Below, one piece after another: positions 1 through 50,556 of a stretch of 50,556 bases of DNA (position 1 is the first letter of the stretch; the number at the start of each line of letters is the position of its first letter). The stretch covers positions 1-50,556 of the forward strand of contig JANWVZ010000003.1 in NCBI GenBank assembly GCA_025056555.1. The letters run 5' to 3'. Made by a program: the position numbers and the translations under genes. The stretch comes from Gemmatales bacterium (GTDB lineage: Bacteria; Planctomycetota; Planctomycetia; Gemmatales; HRBIN36). The notes under the pieces were generated by a model that was not told the DNA's origin, searched no databases, and was given only the letters and a program-made list of their open reading frames with translations.

Positions 1-12
1 CAACACTTGTAG

Positions 13-586
13 GTGGATGCTAATGGCCTGCTGAGGAAGCCATCTTGGGAGGCGACTGTCGCAGATTCTAAGGAACTTACGGCCTATCAGCTTCTCCGCA
101 TCGCGGGTCGCGTAGCATCTATACCTTCCGCGATAGGCCGATATAAATAAGCCTGCGTCGCCCGCCCAGCTCCCTGACGCCTATGGACGCATTGTCCGCT
201 TATATGGGCGCAACCCCCCCGCGCCCCTCGTTGAGTATCTTTTTGAGGAATCGGAGTCGGACGCGGTCTTTGCGCTCGAGAAAGCATATTGCTCTGAGCC
301 AGTTCAGGAAAAGAAGCAACTCGCTGGACTGAAGAAGTCGGTTCACCTGATTGAGAGTTCTGCCTGGCGTATTGAAAATGACCTTGTCCAGTTGGCACAC
401 TTAGACATAGCTAAGAAGGAGATAAATACATTAGCCGATGCTGACGTGTGGTGGAAGCGCAGATACATCGTGCATGCGTTAATGAAGTATCCTTACTTTC
501 GCACGCCGGAATTGGTGAAGAAACTGCAGAACGACCCGCATCCATTGGTGCGCGAGTGGGCGAAGCATATCAAGCTTAATAAATAG
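13..586 (+). pseudogene. HEAT-repeat-like protein, apparently frameshifted; only the 3' part (392..586, TTG start) is in the ORF track
   Basis: Frame 1 from 13 reads VDANGLLRKPSWEATVADSKELTAYQLLRIAGRVASIPSAI..., then frame 2 from 137 stays open to 586: ADINKPASPAQLPDAYGRIVRFIWAQPPAPLVEYLFEESESDAVFALEKAYCSEPVQEKKQLAGLKKSVHLIESSAWRIENDLVQLAHLDIAKKEINTLADADVWWKRRYIVHALMKYPYFRTPELVKKLQNDPHPLVREWAKHIKLNK. Confidence 0.5.
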
Positions 587-1221
587 CAATCTACCGGGGA
601 CCAAATATTTCGCTGTAAGGGAGTAATATGAGTCTTGTTGGTTGCGGAAATTCATCGCGCCGTCAGTAGCGGGATGATCAACAAGCAATTCTGTTCCTAA
701 GCAGAGAAATGTTCAAAGCACTGAGCAATGAACAGTCGGCAGTTGAATGCTCAACCAGCAATCTGGCTCGAGGCACTGGCGCTTTCATAGTGTCATGAGC
801 TGGCCTACCAGCGAGGTATCAACTCATAAGTAGTTCCGTCCCCAGGCGTAAGTAGGATGGTCGTTTCTTGCGAGGGGCCGGCTATCGTGAAGTGGTCGAT
901 CGTCGGTTTGGCCTTTGGGTTCATGCCCAGGCTGCTGAGTTATATAGTCGGTCAGTTAGGAGCCGACTTATTGGTGGCAATGGCGTGCTGGGGATATGAT
1001 ACCATAGCTTTATACTGAGCAGCGCATTAACCCATGCAGTCAACGAGACCTATGTTACCGATAGTAGCTTAACTATCACCTGGTGAAGGGGGACTGGATG
1101 AGTTGTGAGGGAAGAGATCGCGATGCATGTTGGATTGGGAAATTAATGTTCCCGTGAATGGGTCGGAACCGACGCGAAGTTTAGTCAACTGAGAAATAGA
1201 AATCGCGACTAAGCGCCAGTA

Positions 1222-3135
1222 TCAGATCAGGGAAGACGTCGCTGATTCAGTATAAGACATAAGGATAGCAGGTTCCTCGATGCCGTCTAAGGCGGGAAAT
1301 CGGCGGTCGAGGATCAGTTCGGCTAGTTGACGAGCCAAGCGAACATCGTCGTCGGTAAGACGAGAACCGCTCCAGCGTCGGCGGAGTTCACGGCAAAGGA
1401 CGTCTGCGGCGAGGACCCAGGCTTCATCATTTTGCCGGTCGGCCCAGAGTGCGGTGACCAAGACGGTGATGGTATCCTGAATACGTCCCGACATTTCCAT
1501 CATTTTGACCTGGCGGTCAGCCAGACGCAGTTGGTAGCGTCGTAGCATGGCGGAAATTTCCTCGGCATAGCGGGGCAAGACCGCTTCTGCCCACTGGGCA
1601 TGGGGACGCAGTTGACGGTGCAATTGGGGAACGTAGGAAACCAGATGGGGGCGCAGCCGATGGGCGAGCCACCATTGGCCATAAGCCCATAATTCCCTTC
1701 GCAACCGCCAAACATGAAGTGGATTCCACATCCGAAAGGTTTTCATGCCGTAAAGGTTGAGCCGGCGTCCGATAGGCTCGAAGAAGCGTCGGCCATGTTC
1801 CTTAGCTAAGGACTTGAAAAATGCCAAGGCCAACATTTGGCCTTCACCTTCGTAAATGCAGGGAGCGAGGAAATCGTGGACATTATCGCCAAAGAGGTGC
1901 CCGTGCAGAAACGCACGTCCGCCGTGAGTTTTCATGAGAATCTCGATGGCGGACTCTTTCATTGCTTCGCTTCCGAAAATCTTGGCAATAATGCCTTCCA
2001 ACTCGCCGCGATAACCGAGGTCGAGTAACCATGATCCCCATTGGGTAAGAGCGTCAGCGGCGGCGATGTATCCGGCCAACTTGGCCAAGCGAAAGCGTAC
2101 CAACTCGCGAGCGCCAATCGGTTCACCATAAGTGCGACGGAAATGCACCCAAGGTATCAGCGAGGCCAGCATCAGGCGCATGCTTCCCGCGGCTAACGCA
2201 CATAAGGCCAGGCGACCGCGATTCAAGCCGTGATAGGCAATCATCAAACCGTCGCCTCCTGGAGGCTGTAACAGATTTTCCGCGGGTACAAAGAATCGCT
2301 CGAAATGGAGGCCGTTGTTGTAATTGTGAGCCAGGGCATAAAGACCATAATGCACGATGCGAAAGTGTTCGTTTTCCTCGTGGGGTAATTCGACCACGAA
2401 CACTGCCGGCCGATTTTCGAGCAAGGCCACGAGGGCGATCAAACGACCGGGAATGGCATTGGTGATGAAGAGCTTATCACCAGTAATCTCAAAGCCGCCA
2501 GGAACGGGTCGAGCAATTGTGCGTAAGGCGGTGAGGTCCGAGCCGGCATTGGGCTCTGTCAGGGCAAAACCGGAAAGGACTTCGCCGCGCGCCAAACGGG
2601 GCAGGAAGCGTTGTTTCTGTTCGGGCGTGCCGAAGGTCATGAGGGGATCCACCGCACCGATACAGCCGTGGACCGAAGCCAGGCCGGCGATGGTAGCGTC
2701 CAAGGTAGCCATGCGGGTGAGAAACGAGGCAAATTTCGCAAAAGGGATGCCACTACCACCATATTCAGGACTGATCAACAAGCCCCAATAACCAGCTTCG
2801 GCCAACTCCTGCAATAGTGTATCGGAAACTTTGCCCTGAGCATTCCACAAACGATGGGCCTGACGAGCGTTGCGGAGGACCTCATAACAGCGTTCCAGCA
2901 CGGCATCAGACGGGGCCGACTCCGGCGGTGGAGGTCGAAACATGCTGATGGGGACTTGGCCTTCCCACACGGCGCGGTGCACCGGACTATTGACGGTCTG
3001 ATACTGCGGTTGAAAGAGCGCTTCCAATTGCTCATCGGCGCGATCGACCGCTCCGAGCCGGCGGACCTCCTCGGCGCTCTTGCCGGCTTGTGCCAAAGCA
3101 GTCTCCGCGAAGCTGGGCCGACCTGCTTCTGCCAT
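1222..3135 (-). CDS. acyl-CoA dehydrogenase family protein
   Basis: 637 aa; ACAD-like motifs such as GFALTEPNAGSDLTALRT, KLFITNA, KTHGGRAFLHG, IYEGEGQML. Confidence 0.9.
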   Translation of the reverse strand: MAEAGRPSFAETALAQAGKSAEEVRRLGAVDRADEQLEALFQPQYQTVNSPVHRAVWEGQVPISMFRPPPPESAPSDAVLERCYEVLRNARQAHRLWNAQGKVSDTLLQELAEAGYWGLLISPEYGGSGIPFAKFASFLTRMATLDATIAGLASVHGCIGAVDPLMTFGTPEQKQRFLPRLARGEVLSGFALTEPNAGSDLTALRTIARPVPGGFEITGDKLFITNAIPGRLIALVALLENRPAVFVVELPHEENEHFRIVHYGLYALAHNYNNGLHFERFFVPAENLLQPPGGDGLMIAYHGLNRGRLALCALAAGSMRLMLASLIPWVHFRRTYGEPIGARELVRFRLAKLAGYIAAADALTQWGSWLLDLGYRGELEGIIAKIFGSEAMKESAIEILMKTHGGRAFLHGHLFGDNVHDFLAPCIYEGEGQMLALAFFKSLAKEHGRRFFEPIGRRLNLYGMKTFRMWNPLHVWRLRRELWAYGQWWLAHRLRPHLVSYVPQLHRQLRPHAQWAEAVLPRYAEEISAMLRRYQLRLADRQVKMMEMSGRIQDTITVLVTALWADRQNDEAWVLAADVLCRELRRRWSGSRLTDDDVRLARQLAELILDRRFPALDGIEEPAILMSYTESATSSLI

Positions 3136-3175
3136 CGGTTTGTTTTCCTGCCGCGGAGGGCTTCCCCAATAGGTA

Positions 3176-4798
3176 TTATGGTCCTGCCAAGCGCAATAAC
3201 CACCATGCCAGGGCGGCGCCCAGGGTCAAACCGAAAGCAATCCCCAGCCAAATCGGCCAGTTTGACTTCAGCCGTGCCAGAACTGGCGGTGAGTCCGGAG
3301 GAGTGGTGTTTGGCGCGCCTGTGGAGCGGGGTCGGCGCAAGTTCAACTGATTGACCCGCACGGTAGAATCAGCCAAGGTACTCGACTTGTCGGCCGCATG
3401 ACTTCCTCGTGGACCTTGGCTACGACTTCCTCCAAGAACTTCGCTCGAGCTGGGCGTTCTGGCGGGCGTGCCTGTCAAGCTGATCTTGCTCAGTGAGGCT
3501 GAGGCTTCCGACGATACTTCGGTCAGGACCCCCGAACGAGCTTCTGCGGACTTGCCAGTTAACCGCGGTGAACTGGAACTGCCCCCTGTACTAGCCAACG
3601 TTGCCAGCAGTTGGTCGGTCGAAGCCGGTCCGGTAGCGGAAGGTGTGGTTGGTTCCACTCCGGGAGGTGGCAAGAGTCGGCGGAGGTCCACCAAAGGTTC
3701 TAAAGCGCGAGCGACGTCCTCCGGCGTCTGCGGACGGTCTTGCGGTTTCTTGGCCAGCATGGCGTGCAACAGCTGGACAACTTCTCTGGGCACATCGGGG
3801 CGGATGTCGCTAATCGGGTTCGGTATTTTCGTCTGGTGCCATATAAGCTTCTGCGCAACCGTACCTTCGGGAAACGGAGGATGCCCGGCCAGCACATAGT
3901 AAAACGTTGCGCCTAGACTATAGATATCCGCGCGGATGTCAACCACATGGCTGTCTATTGCCTGTTCGGGAGCCAGGTAATCTGCTGTCCCCAGGACTTT
4001 TTCGTCGTATTTGCGAGTGAGAATATCCTGTTCGTCGAGGAAGAATCGCGCCAGTCCCAGATCGAGCAGTTTAACAACTCCCGATCGGCTCACCAACAAA
4101 TTGGCCGGTTTGATGTCACGGTGAATCAGCCCGACGCTGAACGCGTGCTGCAATCCTTTAGCAGCCTGGTAGAGGTAATGCACAGCGCGGGCGACATCGA
4201 AAGGCCCATGAGCCTTGACCAACTCCTGCAAACTGACACCATCTACATATTCCATGACCAGGAAATGCAAGTCTCCTTCCTGATCCAGGTCGTAGGCGCG
4301 GACAACATTAGGGTGGTCTAGAGCGGCAATAGCTTTGGCTTCACGATAGAAGCGTTCCAGGGCGGAACTTTCTCCCGAACGGGAGCGTGGCAACACTTTA
4401 AGCGCCACCAGACGCTTCATGAACTTATGTTCGGCCAAGAATACCATTCCCATGCCGCCGCTGCCCAGCCGACTCAGGATCTTATATTTGCTGATGAAAA
4501 AACCTTTCCACCGGCCTGCCAGTAATTGTTCCGCCTGAAACGGGGTCAAGAGGCCGCGTTGCACCAGCAGATCGGCTAACTGCGCCGGCTCACAAACTTG
4601 ACCGCCGGCGCACACCTCCCGCGCCAAACCGTCTAGCCGCTCGGCTTCGACCAGACCGCTCTTATGTACTAAGTCGAGGAAGGCTTCTAACGTCGCTATG
4701 GCCATAGCTGGCCTTATCCGGCGAGCGATACCCGCCTTCTCCTCGAAGGTTCTCTGGCTTCCTTGCGACGCTCCGTTGCCGGGCCAATTAATCGGCAC
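3176..4798 (-). CDS. serine/threonine protein kinase with C-terminal TM helix (start may be the internal Met near 4705)
   Basis: Kinase motifs LGSGGMGMVFLAEH, HRDIKPANLL, DLGLARFF, GTADYLAPEQ; C-terminal hydrophobic WLGIAFGLTLGAALAWWLL. Confidence 0.92.
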   Translation of the reverse strand: MPINWPGNGASQGSQRTFEEKAGIARRIRPAMAIATLEAFLDLVHKSGLVEAERLDGLAREVCAGGQVCEPAQLADLLVQRGLLTPFQAEQLLAGRWKGFFISKYKILSRLGSGGMGMVFLAEHKFMKRLVALKVLPRSRSGESSALERFYREAKAIAALDHPNVVRAYDLDQEGDLHFLVMEYVDGVSLQELVKAHGPFDVARAVHYLYQAAKGLQHAFSVGLIHRDIKPANLLVSRSGVVKLLDLGLARFFLDEQDILTRKYDEKVLGTADYLAPEQAIDSHVVDIRADIYSLGATFYYVLAGHPPFPEGTVAQKLIWHQTKIPNPISDIRPDVPREVVQLLHAMLAKKPQDRPQTPEDVARALEPLVDLRRLLPPPGVEPTTPSATGPASTDQLLATLASTGGSSSSPRLTGKSAEARSGVLTEVSSEASASLSKISLTGTPARTPSSSEVLGGSRSQGPRGSHAADKSSTLADSTVRVNQLNLRRPRSTGAPNTTPPDSPPVLARLKSNWPIWLGIAFGLTLGAALAWWLLRLAGP

Positions 4799-4970
4799 CT
4801 CTCTCTAGTATAGCTAGGGATTTCCCCGAAGAACAACTCGGGTTGGGTTTCTTATCACAGTGTAATCCTGATGCCGTCGCTGCTGAACAATATTCAAGGG
4901 GTCGGGGCTAGCCACCCGCCCCCTTGCTCCTAAGGAAGTGTGCAGTTCGCGCCTGACTTCTAAGAAAGCA

Positions 4971-5381
4971 TCAGGGTCGATGCTTATCGTGACACTCGTC
5001 GCACTTTTTATCTAACGCCTTAACGGCAGCCAGTACCTCCTTGGCATCTTTCCTGTTAGCAGCCTCCTGTATTTTGGCGACGTCCTGGGTATATTCCTTG
5101 CACAACTTAACCCAACTGGCTTTCGGCCCTTTGGGGGGGTCGTTTTTCTCCATCAGGCTAATCAGGCGGGTGAATTCTTTGGCGTCCTTTTGCAGCTTGG
5201 CCCAATCCGGCTTAGGCTTCTTCGCCTCAGCCTCGATGACGTCCTTGAGGCCTTTCTTGACCCGATGGGTAATGTCCATGATTTCATCCACGCCGGGAAT
5301 ATCTTGCTTCAGCGCGAGCGCCAGGTTGCATAAAGCCAGCAGTGCCAATCCCAGCGTAAGGCAGATCCCAATGCGTTTCAT
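4971..5381 (-). CDS. small secreted protein with CxxCH (cytochrome-like) motif
   Basis: From internal Met: signal peptide MKRIGICLTLGLALLALCNLALA; C-terminal KKCDECHDKH; purine-rich RBS (ggagga) upstream of ATG at 5381. Confidence 0.7.
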   Translation of the reverse strand: MKRIGICLTLGLALLALCNLALALKQDIPGVDEIMDITHRVKKGLKDVIEAEAKKPKPDWAKLQKDAKEFTRLISLMEKNDPPKGPKASWVKLCKEYTQDVAKIQEAANRKDAKEVLAAVKALDKKCDECHDKHRP

Positions 5382-5493
5382 AAGGCTTCCTCCTGTCACG
5401 ATGCTTGCATGCTCGTAAACAGTTCGAGGCAGGTATGCCACAGGCAGGTATTTCCCATAAATACTAATCCACTGCTCCAGCGTCAACGGGTCG

Positions 5494-7443
5494 CTAGGGA
5501 GAAGATGAGCGGGATGGCGATTTTACTTGCAGCACTTGCACCACGTCACTGCCTTCTTCACGGCCTCCCACCAGGACACGCACAGGCACGATGTATTGCC
5601 CAGGCTCGACGTTTGCAGGAATGCTGAACTGAGAGCGGAAGCGGGTCGTTTGTCGCGCGGGCACCCGCACACTTTGGCGCGATGGTTGTTGCTGCCAGGG
5701 CCAGTGCCATTCGACTTCCAGAACTTCGGCCATGGCTCCTGTGTTCTCGACAACCAGCGTGCAGACCAGTTCTTTACCGGCCTGACACTCCAGCACGAAG
5801 GGTTCCACAGCAATGCGATGGGGATTCCAATCTCGCCGATGGTCGCCGCTCACGCACAGCGCGTCAGCAGCTGCCACGGCTGCTTCTGCCCAAAGGACGC
5901 GCCGCCGAAAATCCTCCGCATTGAACTCCATCGCACTGCCGTGTTCCGCCAGGATCCAATCCGGACTTATCTCCAGCACTCGCCTTGCACTCGCGGAATA
6001 ACCATCCGGTAAACCTCGGTTCAAACCCATCCAGCCCCCACTGCCACTGTACTGATCCTGATGAAACCAGTTATCCGCCGTGAACAAACATCGCTTGCCA
6101 TCTATCGTGGTTTCCACTCCCATGGTGTAATAAGTCTGGCCGGGGAGATGATGAAAACGAAAACTGTATTCGCGCCAATACCGCACTTCGCCCGGTTCGG
6201 CAGTCCTTGTGATCCTTACCGGGCGTGGATCTAAGAAGGGATGACGCCACTGCAACGGTGCTCGCAAGGGCTGAGCCACGATATCTAAAGTCCAAACCTC
6301 GCATTGCTGGGCTATGTATTCGGGCAAATCATACACGCCGTCATAATGATCATAATGGGCATGCGAAATCATCACGACCTCAACAGGTCCCAACTTCCTT
6401 TCCCGCTGCAAACGCGCTATCTGTTCCACACTCCGCTTGCCCCATGGATCCACCACTAACAAGCCTCCATGTTTAGATACTAACACATAGGTATTGCCGG
6501 TTAGATAAAGATGGGGAGAAAGGTGCGACCATGGTTTTTCGCCAGCCGTGGCGGATTGTTCCGGGGCTAGGAAACGATAGGAAGGCGGCTGACCGAGTAC
6601 CTGCTTAGTATAGAACTCAAAACTCTTCATTTGCCCCGCTTTCTCGAGCCGCTGAATCGTCAGTTCCAGGGCTTGTGGAATGCTATCTAATATCGGTGCG
6701 CCATGAGCCGGAAGCAGTGCTCGCAGATTACGGCGTGAAAGTTGCCGGAGGGACTCGGCTGCAGGTTTGAGTCCTGCATCGGTCCAGTGATCCCAGTCCG
6801 TCGTGTAAGGTGACCAGATTTTTCCAGGCGCCGCCAAACTGTCCCCACAAAAGGCAATGGCCGCTTGTTCCCCCAAAGGTCTCGCCAGATAACATAAGTG
6901 ATCCCGACTATGGCCTGGCGTGGCTAAGACCTCGAATTGCCATCCCTGCCATTCGAGAGTGTGGCCGTGTTCGAGAGTTAAATCTAACCCATCTATACCT
7001 TGGGGGAGCACTAAGTATGCAGTTCGCGACGACCGCAAGGGTAATACTTCCTGCCAATAACGTTGCACTCCTGCCGGGGTAAGCCAGGCTGCTGCCGCTT
7101 TGGGGCCGCGTATTCTTATTCCCTGGCGCACTAGTTCTGCCGCTTGCCAACAACTGTCGCGGTGGTGGTGCGTGAGCAAGACCATATCAATTTTGGTAAT
7201 TCGGAGCCGCTTCAACAGACTCTGCAGGTCCGCGCCGGCGGGCGCATCTATGACTATTGCGCGGTTCTTCTCGACAATAGCATAGGCTGCTGGCTCTCCC
7301 TGCGAGCGGTAAATTCCTGGCAGGACCTCCTGCCAACCGCTAAGGCCGTTGCTCCCGAAAAAGTCAGACACCCAGTATGCGGAACAGATTGCGCTCAAGG
7401 CCAGCAAGAAGGCTGCCGTCTTCGTTCCTATATGCTCCTTCAT
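5494..7443 (-). CDS. tandem metallo-beta-lactamase-fold hydrolase, signal-anchored, with C-terminal beta-sandwich-like region
   Basis: Two MBL cores: LTHHHRDS...ATPGHSRDH...FCGDS and ISHAHYDHYDG...HLPGQT...FTADNW. Confidence 0.85.
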   Translation of the reverse strand: MKEHIGTKTAAFLLALSAICSAYWVSDFFGSNGLSGWQEVLPGIYRSQGEPAAYAIVEKNRAIVIDAPAGADLQSLLKRLRITKIDMVLLTHHHRDSCWQAAELVRQGIRIRGPKAAAAWLTPAGVQRYWQEVLPLRSSRTAYLVLPQGIDGLDLTLEHGHTLEWQGWQFEVLATPGHSRDHLCYLARPLGEQAAIAFCGDSLAAPGKIWSPYTTDWDHWTDAGLKPAAESLRQLSRRNLRALLPAHGAPILDSIPQALELTIQRLEKAGQMKSFEFYTKQVLGQPPSYRFLAPEQSATAGEKPWSHLSPHLYLTGNTYVLVSKHGGLLVVDPWGKRSVEQIARLQRERKLGPVEVVMISHAHYDHYDGVYDLPEYIAQQCEVWTLDIVAQPLRAPLQWRHPFLDPRPVRITRTAEPGEVRYWREYSFRFHHLPGQTYYTMGVETTIDGKRCLFTADNWFHQDQYSGSGGWMGLNRGLPDGYSASARRVLEISPDWILAEHGSAMEFNAEDFRRRVLWAEAAVAAADALCVSGDHRRDWNPHRIAVEPFVLECQAGKELVCTLVVENTGAMAEVLEVEWHWPWQQQPSRQSVRVPARQTTRFRSQFSIPANVEPGQYIVPVRVLVGGREEGSDVVQVLQVKSPSRSSSP

Positions 7444-7506
7444 GAGATTAGTGTCCCACTAAATCGGCTGGTCCAGACCGGCAGAGGACTGAGGAGCAGG
7501 TCGCTG

Positions 7507-8358
7507 TCATCGGTTCGGCTCCTGCGCGAAATCAATGCGAGGCAGGTATGGAATAAAACCGGCACTATAGGCATCACTTAGCAAGCGTTCGACCGCCTGA
7601 CGCTCTACCGGCCCCGCTCGCAGAGTTCGCTGGTTAACGTACATCTGCACAAATTGACGTCCTTGCTCCCGACTTAGTCCCCGACCAAACTGTAACGCAT
7701 AATCCAGGGCCTCTTCCGGGTGCTTAAGAGCGTACTCTATGCTTTCACGCAACAATCGGACGATTTGGCCGATGACCTCGTCTCCCAAGTCACGACGGAC
7801 GACGTTAGCACCCAAAGGCAGAGGAAGACCCGTTTGTTCAAACCACCATCGGCCTAAATCGGCAACTAAGTATAAGCCCTGCTGGGGATACGTAAGTTGA
7901 CCTTCATGGATGACCAACCCGGCTTCCACAATCCCTTCCTGCACGGCCTGAAGTATCTGATCGAAAGGCATCACACGATAGGAATACCGAACTCCGAGGT
8001 ATAGTTTCAGCAGCAGAAAGGCAGTAGTCAGCACGCCCGGGACTGCAATCGTAGCACGCTCCAAGTCGTGTTTAGACATACTGCTCCGCCCCACCACAAT
8101 GGGGCCATAGCGATCTCCCATACTGAACCCGCTGGGCAACAGAAGATATTTATCCGTCAGATAGGCATAGGCGTGCACGCTTACCGCAGAGACTTCGAGA
8201 TCGCCCCCCAGGCAGCGCTGATTCAGTGTCTGGATGTCCTGCAGTTCGTGCTGAATTTCCAGACCGTCAGTCGCTATCTTACCTTGGGTCAGGGCGTAGA
8301 ACATAAAGGCATCGTCGGCATCAGGACTGTGTCCGATCCGTATTACCTTCTGAGGCAC
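7507..8358 (-). CDS. mqnD: 1,4-dihydroxy-6-naphthoate synthase-like (MqnA/MqnD family), futalosine menaquinone pathway
   Basis: IGHSPDADDAFMFYAL N-terminus, AVSVHAYAYLTDKY, LPLGANVVRRDLG. Confidence 0.8.
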   Translation of the reverse strand: MPQKVIRIGHSPDADDAFMFYALTQGKIATDGLEIQHELQDIQTLNQRCLGGDLEVSAVSVHAYAYLTDKYLLLPSGFSMGDRYGPIVVGRSSMSKHDLERATIAVPGVLTTAFLLLKLYLGVRYSYRVMPFDQILQAVQEGIVEAGLVIHEGQLTYPQQGLYLVADLGRWWFEQTGLPLPLGANVVRRDLGDEVIGQIVRLLRESIEYALKHPEEALDYALQFGRGLSREQGRQFVQMYVNQRTLRAGPVERQAVERLLSDAYSAGFIPYLPRIDFAQEPNR

Positions 8359-8914
8359 ATCGTTCTCCTTGACTTCTTCCCAGTTGTCTCCACTGACGCA
8401 GTTGCTCCAAATATAAAGCGCGCATCTTTAGCAAGTCGTCATCATACCGTCCGTCCTTGAAGTCGAGAAAGCCCCATTCCATAGGCTGATACTTGCCCTG
8501 CTTATAACGTGCTATCAGATCTGCCCAGATACCGTCAGTCAGGTAAATCTTCTGCCCGGCTCTTTTGCAGGACGCCAGCACGATCTTATTATCATCCAGA
8601 TAGCCTATGTCCACGTTCACTAAGCGATTTCCGTCTCGCGCCAGGCACATCTCCAAAGCGGTGGTCAATAACTTATACTCCGCAAGTTTATCGGGCAGCT
8701 GAAGGTGAAGGAAGCTTATCAAGCGGCGATAGAGATTAGGCCCCATCTCCGGCTCATAATAATGCGTAACGTCGAAACGATAATCAACACTGACATAATC
8801 GAGCGGGCCTAACCTTTCTTGCAGCAGAAGCAGCGCACGCTGCAAAGCGGTCAGGTCGGCCCATAGGATGGCGGCGAAAAACTTAACCGGATCAGGAGGC
8901 TGGAGCTTGACCAT
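8321..8914 (-). CDS. DUF4416 family protein
   Basis: VKFFAAILW...YVSVDYRFDVTHYYEPEMGPNLYRRLISF...NVDIGYLDDNKIVLASCK; 38-bp overlap with mqnD. Confidence 0.75.
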   Translation of the reverse strand: MVKLQPPDPVKFFAAILWADLTALQRALLLLQERLGPLDYVSVDYRFDVTHYYEPEMGPNLYRRLISFLHLQLPDKLAEYKLLTTALEMCLARDGNRLVNVDIGYLDDNKIVLASCKRAGQKIYLTDGIWADLIARYKQGKYQPMEWGFLDFKDGRYDDDLLKMRALYLEQLRQWRQLGRSQGERCASEGNTDRTQS

Positions 8915-9722
8915 ACTTCTCTCCGCGTCGCTCCAAAATGTTCAGGGCCTGATGAACGACAGGCAGGGCTATACCAAATATCTGATGAATCTGCCGTGCT
9001 AAGTCGCAAGGCGGTAACTCTTCACGCAGCACACTCTGATGCTTGCGGCGCTGCAGGCGAGTGCCCTTGAGATAGATATGCTCTCCTTCCCGAACTTGTG
9101 TCACTAGCGGATAACGCATCATGTCCCAATCAAAGGACTCATCCCAGACGCGAAGAAATTCGCCCCAGTCCACAGGGCTCGTCTTATAAGTGATGCGAAG
9201 CTGGCGCTCGCCCCGAGGACTGACGATATATAGGTCTAACTTATCATCTGCCGGCCGAGGCATCAGATACACCTGATGGAAAGGCGACCTCAGTTCCAGA
9301 CAATCGGATTTGGGTAGGGGCAGAGGATCGAAGAGCAAAAAGCCTGGATCGAGTAAATGGGGTTGTCCATCTCGCCATAGTAATAGTGCGCAGTGAGTGT
9401 TCGGCCCATACGGACGGTCGGCGAGAATGGGTTGCGCTTGCCAACCCAGCTGGCGTACCAGGTGAAGCAAGGTCGCGGTGAGTGAGAAACAGGTACCACC
9501 TGTGCCCAACCGGATATGATCCCGCAGCACCTCGGCCGGATCAGGGCGAGCTTCAGTAACACGGCCACGCTCGGCTTCTCGGATTATTTTGCTGAGATTT
9601 TCGTAAGGCAACCGCGCAAAGGCGCGACTCACCTGTGCCAGTAACTGATTTGGTTCCTGGCGCAGGTCAATCCCGAAATGTTGCGTAAAATAACAAAGTG
9701 TTTCGTCAGTAATGATTCCCAT
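8892..9722 (-). CDS. arylamine N-acetyltransferase family protein (ORF extends to 9809; likely start MGIITD at ~9722)
   Basis: Catalytic-triad context GTGGTCFSLT, NTHCALLL, LLDPGFLLF. Confidence 0.85.
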   Translation of the reverse strand: MGIITDETLCYFTQHFGIDLRQEPNQLLAQVSRAFARLPYENLSKIIREAERGRVTEARPDPAEVLRDHIRLGTGGTCFSLTATLLHLVRQLGWQAQPILADRPYGPNTHCALLLWRDGQPHLLDPGFLLFDPLPLPKSDCLELRSPFHQVYLMPRPADDKLDLYIVSPRGERQLRITYKTSPVDWGEFLRVWDESFDWDMMRYPLVTQVREGEHIYLKGTRLQRRKHQSVLREELPPCDLARQIHQIFGIALPVVHQALNILERRGEKYGQAPAS

Positions 9723-9800
9723 CGCCGACTCGTCCCGGCGTTTTGATTGCCGTACATTATCATAGGACACTACCTGCCATAGGTAAATCAAGGCAGGACC

Positions 9801-12299
9801 ATGACGCATACTAACATGACGACTGGGATACCACTAAGTCTGCGGGAATACATGGTCAAAGGCGTCTTGGCCGGCGGACTGATGACCGTCGCCTTGCAGA
9901 CGCCCAGCGTATTGTGCGCCCTGCTGCTCTACACGAGCATCGTAGCCGGCTTAGTGTTAGCGCTCTCTGCAGTTGCTTATAACGTTGTAGTCCGACAGGC
10001 CCAGCCGGTGCGCGGTCGTTTCTGGCCTTTTGTGTTTTATCTTATTCTGGAAAACCCGGAAGCTGTTTATGGTGGCATTCTACTCGGGCTGTTTGCAGGG
10101 CTGGCGAACTGTCTGCTGGCACGATGGAGCGGCCTAGCAGTTGACTGGTCGGTGCCTGAACTCGCAGGAGGTGTGTTGCTTGGAGCGCTGTCCGGAATTG
10201 CTGTGCCTTATTTGGTACGCTGGCATAATCGCTGGCTGCGCAGCGGCACGGTACTGACTATCGCGGGTCTGGTGACGGGTGCATTTGTCCTGACCATGAC
10301 CTGGTATCCCGAATGGTTTCCGCGACTGTCCCCGCAATGGTTTGCAGTGCATCTGCTCAGCGCTGCCTTATTAGTGCACCTGCTGGCGTTTACCGGGCGA
10401 ACCGAGGAGAGCGAGTTGGAGTGCGGTCTGACCACTATGTTCGTCGCAGCATCACTCTGGGTGCTATTACCGGAACGGGGGCGTTTACTGGGCTTGCTAA
10501 TTCCTTTAGTATGGTATGTCATTTACACAGGCACTATGTTACCTCATGTTCAGGTGCTAAAACATGTTTTGCGGGGCTGGAATTATCTGGAGTTGGGACA
10601 ATTTCGGGAGGCGATTTTGTCGTTCCGCCGCGCCTTAGAGATTCAACCTTACAGCGCCTGGGCCCGTGAAGGCTTGTGGCGTGTCCACCGGAAATTGACT
10701 GCTGATCTGCTGGCTCAACAACCGCAACTTCGTGAGTTATTAGACTTGGATCTGTGCCTGCAACGAGTAGCCGAACTGCTGTTGCAAGGAAGCCCCTTTA
10801 CCTCATACCTGGAAGAGGCCGATAAGTTGCTCAACCTGGTTCTAGATCAGGATCCGAACCGCCGACCCGAGGTTCTTTACTGGCGGGCGGTTCTGTTGAC
10901 TCACGGAAAGCATTATGACTCTGCTGCCGAAGCCTTGCTCGAATTATTAGATCGTCGCCACTGGCCGGGGCCTTCACCCTCTCGCGATAGCATCTTAGCA
11001 CGTGCCTGGCAACTGGCCTTACTGGCCCATGATCAACTTACCCGGCGAGTTGAGGAACTTCTTTGGCAAATACCGGGCAAACGGATCGAGGCAATCGCCG
11101 ATATCGAAGGTGCCTTGAAAAAACAACCCAATGATTCCGTTGCACTGGAACTGAAGGAATATCTCTACTCGGGCCTGACCTATGAGGAGTTTGAGGCAGT
11201 TCGTGAGGCCGACCTTGATAGTGTCGGGCATCTTGACTTTTCCTATCTCTATGAGCAAGGCCAGCAACTCCTTCAACAGGCAGAACGCTGGCAACAGGGG
11301 GTTGGTTTCTTGCGTATGGCAGCCTACGGCTTTGCGGAAAAAGCGCCGGGGATTTATTATCAACTGGGCGAACTATATCGTCAAAGAAACGATGAAGCGA
11401 CCGCCCGTTATTATTATGAGCAGGCAAAGTTAGCGGCTCGGGACTATGGTCTGGATCGCCTACCCGCTGAAGAAAAGCAGGCCTATTTTCGCGCCGTCCA
11501 TCAGTTGGCCCAATTCGCTTATCAGAATCAGGACTTAGATCGGGCCATTGAGAATTTCATCCTCTACATGGAATCACCTCAGGCAGGAACAGACACCTTG
11601 CGTCTGATTACCGAACTCTACGAACGTAAAGGAGACGCACTTTCCGCGCTTATTTGGAACGAAAAGGCACTGTCCCTCGACAGTTCCAATCCCCAACTGT
11701 TAGAGCGCAAAGATAGATATTATTATTCGGTCACGCCGGAGGACTTATTGGCGCAGCGCCCGCGCGTGGAAAAGCATTTCGATGCGGAATATTGCTTGCG
11801 CAAGGCTAAGATGCTGGTGGACCTGCGCCAGGCGGGTGAGCCTCAGCTGGAATGGGCTTTGCATCTGGTACGCCTGGTATTGGCTTTAGACCCGAATAAT
11901 CTCCGCGCCTTAGTGTTGGCAGGCCGAGTATTCCACCGGGTTGGCAATGAGGAAGAAGCAGCGCGCCACTATGAACGAGCGCGTGCTGCTCGGCCGGAAC
12001 GTTTCAGCAACCGAGACGAGGAGGAGGCTTGGTATTGGGCAACAGTGCGCCTCGGGGATTACTATCTCTCCAATGCCCGGCGGCCGGATTTGGCCCTACA
12101 GTGTTATAGTGATTATCGCAACTCACCCAAAAGCGGCGCCGATACCCTCTACAAAATGGGGCAGTGTTATGAACAGTTGGGAGATACTGTCCGAGCGGCC
12201 AAGTGCTATCAGGCAGTCACCGTTTACGACCATCCCTTGGCCAGCGAAGCCTATGCTGCACTGGCGCGGTTGGAAGCTGCAGGACGATCTAACGTCTAA
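9801..12299 (+). CDS. TPR-repeat protein with N-terminal multi-TM domain
   Basis: 832 aa; hydrophobic N-terminal third; repeated TPR-like segments (YLELGQFREAILSFRRALEIQPYSAWAREGL; AGRVFHRVGNEEEAARHYERARAARP). Confidence 0.85.
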   Translation: MTHTNMTTGIPLSLREYMVKGVLAGGLMTVALQTPSVLCALLLYTSIVAGLVLALSAVAYNVVVRQAQPVRGRFWPFVFYLILENPEAVYGGILLGLFAGLANCLLARWSGLAVDWSVPELAGGVLLGALSGIAVPYLVRWHNRWLRSGTVLTIAGLVTGAFVLTMTWYPEWFPRLSPQWFAVHLLSAALLVHLLAFTGRTEESELECGLTTMFVAASLWVLLPERGRLLGLLIPLVWYVIYTGTMLPHVQVLKHVLRGWNYLELGQFREAILSFRRALEIQPYSAWAREGLWRVHRKLTADLLAQQPQLRELLDLDLCLQRVAELLLQGSPFTSYLEEADKLLNLVLDQDPNRRPEVLYWRAVLLTHGKHYDSAAEALLELLDRRHWPGPSPSRDSILARAWQLALLAHDQLTRRVEELLWQIPGKRIEAIADIEGALKKQPNDSVALELKEYLYSGLTYEEFEAVREADLDSVGHLDFSYLYEQGQQLLQQAERWQQGVGFLRMAAYGFAEKAPGIYYQLGELYRQRNDEATARYYYEQAKLAARDYGLDRLPAEEKQAYFRAVHQLAQFAYQNQDLDRAIENFILYMESPQAGTDTLRLITELYERKGDALSALIWNEKALSLDSSNPQLLERKDRYYYSVTPEDLLAQRPRVEKHFDAEYCLRKAKMLVDLRQAGEPQLEWALHLVRLVLALDPNNLRALVLAGRVFHRVGNEEEAARHYERARAARPERFSNRDEEEAWYWATVRLGDYYLSNARRPDLALQCYSDYRNSPKSGADTLYKMGQCYEQLGDTVRAAKCYQAVTVYDHPLASEAYAALARLEAAGRSNV

Positions 12300-12356
12300 G
12301 TTATGAAATCTAAATTCATGCTTTGGAGTAGGGACAAGCAGGAGAAATGTACGCCC

Positions 12357-14507
12357 TCAGTCTAAGTTCTGCGGTCGAAAATCAAGAACCTTAACGAGGA
12401 AGGCCCACTGATCGGCAATTTCCTCGATCCATTTGGAAGTGGGTTTACCGGCCCCATGACCAGCCCGGGTTTCAATACGTATAAGTACGGGAGCATTACC
12501 CGCCTGCTGAGCCTGCAAGGCAGCGGCAAATTTGAAGCTGTGCGCCGGTACGACACGGTCATCGGTGTCTGCCGTGGTAATTAACGTCGCGGGATAATTG
12601 CGCTTCCCACCTCGCAAAAGGGCGTGATATGGTGAATAGGCATAGAGGGCCTTAAACTCCTCGGGGTTGTCGGGAGAGCCGTAATCATCTACCCAATATC
12701 GCCCAGCGGTGAATTTATGAAACCGTAGCATATCCATCACACCTACCGCCGGCAAGCAGGCCCCGAATAACTCAGGTCGCTGGGTCATGCAGGCACCTAC
12801 TAACAAACCGCCGTTCGAGCCTCCTTGAATGGCTAATTTTCCTGGCCGGGTGTATTTATTCGCGATCAGCCATTCTGCGGCAGCGATGAAATCGTCAAAG
12901 ACGTTCTGCTTGTTCAATCTGGTGCCCGCACGGTGCCATTCTTCGCCGTATTCCCCGCCGCCGCGAAGGTTGGCCAAGGCGAACACTCCGCCCATTTCCA
13001 TCCATAGGAGACGACTTACGGAAAAAGTAGGCGTGAGGGCGATGTTAAATCCCCCGTATCCATAGAGCAAGGTCGGGTTATTTCCATCCATCGCAATCCC
13101 CTTCTTATGGGCGATGAACATGGGAACGCGCGTGCCATCTTTGCTCTTGTAGAAAACCTGCTTCACTTCATAGTCGCCGGGTCGAAAATCTACCTGGGCA
13201 CGACGAAATATATTGCTCTGGCCTGTGATGAGATTATAATGATAGATAGAGGGAGGCGTAGCGAAACTCGAAAACGTATAGAAAGTCTCCGTATCGCTAC
13301 GTCGGCCGCTAAATCCGGTCACGGAGCCGATACCCGGAAGTTCCACATCGCGAATGTGCTTACCTTGCACGTCATAGAGGCGCACCAAACTCTTCGCATC
13401 CTGCAAATAAGTCACGATGAAAAGATTTCCCACAAAAGATACCGAGATCATCGCATGTTCGCTTTGAGGAACAATCTCGCGGTAATGCTCTGGCTTGGGT
13501 TTCCGAAGGTCCACGGCGATGATACGACCGCGCGGAGCATGGAGATCGGTCTTGAAATAAAACACCGGGCCGTCGTTGCCGAGAAAGGTATATTCATTTT
13601 CGAAATGGTCAATCAAGGCTACAGGCAGACCATATGGCTCCGCTAAGTCTTTATAATAAATGCGATACTTGTCATCGGTACCTTTATAGACAGTGAGGAT
13701 CAGGTAGCGGCCGTCTTCGGTCACTTCGGGAATAAATCCCCATTCGGGCTGGTCTGGCCGGGCATAGACCAGTACGTCATCGGATTGGGGAGTGCCCAAA
13801 CGGTGATAATAGACCTTCTGGTTCAGATTGAGGGCCTGAAATTCCTGACCTGGCTTCGGCTCGTCGAAACGACTGTAGAAGAAACCCCGACTATCCTTCG
13901 TCCAAGCCAGTTGCGTGAACTTAGTCCATTTGATAAGGTCCTCCAGGGTGCGGCCGGTATCTAATTCTAATATCTTCCAAGTGCGCCAGTCGGAACCGGC
14001 CTCCTGAACGGCATAAGCCAGGTAGCGGGCATCGTCGCTGACAGCCACACCCGCTAAAGCTATAGTGCCGTCCTTAGACCAAGTATTCGGGTCGAGCAGG
14101 AGCCGGGGTTGACCATCCAAGCGTTCGAGCATATAGAGCGCGTTTTGATTCTGCAGTCCATCATTGCGTTCATAGAAGTAACGCTGCCCTACCTTGAATG
14201 GGGTGGTGTATCTCTCGAAATTCCAGAGCTGGGTCAGCCGCTTCCTGATGGCTGGGCGTTCAGGGATGGCTTCGAGAAAGGCGAATGTGACCTTATTCTG
14301 GGCTTCCACCCAGGCGGCTACCTCCGCAGACTTGCGCACGTCCTCTTCGAGCCAGCGGTAGGGATCGGGCACTTTGATACCGTGATAAGTATCGTAATGT
14401 TCCACCTGCTTAGTCTCCGGATAGCGAAGTTGGCCTTGGGCCAGCAAGGAGACAGACATGGCCAGCATCAAGATTGTTGAGATACCAGGCGCAAGCGTGC
14501 ACCGCAT
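12357..14507 (-). CDS. prolyl oligopeptidase (S9A), signal peptide; ORF extends to 14603
   Basis: YRWLEEDVRKSAEVAAWVEAQN; GGSNGGLLVGA; DTDDRVVPAHSFKFAAALQ; GAGKPTSKWIEE. Confidence 0.93.
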   Translation of the reverse strand: MRCTLAPGISTILMLAMSVSLLAQGQLRYPETKQVEHYDTYHGIKVPDPYRWLEEDVRKSAEVAAWVEAQNKVTFAFLEAIPERPAIRKRLTQLWNFERYTTPFKVGQRYFYERNDGLQNQNALYMLERLDGQPRLLLDPNTWSKDGTIALAGVAVSDDARYLAYAVQEAGSDWRTWKILELDTGRTLEDLIKWTKFTQLAWTKDSRGFFYSRFDEPKPGQEFQALNLNQKVYYHRLGTPQSDDVLVYARPDQPEWGFIPEVTEDGRYLILTVYKGTDDKYRIYYKDLAEPYGLPVALIDHFENEYTFLGNDGPVFYFKTDLHAPRGRIIAVDLRKPKPEHYREIVPQSEHAMISVSFVGNLFIVTYLQDAKSLVRLYDVQGKHIRDVELPGIGSVTGFSGRRSDTETFYTFSSFATPPSIYHYNLITGQSNIFRRAQVDFRPGDYEVKQVFYKSKDGTRVPMFIAHKKGIAMDGNNPTLLYGYGGFNIALTPTFSVSRLLWMEMGGVFALANLRGGGEYGEEWHRAGTRLNKQNVFDDFIAAAEWLIANKYTRPGKLAIQGGSNGGLLVGACMTQRPELFGACLPAVGVMDMLRFHKFTAGRYWVDDYGSPDNPEEFKALYAYSPYHALLRGGKRNYPATLITTADTDDRVVPAHSFKFAAALQAQQAGNAPVLIRIETRAGHGAGKPTSKWIEEIADQWAFLVKVLDFRPQNLD

Positions 14508-15036
14508 GGCGAGCCTCCAGTAAGTTGAGGCGGGACAGTATCGAGTGTGTTCATTGTATTTCTCTGGGCAGCGAGGAACACTAACTGCGGGTGGAGAATG
14601 CAACCAAGGTCAAGGCCCTCCGACGAACCTAGCCTAGGACGGGCACTTGGCGGTTTACTGCGAGGGATGCCGAGAGAAGTTGCCTGGAATCACACGCCTC
14701 ATTAGGCAATTGTTTTCCTGAGCAGCCACCGAGTTAGGTTTACCTCGCCTGCGGCATACGTTTGACGACTCGACACGCGATCTAAGGAGTTGGGAACCGG
14801 TTGACCGCGTTTGAAATTTGCTTTATCGTGGGTCGTCACAAGTCGCGCACAGGAGTTCGTGGCATTTGATGTGGAATACCTAGGTTGAATCGTTTGACCT
14901 GAAGGATGGCCGACGTGGATCAACGATGTCCGATATAGTTGCGGCGGGGACATGGCGCGTGCAAAAAAGCTGCTTAGCAGAAGCGTTTCGATACGCTATT
15001 ATTGGCAGCATCGCGAAAACCTACGAAGGTTAGACT

Positions 15037-15630
15037 ATGGCTCAGCAACTGATGCCCGTCTCTTACATTGTGTTCGGGATACTCCACGTCATTTTCGGCT
15101 TTTTGGGATTGTTCTGCGGAGGGATAGTTGGTTTGCGGCAACCGCAATTTCGGGTGGGGCCAGCGGAGGGCCAAGTGGACCTTTGGCAGATAATGGTGCA
15201 GGCTAACCCGGAGATTGCGACGTGGTGGACAGTAAGTACTGTATTCGGATTGGTGGTATCAATCATCTTGGTGATGGCCGGGATCTTACTTCTGGCGGGC
15301 AGTTACAAAGGTGCTATATTGTCGCTAGTGTACAGCATAATCCGAATTGTGACGGCTGTGGCGGAACTGGCTTTTTCATTTCTCAAGCTGTTGCCGGCCC
15401 TGGAGGACGCTGTTATTCAGGCCCTGCCGAACGCTCCTGCGGCGGAACGAAATATTGCCTTGTTGATATTCAAGCTTGCTCTTGCGCTGAGCGGAGTCGC
15501 GACCTTGATCTATCCGTTGGTGGTGTTAGCGTTCTGTATGGCCTGGCTACGAAGTCTTGGCCAAGCCACCGCACAAGAGTGGCAGGAACACAGCCTGGAA
15601 GCAGACGGCGAGCGCGACTGGCCCAAGTAA
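15037..15630 (+). CDS. multi-TM membrane protein of unknown function
   Basis: 197 aa with several hydrophobic segments. Confidence 0.65.
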   Translation: MAQQLMPVSYIVFGILHVIFGFLGLFCGGIVGLRQPQFRVGPAEGQVDLWQIMVQANPEIATWWTVSTVFGLVVSIILVMAGILLLAGSYKGAILSLVYSIIRIVTAVAELAFSFLKLLPALEDAVIQALPNAPAAERNIALLIFKLALALSGVATLIYPLVVLAFCMAWLRSLGQATAQEWQEHSLEADGERDWPK

Positions 15631-15633
15631 CCG

Positions 15634-16386
15634 TTAACTCTGAGCGACGGCGAGGGCTTCTTCTTCGGTGATGTTGATATTGGAATAAACGTTTTGCACG
15701 TCATCGTGGTCGTCGAGCATCTCCATGAGTTTCAGGACTCGTTTCGCCGTTTCCGGTTCGACGTCCACAGGGGATTTCGGAAGCTGGACGATCTCGGCGG
15801 AGAGAACCGCGATATTATGCTGTTTGAGAGCGGCCTGGACTTGCGAGAACATGGAAGGATCGCAGGTGATTTCGTACTTCGAGCCAGTGCGCTTGAGGTC
15901 TTCCGCCCCCGCTTCCAGCGCGATTTCCAGAAGGCGGTCTTCGTCAATTGCACGAGCGTCCACTACGACCAATCCTTTGCGTTCGAAGAGCCAAGCCACA
16001 GCTCCGGCGGAACCCATCTTCCCGCCACCTTTTTCAAAGAGCTTGCGGATTTCGCTGGCCGTGCGATTGCGGTTATCTGTGGCGCATTCAACCAGAATGG
16101 CTACACCCCCCGGTCCATAACCTTCGTAGGTAACTTCCTCAATAGCTTCGCCTTCGAGTTCCCCCACGCCCTTCTTGATGGCGCGTTCAATGGTATCTTT
16201 GGGCATGCCCGCCTCACGGGCTTTCTCGATGGCGTAGCGTAGCTTGACATTAGCTGCGGGATCCGGCCCGCTTTGACGGACGGCCACCTGAATAGCACGA
16301 GCAAGCTTACTGAAAAGCTGTCCTTTGCGCGCATCGGCAGCGCTCTTCTGACGCTTAATCGTTGCCCAGTGAGAATGACCCGCCAT
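15634..16386 (-). CDS. yebC: YebC/PmpR family transcriptional regulator
   Basis: MAGHSHWATIKRQKSAADARKGQLFSKLARAI; YEGYGPGGVAILVECATDNRNRT. Confidence 0.95.
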   Translation of the reverse strand: MAGHSHWATIKRQKSAADARKGQLFSKLARAIQVAVRQSGPDPAANVKLRYAIEKAREAGMPKDTIERAIKKGVGELEGEAIEEVTYEGYGPGGVAILVECATDNRNRTASEIRKLFEKGGGKMGSAGAVAWLFERKGLVVVDARAIDEDRLLEIALEAGAEDLKRTGSKYEITCDPSMFSQVQAALKQHNIAVLSAEIVQLPKSPVDVEPETAKRVLKLMEMLDDHDDVQNVYSNINITEEEALAVAQS

Positions 16387-16603
16387 GCTGTTTCTCCCGG
16401 ACGTATTGCTCGGCACAGCGGCCACGCGCTGGCCAACTGGTGAGTTTATTTTCCACTCCTGCGTGCACTACTGTCGGGCACGAAGAGCGGGTTCCTCTCC
16501 ATTGGCATTATCGGCACGATCATCTTCAACTTCCAGGGGGTAATCTGAATTTGAGCGACGACGGCTCGGATGAAGGACTCCTCGTAAAGCGGAGAAAGGA
16601 TGC

Positions 16604-17317
16604 CTAACGCACAGATCCAGACGAGGCGGGCTCAGTGCCGAAAGGAATCGGAGTGGAACTATACCGTTGAAGATAATCAGGCAGTTCAGCGAGGGAAGCC
16701 AGAAGACCGTCAGGCTGGCAGGAAGCCAAGTACTCGGCGGATTGCGCACCGGTGGGCACTGCAAGCACAGCGATGCCAGCTTGGCGCGCTGCCTGAATAT
16801 CTACGTCCATATCCCCCACATAAACTGCATGCCCCGGTGCCACTCCTAAGCGACGCAGTGCTTCCAAAAGCATGTCCGGCGCCGGTTTAGGCCGAGGCAC
16901 ATCCTCTGGCCCTAAGACGGCGTCCACACTACACGGAGCAAGGAAATGTTCCAGAAGTTCACGAGTGAAGTACACGGGTTTGTTGCTGCAGACAGCGAGT
17001 TTGAGCCCCGCGCGCTTTAATTGGGAGATAGCGAACTCAGTTCCCGGCATGAGCCGAGTCAGTGGCCGCATAATCTGTTCATGATGTTGGCGATAGCGTT
17101 CCAGCGCCTGCTGAGGATTTACGCCGGGCACGGTGTGGCATAGCAGATGTAACGCCCCGCGGCCAACGTGCATGCGGACTTCCTCTATAGCTAATGGTGG
17201 CAGTCCATACTGTGCCCGCACATGGTTGACACTGCAGGCGATAGCTTCGAAGCTGTCCGCCAGTGTCCCATCGAAGTCAAAAATCACCGCATGCACAGAG
17301 CAGGGAAGCTGACGCAT
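16604..17317 (-). CDS. gph: HAD-family phosphatase (phosphoglycolate phosphatase-like)
   Basis: IFDFDGTLADSFEA; CSNKPVYFTRELLEHF; VYVGDMDVDIQAARQAG. Confidence 0.85.
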   Translation of the reverse strand: MRQLPCSVHAVIFDFDGTLADSFEAIACSVNHVRAQYGLPPLAIEEVRMHVGRGALHLLCHTVPGVNPQQALERYRQHHEQIMRPLTRLMPGTEFAISQLKRAGLKLAVCSNKPVYFTRELLEHFLAPCSVDAVLGPEDVPRPKPAPDMLLEALRRLGVAPGHAVYVGDMDVDIQAARQAGIAVLAVPTGAQSAEYLASCQPDGLLASLAELPDYLQRYSSTPIPFGTEPASSGSVR

Positions 17318-17425
17318 CTGAGTAATTCTTCGTTCTGATGGCCTGTTCAGTCTATAGCCATTAGAAGAGCGAATCCAGAGCCAAAGCATATAGTAGGTCC
17401 AACTGCTTGACGAGGAAGACATGCA

Positions 17426-17632
17426 TTAGTTTTCGGGCTCGAGCTGGCACTCCGCACGTAACGCAGCAGTTCCTCCAGCGAAACCAGGGGTGCGCACTTT
17501 AGTTCCAGCTTTGGGCCAGCATGCCACACCCACCAACACCGGTTGCTCTAACTTGATAAGGGGGACGTTTTTTTGAGATGCATTTGGAGCCGCGAATCCG
17601 GATTTGGCTCGGCGTAGTGGGCCGACATCCAC
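17426..17632 (-). CDS. possible small protein of unknown function
   Basis: 68-aa open frame, GTG start, ending PVLVGVACWPKAGTKVRTPGFAGGTAALRAECQLEPEN; no clear RBS. Confidence 0.3.
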   Translation of the reverse strand: MDVGPLRRAKSGFAAPNASQKNVPLIKLEQPVLVGVACWPKAGTKVRTPGFAGGTAALRAECQLEPEN

Positions 17633-18024
17633 ATGTGCAGATCGAATTTATTACTTTCTTCCACTTACTTCAGCGCTATTCAACGGATTCCCTGTCATGC
17701 CAATGACTCGGAAATTCTCTGCCCAGGAAGGAATTCTGATGACGCCCCAAGCAATCGCCCAAATTGGGCCTGTTTTTGCTGGATACCTGGGTCCCCTATG
17801 ATTCCACTTCCTTCAAAGGCTCATCGCATAGCCAGCCACATCTTGGCACTTTCCCTGGAACCAACCGAACTGATTCTACTCCCTGGGTGATAATTTATAC
17901 CGAGGATTACACAGATTTGCACAGAGAAAACCCTTTGCCGCGGATTAGCCAACTGTTGTCGGTCAGGGTGATGCCGAGTCGCGCTTATCTAGGGCCTAAC
18001 CGGCTCCTCATAATCCTAGCTAAA

Positions 18025-18200
18025 GCATAACATCATCAACTCGGTTGCAGCACAGATCCTTGGCTCAGTTGCAGCATACATTCATTCACTGGCTTACAGC
18101 ATACTATCTTTAGCATTAGTCACAACAACTACATCACTAACTCGGTTGGAGCATAACCACATCAGCTAAGTTGTACCATAACATCCTTAGAAGCTGAGAT
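18025..18200. repeat. degenerate ~25-bp tandem repeat, about 7 copies
   Basis: Units starting 18025, 18050, 18074, 18099, 18125, 18151, 18176; consensus about GCATAACATCATTAACTCGGTTGCA. Confidence 0.75.
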
Positions 18201-18312
18201 GCTTTGCTGGTAACTGCGCATATTTCTGTGGTTGAATTTGACTGTCACCCGGCCGTGATGTTAGAGGGAACAGTGCTTCGCCTCTTATTGCGTACCGCTG
18301 TGTCCATCTGCA

Positions 18313-18460
18313 TAATCTGCGACCATCTCCTTAATCAGTGACCATCTCCATAATCGCGATCATCTCCTTTCCTTAATCGCGACCATCCCCCTAATCAACG
18401 GTCATTCTCTTAATCGGCGATCATCTCCGTAATCTGCGTTCAGCAGCGTAATCCGCTGTT
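18313..18460. repeat. degenerate ~19-bp tandem repeat, about 8 copies
   Basis: Units starting TAATC at 18313, 18332, 18351, 18374, 18392, 18411, 18430, 18449; consensus about TAATCNGCGACCATCTCCN. Confidence 0.8.
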
Positions 18461-18713
18461 TGCTTTCGCCATGCACCTCACGTCTGCCCTGAGAGGACGA
18501 TCCGAGGCATCACTGGCTGTTGCGGGAGGAAGCTGCCCAGCTACCCGCAATAGTGTCGGGCGTCGAAGCGGAGTCGGCAACGGCTCTGCTGGCATCGCGG
18601 GATAGCAGGGACGCGTTACCTCAGCACGTTGGCACATTATTACCAGCGGCGTATCCTGCTGACCATCCGCTCGCACCGAACACGCGGCCAATGATTCGGA
18701 TTGGCGCTGATGT

Positions 18714-19136
18714 TTAGGAGGAATATTCCGTTTCTTCAAATTCGATGTCTGAGTCAGCACAGATAATGTCAGCACAAATAGCCCATCCAAGCTGAAGGTG
18801 AGTCAGGGGACGTTCAACGTGACACCAGATAGCGTGCTCCTTTGGCAAGGGAGGTGGTCCTAGCATAGCCGAACCTAGGTCGTCATAGAAACTGAATCGA
18901 AGTTCAACCAACAACTTGCGGAGTGCGCCCAGAGCGAGCTTCCGCCAATATAACTCGGGGATGAAGTAGGGTGGGTCATCCGGTGGAGTGCGATGCCAGT
19001 GGCGAAGAGCGATTTCCTTATACCTGAGGAATATAAGTCATTCAGGTTGGTACGTGTCCACGAAAGTTATGACCATGCTTGCCCCCACATCATTCAGGCG
19101 AACCTCGATAATCTGTTGATCGAGCATTTGGTTCAT
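18714..19136 (-). pseudogene. uncharacterised ~140-codon gene interrupted by one in-frame TGA (19038-19040)
   Basis: SD-like CAGGAGAAACGTACACC-ATG at 19136; MNQMLDQQIIEVRLNDVGASMVITFVDTYQPE*LIFLRYKEIALRHWHRTPPDDPPYFIPELYWRKLALGALRKLLVELRFSFYDDLGSAMLGPPPLPKEHAIWCHVERPLTHLQLGWAICADIICADSDIEFEETEYSS*. Confidence 0.6.
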
Positions 19137-19163
19137 GGTGTACGTTTCTCCTGACTGGCAAAG

Positions 19164-20226
19164 TTAAGACAAATTCCCCCTATGATGATGAGCACGGTAT
19201 CCAGAGGAATCATAGCGAGGACGATACCGCCTTTCCGGAAACTTTGGGCCGAGCCGCATTACGCTCCCATTAGGCCAAATCCAAATCACTGATCCATCAG
19301 GATGACGGTACTGGACATACCAACCCGCGGTTGTGTAATGAAACTCGAAGCGCTGGCTGCGAATAGCAATATGTGCGTCGGCCCAATCCAGCCCTTGGAG
19401 GTTGGGAAGTCTGGCCGCGGCGTTATTATCCCGTGGGAGTGAAAGGCCTGTTGCTGGCTGTCCTACGCCCCCAGGAGCAGAAACTGTGAGGGACCGTTGC
19501 TGTGAAGTAACAGTCTGCGACACGGGATGCAGCTGCCGCCCAACCTTAGGAGGACACCAGCGACCTCTAGGCCGGCATGCAAGATCAGCCCATTGTGATA
19601 TATGTCGTAACTACCTCGCCCAACCTGCGCCAGACTCTGGCCCATGTCCCAAACCAACACTGCCCGACCAAATACACCAGCACGTGTCGCCGCAGGTAAC
19701 TGGGCTAGTTGTGTAGTGCCAGCAGTGATCAAAAGTTCCCAACCGTGGCGTGCGGAGGGGAAGCTGTTGTTATAGTACGGGCGGTGTTCACATCCGCAAC
19801 TGGCCAAATTTCGATCGGCTCATTGCGAAAGCTAAGGGTTAGCACCGACCAGGTCGCCTTGGGAATACCATGCACGTTAGCCTGAGCACCGATACGTAAG
19901 CCATCGGCCGCCGCCGCTCAGGTTTTCGGATGGAACAGCGTTCCTGTAGCTTGATAGGAGGCGCACCCTGTCTCACCCACCCACCAGGCACCACCGCAAA
20001 GAGCTACGACAAACAGGATGAGAGGAACCGCTTGACAGCTGGGGTCTCTGAACGAGGTCGGAACGTTGATGACATTGCAATACAGATTGAGAGCGCCGGC
20101 GGCGAAGCCGAGGGGGTCTTGTGTTCTCTCGCGGTCATATCCGTATATATATATACAAGGATTCCGTACTAATTCCTCTATCATAGGGTGATGCATCGGG
20201 ACGGCGATTTTGTGAGTTCTAAGCAT
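19164..20226 (-). pseudogene. decayed secreted/lipoprotein-like gene spread over three frames
   Basis: Frame segments: ...VPLILFVVALCGGAWWVGETGCASYQATGTLFHPKT*AAADGLRIGAQANVHGIPKATWSVLTLSFRNEPIEIWPVADVNT; then YYNNSFPSARHGWELLITAGTTQLAQLPAATRAGVFGRAVLVWDMGQSLAQVGRGSYDIYHNGLILHAGLEV; then RFEFHYTTAGWYVQYRHPDGSVIWIWPNGSVMRLGPKFPERRYRPRYDSSGYRAHHHRGNLS*. Confidence 0.5.
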
Positions 20227-20387
20227 AAACTGTTAATTAAATGGCTTGGAGCGAGGCTGTTCGCGAATTGCCCATTTACCGTGAGCGCGCGGTTGTCTAA
20301 ATAAGCGATGTTCTTGTGGAACTTACTCGAGGGGCGACGCTGGGCGTTGAGGGTGAGGGCGTGCTATTGACCAAAACGTAACCCGAC

Positions 20388-20905
20388 GGTGGATTCCGAG
20401 CCTTATCGTGCAGGTAAGTGGGCTCATTGGATCGTGTGATTAGACTTTGCGCCTCAGCTGGTGGTGGATTCCGAGTCTAATAGTGAAGGTAAGCGGGCAA
20501 AGTGGATGGCATGCTTAGATTTCGCGTGGCAGGCGGCCCATTAGGATTATTACAGTGAACCTAAGTGCGACAGTTGGAGTGCAAGACTAGGCTTTACACC
20601 GCACCGGTGGTGGATTTCGAGTGCTATAGTGATGGTAAGTGGGGAAAGTGGATTGCATGATTAGACTCAGCGCCGCAGGTGACGGCGGATTTCGAGTCTT
20701 AGAATGAAAGTAAGTGAGCAAATTGGATCACCTGATTAGATTTTGCGTCGCAGACAGTGGTGCATTCCAAATTTCATGGTGAAGTTAGATACGGAAAGTG
20801 GAGCGGATGATTAGAGTTTGTGCCGCGGGACGGAGGTAGATTTTGAGTATTATAGGGGAGGTAAGTAGGGCGCGGCGGAGCATGTTGTTATTCCAAGCAG
20901 CGCCA
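20388..20905. repeat. degenerate ~75-bp tandem repeat, 7 copies
   Basis: Copies start at 20388, 20463, 20535, 20609, 20684, 20759, 20835 (spacings 75, 72, 74, 75, 75, 76); core GGTGGATTYCGAGTCTTATAGTGAAGGTAAGTGGGCAAAGTGGATTGCATGATTAGACTTTGCGCCGCAG. Confidence 0.85.
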
Positions 20906-21458
20906 GGCAGTGGGGCAGACCGCAAGTGGTGGCGCGACTAACAGAAACTGGCGTTCTACTCCTAATGGGCGTTGCCAAGGATTGTTCGGAGGGCAGGGGC
21001 GAACCACTGCGTGAGGTTTACGGGCATGGGTATTTCGGCACTACGTCGGCGCGTGGCTGACCACTTCAGATGGGTGTATCCATGTACCGCAGAGGGATGA
21101 CGTATTGCCGGGCGACATTGAGCCCTACCTTCTAACATCGGCAGGAACGAGACGGCGGACAATGTGAGATGGGAGCTAGGTCTTCGAAAAACTGGGCGTT
21201 ATCCGTCTCTGCGGAGCTTTCCTAATAGGCGGATGTTCCGACAGGCTGAGCCGGGAAGCGGTGCGGAACATGCCACGATATCGGATTCGGTTTCAGCACA
21301 TGGTTACGATCCGAAGGTCGCGAGGGTTGATCATCTCAGCAACTGGATTGAAGGAATGCGCGGAAGTTTGCTGCATCTCTGGGATGAGAGGAGCACGTTG
21401 ATGGTTTTTTGAGAGGAAAAGCCCAGGGTGGTACAGGGGTGGGCAGAAGGCGGCAGTC

Positions 21459-22214
21459 TCACTGTTTCAAGAGTTCCAGAATCACGGGTTTGACAGCCTG
21501 AGCCCACAATTCGTATCCCTTTTCGGAAAGGTGGAGGTAATCGGGCATGATTTCTGGAGGAATGTGCCCATCTGGCTTTATGAACAAATGACCGATATCG
21601 AGATACTTCACAGTTTTGCCTCCGTCGTCGAGTTTGGCAATGATTTGGTTGACTCGGGAGATTTTTTCCCGCTGAGCCTTGACGGCCGGATTCGACGGGT
21701 CTTTGCCCCGTGGAAAGATACCCAAAAGCAACACCTTGGTCTTGGGCGAGCGTTGATGAATTTCGCGGACGATAGCGGTGATGCCGTCAGCGATTTCCTC
21801 CGCAGTGTTATCATTGCCGTTGGAATTGTTGGTCCCGATCATGAGCATCACCACCTTGGGCCGGATGCCGTCCAACTCGCCATTCTGAATCCGCCATAAG
21901 ACATGTTGGGTCCGGTCGCCACCAATTCCGAAATTGGCGGTCTTCAGCGGGACAAATTCGCGCTCGAAAAGGCTGGCTCCTGGGGCTTTCGGGTTGTGCC
22001 CCTCACCGCCCCAGGCGTCGGTGATGGAATCGCCGAGGAAGAGCACGTCAATGCCACCACGTTTCGCTATGGCCACGAACGTCTCGTGCCGTTTGAGCCA
22101 GTTGGCATCGCGTGGAACGGGTTTGACTGCCGAATGCAGCTTCTCCTGCGCTTGCGTTCCCAGGGGCAGCGCGATGGCCATCAGAGCGCAGACAAGACTT
22201 CGCAGCGTGGGCAT
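21459..22214 (-). CDS. secreted SGNH/GDSL-family hydrolase
   Basis: Signal peptide; VLFLGDSITDAW; NFGIGGDRTQHVLWR; MLMIGTNNS; DYLHLSEKGYELWA. Confidence 0.92.
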   Translation of the reverse strand: MPTLRSLVCALMAIALPLGTQAQEKLHSAVKPVPRDANWLKRHETFVAIAKRGGIDVLFLGDSITDAWGGEGHNPKAPGASLFEREFVPLKTANFGIGGDRTQHVLWRIQNGELDGIRPKVVMLMIGTNNSNGNDNTAEEIADGITAIVREIHQRSPKTKVLLLGIFPRGKDPSNPAVKAQREKISRVNQIIAKLDDGGKTVKYLDIGHLFIKPDGHIPPEIMPDYLHLSEKGYELWAQAVKPVILELLKQ

Positions 22215-22333
22215 GGCAGTTCCTCCTTAGTTGGCCGTGGTAGTGTGCGTCATTAGACGGAGTACGATGGTATCGTCAAGCAGGAGGACAGGCCAGTTAC
22301 CATAATTAACACCAGAGAAACAAGGGGGAGGTG

Positions 22334-23035
22334 ATGTCGGCGGAGAAATCTGATACGCAACGCCCACGGATGCTCCAACGGATTCGGGAAGCGGTATATG
22401 CCGGTAATCGTTACGGAAGTTCCGAAGAACCCGGTCCACGCGGCCAGCTGGCCTATCAGGGAGTCGGGGAGACCGACCTGGTGCAGGGCTTTGCGTACTC
22501 CTTGCGACGTGCGGGGGGGCATTTTTACTATGCCGAGTCGAGCGGAGCAGTGACGCGGGTGATAATTCCTATCCTGGAAAATGCCGGGGTGCATCGCGTC
22601 GGTATCAGTGCGGAATCCCTCTTTGATGAACCGCTGTACTTGGAGAGGAGGCTACAAGGATTTGGACTGCAAACCTGGCGACCAGGGCAGGAAGTCGGCG
22701 ACACTGCGGCGGGAATCAAGGAAACGCTTTTCGCACTGGATGCGGGAATAACGGGCGTGGATGCATTGGTCGCGGAAACGGGAACGATTGTGCTGGCGGC
22801 GAAACCGCAGCGGCCTCGATCGTTGAGCTTGTTGCCACGGCTGTACGTGGCTGTGGCTCGCGCCGACCAGATTGTGCCCGATTTATTCGATTGGTTTGGG
22901 GCGCACCCGCCGACGACAATGCCCTCGGCCTGGACGTTCATAACGGGTCCGAGCAAGACGGGCGACATCGAGCTGACGCTGGTCACCGGCGTGCATGGCC
23001 CTGGTGAAGTCCATGTCGTTGTTTACCCGGCATAA
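22334..23035 (+). CDS. lutC: LUD-domain protein (LutC/YkgG family)
   Basis: GVDALVAETGTIVLAAKPQRPRSLSLLPRLYVAVARADQIVPDL; TFITGPSKTGDIELTLVTGVHGPGEVHVV; GGGGGAGGTG before ATG. Confidence 0.85.
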   Translation: MSAEKSDTQRPRMLQRIREAVYAGNRYGSSEEPGPRGQLAYQGVGETDLVQGFAYSLRRAGGHFYYAESSGAVTRVIIPILENAGVHRVGISAESLFDEPLYLERRLQGFGLQTWRPGQEVGDTAAGIKETLFALDAGITGVDALVAETGTIVLAAKPQRPRSLSLLPRLYVAVARADQIVPDLFDWFGAHPPTTMPSAWTFITGPSKTGDIELTLVTGVHGPGEVHVVVYPA

Positions 23036-23129
23036 AACAAAAGTGCGGTGCTTGCTCGGCCCGTCCGCCAATATACAAAAAGGGGCATGCCCATAAGAGC
23101 GTGACTGAGTGAGCAGAAGGGAAGGACGC

Positions 23130-24278
23130 ATGGCCAGTGGTGTGACGCTGCCGTTACGACCGGGGCTGGAAGGCGTCCCGGTCGCGGAATCCGCAATCAG
23201 CTTCATAGACGGACAACGGGCCCGGCTGAGCTACCGCGGTTATGTGGTGGAAGAACTGGCACGGAAAAGTTGCTACGAGGAAGTGGCCTGGCTGTTGCTG
23301 CGCGGGGAATTACCCACTCAGCGGGAGTTGGCAGATTTCGACCGGCAATTGCGCAGCCATCGCCGCATCAAGTATCGCCTGCGCGATTTGCTGAAATGTT
23401 TGCCCGAAACAGGCCATCCCATGGGCGCGTTGCAGGCAGCAGTGGCGGCCTTGGGCATGTTTTATCCTGCTAAAGATGTAGCTAATCCGCAGACCAATTG
23501 GGAGTCGGTAGTACGTATCATAGCCAAGATGCCGACGATTGTGGCCGCCTTTCACCGTCTGCGTAACGGCGACGACGATTTGCCCCCGCGGGATGACCTG
23601 GATCATGCGGGAAATTTCTACTGGATGCTCTTTGAGCGCGAACCCTCCCCGGCAATGCGCAAGGTACTGGATGCCTGCCTGGTATTACACGCCGAGCATA
23701 CCATGAACGCCAGCACTTTTGCCGGGCGCGTGGCGGCCTCGACACTGGCCGATCCGTACACGGTGGTCAGCGCGGCTATCGGCACCTTGACAGGCCCGTT
23801 GCACGGCGGGGCAAATGAGCAGGTTCTGGATATGCTCGAGGAAATCGGCAGTGTGGAGCGGGTGCGGCCCTGGCTCCGGGAAGCCTTAGCCAAGAAACGC
23901 AAAATTATGGGCTTCGGGCACCGGGTGTACAAAGTCAAGGATCCGCGAGCGACTGTGCTTCAGGAATTGGCGGAACACGTTTTCGCAGAGACCGGTCGGC
24001 CAAAACTTTATGACATTGCTGTCGAACTCGAACGCGCTGCCGCCGAAGAACTGGGACCGAAAGGCATTTATCCCAACGTGGATTTTTACTCCGGCATTGT
24101 TTACATGAGCCTGGGGATTCCCAAGGATTTGTTCACGCCGATCTTTGCCATTTCGCGCGTGGCCGGCTGGCTGGCGCATTGGCTGGAGCAACTTCAGAAC
24201 AACCGTATCTTCCGCCCCGAGCAGATCTATGTCGGTAAACCTGACCGTGGGTACATTCCTTTGGAAGAGCGGCCGTGA
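23130..24278 (+). CDS. gltA: citrate synthase family protein
   Basis: SFIDGQRARLSYRGYVVEELA; HAEHTMNASTFAGRV; GPLHGGANEQVLDMLEEIG; IMGFGHRVYKVKDPRA. Confidence 0.93.
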   Translation: MASGVTLPLRPGLEGVPVAESAISFIDGQRARLSYRGYVVEELARKSCYEEVAWLLLRGELPTQRELADFDRQLRSHRRIKYRLRDLLKCLPETGHPMGALQAAVAALGMFYPAKDVANPQTNWESVVRIIAKMPTIVAAFHRLRNGDDDLPPRDDLDHAGNFYWMLFEREPSPAMRKVLDACLVLHAEHTMNASTFAGRVAASTLADPYTVVSAAIGTLTGPLHGGANEQVLDMLEEIGSVERVRPWLREALAKKRKIMGFGHRVYKVKDPRATVLQELAEHVFAETGRPKLYDIAVELERAAAEELGPKGIYPNVDFYSGIVYMSLGIPKDLFTPIFAISRVAGWLAHWLEQLQNNRIFRPEQIYVGKPDRGYIPLEERP

Positions 24279-24377
24279 GCAGGCCATTACGACCTTTTTT
24301 CTTCCGCAAAGAATTGACACCCGCGAGTCGGAATAACATCTGCACTCGGTTGGAACCAAAGACTGGGCCAGAAGATT

Positions 24378-25655
24378 ATGCTCGACCCGCAATTCGTGGC
24401 CGAAAATGCTGAACTGGTGAAGGAGAATTGTCGACGCCGGCAGGTTCAGGCCGACGTCGATCGTGCCGTGACTCTGTATCAGCAACGCAAGGAACTGACA
24501 CGGCAGGTGCAGGCGCTGCATCAGCGGCAAAACGAACTGCAAAAGCAAACCGGCCGTGAAAAAGATCCAAGCCAACGCCAGGCGCTGATCGAAGAAGGAA
24601 GGCAATTACGCAGCCAAGTGGCGGAGTTGGAAAACCATTTGCGCCAGGTCGAAGAAGCGCTCCGCGCGGTTCTGTACACCATTCCCAATCTGACCCATCC
24701 CGAAGCACCGCCTGGTTCACGGCCGGAAGACAATCGCGTCCTGCGCACCTGGGGAGAACCCCCACAGTTTTCGTTTCGCCCGAAAGACCACGTTACGCTT
24801 GCCGAGAAGCTCGATCTGGTGGATTTCGAGGCAGGCTCTGCGGTGACAGGTCCGAAATTCTATTTTCTCAAGAATGAGGCGGTTCTGCTGGAACTGGCCC
24901 TGGTGCAGTATGCTTTCCAAACTTTGTTGGCTGAGGGTTTCACGCCGGTCATCACACCGGATTTGGCCAAAGCGGAGGTGGTAGAAGGAATCGGCTTCAT
25001 TCCTCGAGGTCCGGAGACGCAGATTTACAGCGTGGCTCATACCGATTTATGCCTGATTGCCACTGCAGAAATCACGCTGGGGGGCATGCACCGCGACCAG
25101 CTTCTAGAAGAGAACAAGTTGCCGCTTCGATACGTCGGCTTGTCGCACTGTTTCCGCACCGAAGCTGGTGCGCCGGGGCGTGAAGGGCGCGGCCTGTTTC
25201 GCGTGCACCAGTTTACCAAAGTCGAGATGTTCGTCTTTTGTGTGCCCGAACAAAGCGAACACTGGCATCAGGAACTTCTTCGCATCGAGGAAAAACTTTT
25301 CCAGGGGTTGGGGATTGCCTATCGCGTGATTGACACGTGTGCCGGCGATCTTGGTGGGCCTGCTTATCGCAAATTTGATATTGAAGCCTGGATGCCTGGT
25401 CGCGGGGAACACGGTGAGTATGCTGAGGTGACCAGCACTTCCAATTGCACCGACTACCAGGCGCGCCGCTTGAACATCCGCTATCGTCCCACGGGTCAAA
25501 AAGGAACACGGTTCGTGCATACGCTGAACGGGACCGCCATCGCTACCAGCCGAGCCATTGTGGCCATTCTGGAGAATTATCAACGGGGCGATGGCTCCGT
25601 GGTGGTACCGCAAGTGCTGCGTCCCTGGGTGGGTAAGGAGTTGATTGGGCCGTAA
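24378..25655 (+). CDS. serS: seryl-tRNA synthetase
   Basis: N-terminal coiled-coil arm; [70 protein letters not shown] (approximate); [20 protein letters not shown]. Confidence 0.97.
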   Translation: [425 protein letters not shown]

Positions 25656-25698
25656 CCACTCGCGCACGGGCGGAATGCGTGGAAAGCCCTAATTCGCC

Positions 25699-26943
25699 AT
25701 GCCTAGTCAGAAGCGGCGGATTGTCATTCTCGGCTCAACAGGCTCCATTGGCAGAAATGCCCTGGAAGTAGTTGCCGCGTTTCCTGATCGGCTGGAGGTG
25801 CTGGGCTTGGCGGCGCGACGTAATAGCACGTTGCTGCTGGAACAGGTGCGGCGGTTTCAGCCACGCTGGGCGGTGCTGACGGATGAAACGTTGCGTTCCC
25901 GAGTTGAGCCGGATACGTTTCGCCCGACGGTGTTACGCTTCGGGGAGTCGGCGCTTGGGGAATTAGCACAAGAGTCCACCGTTGATCTGGTGCTGGTGGC
26001 CATCATCGGGGCAGCGGGGCTGCTCGGTGCTTGGTCGGCCATTGAAGCGGGCAAAATCGTCGCCCTGGCCAATAAGGAAGCCATGGTCCTGGCCGGGCCT
26101 CTTCTGCTCCAGCGGGCGCAACAATGCCACGCGCTTATTCTTCCTGTGGATAGCGAGCACAGTGCTGTATTTCAAATCTTACAAGGGCGCAACAAAGAGG
26201 AACTGGCGCGTATTGTGCTAACGGCCAGCGGTGGCCCCTTTCGCGGTCAGACCCGTGCCGCTTTGGAGCAGGTTACTGCCTTGCAGGCTCTGAACCATCC
26301 CACTTGGCACATGGGGCCGAAAATCACTATTGACTCGGCCACGCTGATGAATAAAGCCCTGGAAATCGTCGAAGCCCGATGGCTGTTCGACGTGGCGCCT
26401 GAGCAAATTGTCGTCCTGATCCATCCCGAGTCAGTAGTGCACGGCTTCGTCGAGATGCGCGACGGCGCAGTTTTTGCACAGCTTTCGCCGCCCGACATGC
26501 GATTGCCCATCCAATACGCGCTGCTGTACCCGGAGCGCTGGCCGGGACCGGCAAAGCGACTGGATTGGTGGGCGTTGCGGACCCTCCATTTCGAGCCGCC
26601 TGACGTGGAAACCTTCCCGGCCTTAGAATTGGGATATCAGGTAGCGCGGCAGGGCGGACTGAGCGGAGCGGTGCTGAACGCGGCCAATGAAGTGGCTGTC
26701 GAATACTTCCTCCAAGGCCGCTGCCGATTCCTGGACATACCGCGTGTGTGTCGTGCGGTTCTGGAAGCCTACTTGAATCAGGCCGAGGGCCGAGCCCGTC
26801 CCAGTGCGACCCTGGGCGAGGCGGAGCGGCTAAGCTCGCTCGCTACTCCGTCCGCGCTGGCGCTATCTGCCCTGACCTTGGAGAACATTCTCGCCGCCGA
26901 TCACTGGGCGAGGCAGGAGGCTCACCGTTGGCTCAGCAGCTGA
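25699..26943 (+). CDS. dxr: 1-deoxy-D-xylulose-5-phosphate reductoisomerase
   Basis: ILGSTGSIGRNALEVV; ALANKEAMVLAGPLL; PVDSEHSAVFQ; TIDSATLMNKALEIVEARWLF; NAANEVAVEYFL. Confidence 0.97.
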   Translation: MPSQKRRIVILGSTGSIGRNALEVVAAFPDRLEVLGLAARRNSTLLLEQVRRFQPRWAVLTDETLRSRVEPDTFRPTVLRFGESALGELAQESTVDLVLVAIIGAAGLLGAWSAIEAGKIVALANKEAMVLAGPLLLQRAQQCHALILPVDSEHSAVFQILQGRNKEELARIVLTASGGPFRGQTRAALEQVTALQALNHPTWHMGPKITIDSATLMNKALEIVEARWLFDVAPEQIVVLIHPESVVHGFVEMRDGAVFAQLSPPDMRLPIQYALLYPERWPGPAKRLDWWALRTLHFEPPDVETFPALELGYQVARQGGLSGAVLNAANEVAVEYFLQGRCRFLDIPRVCRAVLEAYLNQAEGRARPSATLGEAERLSSLATPSALALSALTLENILAADHWARQEAHRWLSS

Positions 26944-29144
26944 ATAAGCATTCTGCCACAACTTCCGATTCCGTCACGGCTCCCCCGCCGCGGCGAATCC
27001 CCATTGCGAATTGGCTCCTAGCCGCTCTGATTCTGGCGCTGATCGCATGGTGGTTCTACGGCAAGCCGTGGCAACAAGTCCTCCAGAGCCTGACCAATGT
27101 GCTCTTGCTGCTGGGGGGCTTGACTCTGGTGATTTTTGTTCATGAACTGGGGCACTTCCTGGCTGCGAAATGGTGCGACGTACACGTAGAGACTTTCAGC
27201 ATCGGTTTTGGTTCCCCGATTCCGGGACTGTGGTTTCGCAAAGGCGAGACGCTTTACAAAGTGGCGTGGATTCCGTTAGGCGGATACGTCAAGATGCTGG
27301 GCGAGCTTCCTGGCGAGGAGTCGGACCCGGAGATACTCAACAATCCACGGGCCTATCAGAACAAGCCGGTCGGACAGCGCATGCTCATTATTTCCGCCGG
27401 GGTGATCATGAATCTCGTGCTTGGAGCCGGTTGCTTTATTTACGCCTATATGGCTGGAAAAAGTGAGGTGTTACCACTGGTCGGTTATGTCGAACCCGGT
27501 TCGCGTGCGGATCAGGCAGGTTTGGAACCTGGTTCGCTTGTGCTACAGGTCAACCGCAATGAACGGCCTGCCTTTGAGGACTTGATGTTTGCCAGCGCTA
27601 CAGCCCGCGCCGACGTAACGCAGATTTACCTGCGCTGGCAGACCCCCAACGGAGTGGTGCGCGACGCTTACATTGCCCCGCGAAGATTGCCTCACGATCA
27701 GCGCCCGCTACTGGGTCTGGGCCCTATGCCAGGATTAAGCCTGATTCGGATGGAGGTTGACAACGATGGCCCCGTTGCGCCGGACAGTCCAGCCGCGAAC
27801 CGAGGATTTCGTCCGGGAGATGTGTTGCTGGGGGTTCGGAGCGTGGGCCAGGGCTTCGAATATCGCCTTCTTTCACGAGAAGAGTATCAGAGCGGCCAAG
27901 CGGAACCGCGTATTCGTGGTCTGCGTCAGCTGAGTCGCGCGCTTTATCAGCTGCGGGAACAGCCGGTGGCTTTTCACGTGTGGCGACCTGAAACGGACGA
28001 AGAACATTGGCTTGAGGTGCCGCCTAACCCTGTGCGCTGGTTGGGCTTGACGCTCGAACTGGGTGCCATAGTCTCGATCAACCCGATTACCGAGCGGGCA
28101 TGCCAGTCCGACGCCCGGCTGCAAGTCGGAGACGTGATCACCGCAATCAATGGTCAAGCGATAGGGGATCCGTTCCGTCTGCCCGAGCGCCTCGAAGCGC
28201 TCGCGGGCCAAACGGTCAGCCTCACCGTGCGGCGCGGCGACCGAGAATTGAAGATTCCCGTCCGACCGCTGGCCGATGCTCCGTCATGGTGGGAATACGC
28301 CCCGTCCCGCCCCCTCGCCCCCTGGGCGATTCCTGCCCTGGGCATTACTTGCCGCATCGAGCCGGTCTTAGTGGCAGACCTGGACACGGAGCGTTTTCCC
28401 GCCCGCGACGCCGAATCCCAGCAACCTGTGCGGCTACCGGCTGGTACGCGGTTTACTCACATTGAACTTCAGGACCGTTCGATGCGCAATCCGGGCACTT
28501 GGCGGACGATCAGTTACCGGTTTGGGGAGGATGAAACCGCCGCAGACGTGGTCGCCTGGCCTTATATTTTCTGGTCGCTCCAAAGCACCTTAGTCAGCGC
28601 CGAGGTCATTCTCAGCGTGCAGATTCCTTCCGAAGATGGCCCCGTTACCCAACGAGTGCGCTTATCCGCCAGGAGCATGTCCGACTGGTTCAATCCCGAC
28701 CGCGGCCTGATGCGCGACCGCGAAAAACTCGTCTATTATGCCCCCGATCCGTTCCAGGCCATTTACCTCGGCCTTCGCGATACCCATCGCACAGTGGTCA
28801 ACATCTACCTGACCTTGAAAAATCTGTTCACCGGCGACATCTCCATCCGCTTACTCAGCGGCCCGATCGGTATTGCGGAAATGGGTTACGGCATGGCCAG
28901 CCTCGGCTTCAACTATTTCGTCTGGTTTATTGGAGTCATCAGCATCAACCTGGCGGTCATTAACTTCTTACCCATTCCCATCCTGGATGGCGGGCACATG
29001 CTGTTCCTGCTGATTGAAAAAATTCGCGGCCGTCCTGTCAGTCGCCGTGTGCTGGAATACGCGAGCATCGTTGGCCTGATGCTGATTCTGCTACTACTTA
29101 TTCTGGCCACTACGATGGACATCACCCGCTTCCTGAGCCGCTAA
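26928..29144 (+). CDS. rseP: RIP-type site-2 metalloprotease with PDZ domains (TTG start within dxr tail)
   Basis: FVHELGHFLAAKWCDV; ISINLAVINFLPIPILDGGHMLFLLIEKIRGRPVS; AGGAGG SD upstream of TTG 26928. Confidence 0.93.
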   Translation: MAQQLNKHSATTSDSVTAPPPRRIPIANWLLAALILALIAWWFYGKPWQQVLQSLTNVLLLLGGLTLVIFVHELGHFLAAKWCDVHVETFSIGFGSPIPGLWFRKGETLYKVAWIPLGGYVKMLGELPGEESDPEILNNPRAYQNKPVGQRMLIISAGVIMNLVLGAGCFIYAYMAGKSEVLPLVGYVEPGSRADQAGLEPGSLVLQVNRNERPAFEDLMFASATARADVTQIYLRWQTPNGVVRDAYIAPRRLPHDQRPLLGLGPMPGLSLIRMEVDNDGPVAPDSPAANRGFRPGDVLLGVRSVGQGFEYRLLSREEYQSGQAEPRIRGLRQLSRALYQLREQPVAFHVWRPETDEEHWLEVPPNPVRWLGLTLELGAIVSINPITERACQSDARLQVGDVITAINGQAIGDPFRLPERLEALAGQTVSLTVRRGDRELKIPVRPLADAPSWWEYAPSRPLAPWAIPALGITCRIEPVLVADLDTERFPARDAESQQPVRLPAGTRFTHIELQDRSMRNPGTWRTISYRFGEDETAADVVAWPYIFWSLQSTLVSAEVILSVQIPSEDGPVTQRVRLSARSMSDWFNPDRGLMRDREKLVYYAPDPFQAIYLGLRDTHRTVVNIYLTLKNLFTGDISIRLLSGPIGIAEMGYGMASLGFNYFVWFIGVISINLAVINFLPIPILDGGHMLFLLIEKIRGRPVSRRVLEYASIVGLMLILLLLILATTMDITRFLSR

Positions 29145-29196
29145 TGGCCCACGGTGATCTTGCCCTCCTTTTTTCCGATCCTGTGGGGATTTTGCC

Positions 29197-31017
29197 TCAA
29201 AATGCTGCAAAGCTGATAAAGAGGGACCAGGCGATGCCCAGTAGCCACCAGTAAGTACTGGGGACTGGGACAGACTCGTAACTCTCAATCCGCAGGCAGT
29301 CGGGCTCGGCCAGATATACGGTAACGTTGGGAAAGAGGGGTTCGGTCAGGGCCTGAGTTGGGGGCAGTAGTAGGGGATCGAATTCCCCTCCAGTGGCCGT
29401 GTGGATAATGCCCCCGACAAGCGGGAAGAGCGAACCGAGAAACTCGAAGAAACTTCGCGGCTCCGACTCGCTGAAGCCGACCAGGCGCGTTGATCTACCT
29501 GTCTTGAGTTGGTCCAGGATGCGCTGTGCTTCTGGCGAAGGGCGCCACCGCGCCCAGTGTTTCATTTCGCGGCGTAGGATGACGCCCTGAATCGGCTGCG
29601 GATAGAGCGAAAACAAAAGCCAATCGTCCACCACGGCCAAAGTGGGCACGATGGGCCAGGTGTCGAACAGGTCCCCGGCCCCCTGCATGTGCAGGCACAT
29701 CAGTTCGACTCCCCGATACTGTCGCCTTCGGAACTCCATCAGAATCCCATTCTCGAATTCGACCCGTTTCCACTTGGCCAGTACCTTGCGGGCCGCAGCG
29801 CTGTCCTTAAGTTGCACGCCAAGGATCACGCCCGTGGACAACACACCATCGGCGGTGGCGTCGCTGGTGAACCAGACGGAATCGAGATGCGGCAGCAGTT
29901 CTTCGAGTGTTTTCATGGCGGGGGCTTTCAGAAAACGTTGGAGGTAGCGCCGCACTTCCTGGGCTTCCTCAGGCCCCACGAGGACTTCTGCGGCGCCTTC
30001 GATGGTGCGCCGAAGTTCTTGAGCAAAAGCGGGGAGGTCGAGCTGGAAGACGGCAACGTCCCCTCGGGGCGATAACGGGGGCAGGGATTGCAGGTTTTGC
30101 AAATACGATTCGATGCCCGATTGGGTGCCGGGAAAGAGAGCGGCCAGACCGCGCCGCTTCCCCGTTGTCAGATGCACGCACAAGGTGCTGCGGAGAACTC
30201 GGTCTTCAGCGCCCAGGTGCCAGGTAATAGCGGGAATATCCTCCAAACCGCTGGCCGCCATCAGTTTTCTCATCTCGGGTCCCAATCGCTCCAGGGCCGC
30301 CATCAGGGGTTGGCCATAGACGTATCCCCGGAAGAAGCTGGTGTATCCCGGACCAGCCATCAGCCGTTTGTACCATTCGTTGTGCAGCACGCTGGGCCTC
30401 TTGCCTGCCAGGACCTCGAGGGTTGCCTCGGGGGATTCCGGCCCCACCAGCAATACCAGGTGTTCCGCTTCTGCCCACCAGGAAACATGCCAACCAGTGT
30501 CCCCAACCTGAATCTGTTGAATGTGCCGGTCCCGCAGTTGCACAGCGGCCAATTTCCACTGCTGGCTTCCCGCCAGCAGACGCAAGAGCTTGGAAACGTG
30601 CGGTTCCTCCTTGGCTTGGCGTGGCAATATCATCGTAATCTGCCAGCGCAGCTCGCCGGCATCGAGCACCTGCACGCCGACGACCAACCCGTCCTCCAAC
30701 ATGCGCCCCAAAACCGGGATCAAATGCTGCCGAAATACGGTGCTCACCACGGCTCCCGGCAAATTGTCCAACGCGTTGCCGATGGTCTCCCCCAGTTTCT
30801 GGACCGCTTCCCGCAAACCGTTGTGCCAAACTTCCGCCAGGGCTGTTTTTTGGAGGACCTGTTGGTGTCGGGCATAGCCGTCGTAACGCAGATAGATAGC
30901 GCATCGGCCATCGAGCAGCGCTTCGGGGGCCACTTGTCCTTCGGGCACGGGTGCCGCCTCGAGGACGCTCCACATCAGGAACCAGGTCACGAGCATACCA
31001 CTGATCCGCCACAACAT
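29197..31017 (-). CDS. secreted protein of unknown function with N- and C-terminal hydrophobic segments
   Basis: 606 aa, signal peptide MLWRISGMLVTWFLMWSVLEAAP, C-terminal TM-like WWLLGIAWSLFISFAAF. Confidence 0.7.
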   Translation of the reverse strand: MLWRISGMLVTWFLMWSVLEAAPVPEGQVAPEALLDGRCAIYLRYDGYARHQQVLQKTALAEVWHNGLREAVQKLGETIGNALDNLPGAVVSTVFRQHLIPVLGRMLEDGLVVGVQVLDAGELRWQITMILPRQAKEEPHVSKLLRLLAGSQQWKLAAVQLRDRHIQQIQVGDTGWHVSWWAEAEHLVLLVGPESPEATLEVLAGKRPSVLHNEWYKRLMAGPGYTSFFRGYVYGQPLMAALERLGPEMRKLMAASGLEDIPAITWHLGAEDRVLRSTLCVHLTTGKRRGLAALFPGTQSGIESYLQNLQSLPPLSPRGDVAVFQLDLPAFAQELRRTIEGAAEVLVGPEEAQEVRRYLQRFLKAPAMKTLEELLPHLDSVWFTSDATADGVLSTGVILGVQLKDSAAARKVLAKWKRVEFENGILMEFRRRQYRGVELMCLHMQGAGDLFDTWPIVPTLAVVDDWLLFSLYPQPIQGVILRREMKHWARWRPSPEAQRILDQLKTGRSTRLVGFSESEPRSFFEFLGSLFPLVGGIIHTATGGEFDPLLLPPTQALTEPLFPNVTVYLAEPDCLRIESYESVPVPSTYWWLLGIAWSLFISFAAF

Positions 31018-31216
31018 ATTTCCTCTCCTTCTGGTGAAGTTATTTGGAATTGCGTCGCAGAAAGGTTAGTTATGCCATCAGAGAATTCAAGCCCTGGGCT
31101 AGACAGAGGGAAACAAGCGGGGGGGCAACACCGATGGGCCTTTGCCCATCTTGGCAGTGCCGACTCAGCCGTTGAACCTCGTATCGCGGCTTCGCCGAAT
31201 CGAGGCGGAGAATCCG

Positions 31217-32398
31217 TCAGGGTTCGGCTGGCCTGACAGCAGTGATGCGTTTGACCAGCATGGTGGCATAACAACCCCGCGGCAGAACACATTGCAGATA
31301 CAACTTGCGCTTGCCGCTCTGGAGTTCGTCCTGTTCGAGCTGGTAGGCCAAATCCTGCGGGAAAAACACTGCGGCGCGTTCTCCGCGCGAGAAAAACGGC
31401 TTGCGAAAATGGCGGAGGCGCAATTGGCGTAGCGTGATTTTTTCGGCCGCCAGAACATCTTCGAGAATCGGCCGCAGCGGATGATCTTCCACGAGTTTAA
31501 GCCGCGCGCTCAGGTAGGGTATCTGCAACGACTTCAAGGCGTGCCGTTGTTCAGGATTCAGTTGCCGATAAAACCACACCGGCCCCGTCTTTAATTCCAC
31601 CTCCCAGAGTTGTTGCGGTCGGCAATGTAATTCGAGCCAACGGCTCAGACAGCGGTTCCACAGGTAGCTTTGGTAGGCCGACAAATACAACGTTTTCAAT
31701 TCCATGTGCAGGCAGGCAAAGGCGCCGCGAAAATCCTGAGGATGGTCGCACAGATAACTGATGACGCTACGCACGTTGCCGCGGGGTAACTGTTCTTTGA
31801 GCTGCGACCAGTTCCCCCATTGCTTGCGGAGCAATTCCTTGAGTTTTCGGATTGAGCTGCGGTCGTGCTCGTGCGGTGCGCTGAGGGCCAGTTGAAGGGC
31901 CGTTTCGTAATCTTCGTGGATGAGATACCAAGCAATGAAACGCCGCTCCGGCGTGACCGAACCAAACCGCTGATCGTCGAAGTAATTAGGCACCCCATCC
32001 TGCTGCAGTTGCTCCAGACTTTCAAGGGCCAGCCGTGCTTCCGCGGCAGAGAGATCGCGAATTGTGATCGCGAACCGATTGCCGGTCACCAGTTTCGGAC
32101 CATACGGAACCCCGATTTGCCCCAAATAATGCAGATGCAGGTGCGTCTGTTTCAGGCCCCGGCGGGGACCGTGGAGAATACTGAGATACTGCGTGGTGCT
32201 GGCATGACGATCTTTGAGCCCCCCGTAGCCGATACGCCAGCGCGGGATTTTCCATTTGCGGCAAATGGCGTCGAGCGCCTCGGGAGTACCGAGCGACTCC
32301 TTCTCCAGGCGATAAAAGGCATAATTGCCTTCGCTGCCGGGCTGGACAGCGGTAAGTTCTTCGACGCGGAAATCCTGCGGTAGTTGTTTGAGTTTCAT
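31217..32398 (-). CDS. truD: tRNA pseudouridine(13) synthase
   Basis: GYGGLKDRHASTTQYLS; NYFDDQRFGS; YQSYLWNRCLSRWL. Confidence 0.93.
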   Translation of the reverse strand: MKLKQLPQDFRVEELTAVQPGSEGNYAFYRLEKESLGTPEALDAICRKWKIPRWRIGYGGLKDRHASTTQYLSILHGPRRGLKQTHLHLHYLGQIGVPYGPKLVTGNRFAITIRDLSAAEARLALESLEQLQQDGVPNYFDDQRFGSVTPERRFIAWYLIHEDYETALQLALSAPHEHDRSSIRKLKELLRKQWGNWSQLKEQLPRGNVRSVISYLCDHPQDFRGAFACLHMELKTLYLSAYQSYLWNRCLSRWLELHCRPQQLWEVELKTGPVWFYRQLNPEQRHALKSLQIPYLSARLKLVEDHPLRPILEDVLAAEKITLRQLRLRHFRKPFFSRGERAAVFFPQDLAYQLEQDELQSGKRKLYLQCVLPRGCYATMLVKRITAVRPAEP

Positions 32399-32534
32399 GG
32401 TGGAGAGTCAGGCAACGACTGCCCAGCTTCGGTACGTCCGATTGCCCATCATGGTCGCGGATACCGTTACCCTGGAGCGTCGGGTTGTGCTACTTGGCAA
32501 GCCCAATCAACCGAAGTCCTCCCGGAACTAAAGT

Positions 32535-32603
32535 AAAAAGGCCGAGGGAGCGGTCTGAGACCGGTCGCCCAGGCAGCCCCAGAGGTAACCGCATCCCTCG
32601 GCC
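32535..32603 (-). ncRNA. candidate small RNA: near-continuous hairpin followed by U5
   Basis: - strand TTGCCC(32637-32632)-16 nt-TATAAT(32615-32610), then GGCCGAGGGA(U)GCGGU...ACCGCUCCCUCGGCC-UUUUU ending ~32535. Confidence 0.6.
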
Positions 32604-32609
32604 ACTGGT

Positions 32610-32637
32610 ATTATAGACCCACGCCCAGTGGGGGCAA
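32610..32637 (-). promoter_or_regulatory. predicted sigma70-like promoter for the candidate small RNA
   Basis: TTGCCC and TATAAT boxes with 16-nt spacer; stem starts 7 nt after TATAAT. Confidence 0.5.
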
Positions 32638-32917
32638 GCATCGCCACCGCGAATTTTCCGAGTTCCATGACTCATCAGTCCGAGCTCAGTCCGCGAGAAG
32701 TCTTGCGCTCTGCGGGGTGGGCGTCCTGGCTTGGGTTCGGTTCCCGCAGGTCGAGTCTCGCGTGGCCTGCGCTGCTGAATCTGAAGCGCGCCATAGAACT
32801 CGTTTGGGTGCGGCTGCAACTTGTCCCCCAGGGTTCGTTGGGCCTGAGAATTATAATAGTGTGTCCCTGGCCCGGCGTTAGCGCCCCGAATAAGCCCCAC
32901 ACCGGCAGAGGTGCATC

Positions 32918-33295
32918 ATGGCTATTCCACAGCAGCCGGTACCGCGGAGGAACGTGATTTTCGTCATCCATCCGTATAAGTATCACGGCACCTGGGTGTT
33001 CGACGACCCGGACAGGGGCCTCAGCAAAGAGCCCTTTGTCGCAGGGGCCGATGTGGTCCTCGACCGCATTACCGCCCATATCCCGGAGGCTGAGCATGGC
33101 GTCACGATATTGTTTTCCGATCAGCCGTTTCCAGGGTATGAGCATGAGTTTGTGTGGATGCGCGACGAATTCGGGGGCGCCTGGTATACCGACCCGCGCA
33201 CTGGTCAGGAAGGCTGGCTCTGTTCGGCATTACTGCGTTACTTTCCCGAACCGCCGCCTCGGCTATACGTCCAAGTCCAGCCCAGAAAGAGTTAG
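32918..33295 (+). CDS. DUF6717-like small protein
   Basis: IHPYKYHGTWVFDDPDRGLSKEPFVAGADVVLDRIT...PGYEHEFVWMRDEFGGAWYTDPRTGQEGWLCSALLRYF; RBS agaggtg. Confidence 0.7.
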   Translation: MAIPQQPVPRRNVIFVIHPYKYHGTWVFDDPDRGLSKEPFVAGADVVLDRITAHIPEAEHGVTILFSDQPFPGYEHEFVWMRDEFGGAWYTDPRTGQEGWLCSALLRYFPEPPPRLYVQVQPRKS

Positions 33296-33439
33296 GGTTT
33301 CGCTCTGCCGCCCAATTAACCCACCAAGTGTAGCCGCGCGCATTTTCTCTTCGGCGATTGTACCACCCGCATGTCGCATTTGAGCCGAGGGACCAGCTAT
33401 GCGGGAGGCTCCGGGCTTCGATGCGGCGGGAAACGATCG

Positions 33440-34645
33440 CTAGGGCGCCTGAACTTTCCGGATTTTGCGTTCGGCTTCGCGTTTGAGTTGTTGGTCGCGA
33501 TGGCTGGGAGAAGCGAGCTCAATGGCTTTTTTCCAGGCCGCCACCGCCTGTTCCCGTTCTCCCAAGGCCAGGTGCACATCGCCGAGGTGATCGTAGAGTT
33601 CCGCATGCTGCCCATCTGGTAAGGCCACCGCCTGCAACAATAGTTTCTTCGCCTCCGCATACTGTTTTTTCTTGTAATAGACCCAGGCGAGGCTGTCCAG
33701 ATAAGCCGCGTTTTCAGGTTCTTTCTCCAGGGCCTTGCGGATCATTTTCTCGGCCTGGTCGAGGTTGCGATCATGATCGACCCAAATGTAACCGAGGTCG
33801 TTGTTATACGTCGGATTGTCCGGCTCTTTCTTGAGCAGGACTTGCAGGTATTCGGTGGCTTTATCCACATCGTTCATTTCCGCATACAGGCTGCCCAGCT
33901 GATAGCGAATGAAATCAGCAACTTTTTCGTTATTGGCTTGGGCCAGGGCCTTCTGGTAGAGATCGGCGGCTTTGCCGTACTGGCCGGTGAAACGAAGCAG
34001 CCAGGCCTCCCGCTGGAGGATGAGGGGGTGCTCATCGAGCCCGCGAACCGCCTTGAACTTGGCGAGGATATTGTTGGCATCGTCGAGACGGTTCAGGTAG
34101 GCATAGACGATGATCATCTGCAGGGTGACGAAGATTTTGCGGCTTTCCATTTCTGGGGTGCTCGCTTCCATTTCGAGGATTTCCCGCCCTAAGCGCTCGG
34201 CCTGGGCGAACTGGCGCGTGCGCATGGCCAGGCTCATCATCAGTTCCCGCAGCTCAAACTCGCGCATGGTACTCTTGATCAACCGCGCACGCTCCATCAG
34301 GAAGCGATAGAGTACTTCGGCACTTTGGAAGTCGTGGATTTCGTCGCACAGGTGCAGCACAATATAGGCGGCGTTGTAACCCAGGGGGCTGTCCTTCTGC
34401 TGGGCCAGTGCCACAGCTGCCTGCACCAGTTCCTTCAGTTGCTGGCGGGTGCGTTCGCGACTGAGCCGCTCAATGACAGCTTGAATCTGGTCGGTGCCGG
34501 TGATTTCGTCGAGTTTCAGCACCTCCAGTTCCCGATCGTTCCGCGGCGCGAGGTGGGCAACCGCCGCGGTAGCCCCCCCATGCAGCAACCCCACCAGGTA
34601 CAGGGCAACCGTCACCATACCAGATCGGTACATGATGGCCTCCAC
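33440..34645 (-). CDS. TPR-repeat secreted protein
   Basis: YNNDLGYIWVDHDRNLDQAEKMIRKALEKEPENAAYLDSLAWVYYKKKQYAEAKKLLLQAV; signal peptide. Confidence 0.88.
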   Translation of the reverse strand: MEAIMYRSGMVTVALYLVGLLHGGATAAVAHLAPRNDRELEVLKLDEITGTDQIQAVIERLSRERTRQQLKELVQAAVALAQQKDSPLGYNAAYIVLHLCDEIHDFQSAEVLYRFLMERARLIKSTMREFELRELMMSLAMRTRQFAQAERLGREILEMEASTPEMESRKIFVTLQMIIVYAYLNRLDDANNILAKFKAVRGLDEHPLILQREAWLLRFTGQYGKAADLYQKALAQANNEKVADFIRYQLGSLYAEMNDVDKATEYLQVLLKKEPDNPTYNNDLGYIWVDHDRNLDQAEKMIRKALEKEPENAAYLDSLAWVYYKKKQYAEAKKLLLQAVALPDGQHAELYDHLGDVHLALGEREQAVAAWKKAIELASPSHRDQQLKREAERKIRKVQAP

Positions 34646-34892
34646 TTCCTTCAGGACAAAGGGTTTGCCCTCATTATAAGCTGGGTAGACTTTTCCTTGC
34701 GCGGACGATGCGGACCAGCCGGGCGCACTCGGCTTGAGACGCTCGTCGCTGGCCAGGACCTCCGTCTCCTCTGACTATGCTAATCAATACCAAGTCTTTT
34801 GGCCAAGAGCAATTAGCCTGAACGGTGCTGCGGACCTTGCTCCCAACGGTTGACGCGCGATAGCGTCCAACCTCTGGAACCGACCTGTCGCT

Positions 34893-37800
34893 TCACGGCG
34901 CCGATTCTTCCCGACTTGGTGTGGCATCTTTACGGTTTCGCTCGCGCACGAAACGGTTGCCCTGAAGCACGTAGCCCGCATCCCTCAATTGTTTCTGCGT
35001 CCAAAATAACCCGGATCCCGTAGACATGTTAAACAGGCCCTGACGAAATCGCACGCCCCATCGGTTCTCGCCGGTGGCTTCGTTGACCAGCACAGGGACA
35101 CGGCGGTAAATGGCTTTGGTCAGTTCAGCATCCTGTCGGGTGCGGAAAATCGGGCACGTCCTGGTGTTGGGGTTGATCAAGGTGAAATCGTGGGCCGTAA
35201 GCGCAAAGCGTCGCCCTTCATCGCGAAGGTCGCGTGCGCGGCTCAGGAAAAATGCCAGCACAGGTCCCTCGGCGTCGGATTCGTGCTCGGCGGTTTTGTC
35301 TGCGGTGTTCGGCGGTTTCCCATCAGATCGGCGCAGCGTCATCAGGCAGAACTTGTAGCTTCGGTGGACACCGAGGAAGACGCCTTCTTTATTCTCAAAA
35401 TCGAACAAACTGACGAGTTGGCCAGTTTGCACCAGATGATTGAAAAACTCCCGGTTGTTGACATCGGTAGCGATGCCGCTAGGAATGACCACACCGGCCC
35501 GTCCCCCCGGAGCGAGGAGACGTAAGAAGAGTTCTGCGAAGACTGAATAGTAATTGATACGCCCTGATGAAGTCATGGCGAAGCGTCGAGAGCTGCGCAG
35601 ATACTTGCGTAAGGCATCAGCATCATGAAGTGCCTGCTGATAATCTCGCCACAGGGCTAAGTTTCTTTTAGGCAAATCTGAAATTAGTCGTTCACGTATT
35701 GCCTTATTTGCTGCGGTGGCAATTTCGGCATCGCGTGTTGCGAAGAAGACTTGTTCCTCAAGCTGTATTAGTTCCCAAGGGGGATTGCATAAGACGACGT
35801 CGAAGCCGCCTTGGAGAAAGACGTCGGGAAACTCCAGAGGCCAATGGAAAAACCGCAGGCGCTGGGCTAATTGGTCGGCACTGGCCAGAGGAGCGCCCAG
35901 AGCAGGACCCTGAGAGCGGAATTGACACAAGGTATCGGTGGTGATGACCGCGGCTCGGTCTAAAGTCTGGTCGCGGGCCTGAAAGAAAGCGGCCACATAG
36001 AGATCGCACAGCTGGCGCTGAGGTCTGGCATGCTTGTGCCAATCCTCGAAACGCTGCTTCTTATCGCGCACCACCTGCGGCGAGTCGTCGGCCAGGCGCG
36101 CCAGGGAGGAAAGTTCCTGCGCCAAGGGGGCTAACTCCTGGGAGGTAAATAGCAGGCGCTTCTGGCCTCGGACCCGGTCCGCCTGTTCCTGGCGATTGGC
36201 CTTCCTGATGGCGCGGGCTAATGAGGGATCATCGCCACTGACCGGGTCGAAAGCCGTGTTAGGGATACCGTCGTTCAGAACGGTCCAATCCAGAACTCCG
36301 ACGAGCGAATCGCCACAGCGGATGCGATGGTCGAGGAAGGTGAGGGGTTTGTGCGGAACGTGGCTTTCCAACCAGAGGGCCAGTTTACACAACTGGACAG
36401 CCAGAGGGTTCTTATCCACCCCGAAAATGCAGTGGGCAATGACGTCGCGAATAGCGACGCGCTGAGCTTCGGGAGCGGGCTCTTCGTCGCCAGTACGAAT
36501 CCGCGCCAGTTCTTTGCCCAGCCGTCGTGCCGCCGCCAGCAGGAAATGTCCCGAGCCGCAGGCGGGGTCAATCACCTTGATCTCCAGAAGTGCTTTTTCC
36601 TTGTCGGAAGGATTGGCCAGAGACTGACAGCGTTGATAGAGGATCGGCTCCAGGGCGCTGCGCACCAGCTCCTGCACCAGTTCCGGCGGGGTGTAATACG
36701 ACCCCGTGGACTTGCGTTGCGTGCCCCGCTGAAAGGTAAACTCCCAGCTTCCGGCCTCGGTTCGGAACACCGGGTGATTATCGAGCAGACTTTCGTATAC
36801 CGAGCCGAGTTCCTCGACATCCAGAGCGGCATAATTGACGCGACGAATACTGTGCCCGGCACTTTCGTCGTGGTAATAAATCAGGTGCCGCACCGCCTGT
36901 AGCAAATCGCGATTAGCCAGGCAACACTCATCGAACACAATCGGGTCAAAGAGTTCCCCATCCAGGACGGGCAATCCCAGCAGCGAAGCCAGGGGTTGCC
37001 CTTGCAATTCGGCACACGGTGTACCATCCGCCAGCAGTTTCCAGAGCAGACACAGTCCCCACCAGAGATCCCCGTCGTCGGTGTAAGCGCTTCGCCGGTC
37101 GACAAGCCGGCGGAAACGGCTCACGCCGTAGTGTTCGCGGTACAAACGATGGGCACCGAGCAAGCCCCGGTCTTCGCACACCAAAAGGAACAGCAGCCGA
37201 TAAACCAGGCAGAGCAAATCGCGATAAAACTCCAAAGCCGACAACGCTTCGCCGGAAGCGTTGGCACACTGGCGGGGATCAATCCGACGACGCAGTTCGC
37301 TATTGGCGGGATGCCGGAGAAAACCATTGGCCAGGGTCTGCAGGCATTCTTCAACGCCTTCCCGCAACCGCTCGCGGACACGACTTCCCTGCTCAACCGA
37401 GTTGCGATAGTAGACTTCCAAGGGGCAGGCGTCAATCTGGGCCTCCGCCACGGGCAAGCGGGTGCGGTGCACCAGCCGGTAGAAGACGTTGAAATCCAGA
37501 AAGAGCTGTTCCTCGAAGATGCGAGCCAGGTCGAACTCGATGTAGGCCAGGCGCCGAATGTACGAGCAATCGCGGAGAACTCGCAATACCAGGCCGTTAG
37601 TTACCAGGCCCCAGAGGTGCTCGGTGCGATTGAGAAACTGCTGGAGCAAGGAATGGGGAGCCAGGCGTGGCCGACCGCTGGGCGGAACCTTTCCCAGTTC
37701 CTGACGCGCGCCGACGATGTGCACGGGGGGCGCCCACGCCTCTGCCCCGGCCCGATGGGAAATGGGATAGATCTCCTGCTCCACCTGGTAGGGACGGCTG

Positions 37801-38090
37801 TTGTAATGCAAGTCGTAGCCCAGCATGCTGAACAGGGGGACTACCCAGGTATCGCGCGTGACGGAAGTAGCGCTGTCCTGAGGCGGCAGCCGGGCCAGAC
37901 GATTCTGAAACACTCCCCATTGCGCCCGTGCATCTGCGAAAATGGCTGCGATTTCCTCCGTGAGCGGGCGCTTCTCCGACAGGCCGAAATCTCGGGCCCG
38001 CTGATAGTCCAGTTCGCCTTGGAGCAGGCGTTCCAGCAGATCGGCACTGAAAAATCCGCCCTCAATGCGCACGGCGGGAAAAAGACTCAT
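34893..38090 (-). CDS. Eco57I-like N6-adenine DNA methyltransferase, apparently C-terminally truncated
   Basis: KVIDPACGSGHFLLAAARRLG (motif I), FDVVLCNPPWE (NPPW), ISHRAGAEAWAPPVHIVG N-terminal region; ends ...LFWTQKQLRDAGYVLQGNRFVRERNRKDATPSREESAP*. Confidence 0.9.
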   Translation of the reverse strand: MSLFPAVRIEGGFFSADLLERLLQGELDYQRARDFGLSEKRPLTEEIAAIFADARAQWGVFQNRLARLPPQDSATSVTRDTWVVPLFSMLGYDLHYNSRPYQVEQEIYPISHRAGAEAWAPPVHIVGARQELGKVPPSGRPRLAPHSLLQQFLNRTEHLWGLVTNGLVLRVLRDCSYIRRLAYIEFDLARIFEEQLFLDFNVFYRLVHRTRLPVAEAQIDACPLEVYYRNSVEQGSRVRERLREGVEECLQTLANGFLRHPANSELRRRIDPRQCANASGEALSALEFYRDLLCLVYRLLFLLVCEDRGLLGAHRLYREHYGVSRFRRLVDRRSAYTDDGDLWWGLCLLWKLLADGTPCAELQGQPLASLLGLPVLDGELFDPIVFDECCLANRDLLQAVRHLIYYHDESAGHSIRRVNYAALDVEELGSVYESLLDNHPVFRTEAGSWEFTFQRGTQRKSTGSYYTPPELVQELVRSALEPILYQRCQSLANPSDKEKALLEIKVIDPACGSGHFLLAAARRLGKELARIRTGDEEPAPEAQRVAIRDVIAHCIFGVDKNPLAVQLCKLALWLESHVPHKPLTFLDHRIRCGDSLVGVLDWTVLNDGIPNTAFDPVSGDDPSLARAIRKANRQEQADRVRGQKRLLFTSQELAPLAQELSSLARLADDSPQVVRDKKQRFEDWHKHARPQRQLCDLYVAAFFQARDQTLDRAAVITTDTLCQFRSQGPALGAPLASADQLAQRLRFFHWPLEFPDVFLQGGFDVVLCNPPWELIQLEEQVFFATRDAEIATAANKAIRERLISDLPKRNLALWRDYQQALHDADALRKYLRSSRRFAMTSSGRINYYSVFAELFLRLLAPGGRAGVVIPSGIATDVNNREFFNHLVQTGQLVSLFDFENKEGVFLGVHRSYKFCLMTLRRSDGKPPNTADKTAEHESDAEGPVLAFFLSRARDLRDEGRRFALTAHDFTLINPNTRTCPIFRTRQDAELTKAIYRRVPVLVNEATGENRWGVRFRQGLFNMSTGSGLFWTQKQLRDAGYVLQGNRFVRERNRKDATPSREESAP

Positions 38091-41014
38091 GACGACACCC
38101 TCGGTTGCAGAACTAGCAGACCGATGACATCCACCGGTCGCAACGGACGAACTTCCAGCTCCTTCTGACGTTCTCCCAGGAACCGCCGGATCCGCCGATG
38201 GGTGTGGCGCAAAGCCTCAGCCCGTTGTTGCATATGAACGAGCACATCCCTGTCCAGTTGCGGCCACAGGTCCAGGGCCGACTGGACTAGATCGCGTTTT
38301 TCTGCCAGGGGCATGTTGACTTCGGCCTGGGCTTGCGCCAGCAGACTGCGGGCTGCCGATTCCTCCAGCCAAGTCAACGGCGGTACCAGGCCCTGGGTGC
38401 CCCAGATGCGCACTTCCTCGACGAACATAGGCGGGGAGCCCAGCCGCTCCAGCTGAAAACGCAGGCGCACCAGCCACAGCACCGTTACCCTGGCCACCTT
38501 GCCGGTGCGCAAGGCGCCCGCGCGGGCAGCCGTCGCTTGGCCGTGACGGCTCAGCGCGTCCTCGAACAGATAACGGGCCAGCGCGGTTACCCACGGATGA
38601 TTTCTCCCGACATACTCAGCCTCCGGCGGAGTCGGCGAAGCGAAGCTGATGTACCAAAATGTACTTGCTGAGCCACGGCGACTCGGCACACGGCTTTTGA
38701 CAAGAAAACGCAGGGGCTCCGGCAAGTGTACCAGTTCGGCCTCACCCAGCGCCAGACGGTAAACTGGCGCCGGGGCACGCCGAACGCACTCCAGTGGCAC
38801 CTGCAACCGCTGACACGCTTGCACGACAAATTCCCGCACAGCCTCTGGATCGCCCAGAACGTCGTCGGTCTGCTGCAGCTCATCCTGGACTTCTTCGAGT
38901 TTTATCGCCCGCTGCGCGAAGCGGCTGCGACTGAGCCGTTCGGCGCGGACGTCCCGTTCCCAGTCTTCATGCAGTTTCCGAATGTCTGGCGTATCCAAAA
39001 GCAATCGCAGTTGGGACGACGCGGGACTGCCGGGACAGAGAAACAACCGATGGAGCACCGCCTTCCACACCTGTTCGCTCTGGTGAGGCACAGGAACGTG
39101 CGTTCCCAGCGTACGGTGAATCTCGCGGGCCTTGCGGAGCAGCACCTCTAACACGGCGCCATCTACGGGATTATTCCGACCATACAGCAGCACGGTGCGC
39201 ACGACCGCGGCCGTTTGCCCATACCGATCCACACGGCCTTCCCGCTGTTCCAGGCGGTTGGGATTCCACGGTAAATCGTAATGCAGCACCGCGGTAAATT
39301 TTTCCTGAAGATTGATGCCTTCCGATAAACAATCCGTGGCTACCAGGACCCGCGGTCGTTGGCCATCTATTTCTTCGATTTTCAACCGCCGTTCTTCATC
39401 TCCAAGCCGACCCGTGATACATACGACCTGCACTTCCTGGGGCAACGCCTGGCGCAGATGCTCGGCCAGGTATTCCGCCGTCGCGACATAGCGACACCAC
39501 AGGATCGGCGCGAATCCCTCGTCAAGCAATTGCTGTGTTTTCTGCACCGCGGCTTGCAACTTAGCGTCGTTGGCCAAACCCGAGGCACTCTGAGCCAGTT
39601 TCACCAGCGATCGCAGATACCGGCGCTGGCGCTCCGACCAATCCGCTTCTGCCGCTTCCATGGCCGGGATCGGCGTCTCGTCTTCCCAGCGTCCCGTGTC
39701 TCGCTCCAGGACAAACGGCGCGAATTCATCGGTTTCCGCCGCAGCTTCGTCGTCCGCCCCGGTGAGTAAAGCACTCCCCGGCTCGTGAGCCGCGGCTCCT
39801 GGTCCTTCCTGCGGCAGACCGCTCCGTCGTTCCAGGGCGACCAACGCCGCCTTCGGACTGGACATGACGCACCGCAACAGCGCCAACACCCCCCAGTAAT
39901 GTACCCGCTGCTGATGGGCTCCCAGCGACTTACTCTGGCTCAGCAGTTCCGCGCAGAGTCTATAGGTGCCTTCGAAGAGCTTTTCACTGGCTTCATCCAG
40001 GGCATAGGTGATTTCCTCGGCCTGGCGCTGGGGAAAGGAGTGCGCTTCCTTCCAATACTGTTGAATGTCCCCACGCGTCCGCTGCACATAATGCCGCGCC
40101 AACTCCTGACGCTGCCTCTCGTCGAGTTCGGACAGATTCCATTCGCCAAATTCCGCACGCAATAGGGACAATAAGGATTGAAAATCGTCGCGGATGCCGG
40201 AGTGAGGCGTGGCGGTCAGGAAGATCAGGTGGCGTTGCGGATGCTCGGCCAGTTGCCGCAGCAAAGCATGGCGTTCCTGCTGGCCACCTCCGTGTGGTTC
40301 GGTGGCTCCGTGCACCTCATCTACGATGACCATTTCCGGACAGAACTGCACAAACTGCGCGCGATTTCGCTCCAGTTTGACGAAATCAATGCTCGCCACC
40401 TGAATTGGGTAGTATTCATAGACACTCTGACCGGCCGGCGCGTCCCGCTCGAGTCGGCTCACCGTGCCAGAGCGAAACACCACCGCCTCCATGCCAAATT
40501 TCTCCGACATCTCCCGCTGCCACTGGTCGCACAAATACGGCGGACAAAGCACACACAGCCGACGGATTTCCCCGCGGTCGAGCAATTCCCGCGCTATCAA
40601 TAACGCTTCAATCGTCTTGCCCACACCAACGTCATCCGCGATGAATAAGCGCACCGGATGCAACCGCAACGCCATCATCAGCGGTACTAACTGATATAAG
40701 CGGGGCCGAATTGAAATCCGTCCCAGACAACGCAATGGGGCTGCTCCCTCCCGTAAGAGCAGCCGCGCCGCGTGCCACAGCAGGTACACGGCAGGGGTGT
40801 CCGACACGTCGTCCACACTCGGTAACGGAAACTCCGCGGGGGTCATCTGCTCCCATTTCAGGCGGGTGCTTACCAATTCGCGCAACTTAGCGTGTACTTC
40901 GATTACGTCCTCGTCCGTCCCGATTAACGGACGCAAGCGCAAGAGGCTAGCATCATAGCTGGGCAAAACCACCCATTCTTTGCCGCGATAGCTGACCACT
41001 GCTCCCACTTGCAT
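38087..41014 (-). CDS. SNF2-family helicase, DISARM DrmD-like
   Basis: IADDVGVGKTIEALLIARELL, VIVDEVHGA, FLTATPHSG, VATDCLSEGINLQEKFTAVLHYDLPWNPNRLEQREGRVDRYGQ; ATGA 4-bp overlap with methyltransferase. Confidence 0.88.
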   Translation of the reverse strand: MQVGAVVSYRGKEWVVLPSYDASLLRLRPLIGTDEDVIEVHAKLRELVSTRLKWEQMTPAEFPLPSVDDVSDTPAVYLLWHAARLLLREGAAPLRCLGRISIRPRLYQLVPLMMALRLHPVRLFIADDVGVGKTIEALLIARELLDRGEIRRLCVLCPPYLCDQWQREMSEKFGMEAVVFRSGTVSRLERDAPAGQSVYEYYPIQVASIDFVKLERNRAQFVQFCPEMVIVDEVHGATEPHGGGQQERHALLRQLAEHPQRHLIFLTATPHSGIRDDFQSLLSLLRAEFGEWNLSELDERQRQELARHYVQRTRGDIQQYWKEAHSFPQRQAEEITYALDEASEKLFEGTYRLCAELLSQSKSLGAHQQRVHYWGVLALLRCVMSSPKAALVALERRSGLPQEGPGAAAHEPGSALLTGADDEAAAETDEFAPFVLERDTGRWEDETPIPAMEAAEADWSERQRRYLRSLVKLAQSASGLANDAKLQAAVQKTQQLLDEGFAPILWCRYVATAEYLAEHLRQALPQEVQVVCITGRLGDEERRLKIEEIDGQRPRVLVATDCLSEGINLQEKFTAVLHYDLPWNPNRLEQREGRVDRYGQTAAVVRTVLLYGRNNPVDGAVLEVLLRKAREIHRTLGTHVPVPHQSEQVWKAVLHRLFLCPGSPASSQLRLLLDTPDIRKLHEDWERDVRAERLSRSRFAQRAIKLEEVQDELQQTDDVLGDPEAVREFVVQACQRLQVPLECVRRAPAPVYRLALGEAELVHLPEPLRFLVKSRVPSRRGSASTFWYISFASPTPPEAEYVGRNHPWVTALARYLFEDALSRHGQATAARAGALRTGKVARVTVLWLVRLRFQLERLGSPPMFVEEVRIWGTQGLVPPLTWLEESAARSLLAQAQAEVNMPLAEKRDLVQSALDLWPQLDRDVLVHMQQRAEALRHTHRRIRRFLGERQKELEVRPLRPVDVIGLLVLQPRVSS

Positions 41015-41025
41015 CCTCGTGATCC

Positions 41026-41288
41026 CTATCGTTTCCCCGCCCCCGCCTTTTTGGAGGGAGAACTGGCTTTTTCGATTTCTTCCTGGGCATCCGAACTCTG
41101 ATTGTATGAGCCGATTTCTTCCATTAGGAAGACCCGGCAGTTCGCAGCTTCCCGAAAGACCAGGGCATGTTGCAGCACTGACTCATTCCTCTTGAACAAA
41201 ATCTGCAGGCACGCTGGGAGCCAACGTTCAATCTGGTTAACTGGCGACTAAAGGCCCGTCGCAACCTGCGATAGATAAGCCTCGCCAT
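41026..41288 (-). pseudogene. small frameshifted ORF immediately upstream of the helicase
   Basis: MARLIYRRLRRAFSRQL... from ATG 41288, then other frame VNQIERWLPACLQILFKRNESVLQHALVFREAANCRVFLMEEIGSYNQSSDAQEEIEKASSPSKKAGAGKR* ending 41026. Confidence 0.45.
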
Positions 41289-41389
41289 TTGGAAGACTTA
41301 TTATGGTCTTCGCATCATGGAGTTTACCGGGACGTCAGCGCTGGTCGTCGTGCAGCACTTTGGAAATGCGGTCAGACGGCAAATAAGGT

Positions 41390-42427
41390 TCACTTGGTAT
41401 CCATGCTAACGCTGACCATGCGTCCCGAAGTAGCCGATTCGATTTCTTTATAACATAGAGCCAAAGCCAGGCGCGCCAATTCACCGCTCAATTCCTGCGG
41501 GGCTCGACCCTGAACGACTGCCTGAACCGCTGCTTGTAACTCCGCGGTGAATGCTGCCGTCGGATCGTCGCCGCCCATCAGCTTTGGTTGTTCCGTGCGA
41601 CCGTCGGCCCAATAGACTGTCAGGGGCGAGCCTAAGCGGTAACTGACGGTGGCCTTCTCAAAATATAGTTCAAAGCCGTGGGTGAATTCCCGCCCCTTCT
41701 GGCAGAGGGCACCGCTGGAGCAGGTCAGACAGGCTGGCCCGTCGCTGTCGTAGATATAGTGCGTAGTCAGGTGAGTCACGACACCATTCTCAATTACCCC
41801 CCGTGAATACACCGCCCGAGGGACGCCCCCTATCAAGGTTACATAATGAGCATCGTGAATGTGTAAATCAATCGCTGGCCCGCCAGTCTTAGCCGGATCC
41901 GCGATCTCGGCAGACCAGTCGGGCTTGCTGATAATGCGATCTAAGTGTCCCGCTAACAGTTTCCCGGCCGCTGATGATCGCGCTAACTGCAAGGCCCACG
42001 CAAATTCCGGCACATACGCCAGCACCTGTCCCACCAGGAGAAGCTTACCCGTCTGTTGCGCCGCTTCTACCATTCGCGCCGCATCTTCTAAGCTCAATGC
42101 TATAGGTTTTTCCACCAGCACATGCTTACCTGCCCGCAAGGCTTCTAAGCTGGCTTGCGCATGCATACTGGTCGGCAAACAAATATCCACCAGGTCTATA
42201 TCGGGATCTGCTAATAATTCACTAAGCCGACTATAGGCCTTGAGATCGCGCAAATCCATAAGCTGACCTGGCGGCCCAAAATTTCCCCGAATACCCCGCC
42301 AATCTCCGGCCCGCTTTTTCGGGTCGCGACTGACGATGGCAGTTACTCGCGCGTTGTCCAAACGCTGCGCTGCCAGATAGTGAATCATTCCCATAAATCC
42401 AATGCCCACAATACCCACTCGCACCAT
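41390..42427 (-). CDS. Gfo/Idh/MocA family oxidoreductase
   Basis: VGIVGIGFMGMIHYLA; DLVDICLPTSMHAQASLEALRAGKHVLVEKPIALS. Confidence 0.93.
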   Translation of the reverse strand: MVRVGIVGIGFMGMIHYLAAQRLDNARVTAIVSRDPKKRAGDWRGIRGNFGPPGQLMDLRDLKAYSRLSELLADPDIDLVDICLPTSMHAQASLEALRAGKHVLVEKPIALSLEDAARMVEAAQQTGKLLLVGQVLAYVPEFAWALQLARSSAAGKLLAGHLDRIISKPDWSAEIADPAKTGGPAIDLHIHDAHYVTLIGGVPRAVYSRGVIENGVVTHLTTHYIYDSDGPACLTCSSGALCQKGREFTHGFELYFEKATVSYRLGSPLTVYWADGRTEQPKLMGGDDPTAAFTAELQAAVQAVVQGRAPQELSGELARLALALCYKEIESATSGRMVSVSMDTK

Positions 42428-42535
42428 ATTAATTTCTCCTGTCCGCTGGAACGGAGGTCAGCAGAAATTATAGTTAGTGAATGGGCTGCCTCCGGACGAC
42501 GGCAGGTGCCGGTCCGGACACCCACGGCAATTATC

Positions 42536-43402
42536 CTAGTCCTCAGCCATCACGGGATTCCTCAGGATACCGATTCGCTCGATCTCGATCTCGACCACGT
42601 CCCCCGGCTTGAGGAACACCGGCGGCTTGCGTGCGAAACCGACTCCTGGCGGCGTGCCGGTAAAGATCAGGTCTCCGGGTTCCAAAGTCACCACTTGGGA
42701 AATATAGGAGACTAACTTATCCACGGAAAAGATCATCTGATTCGTGTTACTGCGTTGCATCACTTGGCCATTTAACCGAAGTTCGATATGGAGTTGATGT
42801 GGATCGGGTATCTCATCTCGGGTCACTAATGCCGGGCCGATTGGGGCAAAAGTGTCAAACGTTTTCCCCGCTAGCCACTGACCACCCGGCTTGCGTAACT
42901 GCCAATCCCGAGCTGAGACATCGTGTCCTATAGTATAACCTGCAATATACTGTCGCGCTTCCTGCTCTGCAATGTACCGCCCTCGTTTTCCAATCACGAT
43001 CACTAATTCTGCTTCGTAGTCCACTTCCTTACTGACCTTCGGTAAGCGTATGGGCTCTTCAGGACCGATGACGGCGCTGCTGAATTTGCTGAATAGGACC
43101 GGCTCAGCGGGAATTGCAGCGCCACTTTCTGCCGCATGATCCTTATAGTTCAGCCCAACGCATATTACCTTAGGCGGATCGGGTATCGGCGCCGCTAAGC
43201 GTATCGGGCCGCGCTCATATATCGGCTTCTCAATGCGCTCAGGTAACTGTTGCAACTGCGCGTGAACCACCTCTCCTAAACGTAATAGTTCGCGCACGGA
43301 CGAGGGCAAGTGAGAGAGATTCGTCGCTATGTCGAGGTATCGCCCATTCCATTCTAAACCCGCCCGCAAACCGCTTTCTGTTTGCAGCGTCACGATTCGC
43401 AT
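42536..43402 (-). CDS. fumarylacetoacetate hydrolase family protein
   Basis: KVICVGLNYKDHAAESG; YEAELVIVIGKRGRYI; GYTIGHDVSARDWQ; GDLIFTGTPPGVG. Confidence 0.94.
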   Translation of the reverse strand: MRIVTLQTESGLRAGLEWNGRYLDIATNLSHLPSSVRELLRLGEVVHAQLQQLPERIEKPIYERGPIRLAAPIPDPPKVICVGLNYKDHAAESGAAIPAEPVLFSKFSSAVIGPEEPIRLPKVSKEVDYEAELVIVIGKRGRYIAEQEARQYIAGYTIGHDVSARDWQLRKPGGQWLAGKTFDTFAPIGPALVTRDEIPDPHQLHIELRLNGQVMQRSNTNQMIFSVDKLVSYISQVVTLEPGDLIFTGTPPGVGFARKPPVFLKPGDVVEIEIERIGILRNPVMAED

Positions 43403-43435
43403 GACCGACTCCTTCTGGCGTTTCCAGGATTATGC

Positions 43436-46400
43436 TTAGGTCTTGGTTTCCACCGCGTGACCAGCGGTCAATCCATTAGCCCGTTGAAAATAGACGCTGT
43501 TCTTGCCCAGCACACTTTCTAATGCTGCGCAGTCAAGATGAGCTACGTCCACATGATAGGTCTTATCTAATATCAGCAAAGCTCGTTTATCCTTGCGGTC
43601 GCGAATCTCCAGGAAAACAGGGCATTGCCCCGGGTTACGCTGGAGAATATCACGAATTTCCTCGATAACACAGGGCCTGTGATGCCGAAGCGTCATTCTT
43701 AACAATACAGCGCGGGTTAATTCCCGTAACGCCTGCGGGTAACTGAGCACCCGGGTGACTATGAATACGGGAGTGTCCCGCGTGCGGTCTAAGGTACCTC
43801 GAACCAAGACCACACTCTCTTCCGCGACCAACTCTTGACAAGCGGCAAATTCGTCGGGGAAGATCAGGCACTCCAGGCTGTCCTCTAAATCCTGCAGTTT
43901 GAAGCGGGCCATTTTAGTATTACCAGACCGACTCTTACGGGCGTGGCTTAGACGCACCTCAGTTATCATCCCTCCCAAGAGAAGATCGGGGGGCAACTCC
44001 GCATTCGCCGCAAAACTTAGAAGCTGGCGAATGGACATAGTAGTCAGCGACGCTAAGCGCTCGCCCCAGGAAGCTAAAGGATGCAAAGCGAAGTAAAAAC
44101 CGAAGGCTTCCTTTTCCCGACGCGAGCGCTCTTCGTAAGACCAGTCTTCAACGTTAGGCAGTGCACGTTTGACCACCTCGCTGGCAGGTTCCAGACTATC
44201 CAGAAAGCTCCGCTGGCCCGCTTTGCGATCTTCCTGGAATCGCGCTCCGCTGCTAAGGGCATCTCCTAAAGCCTCTAATAACGCAGCCCGCCGACCAAAC
44301 TCATCTAATGCTCCTGCATTTATCAAGGTTTCTAAAGTACTTCGGGATACCACACGCGGATCTAACCGACAACACAAATCATAGAGGTCCTTATAAGGTC
44401 CACGCTGGTTCCGTTCCGCAACCAGAGCTTGAGCGGCACTATATCCTACTCCCCGCAAGGCTGCCAAGGCATAGCGAATCTGACCCTGCTCGACCCGGAA
44501 CTCCACCTGACTGCGGTTAATGTCGGGCGGCAACACGCGCACCCCGATTTGTCGGGCATGGGCGACATACTGGGCAAGTTTTTCCGACTTACCTATTTCG
44601 CTCGTCAGTAAGGCAGCCATGAATTCCGTAGGAAAGTGGGCCTTCAGATAGGCCGTCTGATAGGCCACAAGTGCATAAGCAGCCGCATGGGATTTATTGA
44701 AACCGTAACCGCCAAAATGAACAATCTGATCAAAGATTTCCTCGGCAGTTTCTCTCCGAACTCCACGCGCAACCGCGCCTTCGATAAATTCCTGCCGACG
44801 TTGTGCGATCGTCTCCTGCTTTTTCTTACTAATCGCCTTGATACAGGCATAGGCATTAGACAAATCCACGCCCCCCAATCGGTTGAGTATTAACATTACT
44901 TGTTCCTGATAAACCATGATACCATAAGTTTCTGCTAGCACTTCTTCCATAACAGGATGCTGGTAGACGGGCTTTTCGCGGCCGTGCTTGCGGTTGACAT
45001 AAGCATCCACCATGCCTCCGCCCAGAGGTCCGGGGCGATAAAGAGCATTGCAGGCAATCAAATCACGAATATTATCCGGCTTGAGGCGTTGCAACAGATG
45101 CCGAATGCCTTCTCCCTCGAATTGAAACACTCCCACAGCATCGCCCCGCTGGAGCATAGCATAGGTTTTTTCGTCATTAAGCGGCAGGCGATGCAGATCA
45201 AGGTCCCGCCCGTGATTTTCCTTGATTAACTGCACGGCGTGATCCAGCAACGTGAGTGTCCGTAAGCCCAGGAAATCCATTTTTAGCATGCCAACTTTTT
45301 CGAGGTCTTCCATGGTCCATTGGGTAATCACTATACCATCGCGTCCGGCAGTACGAGGATGTTCCGGCTCCTCAACGGCATTCGATTCCTCCCCCCCTTC
45401 AGTGCGTTGGGGCCAAACTCGTTGCACCGGAACATAGTCCACCAGCGGGCCGTTGGCAATCACCACCCCAGCAGCATGCGTGCTCACTGTGCGATTAGTA
45501 CCTTCCAGCTTCAGGGCGATATCCAGACATTCACGCACCTGCGGATCAGTTTCATATTCCTGCCTCAGGTCATAGATCGTTTCCAGGGCCTCGGCTAAGG
45601 TAACACCGGGAGTTCGCGGAATCAGGCGGGTGATCTGTTCTACTCGCGAACGGGGTAATCCTAATGCCCGTCCCACATCCCGTACAGCCGCCCGTGCGGC
45701 TAAGGTACCGAAGGTACCGATCTGCGCCACACTATCTGCGCCGTAGCGTTGACGCACATAATCCAGGACTTCCTCCCGACGCAGCTGGCAGAAGTCAATA
45801 TCTATATCAGGAGCCTCGGCACGCTTAGGATCGAGAAATCGCTCAAATAATAAGCCATACTCCAGGGGATCTATGTGACTCAATTGTAAGACATAGCTCA
45901 CCAGTGCCCCGCACGCTGAGCCGCGTGCGCCATAGGGAATTCCCTGAGATCGGGCAAAACGCACGAAATCATGAACAATAAGAAAGTAACCTGCAAAACC
46001 CAGCCGGCAAATAATCTCCAATTCGTGTTCCAGGCGCTCTCGTGCTCGTGGAGGAGGTGGATTGCCATAACGCTGTCTTAAGCCCTCCTCGCAAAGTTGA
46101 CGGAGATATTGTTCGGGAGTAAGTCCGCCAGGCGGGCAGAAAACCGGATAGTGTCGCTTAGTAAAATCCAAATGCAACGAACAACGTTCCGCGATTCCTT
46201 GACTGGCTGCCACGGCTTCCTCATAACCGGGGAAAGCGTCATACATTTCCTGCGGCGAGCGCACGTAAAACAGATTACTGCCGTAGCGCAGGCGGTGAAC
46301 GTCCTGCCGTTGTTTCCCTGTATTGATGCAAAGTAAAATGTCGTGCGCTTCAGCATCCTCCTGAGTCAGATAATGGGCATCCGCCGTGGCTACCAGCGGC

Positions 46401-47002
46401 AAATTCAGGCGCCGTGCAATTTCGACCGCCCCTTCTAAGCATCGCCTTTGAATCTCCAGGCCATTATTCTGGATTTCAATGTAAAAACGATCGGGACTGA
46501 ATGTTCGCGCTAACCAGCGCGCCAATTCGGTGGCCTCCTCGAAACGATTCTGCAAAATCAGGGTGCTGAATTCACTCGAGGCACAACCGCTAAGACAGAT
46601 CAACCCCTGGTTACAGCGCTCGAGAAGTTCCTTATCAATGCGGGGGCGATAGTAAAATCCCTCCAGGAAGGCTAACGACGCCAACCGAATCAGATTGCGG
46701 AACCCTTGCTCATTATAGGCCAGCAGAGTGAGATGATAAGCCGCTTCGCCCGTGCCACGGCTGTCGCGCTCAAAGCGGCTGCCGGGAGCGACGTAGGCCT
46801 CATAACCTATGATCGGCTTTATGCCTTGAGCGACACAATGTTGATAAAACTCAATGGCACCATACAGATTCCCGTGATCTGTCAGCGCCAGGGCATTCAT
46901 TCCCAGCGACTTCACATGACTGACTAATTCCGGAATGCGACTGGCACCGTCGAGCAGACTGTAGTGGCTGTGACAATGCAGATGGACAAAGGGTCGGGCC
47001 AT
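43436..47002 (-). CDS. dnaE: DNA polymerase III subunit alpha
   Basis: FVHLHCHSHYSLLDGA PHP N-terminus; AEAPDIDIDFCQLRREEVLDYVRQRYG; YGIMVYQEQVMLI; FNKSHAAAYALVAYQTAYLKAHFPTEFMAALL. Confidence 0.98.
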   Translation of the reverse strand: MARPFVHLHCHSHYSLLDGASRIPELVSHVKSLGMNALALTDHGNLYGAIEFYQHCVAQGIKPIIGYEAYVAPGSRFERDSRGTGEAAYHLTLLAYNEQGFRNLIRLASLAFLEGFYYRPRIDKELLERCNQGLICLSGCASSEFSTLILQNRFEEATELARWLARTFSPDRFYIEIQNNGLEIQRRCLEGAVEIARRLNLPLVATADAHYLTQEDAEAHDILLCINTGKQRQDVHRLRYGSNLFYVRSPQEMYDAFPGYEEAVAASQGIAERCSLHLDFTKRHYPVFCPPGGLTPEQYLRQLCEEGLRQRYGNPPPPRARERLEHELEIICRLGFAGYFLIVHDFVRFARSQGIPYGARGSACGALVSYVLQLSHIDPLEYGLLFERFLDPKRAEAPDIDIDFCQLRREEVLDYVRQRYGADSVAQIGTFGTLAARAAVRDVGRALGLPRSRVEQITRLIPRTPGVTLAEALETIYDLRQEYETDPQVRECLDIALKLEGTNRTVSTHAAGVVIANGPLVDYVPVQRVWPQRTEGGEESNAVEEPEHPRTAGRDGIVITQWTMEDLEKVGMLKMDFLGLRTLTLLDHAVQLIKENHGRDLDLHRLPLNDEKTYAMLQRGDAVGVFQFEGEGIRHLLQRLKPDNIRDLIACNALYRPGPLGGGMVDAYVNRKHGREKPVYQHPVMEEVLAETYGIMVYQEQVMLILNRLGGVDLSNAYACIKAISKKKQETIAQRRQEFIEGAVARGVRRETAEEIFDQIVHFGGYGFNKSHAAAYALVAYQTAYLKAHFPTEFMAALLTSEIGKSEKLAQYVAHARQIGVRVLPPDINRSQVEFRVEQGQIRYALAALRGVGYSAAQALVAERNQRGPYKDLYDLCCRLDPRVVSRSTLETLINAGALDEFGRRAALLEALGDALSSGARFQEDRKAGQRSFLDSLEPASEVVKRALPNVEDWSYEERSRREKEAFGFYFALHPLASWGERLASLTTMSIRQLLSFAANAELPPDLLLGGMITEVRLSHARKSRSGNTKMARFKLQDLEDSLECLIFPDEFAACQELVAEESVVLVRGTLDRTRDTPVFIVTRVLSYPQALRELTRAVLLRMTLRHHRPCVIEEIRDILQRNPGQCPVFLEIRDRKDKRALLILDKTYHVDVAHLDCAALESVLGKNSVYFQRANGLTAGHAVETKT

Positions 47003-47079
47003 TCACTTCTACTCCTGGCTATATAGCTTCTGTCGCTCTCGGCATTGTAGCAAGGCGACCAAGTGTTACGTTGCCGGAA

Positions 47080-47346
47080 TCAGTGTTTCAAGTTTTCAGA
47101 GGGTATATTAGCAGTTGAGCGACCAATCGAAAAAGCTGTTCCGACTGGGAGCACGGTCTCGGTTTGAATCGCTAGGAATGCATAACCTTCACAGGCAATC
47201 GGTTCGTTGGGCACTATCTTGCCAATTACCTCCAAACGGACCCATAACCCCTGCCTTGAATTATAAAGCGCAAAGCATAATATATCCTGTGATCCATCAG
47301 CACAGTATTCACATTCCTCGCGTCGAATTAAAATAAGGGTACTGAG
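47080..47346 (-). CDS. unlisted open frame, possible small gene or gene remnant
   Basis: LSTLILIRREECEYCADGSQDILCFALYNSRQGLWVRLEVIGKIVPNEPIACEGYAFLAIQTETVLPVGTAFSIGRSTANIPSENLKH*; no ATG/GTG/TTG near the 5' end. Confidence 0.4.
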   Translation of the reverse strand, partial: LSTLILIRREECEYCADGSQDILCFALYNSRQGLWVRLEVIGKIVPNEPIACEGYAFLAIQTETVLPVGTAFSIGRSTANIPSENLKH

Positions 47347-47428
47347 TTAGCGGTTTAGCACCGAAGGTCAGTCACTTTGGCCACACATCCAAGCAGGTGT
47401 TGGTAACGGGAGAGGTTGTTGAGTGATG

Positions 47429-48709
47429 TTATTCCGGAGGATGAGTGGAGCTGACAATTTCGTCGAGCAAGTGGCCGAGCTTAGTTTTCTTTGCCAGCAG
47501 GTAATCACGATTTACTTTGGTAGGCGAAATTACGATAGGTACCCGCTCGACGATTTTAAGTCCATAACCATCGAGGCCCACAACTTTCTTGGGATTATTC
47601 GTCAGGAGGCGGATTTGTCGGATACCAAGATCATAGAGAATTTGCGCTCCAATACCATAATGGCGCAGATCAGGAGCGTAGCCAAGTTCGCGATTAGCCT
47701 CCACAGTATCTAAGCCTTTTTCCTGCTGCAATTGATAGGCATGGAGCTTAGGGAGCAGTCCGATGCCACGACCTTCCTGACGCATGTAAAGAAGGCAACC
47801 TTTGCCCGCTTCCGCTATCTGACGCAGCGCTTGCTGTAACTGAGCACCACAATCGCAAAGCATACTATGGAAAATGTCTCCAGTCAGGCATTGTGAATGA
47901 ATGCGAACCAGCACCGGCTCTTCCTGAACTGGTACCACGCCACCACTATCATCACCGACACCTCCCATGCACAAAGCTATATGCGGTTCAGGGTCCACAA
48001 CCGAAGTATAAGCAAACAGGCGAAATTCACCGAATGCTGTCGGCAGCATCAAAGTGAGTTCACGACGAACGAGTTTCTCCCGTTGGCGACGATACTTAAT
48101 CAGCTCTTCAATGGTGCACATTTTCAAGCCATGCTGACGGCAGAACTCACGCAGGTCCGGAATGCGAGCCATATGGCCGTCGGGCCGCAGGATTTCGCAG
48201 ATAACTGCGGCTTCCCGCAGACCGGCCAATCGGCACAAGTCCACGCCTCCTTCAGTGTGGCCTGCACGCACCAAGACGCCGCCAGGATGCGCCCGTAAAC
48301 CGTGTACATGACCAGGACGCACTAAATCAGAGGGTTGACTCCTCGGATCAATGGCAACCTGAATGGTTCGTGCCCGATCATAGGCGGAGGTTCCTGTCGT
48401 GATGCCCCGCCGTGCGTCGAAGGACACAGTAAAAGCCGTGCCCATGGGGTTGGCTTGAGGAGCTTGTAGAGTCAAGTCCAGCCGGTCGCAAATCTCAGCC
48501 GACATGGCCAGGCATAATAAGCCGCGGGCCTCTCGGAGCATGAAATTGATAGCTTCGGGGCTGACCTTTTCGGCAGCCAACACCAGGTCCCCTTCATTCT
48601 CGCGGAATTCATCGTCTACGAGCACAATCATTCGCCCGGCCTTGAGTTCCGCCAAAGCCTCTTCAATGCTGCAGAAGCCCTCTTGTCGAAGATATTCCTT
48701 TTCACTCAT
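47429..48709 (-). CDS. ribBA: bifunctional 3,4-dihydroxy-2-butanone-4-phosphate synthase / GTP cyclohydrolase II
   Basis: VLVDDEFRENEGDLVLAAE; RPGHVHGLRAHPGGVLVRAGHTE; HSQCLTGDIFHSMLCDCGAQL; RQEGRGIGLLPKLHAY. Confidence 0.96.
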   Translation of the reverse strand: MSEKEYLRQEGFCSIEEALAELKAGRMIVLVDDEFRENEGDLVLAAEKVSPEAINFMLREARGLLCLAMSAEICDRLDLTLQAPQANPMGTAFTVSFDARRGITTGTSAYDRARTIQVAIDPRSQPSDLVRPGHVHGLRAHPGGVLVRAGHTEGGVDLCRLAGLREAAVICEILRPDGHMARIPDLREFCRQHGLKMCTIEELIKYRRQREKLVRRELTLMLPTAFGEFRLFAYTSVVDPEPHIALCMGGVGDDSGGVVPVQEEPVLVRIHSQCLTGDIFHSMLCDCGAQLQQALRQIAEAGKGCLLYMRQEGRGIGLLPKLHAYQLQQEKGLDTVEANRELGYAPDLRHYGIGAQILYDLGIRQIRLLTNNPKKVVGLDGYGLKIVERVPIVISPTKVNRDYLLAKKTKLGHLLDEIVSSTHPPE

Positions 48710-48744
48710 GGGGATTTCCTAAGTTGCCAGCACGGTCTGTCAGT

Positions 48745-49767
48745 TCACGTCAGAGAATCTCGCCGATAGACCATACCGCGATCCACCATTTCGAATCCCA
48801 GATCGCGCAGACATTTGCGAAGGGTTGGTGCCTGTTCTGGCACGTGCATCTCGACCAACGTGTAATACTGTTGTTCAAGATATTGTAAGGCTCGGGCCGC
48901 CAACACTGCTTCCAGCCCCTGGGCATTCGCATCGTCAGCTACTTGCAAGTTGAGCAAGCCTACAGACGGCTGTTTCCATCGCCAACCGAATAATTCCATT
49001 TCCCACATATCCATCTGAGCTAACACCCGCCCCTGATGCACCAACTGAAACCGTAACATCTCTAAAGGTGAGGTAGCGCATGCTTCAAACCAACTTGATG
49101 GTGTCGGTTGGGCAGTGACCTGCAGCTGACACTGTGCCTTCCACGCCGCCGCCGCGCCACTCACCTCATAAGTGCTACCGTCTAAGACCCGTTGATAAAC
49201 GGCGTGCATCGCTCCAACCCGGTAGCCACGTTTTTCCAGAAAAGGGCGTGCATCCCGATCCGATTCCAGGATACCGGACGGTTCACTGCCTCCATACAAG
49301 CCCCAATAAAACGGACACAGCGGACGATGGCTGCCAAAGTAAATCTCGCTGACACCCCGCCCGCGCAAATAATCTTCCGCACTCCGAAGCAACTCGCTGC
49401 CGATCCCGCGTCGGCGGTATTGGGGATGCACTACAAGAACACAAATCACACCGCGTTCCATCGAAAGATGCTGCCCCGACGCATCGGGACCGAACCCAGC
49501 ATGTGCCCAGCCAATAACCTGTCCCCCCAGTTCTGCCACCAACAGTCCTTGCGGCTCAAAATATGGCTTACTCAAAACGGCCAGTTCCAGACAATTCACG
49601 TTTACCAAAATCCCCGCACCTCGGCCCGTGAGAGCCTGGTTCCATAAACGCACTAAGTGGGGGGGATCGCTGTTGCGAAAAGGTCGAATACGCCAGCTCA
49701 CCGCGCTCTTCCCATGGCCACGCCTCATCCTTCGGACCCATGCTTTATAGCGTAAGGCCCCTAGCAA
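48745..49767 (-). CDS. GNAT family N-acetyltransferase
   Basis: VICVLVVHPQYRRRGIGSELLRSAEDYLRGRG. Confidence 0.88.
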   Translation of the reverse strand: MLGALRYKAWVRRMRRGHGKSAVSWRIRPFRNSDPPHLVRLWNQALTGRGAGILVNVNCLELAVLSKPYFEPQGLLVAELGGQVIGWAHAGFGPDASGQHLSMERGVICVLVVHPQYRRRGIGSELLRSAEDYLRGRGVSEIYFGSHRPLCPFYWGLYGGSEPSGILESDRDARPFLEKRGYRVGAMHAVYQRVLDGSTYEVSGAAAAWKAQCQLQVTAQPTPSSWFEACATSPLEMLRFQLVHQGRVLAQMDMWEMELFGWRWKQPSVGLLNLQVADDANAQGLEAVLAARALQYLEQQYYTLVEMHVPEQAPTLRKCLRDLGFEMVDRGMVYRRDSLT

Positions 49768-50087
49768 AAACAGTCCACCCCGTCTTCGCTACATGGCTTG
49801 CCCCCTCCTTCCGCAACTGCCGCACATATCGCAGATTGGAAGCTACCCTTTTCTAATCACGTCATTCCGCAATAACAATTACTGCAAAAATTCCCTTGAT
49901 AACCTTCTTCATAACCCGTAGCAACATGCTGTGACATTCAATGCACAATGCAATAGAAACTCCACAGATTTCATATGTCCTAATAAACTTCCTCCTATGG
50001 CTCTGCTAAATGTTGCCGTTCTCAGATGCTTAGTGGTCGGATTTTCTTAGATCCCAGCAAGTAGCGCCAGTCATACCCATCCTGGAA

Positions 50088-50121
50088 TAAACAAAACGGG
50101 CGCGGCTGTTGGCCACGCCCG
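50088..50121 (-). terminator. Rho-independent terminator for the gene ending at 50199
   Basis: - strand CGGGCGTGGC-caacag-CCGCGCCCG-TTTTGTTTATT. Confidence 0.75.
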
Positions 50122-50198
50122 CGACGGTTAGGCTTACGGCAGGGTGACTTAGAAACTCAGTCGGCCTTTCTCAGGGACATCCTCAGCCTCTAAGTCAC

Positions 50199-50555
50199 TT
50201 AGTCCAGATTCAAGCTAATCAGATAATTTTCCAGACCCTGACGTTGTTTGAGAATCTCCTGCTGCAGGGCCTTGATACGGTCCTGATACTTCTCAATCAT
50301 CGGCTCCTGTTCATCCAGTTTCTTCAGGTACCGCTTGTACGTCTCACTGCTCGGCGGCAACGTCTGCATGTTCGCCCGCAGCCGTGCTTGGTCGTCTTCT
50401 AGTATCTTCAACTCCGACTGCACCTGGTTCAGCTCTTGCTGCAACAGTGCCAGTTGATGCTTCATCTTCACTACCTGCTCCAGCGCCTCCTTGACTTTCT
50501 GGCTGGTTACCGGACTCTGCAGGAAGAAGCGGATCGTCTGGTCGTCGGCATTCGA
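50199..50555 (-). CDS. partial CDS, C-terminal coiled-coil region (DUF4139-protein-like), truncated by window edge
   Basis: Open frame continues beyond the listed start to the window end: SNADDQTIRFFLQSPVTSQKVKEALEQVVKMKHQLALLQQELNQ...LENYLISLNLD*. Confidence 0.65.
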   Translation of the reverse strand, partial: SNADDQTIRFFLQSPVTSQKVKEALEQVVKMKHQLALLQQELNQVQSELKILEDDQARLRANMQTLPPSSETYKRYLKKLDEQEPMIEKYQDRIKALQQEILKQRQGLENYLISLNLD

Positions 50556-50556
50556 C

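Follow-up and report, generated by a model that had tools for sequence, protein, structure and literature searches.

Decoy RNAs of the CsrB/RsmZ type titrate a single RNA-binding protein by means of a repeated loop motif, GGA being the recognition core of CsrA, and plasmid antisense RNAs carry U-turn (YUNR) loops. 6S RNA (RF00013), recognized as a long rod of about 180-200 nt with a central bubble, and bacterial SRP RNA (RF00169) are both rod-like. In Listeria, the LhrC family comprises seven stress-regulated siblings of 105-121 nt (LhrC1-5, Rli22 and Rli33-1), whose C-rich UCCC motifs base-pair with their mRNA targets, frequently at the ribosome binding site, in an interaction reported to be Hfq-independent (PMC8079631). 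The small RNAs of planctomycetes are almost unstudied; a candidate structured RNA, the Rhodopirellula-1 motif, is listed for Planctomycetes and Proteobacteria (PMC2864571).

Here we describe a putative small RNA of the planctomycete order Gemmatales, the representative of an apparently undescribed family that, as far as its sequences have been seen, is found in this order only. The family is not described in the literature that we searched, an earlier mention being possible, for example in subscription papers or in the 2017 Weinberg survey of 224 motifs. The analysis started from a stretch of 50,556 nucleotides from a Gemmatales bacterium, hereafter the window, in which the candidate locus occupies positions 32535-32637 of the minus strand. 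Its features, in the direction of transcription, and the neighboring genes are as follows.

32648-32663, minus strand: operator-like site ACTCGGAAAATTCGCG, separated from the -35 box by 10 nt and agreeing with the consensus YGTCGGAAWTTTCGGC at 11 of 16 positions
32632-32637, minus strand: -35 box TTGCCC, of which TTGCC is also kept in the congener
32610-32615, minus strand: -10 box TATAAT, identical in the congener and placed relative to the rod as in most family members
32535-32605, minus strand: gene of the small RNA, its transcript predicted at about 69-71 nt (covariance models and fold, below)
32594-32603, minus strand: 5' arm of the outer stem, GGCCGAGGGA, from the fold; this is family helix 1, in which 11 of 11 pairs change on both sides
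32588-32592, minus strand: 5' arm of the second stem, GCGGU, pairing with 32550-32554 in the fold
32564-32571, minus strand: invariant core of the apical loop, UGGGCGAC, an order-specific enriched motif
32550-32554, minus strand: 3' arm of the second stem, ACCGC, from the fold
32540-32549, minus strand: 3' arm of the outer stem, UCCCUCGGCC, from the fold and the covariation of family helix 1
32535-32539, minus strand: U tract (T5) of the intrinsic terminator, from the sequence
31217-32398, minus strand: truD, encoding tRNA pseudouridine synthase D (PF01142, E 1.2e-68), downstream of the RNA gene
32918-33295, plus strand: DUF6717 gene (PF20475), between the RNA gene and the TPR gene
33440-34645, minus strand: TPR gene, the nearest upstream gene on the minus strand, beyond the DUF6717 gene

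Farther upstream, the minus strand (34893-38090) encodes a 1065-residue protein that carries Eco57I/N6-methylase domains and is probably a restriction-modification enzyme resembling type IIG.

An earlier note on this DNA had proposed a TTGCCC-16-TATAAT promoter followed by a hairpin and TTTTT, and all of these elements were found at the bases given there. The promoter matches 10 of 12 consensus positions, with a 16-nt spacer between the two boxes and 6 nt (ACCAGT) from the -10 box to the rod, and is the only promoter-like site that was found within 31200-34700. The rod itself is a hairpin of 64 nt (32603-32540, minus strand) with a predicted folding energy of -42.4 kcal/mol, compared with -29.3 +/- 3.1 for shuffled sequences (z -4.23; all 200 shuffles less stable). 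The outer stem and the GCGG/CCGC stem drawn in the earlier note were recovered in this fold, the apical pairing being predicted slightly differently. The U tract ends about 136 nt before the start of truD. A hammerhead-like CUGAUGAG farther upstream (about 32671-32678) has no match in Rfam and was dropped.

The suggestion that no known family fits, and specifically that the RNA is not SRP RNA, 6S RNA or tmRNA, was borne out. A cmscan search with Rfam 15 gave no match at the gathering threshold in the window or in eight relatives, and permissive scans (E up to 10) yielded only chance matches far below gathering, among them one to ZNFX1-AS1 (12.5 bits, against a gathering score of 45). The locus matches neither RF00169 nor RF00013, and the genome has its SRP RNA (G000:C353:8584-8680, E 1.1e-9) and its 6S RNA (G000:C199:27594-27788, E 1.8e-10) elsewhere; tmRNA was excluded by both Rfam and ARAGORN.

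Only one other genome of the genus was available among those searched, the Gemmatales metagenome-assembled genome SKYB77 (G001). There the element, with 89% identity over 87 nt, lies about 185 nt before truD; TTGCC, TATAAT and a 34-nt apical block are unchanged, and the flanks toward truD have diverged. The second stem is kept there in a shifted register (GGAU/AUCC). This pattern of conservation indicates more than chance. Beyond the genus, nucleotide BLAST recovered chance pieces only, and structure was needed to find relatives.

Upstream of truD, other Gemmatales encode rods with different stems, a shared apical core, CUGA-N-UGGGCGA-C, and a U tract. Seven such sequences from Gemmataceae were aligned without reference to structure, leaving out the window and its genus (alignment A5). 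In this alignment 96.4% of the cells pair and nine pairs show double changes, compared with 4.6 +/- 1.3 in shuffled alignments; when the partner is shifted by one column, pairing falls to 51-58%. Of 102 Gemmatales genomes searched with a covariance model built from A5 (R1), 46 gave a match. R1 located the window copy exactly where the earlier note had placed it, with no other match in that 3.8 Mb genome (E 1.9e-4), and it likewise hit the copy of the congener at its proper position (E 3.0e-5). Since neither the window nor its genus had contributed to R1, this result is an independent test of what the earlier note had found. A second model, R2, matches the window with an E-value of 1.3e-9, and the family was enlarged to 137 distinct copies. 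In an alignment of 65 clean copies (A7), 95.5% of the cells are paired, both sides change in 23 of 24 pairs and 356 cells show double changes, against 83 +/- 13 in shuffles; A7, like A9, was fitted to the model, which favors structure and loop, while A5 and the count of the bare loop motif (below) are free of this effect. The paired arms, whose covariation had been named as a check, are thus conserved and strongly covarying, and the element is almost certainly a real, conserved RNA, as judged by comparison of sequences. The earlier note was right in seeing a real RNA element upstream of truD; the multi-copy family spanning the order, the invariant loop and the conserved link to truD had escaped it.

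The stem sequences of the family vary freely, and 136 of the 137 copies retain UGGGCG as the loop core. The base that precedes this core is A in 74 copies, G in 27, U in 23 and C in 12. The family loop is ANUGGGCGA and the window version is CCUGGGCGA: relative to CUGANUGGGCGACRG, the window and its congener have the core UGGGCGAC with CC in place of AN and one extra C. The loop contains a UNR U-turn sequence (UGG). Mimicry of, or pairing with, ribosomal RNA was considered and rejected: UGGGCGAC is present in one 23S rRNA and absent from the others, and the 23S rRNA of three genomes showed no conserved sequence complementary to the loop in a reading of both senses, as no signature confirmed the orientation of these loci.

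R2 detected copies of the family in 65 of about 102 Gemmatales genomes and in 10 of about 296 other genomes of the class, the latter matches all being weak. The remaining 37 of 102 Gemmatales genomes have no match at an E-value of 0.01, perhaps in part owing to strict filters. A search of 294 genomes of the phylum returned only the window and six weak matches of 31-42 nt, and matches outside the order in general, 31-63 nt long and with E-values of 5e-5 or worse, were taken to be chance terminators. The same limit emerges without any structure model: by our own tally, the bare loop motif CTGANTGGGCGACRG occurs 122 times in the order, against 14 for the reversed control, and 35 times in the rest of the class, against 33. 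With up to 12 candidates scored in each genome, the number of copies per genome is a lower bound in each case; it reaches at least nine (G069), and Gemmata-like genomes carry several stand-alone copies. A mobile or phage element is not indicated, as blastn gave no match in plasmids or phages, a search that reaches only fairly close DNA.

Across the family, the spacing between the -10 box and the rod has a bimodal distribution, being either 4-9 nt (type B, the majority of copies) or 28-40 nt (type A, including many of the truD-linked copies in Gemmataceae). The window copy, with its sigma70-type promoter 4-9 nt before the rod, is of type B. Promoter scores of at least 9 were obtained for 21% of the copies and for 1.6% of shuffles. 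The gap of type A holds a 5' hairpin of varying sequence (mean z -2.8, compared with -0.1 for the same stretch in type B), followed in 18 of 24 cases by a GAUG-type linker. Many type B or stand-alone copies are preceded by a dyad operator, YGTCGGAAWTTTCGGC, present in 65 of 98 copies and in 4 of 98 shuffled controls, which mostly ends 8-10 or 38-41 nt short of the -35 box, on its upstream side. Strict matches to this operator number 12 in 13 genomes, and about half of them lie at RNA genes of the family. In the window, the operator-like site has the same spacing to the -35 box as in stand-alone relatives, and the congener has no clear site; that the window site is genuine is only weakly suggested by its sequence. 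In type B copies such as L226, L108, L256, L113 and L125, the DNA before the -35 box carries the dyad in tandem form, CCGACA-N13-YGTCGGAAWTTTCGGC.

In about 25 cases, truD follows the RNA gene in the same orientation. In several of them only 10-20 nt separate the RNA from the start codon, which leaves too little room for another promoter. Among 80 TruD loci from named genomes, 13 contain 14 matches, each of which precedes truD on the same strand, with none in the Isosphaeraceae loci of the set. Besides TruD itself, almost all genomes of the order encode a more divergent TruD-like protein (residues 2-147, about 30-38%; for example, G000:C88:25232-25681). In one genome (G066; L097 1465-1540 and 1650-1725), two tandem copies lie directly upstream of truD, each with its own 5' hairpin, their stems different and their loops the same. 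At 14 loci (L068, L069, L072, L076, L078, L079, L080, L081, L085, L088, L089, L091, L100 and L118), some of them without adjacent truD, the gene before the RNA, in the same orientation, encodes a lipoprotein with an alpha/beta-hydrolase-like GFSAG motif. The stand-alone copies have no neighbor in common, and many of them face a convergent gene downstream, both observations resting on crude gene calls; such an arrangement argues against a common target in cis.

Taken together, these sequence data make it reasonably likely that the element is an autonomous, Hfq-independent small RNA that shows its invariant loop to a conserved partner in trans, the copies at truD serving additionally as leader-terminators. 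Transcription would proceed from the RNA's own sigma70-type promoter, starting at or just before the first nucleotide of the stem, and the product would fold as a single rod. The outer stem and the U tract would serve as the RNA's intrinsic terminator, and hardly anything except the apical loop and the U tail would remain unpaired. We infer that the loop is the working part of the molecule, which probably grips one conserved partner in trans, either a protein, which could be sequestered or guided, or a complementary RNA, which would be contacted loop-first. A protein is slightly favored, as the loop and its closing CUG/CRG pairs are invariant on any stem, and the UNR U-turn sequence would allow a kissing contact. 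Because the truD-adjacent copies lie in the truD leader, expression of truD there would depend on read-through of the RNA's terminator. Hfq, which has to be present in the cell for an Hfq-dependent small RNA, was found in none of 61 Gemmatales genomes, compared with 5 of 14 control genomes (PF17209).

A special case of action in trans, tentatively entertained here, is that the copies titrate a loop-reading RNA-binding protein in the manner of CsrB or RsmZ. The invariant loop on a freely varying stem, the several copies per genome, the shared operator and the scarcity of other unpaired sequence would suit such a decoy, although the loop lacks GGA and each RNA offers one site rather than many. 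More doubtful is the broader proposal of a regulon extending across the Gemmatales, in which the tiny RNAs of a cell, nine or more at the upper end, would be under joint control of the tandem operator and would present one invariant loop to one RNA-binding protein or RNA partner, the truD-linked copy also acting in cis with this loop on truD read-through.

It is unlikely that the rod is, instead, simply a cis-acting leader, a transcription attenuator of truD whose loop is recognized by some factor, possibly TruD, with the effect that termination changes and the level of read-through into truD is set. The position of truD directly downstream, on the same strand and often with only 10-20 nt from the U tract to the start codon, agrees with this scheme, but many copies are nowhere near truD or are followed by a convergent gene, several stand alone in Gemmata-like genomes, and the very stable rod shows no evident antiterminator fold.

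That the element is an ordinary intrinsic terminator next to a chance promoter, with no function as RNA, is very improbable: the stem and U tract are indeed terminator-like, but the near-invariance of the loop core and the promoter at a fixed distance in relatives speak against it. In the window no co-oriented gene lies directly upstream, and the possibility of a plain terminator of an upstream minus-strand gene, raised at the outset, does not hold, given the intervening opposite-strand DUF6717 gene and the relatives with promoters directly before the rod. A micro-ORF in which NUG-GGC-GAC would be a start codon followed by a Gly-Asp peptide is hardly credible either, for while the frequencies of the first base rank in the order expected of start codons, the third positions of GGC and GAC are practically invariant, unlike those of coding sequence, neither frame nor length is conserved after the loop, and the stems carry indels.

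The family provides a defined RNA that exposes one accessible and invariant loop, with which its partner can be fished out directly, and the operator and the multi-copy spread make regulation and evolution testable in cultured Gemmata-type strains. If the regulon proposal were true, this would be a post-transcriptional circuit independent of Hfq, of which none is described for the phylum in the literature searched.

Among known RNAs, those introduced above come closest to the Gemmatales family. The Rhodopirellula-1 motif is set apart by its listed host range alone, the Gemmatales family not being seen outside its order. 6S and SRP RNAs are likewise rod-like, the Gemmatales RNA being shorter and without their features. 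As in the plasmid antisense RNAs, the U-N-R of the loop (UGG) can present bases for a kissing contact; unlike in these, the Y is not kept, any base being found at this position, the genes are chromosomal and multi-copy, and no cognate antisense or target loop was found. With the CsrB/RsmZ decoys the family would share the titration of one RNA-binding protein by a repeated loop motif, but sequestration of CsrA calls for several A(N)GGA loop motifs, and each Gemmatales RNA has a single UGGGCGA loop without GGA. The parallel with LhrC is that both are multi-copy small RNAs showing short conserved loop motifs; the Gemmatales RNAs differ in consisting of a single rod of about 60-75 nt (about 115 nt with the 5' hairpin), in their G-rich loop and in their number, up to at least nine copies, and they belong to another phylum, with no sequence relation seen. 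While thus showing no relation to known multi-copy, loop-bearing small RNAs such as LhrC, the family may, by analogy, work in the same way.
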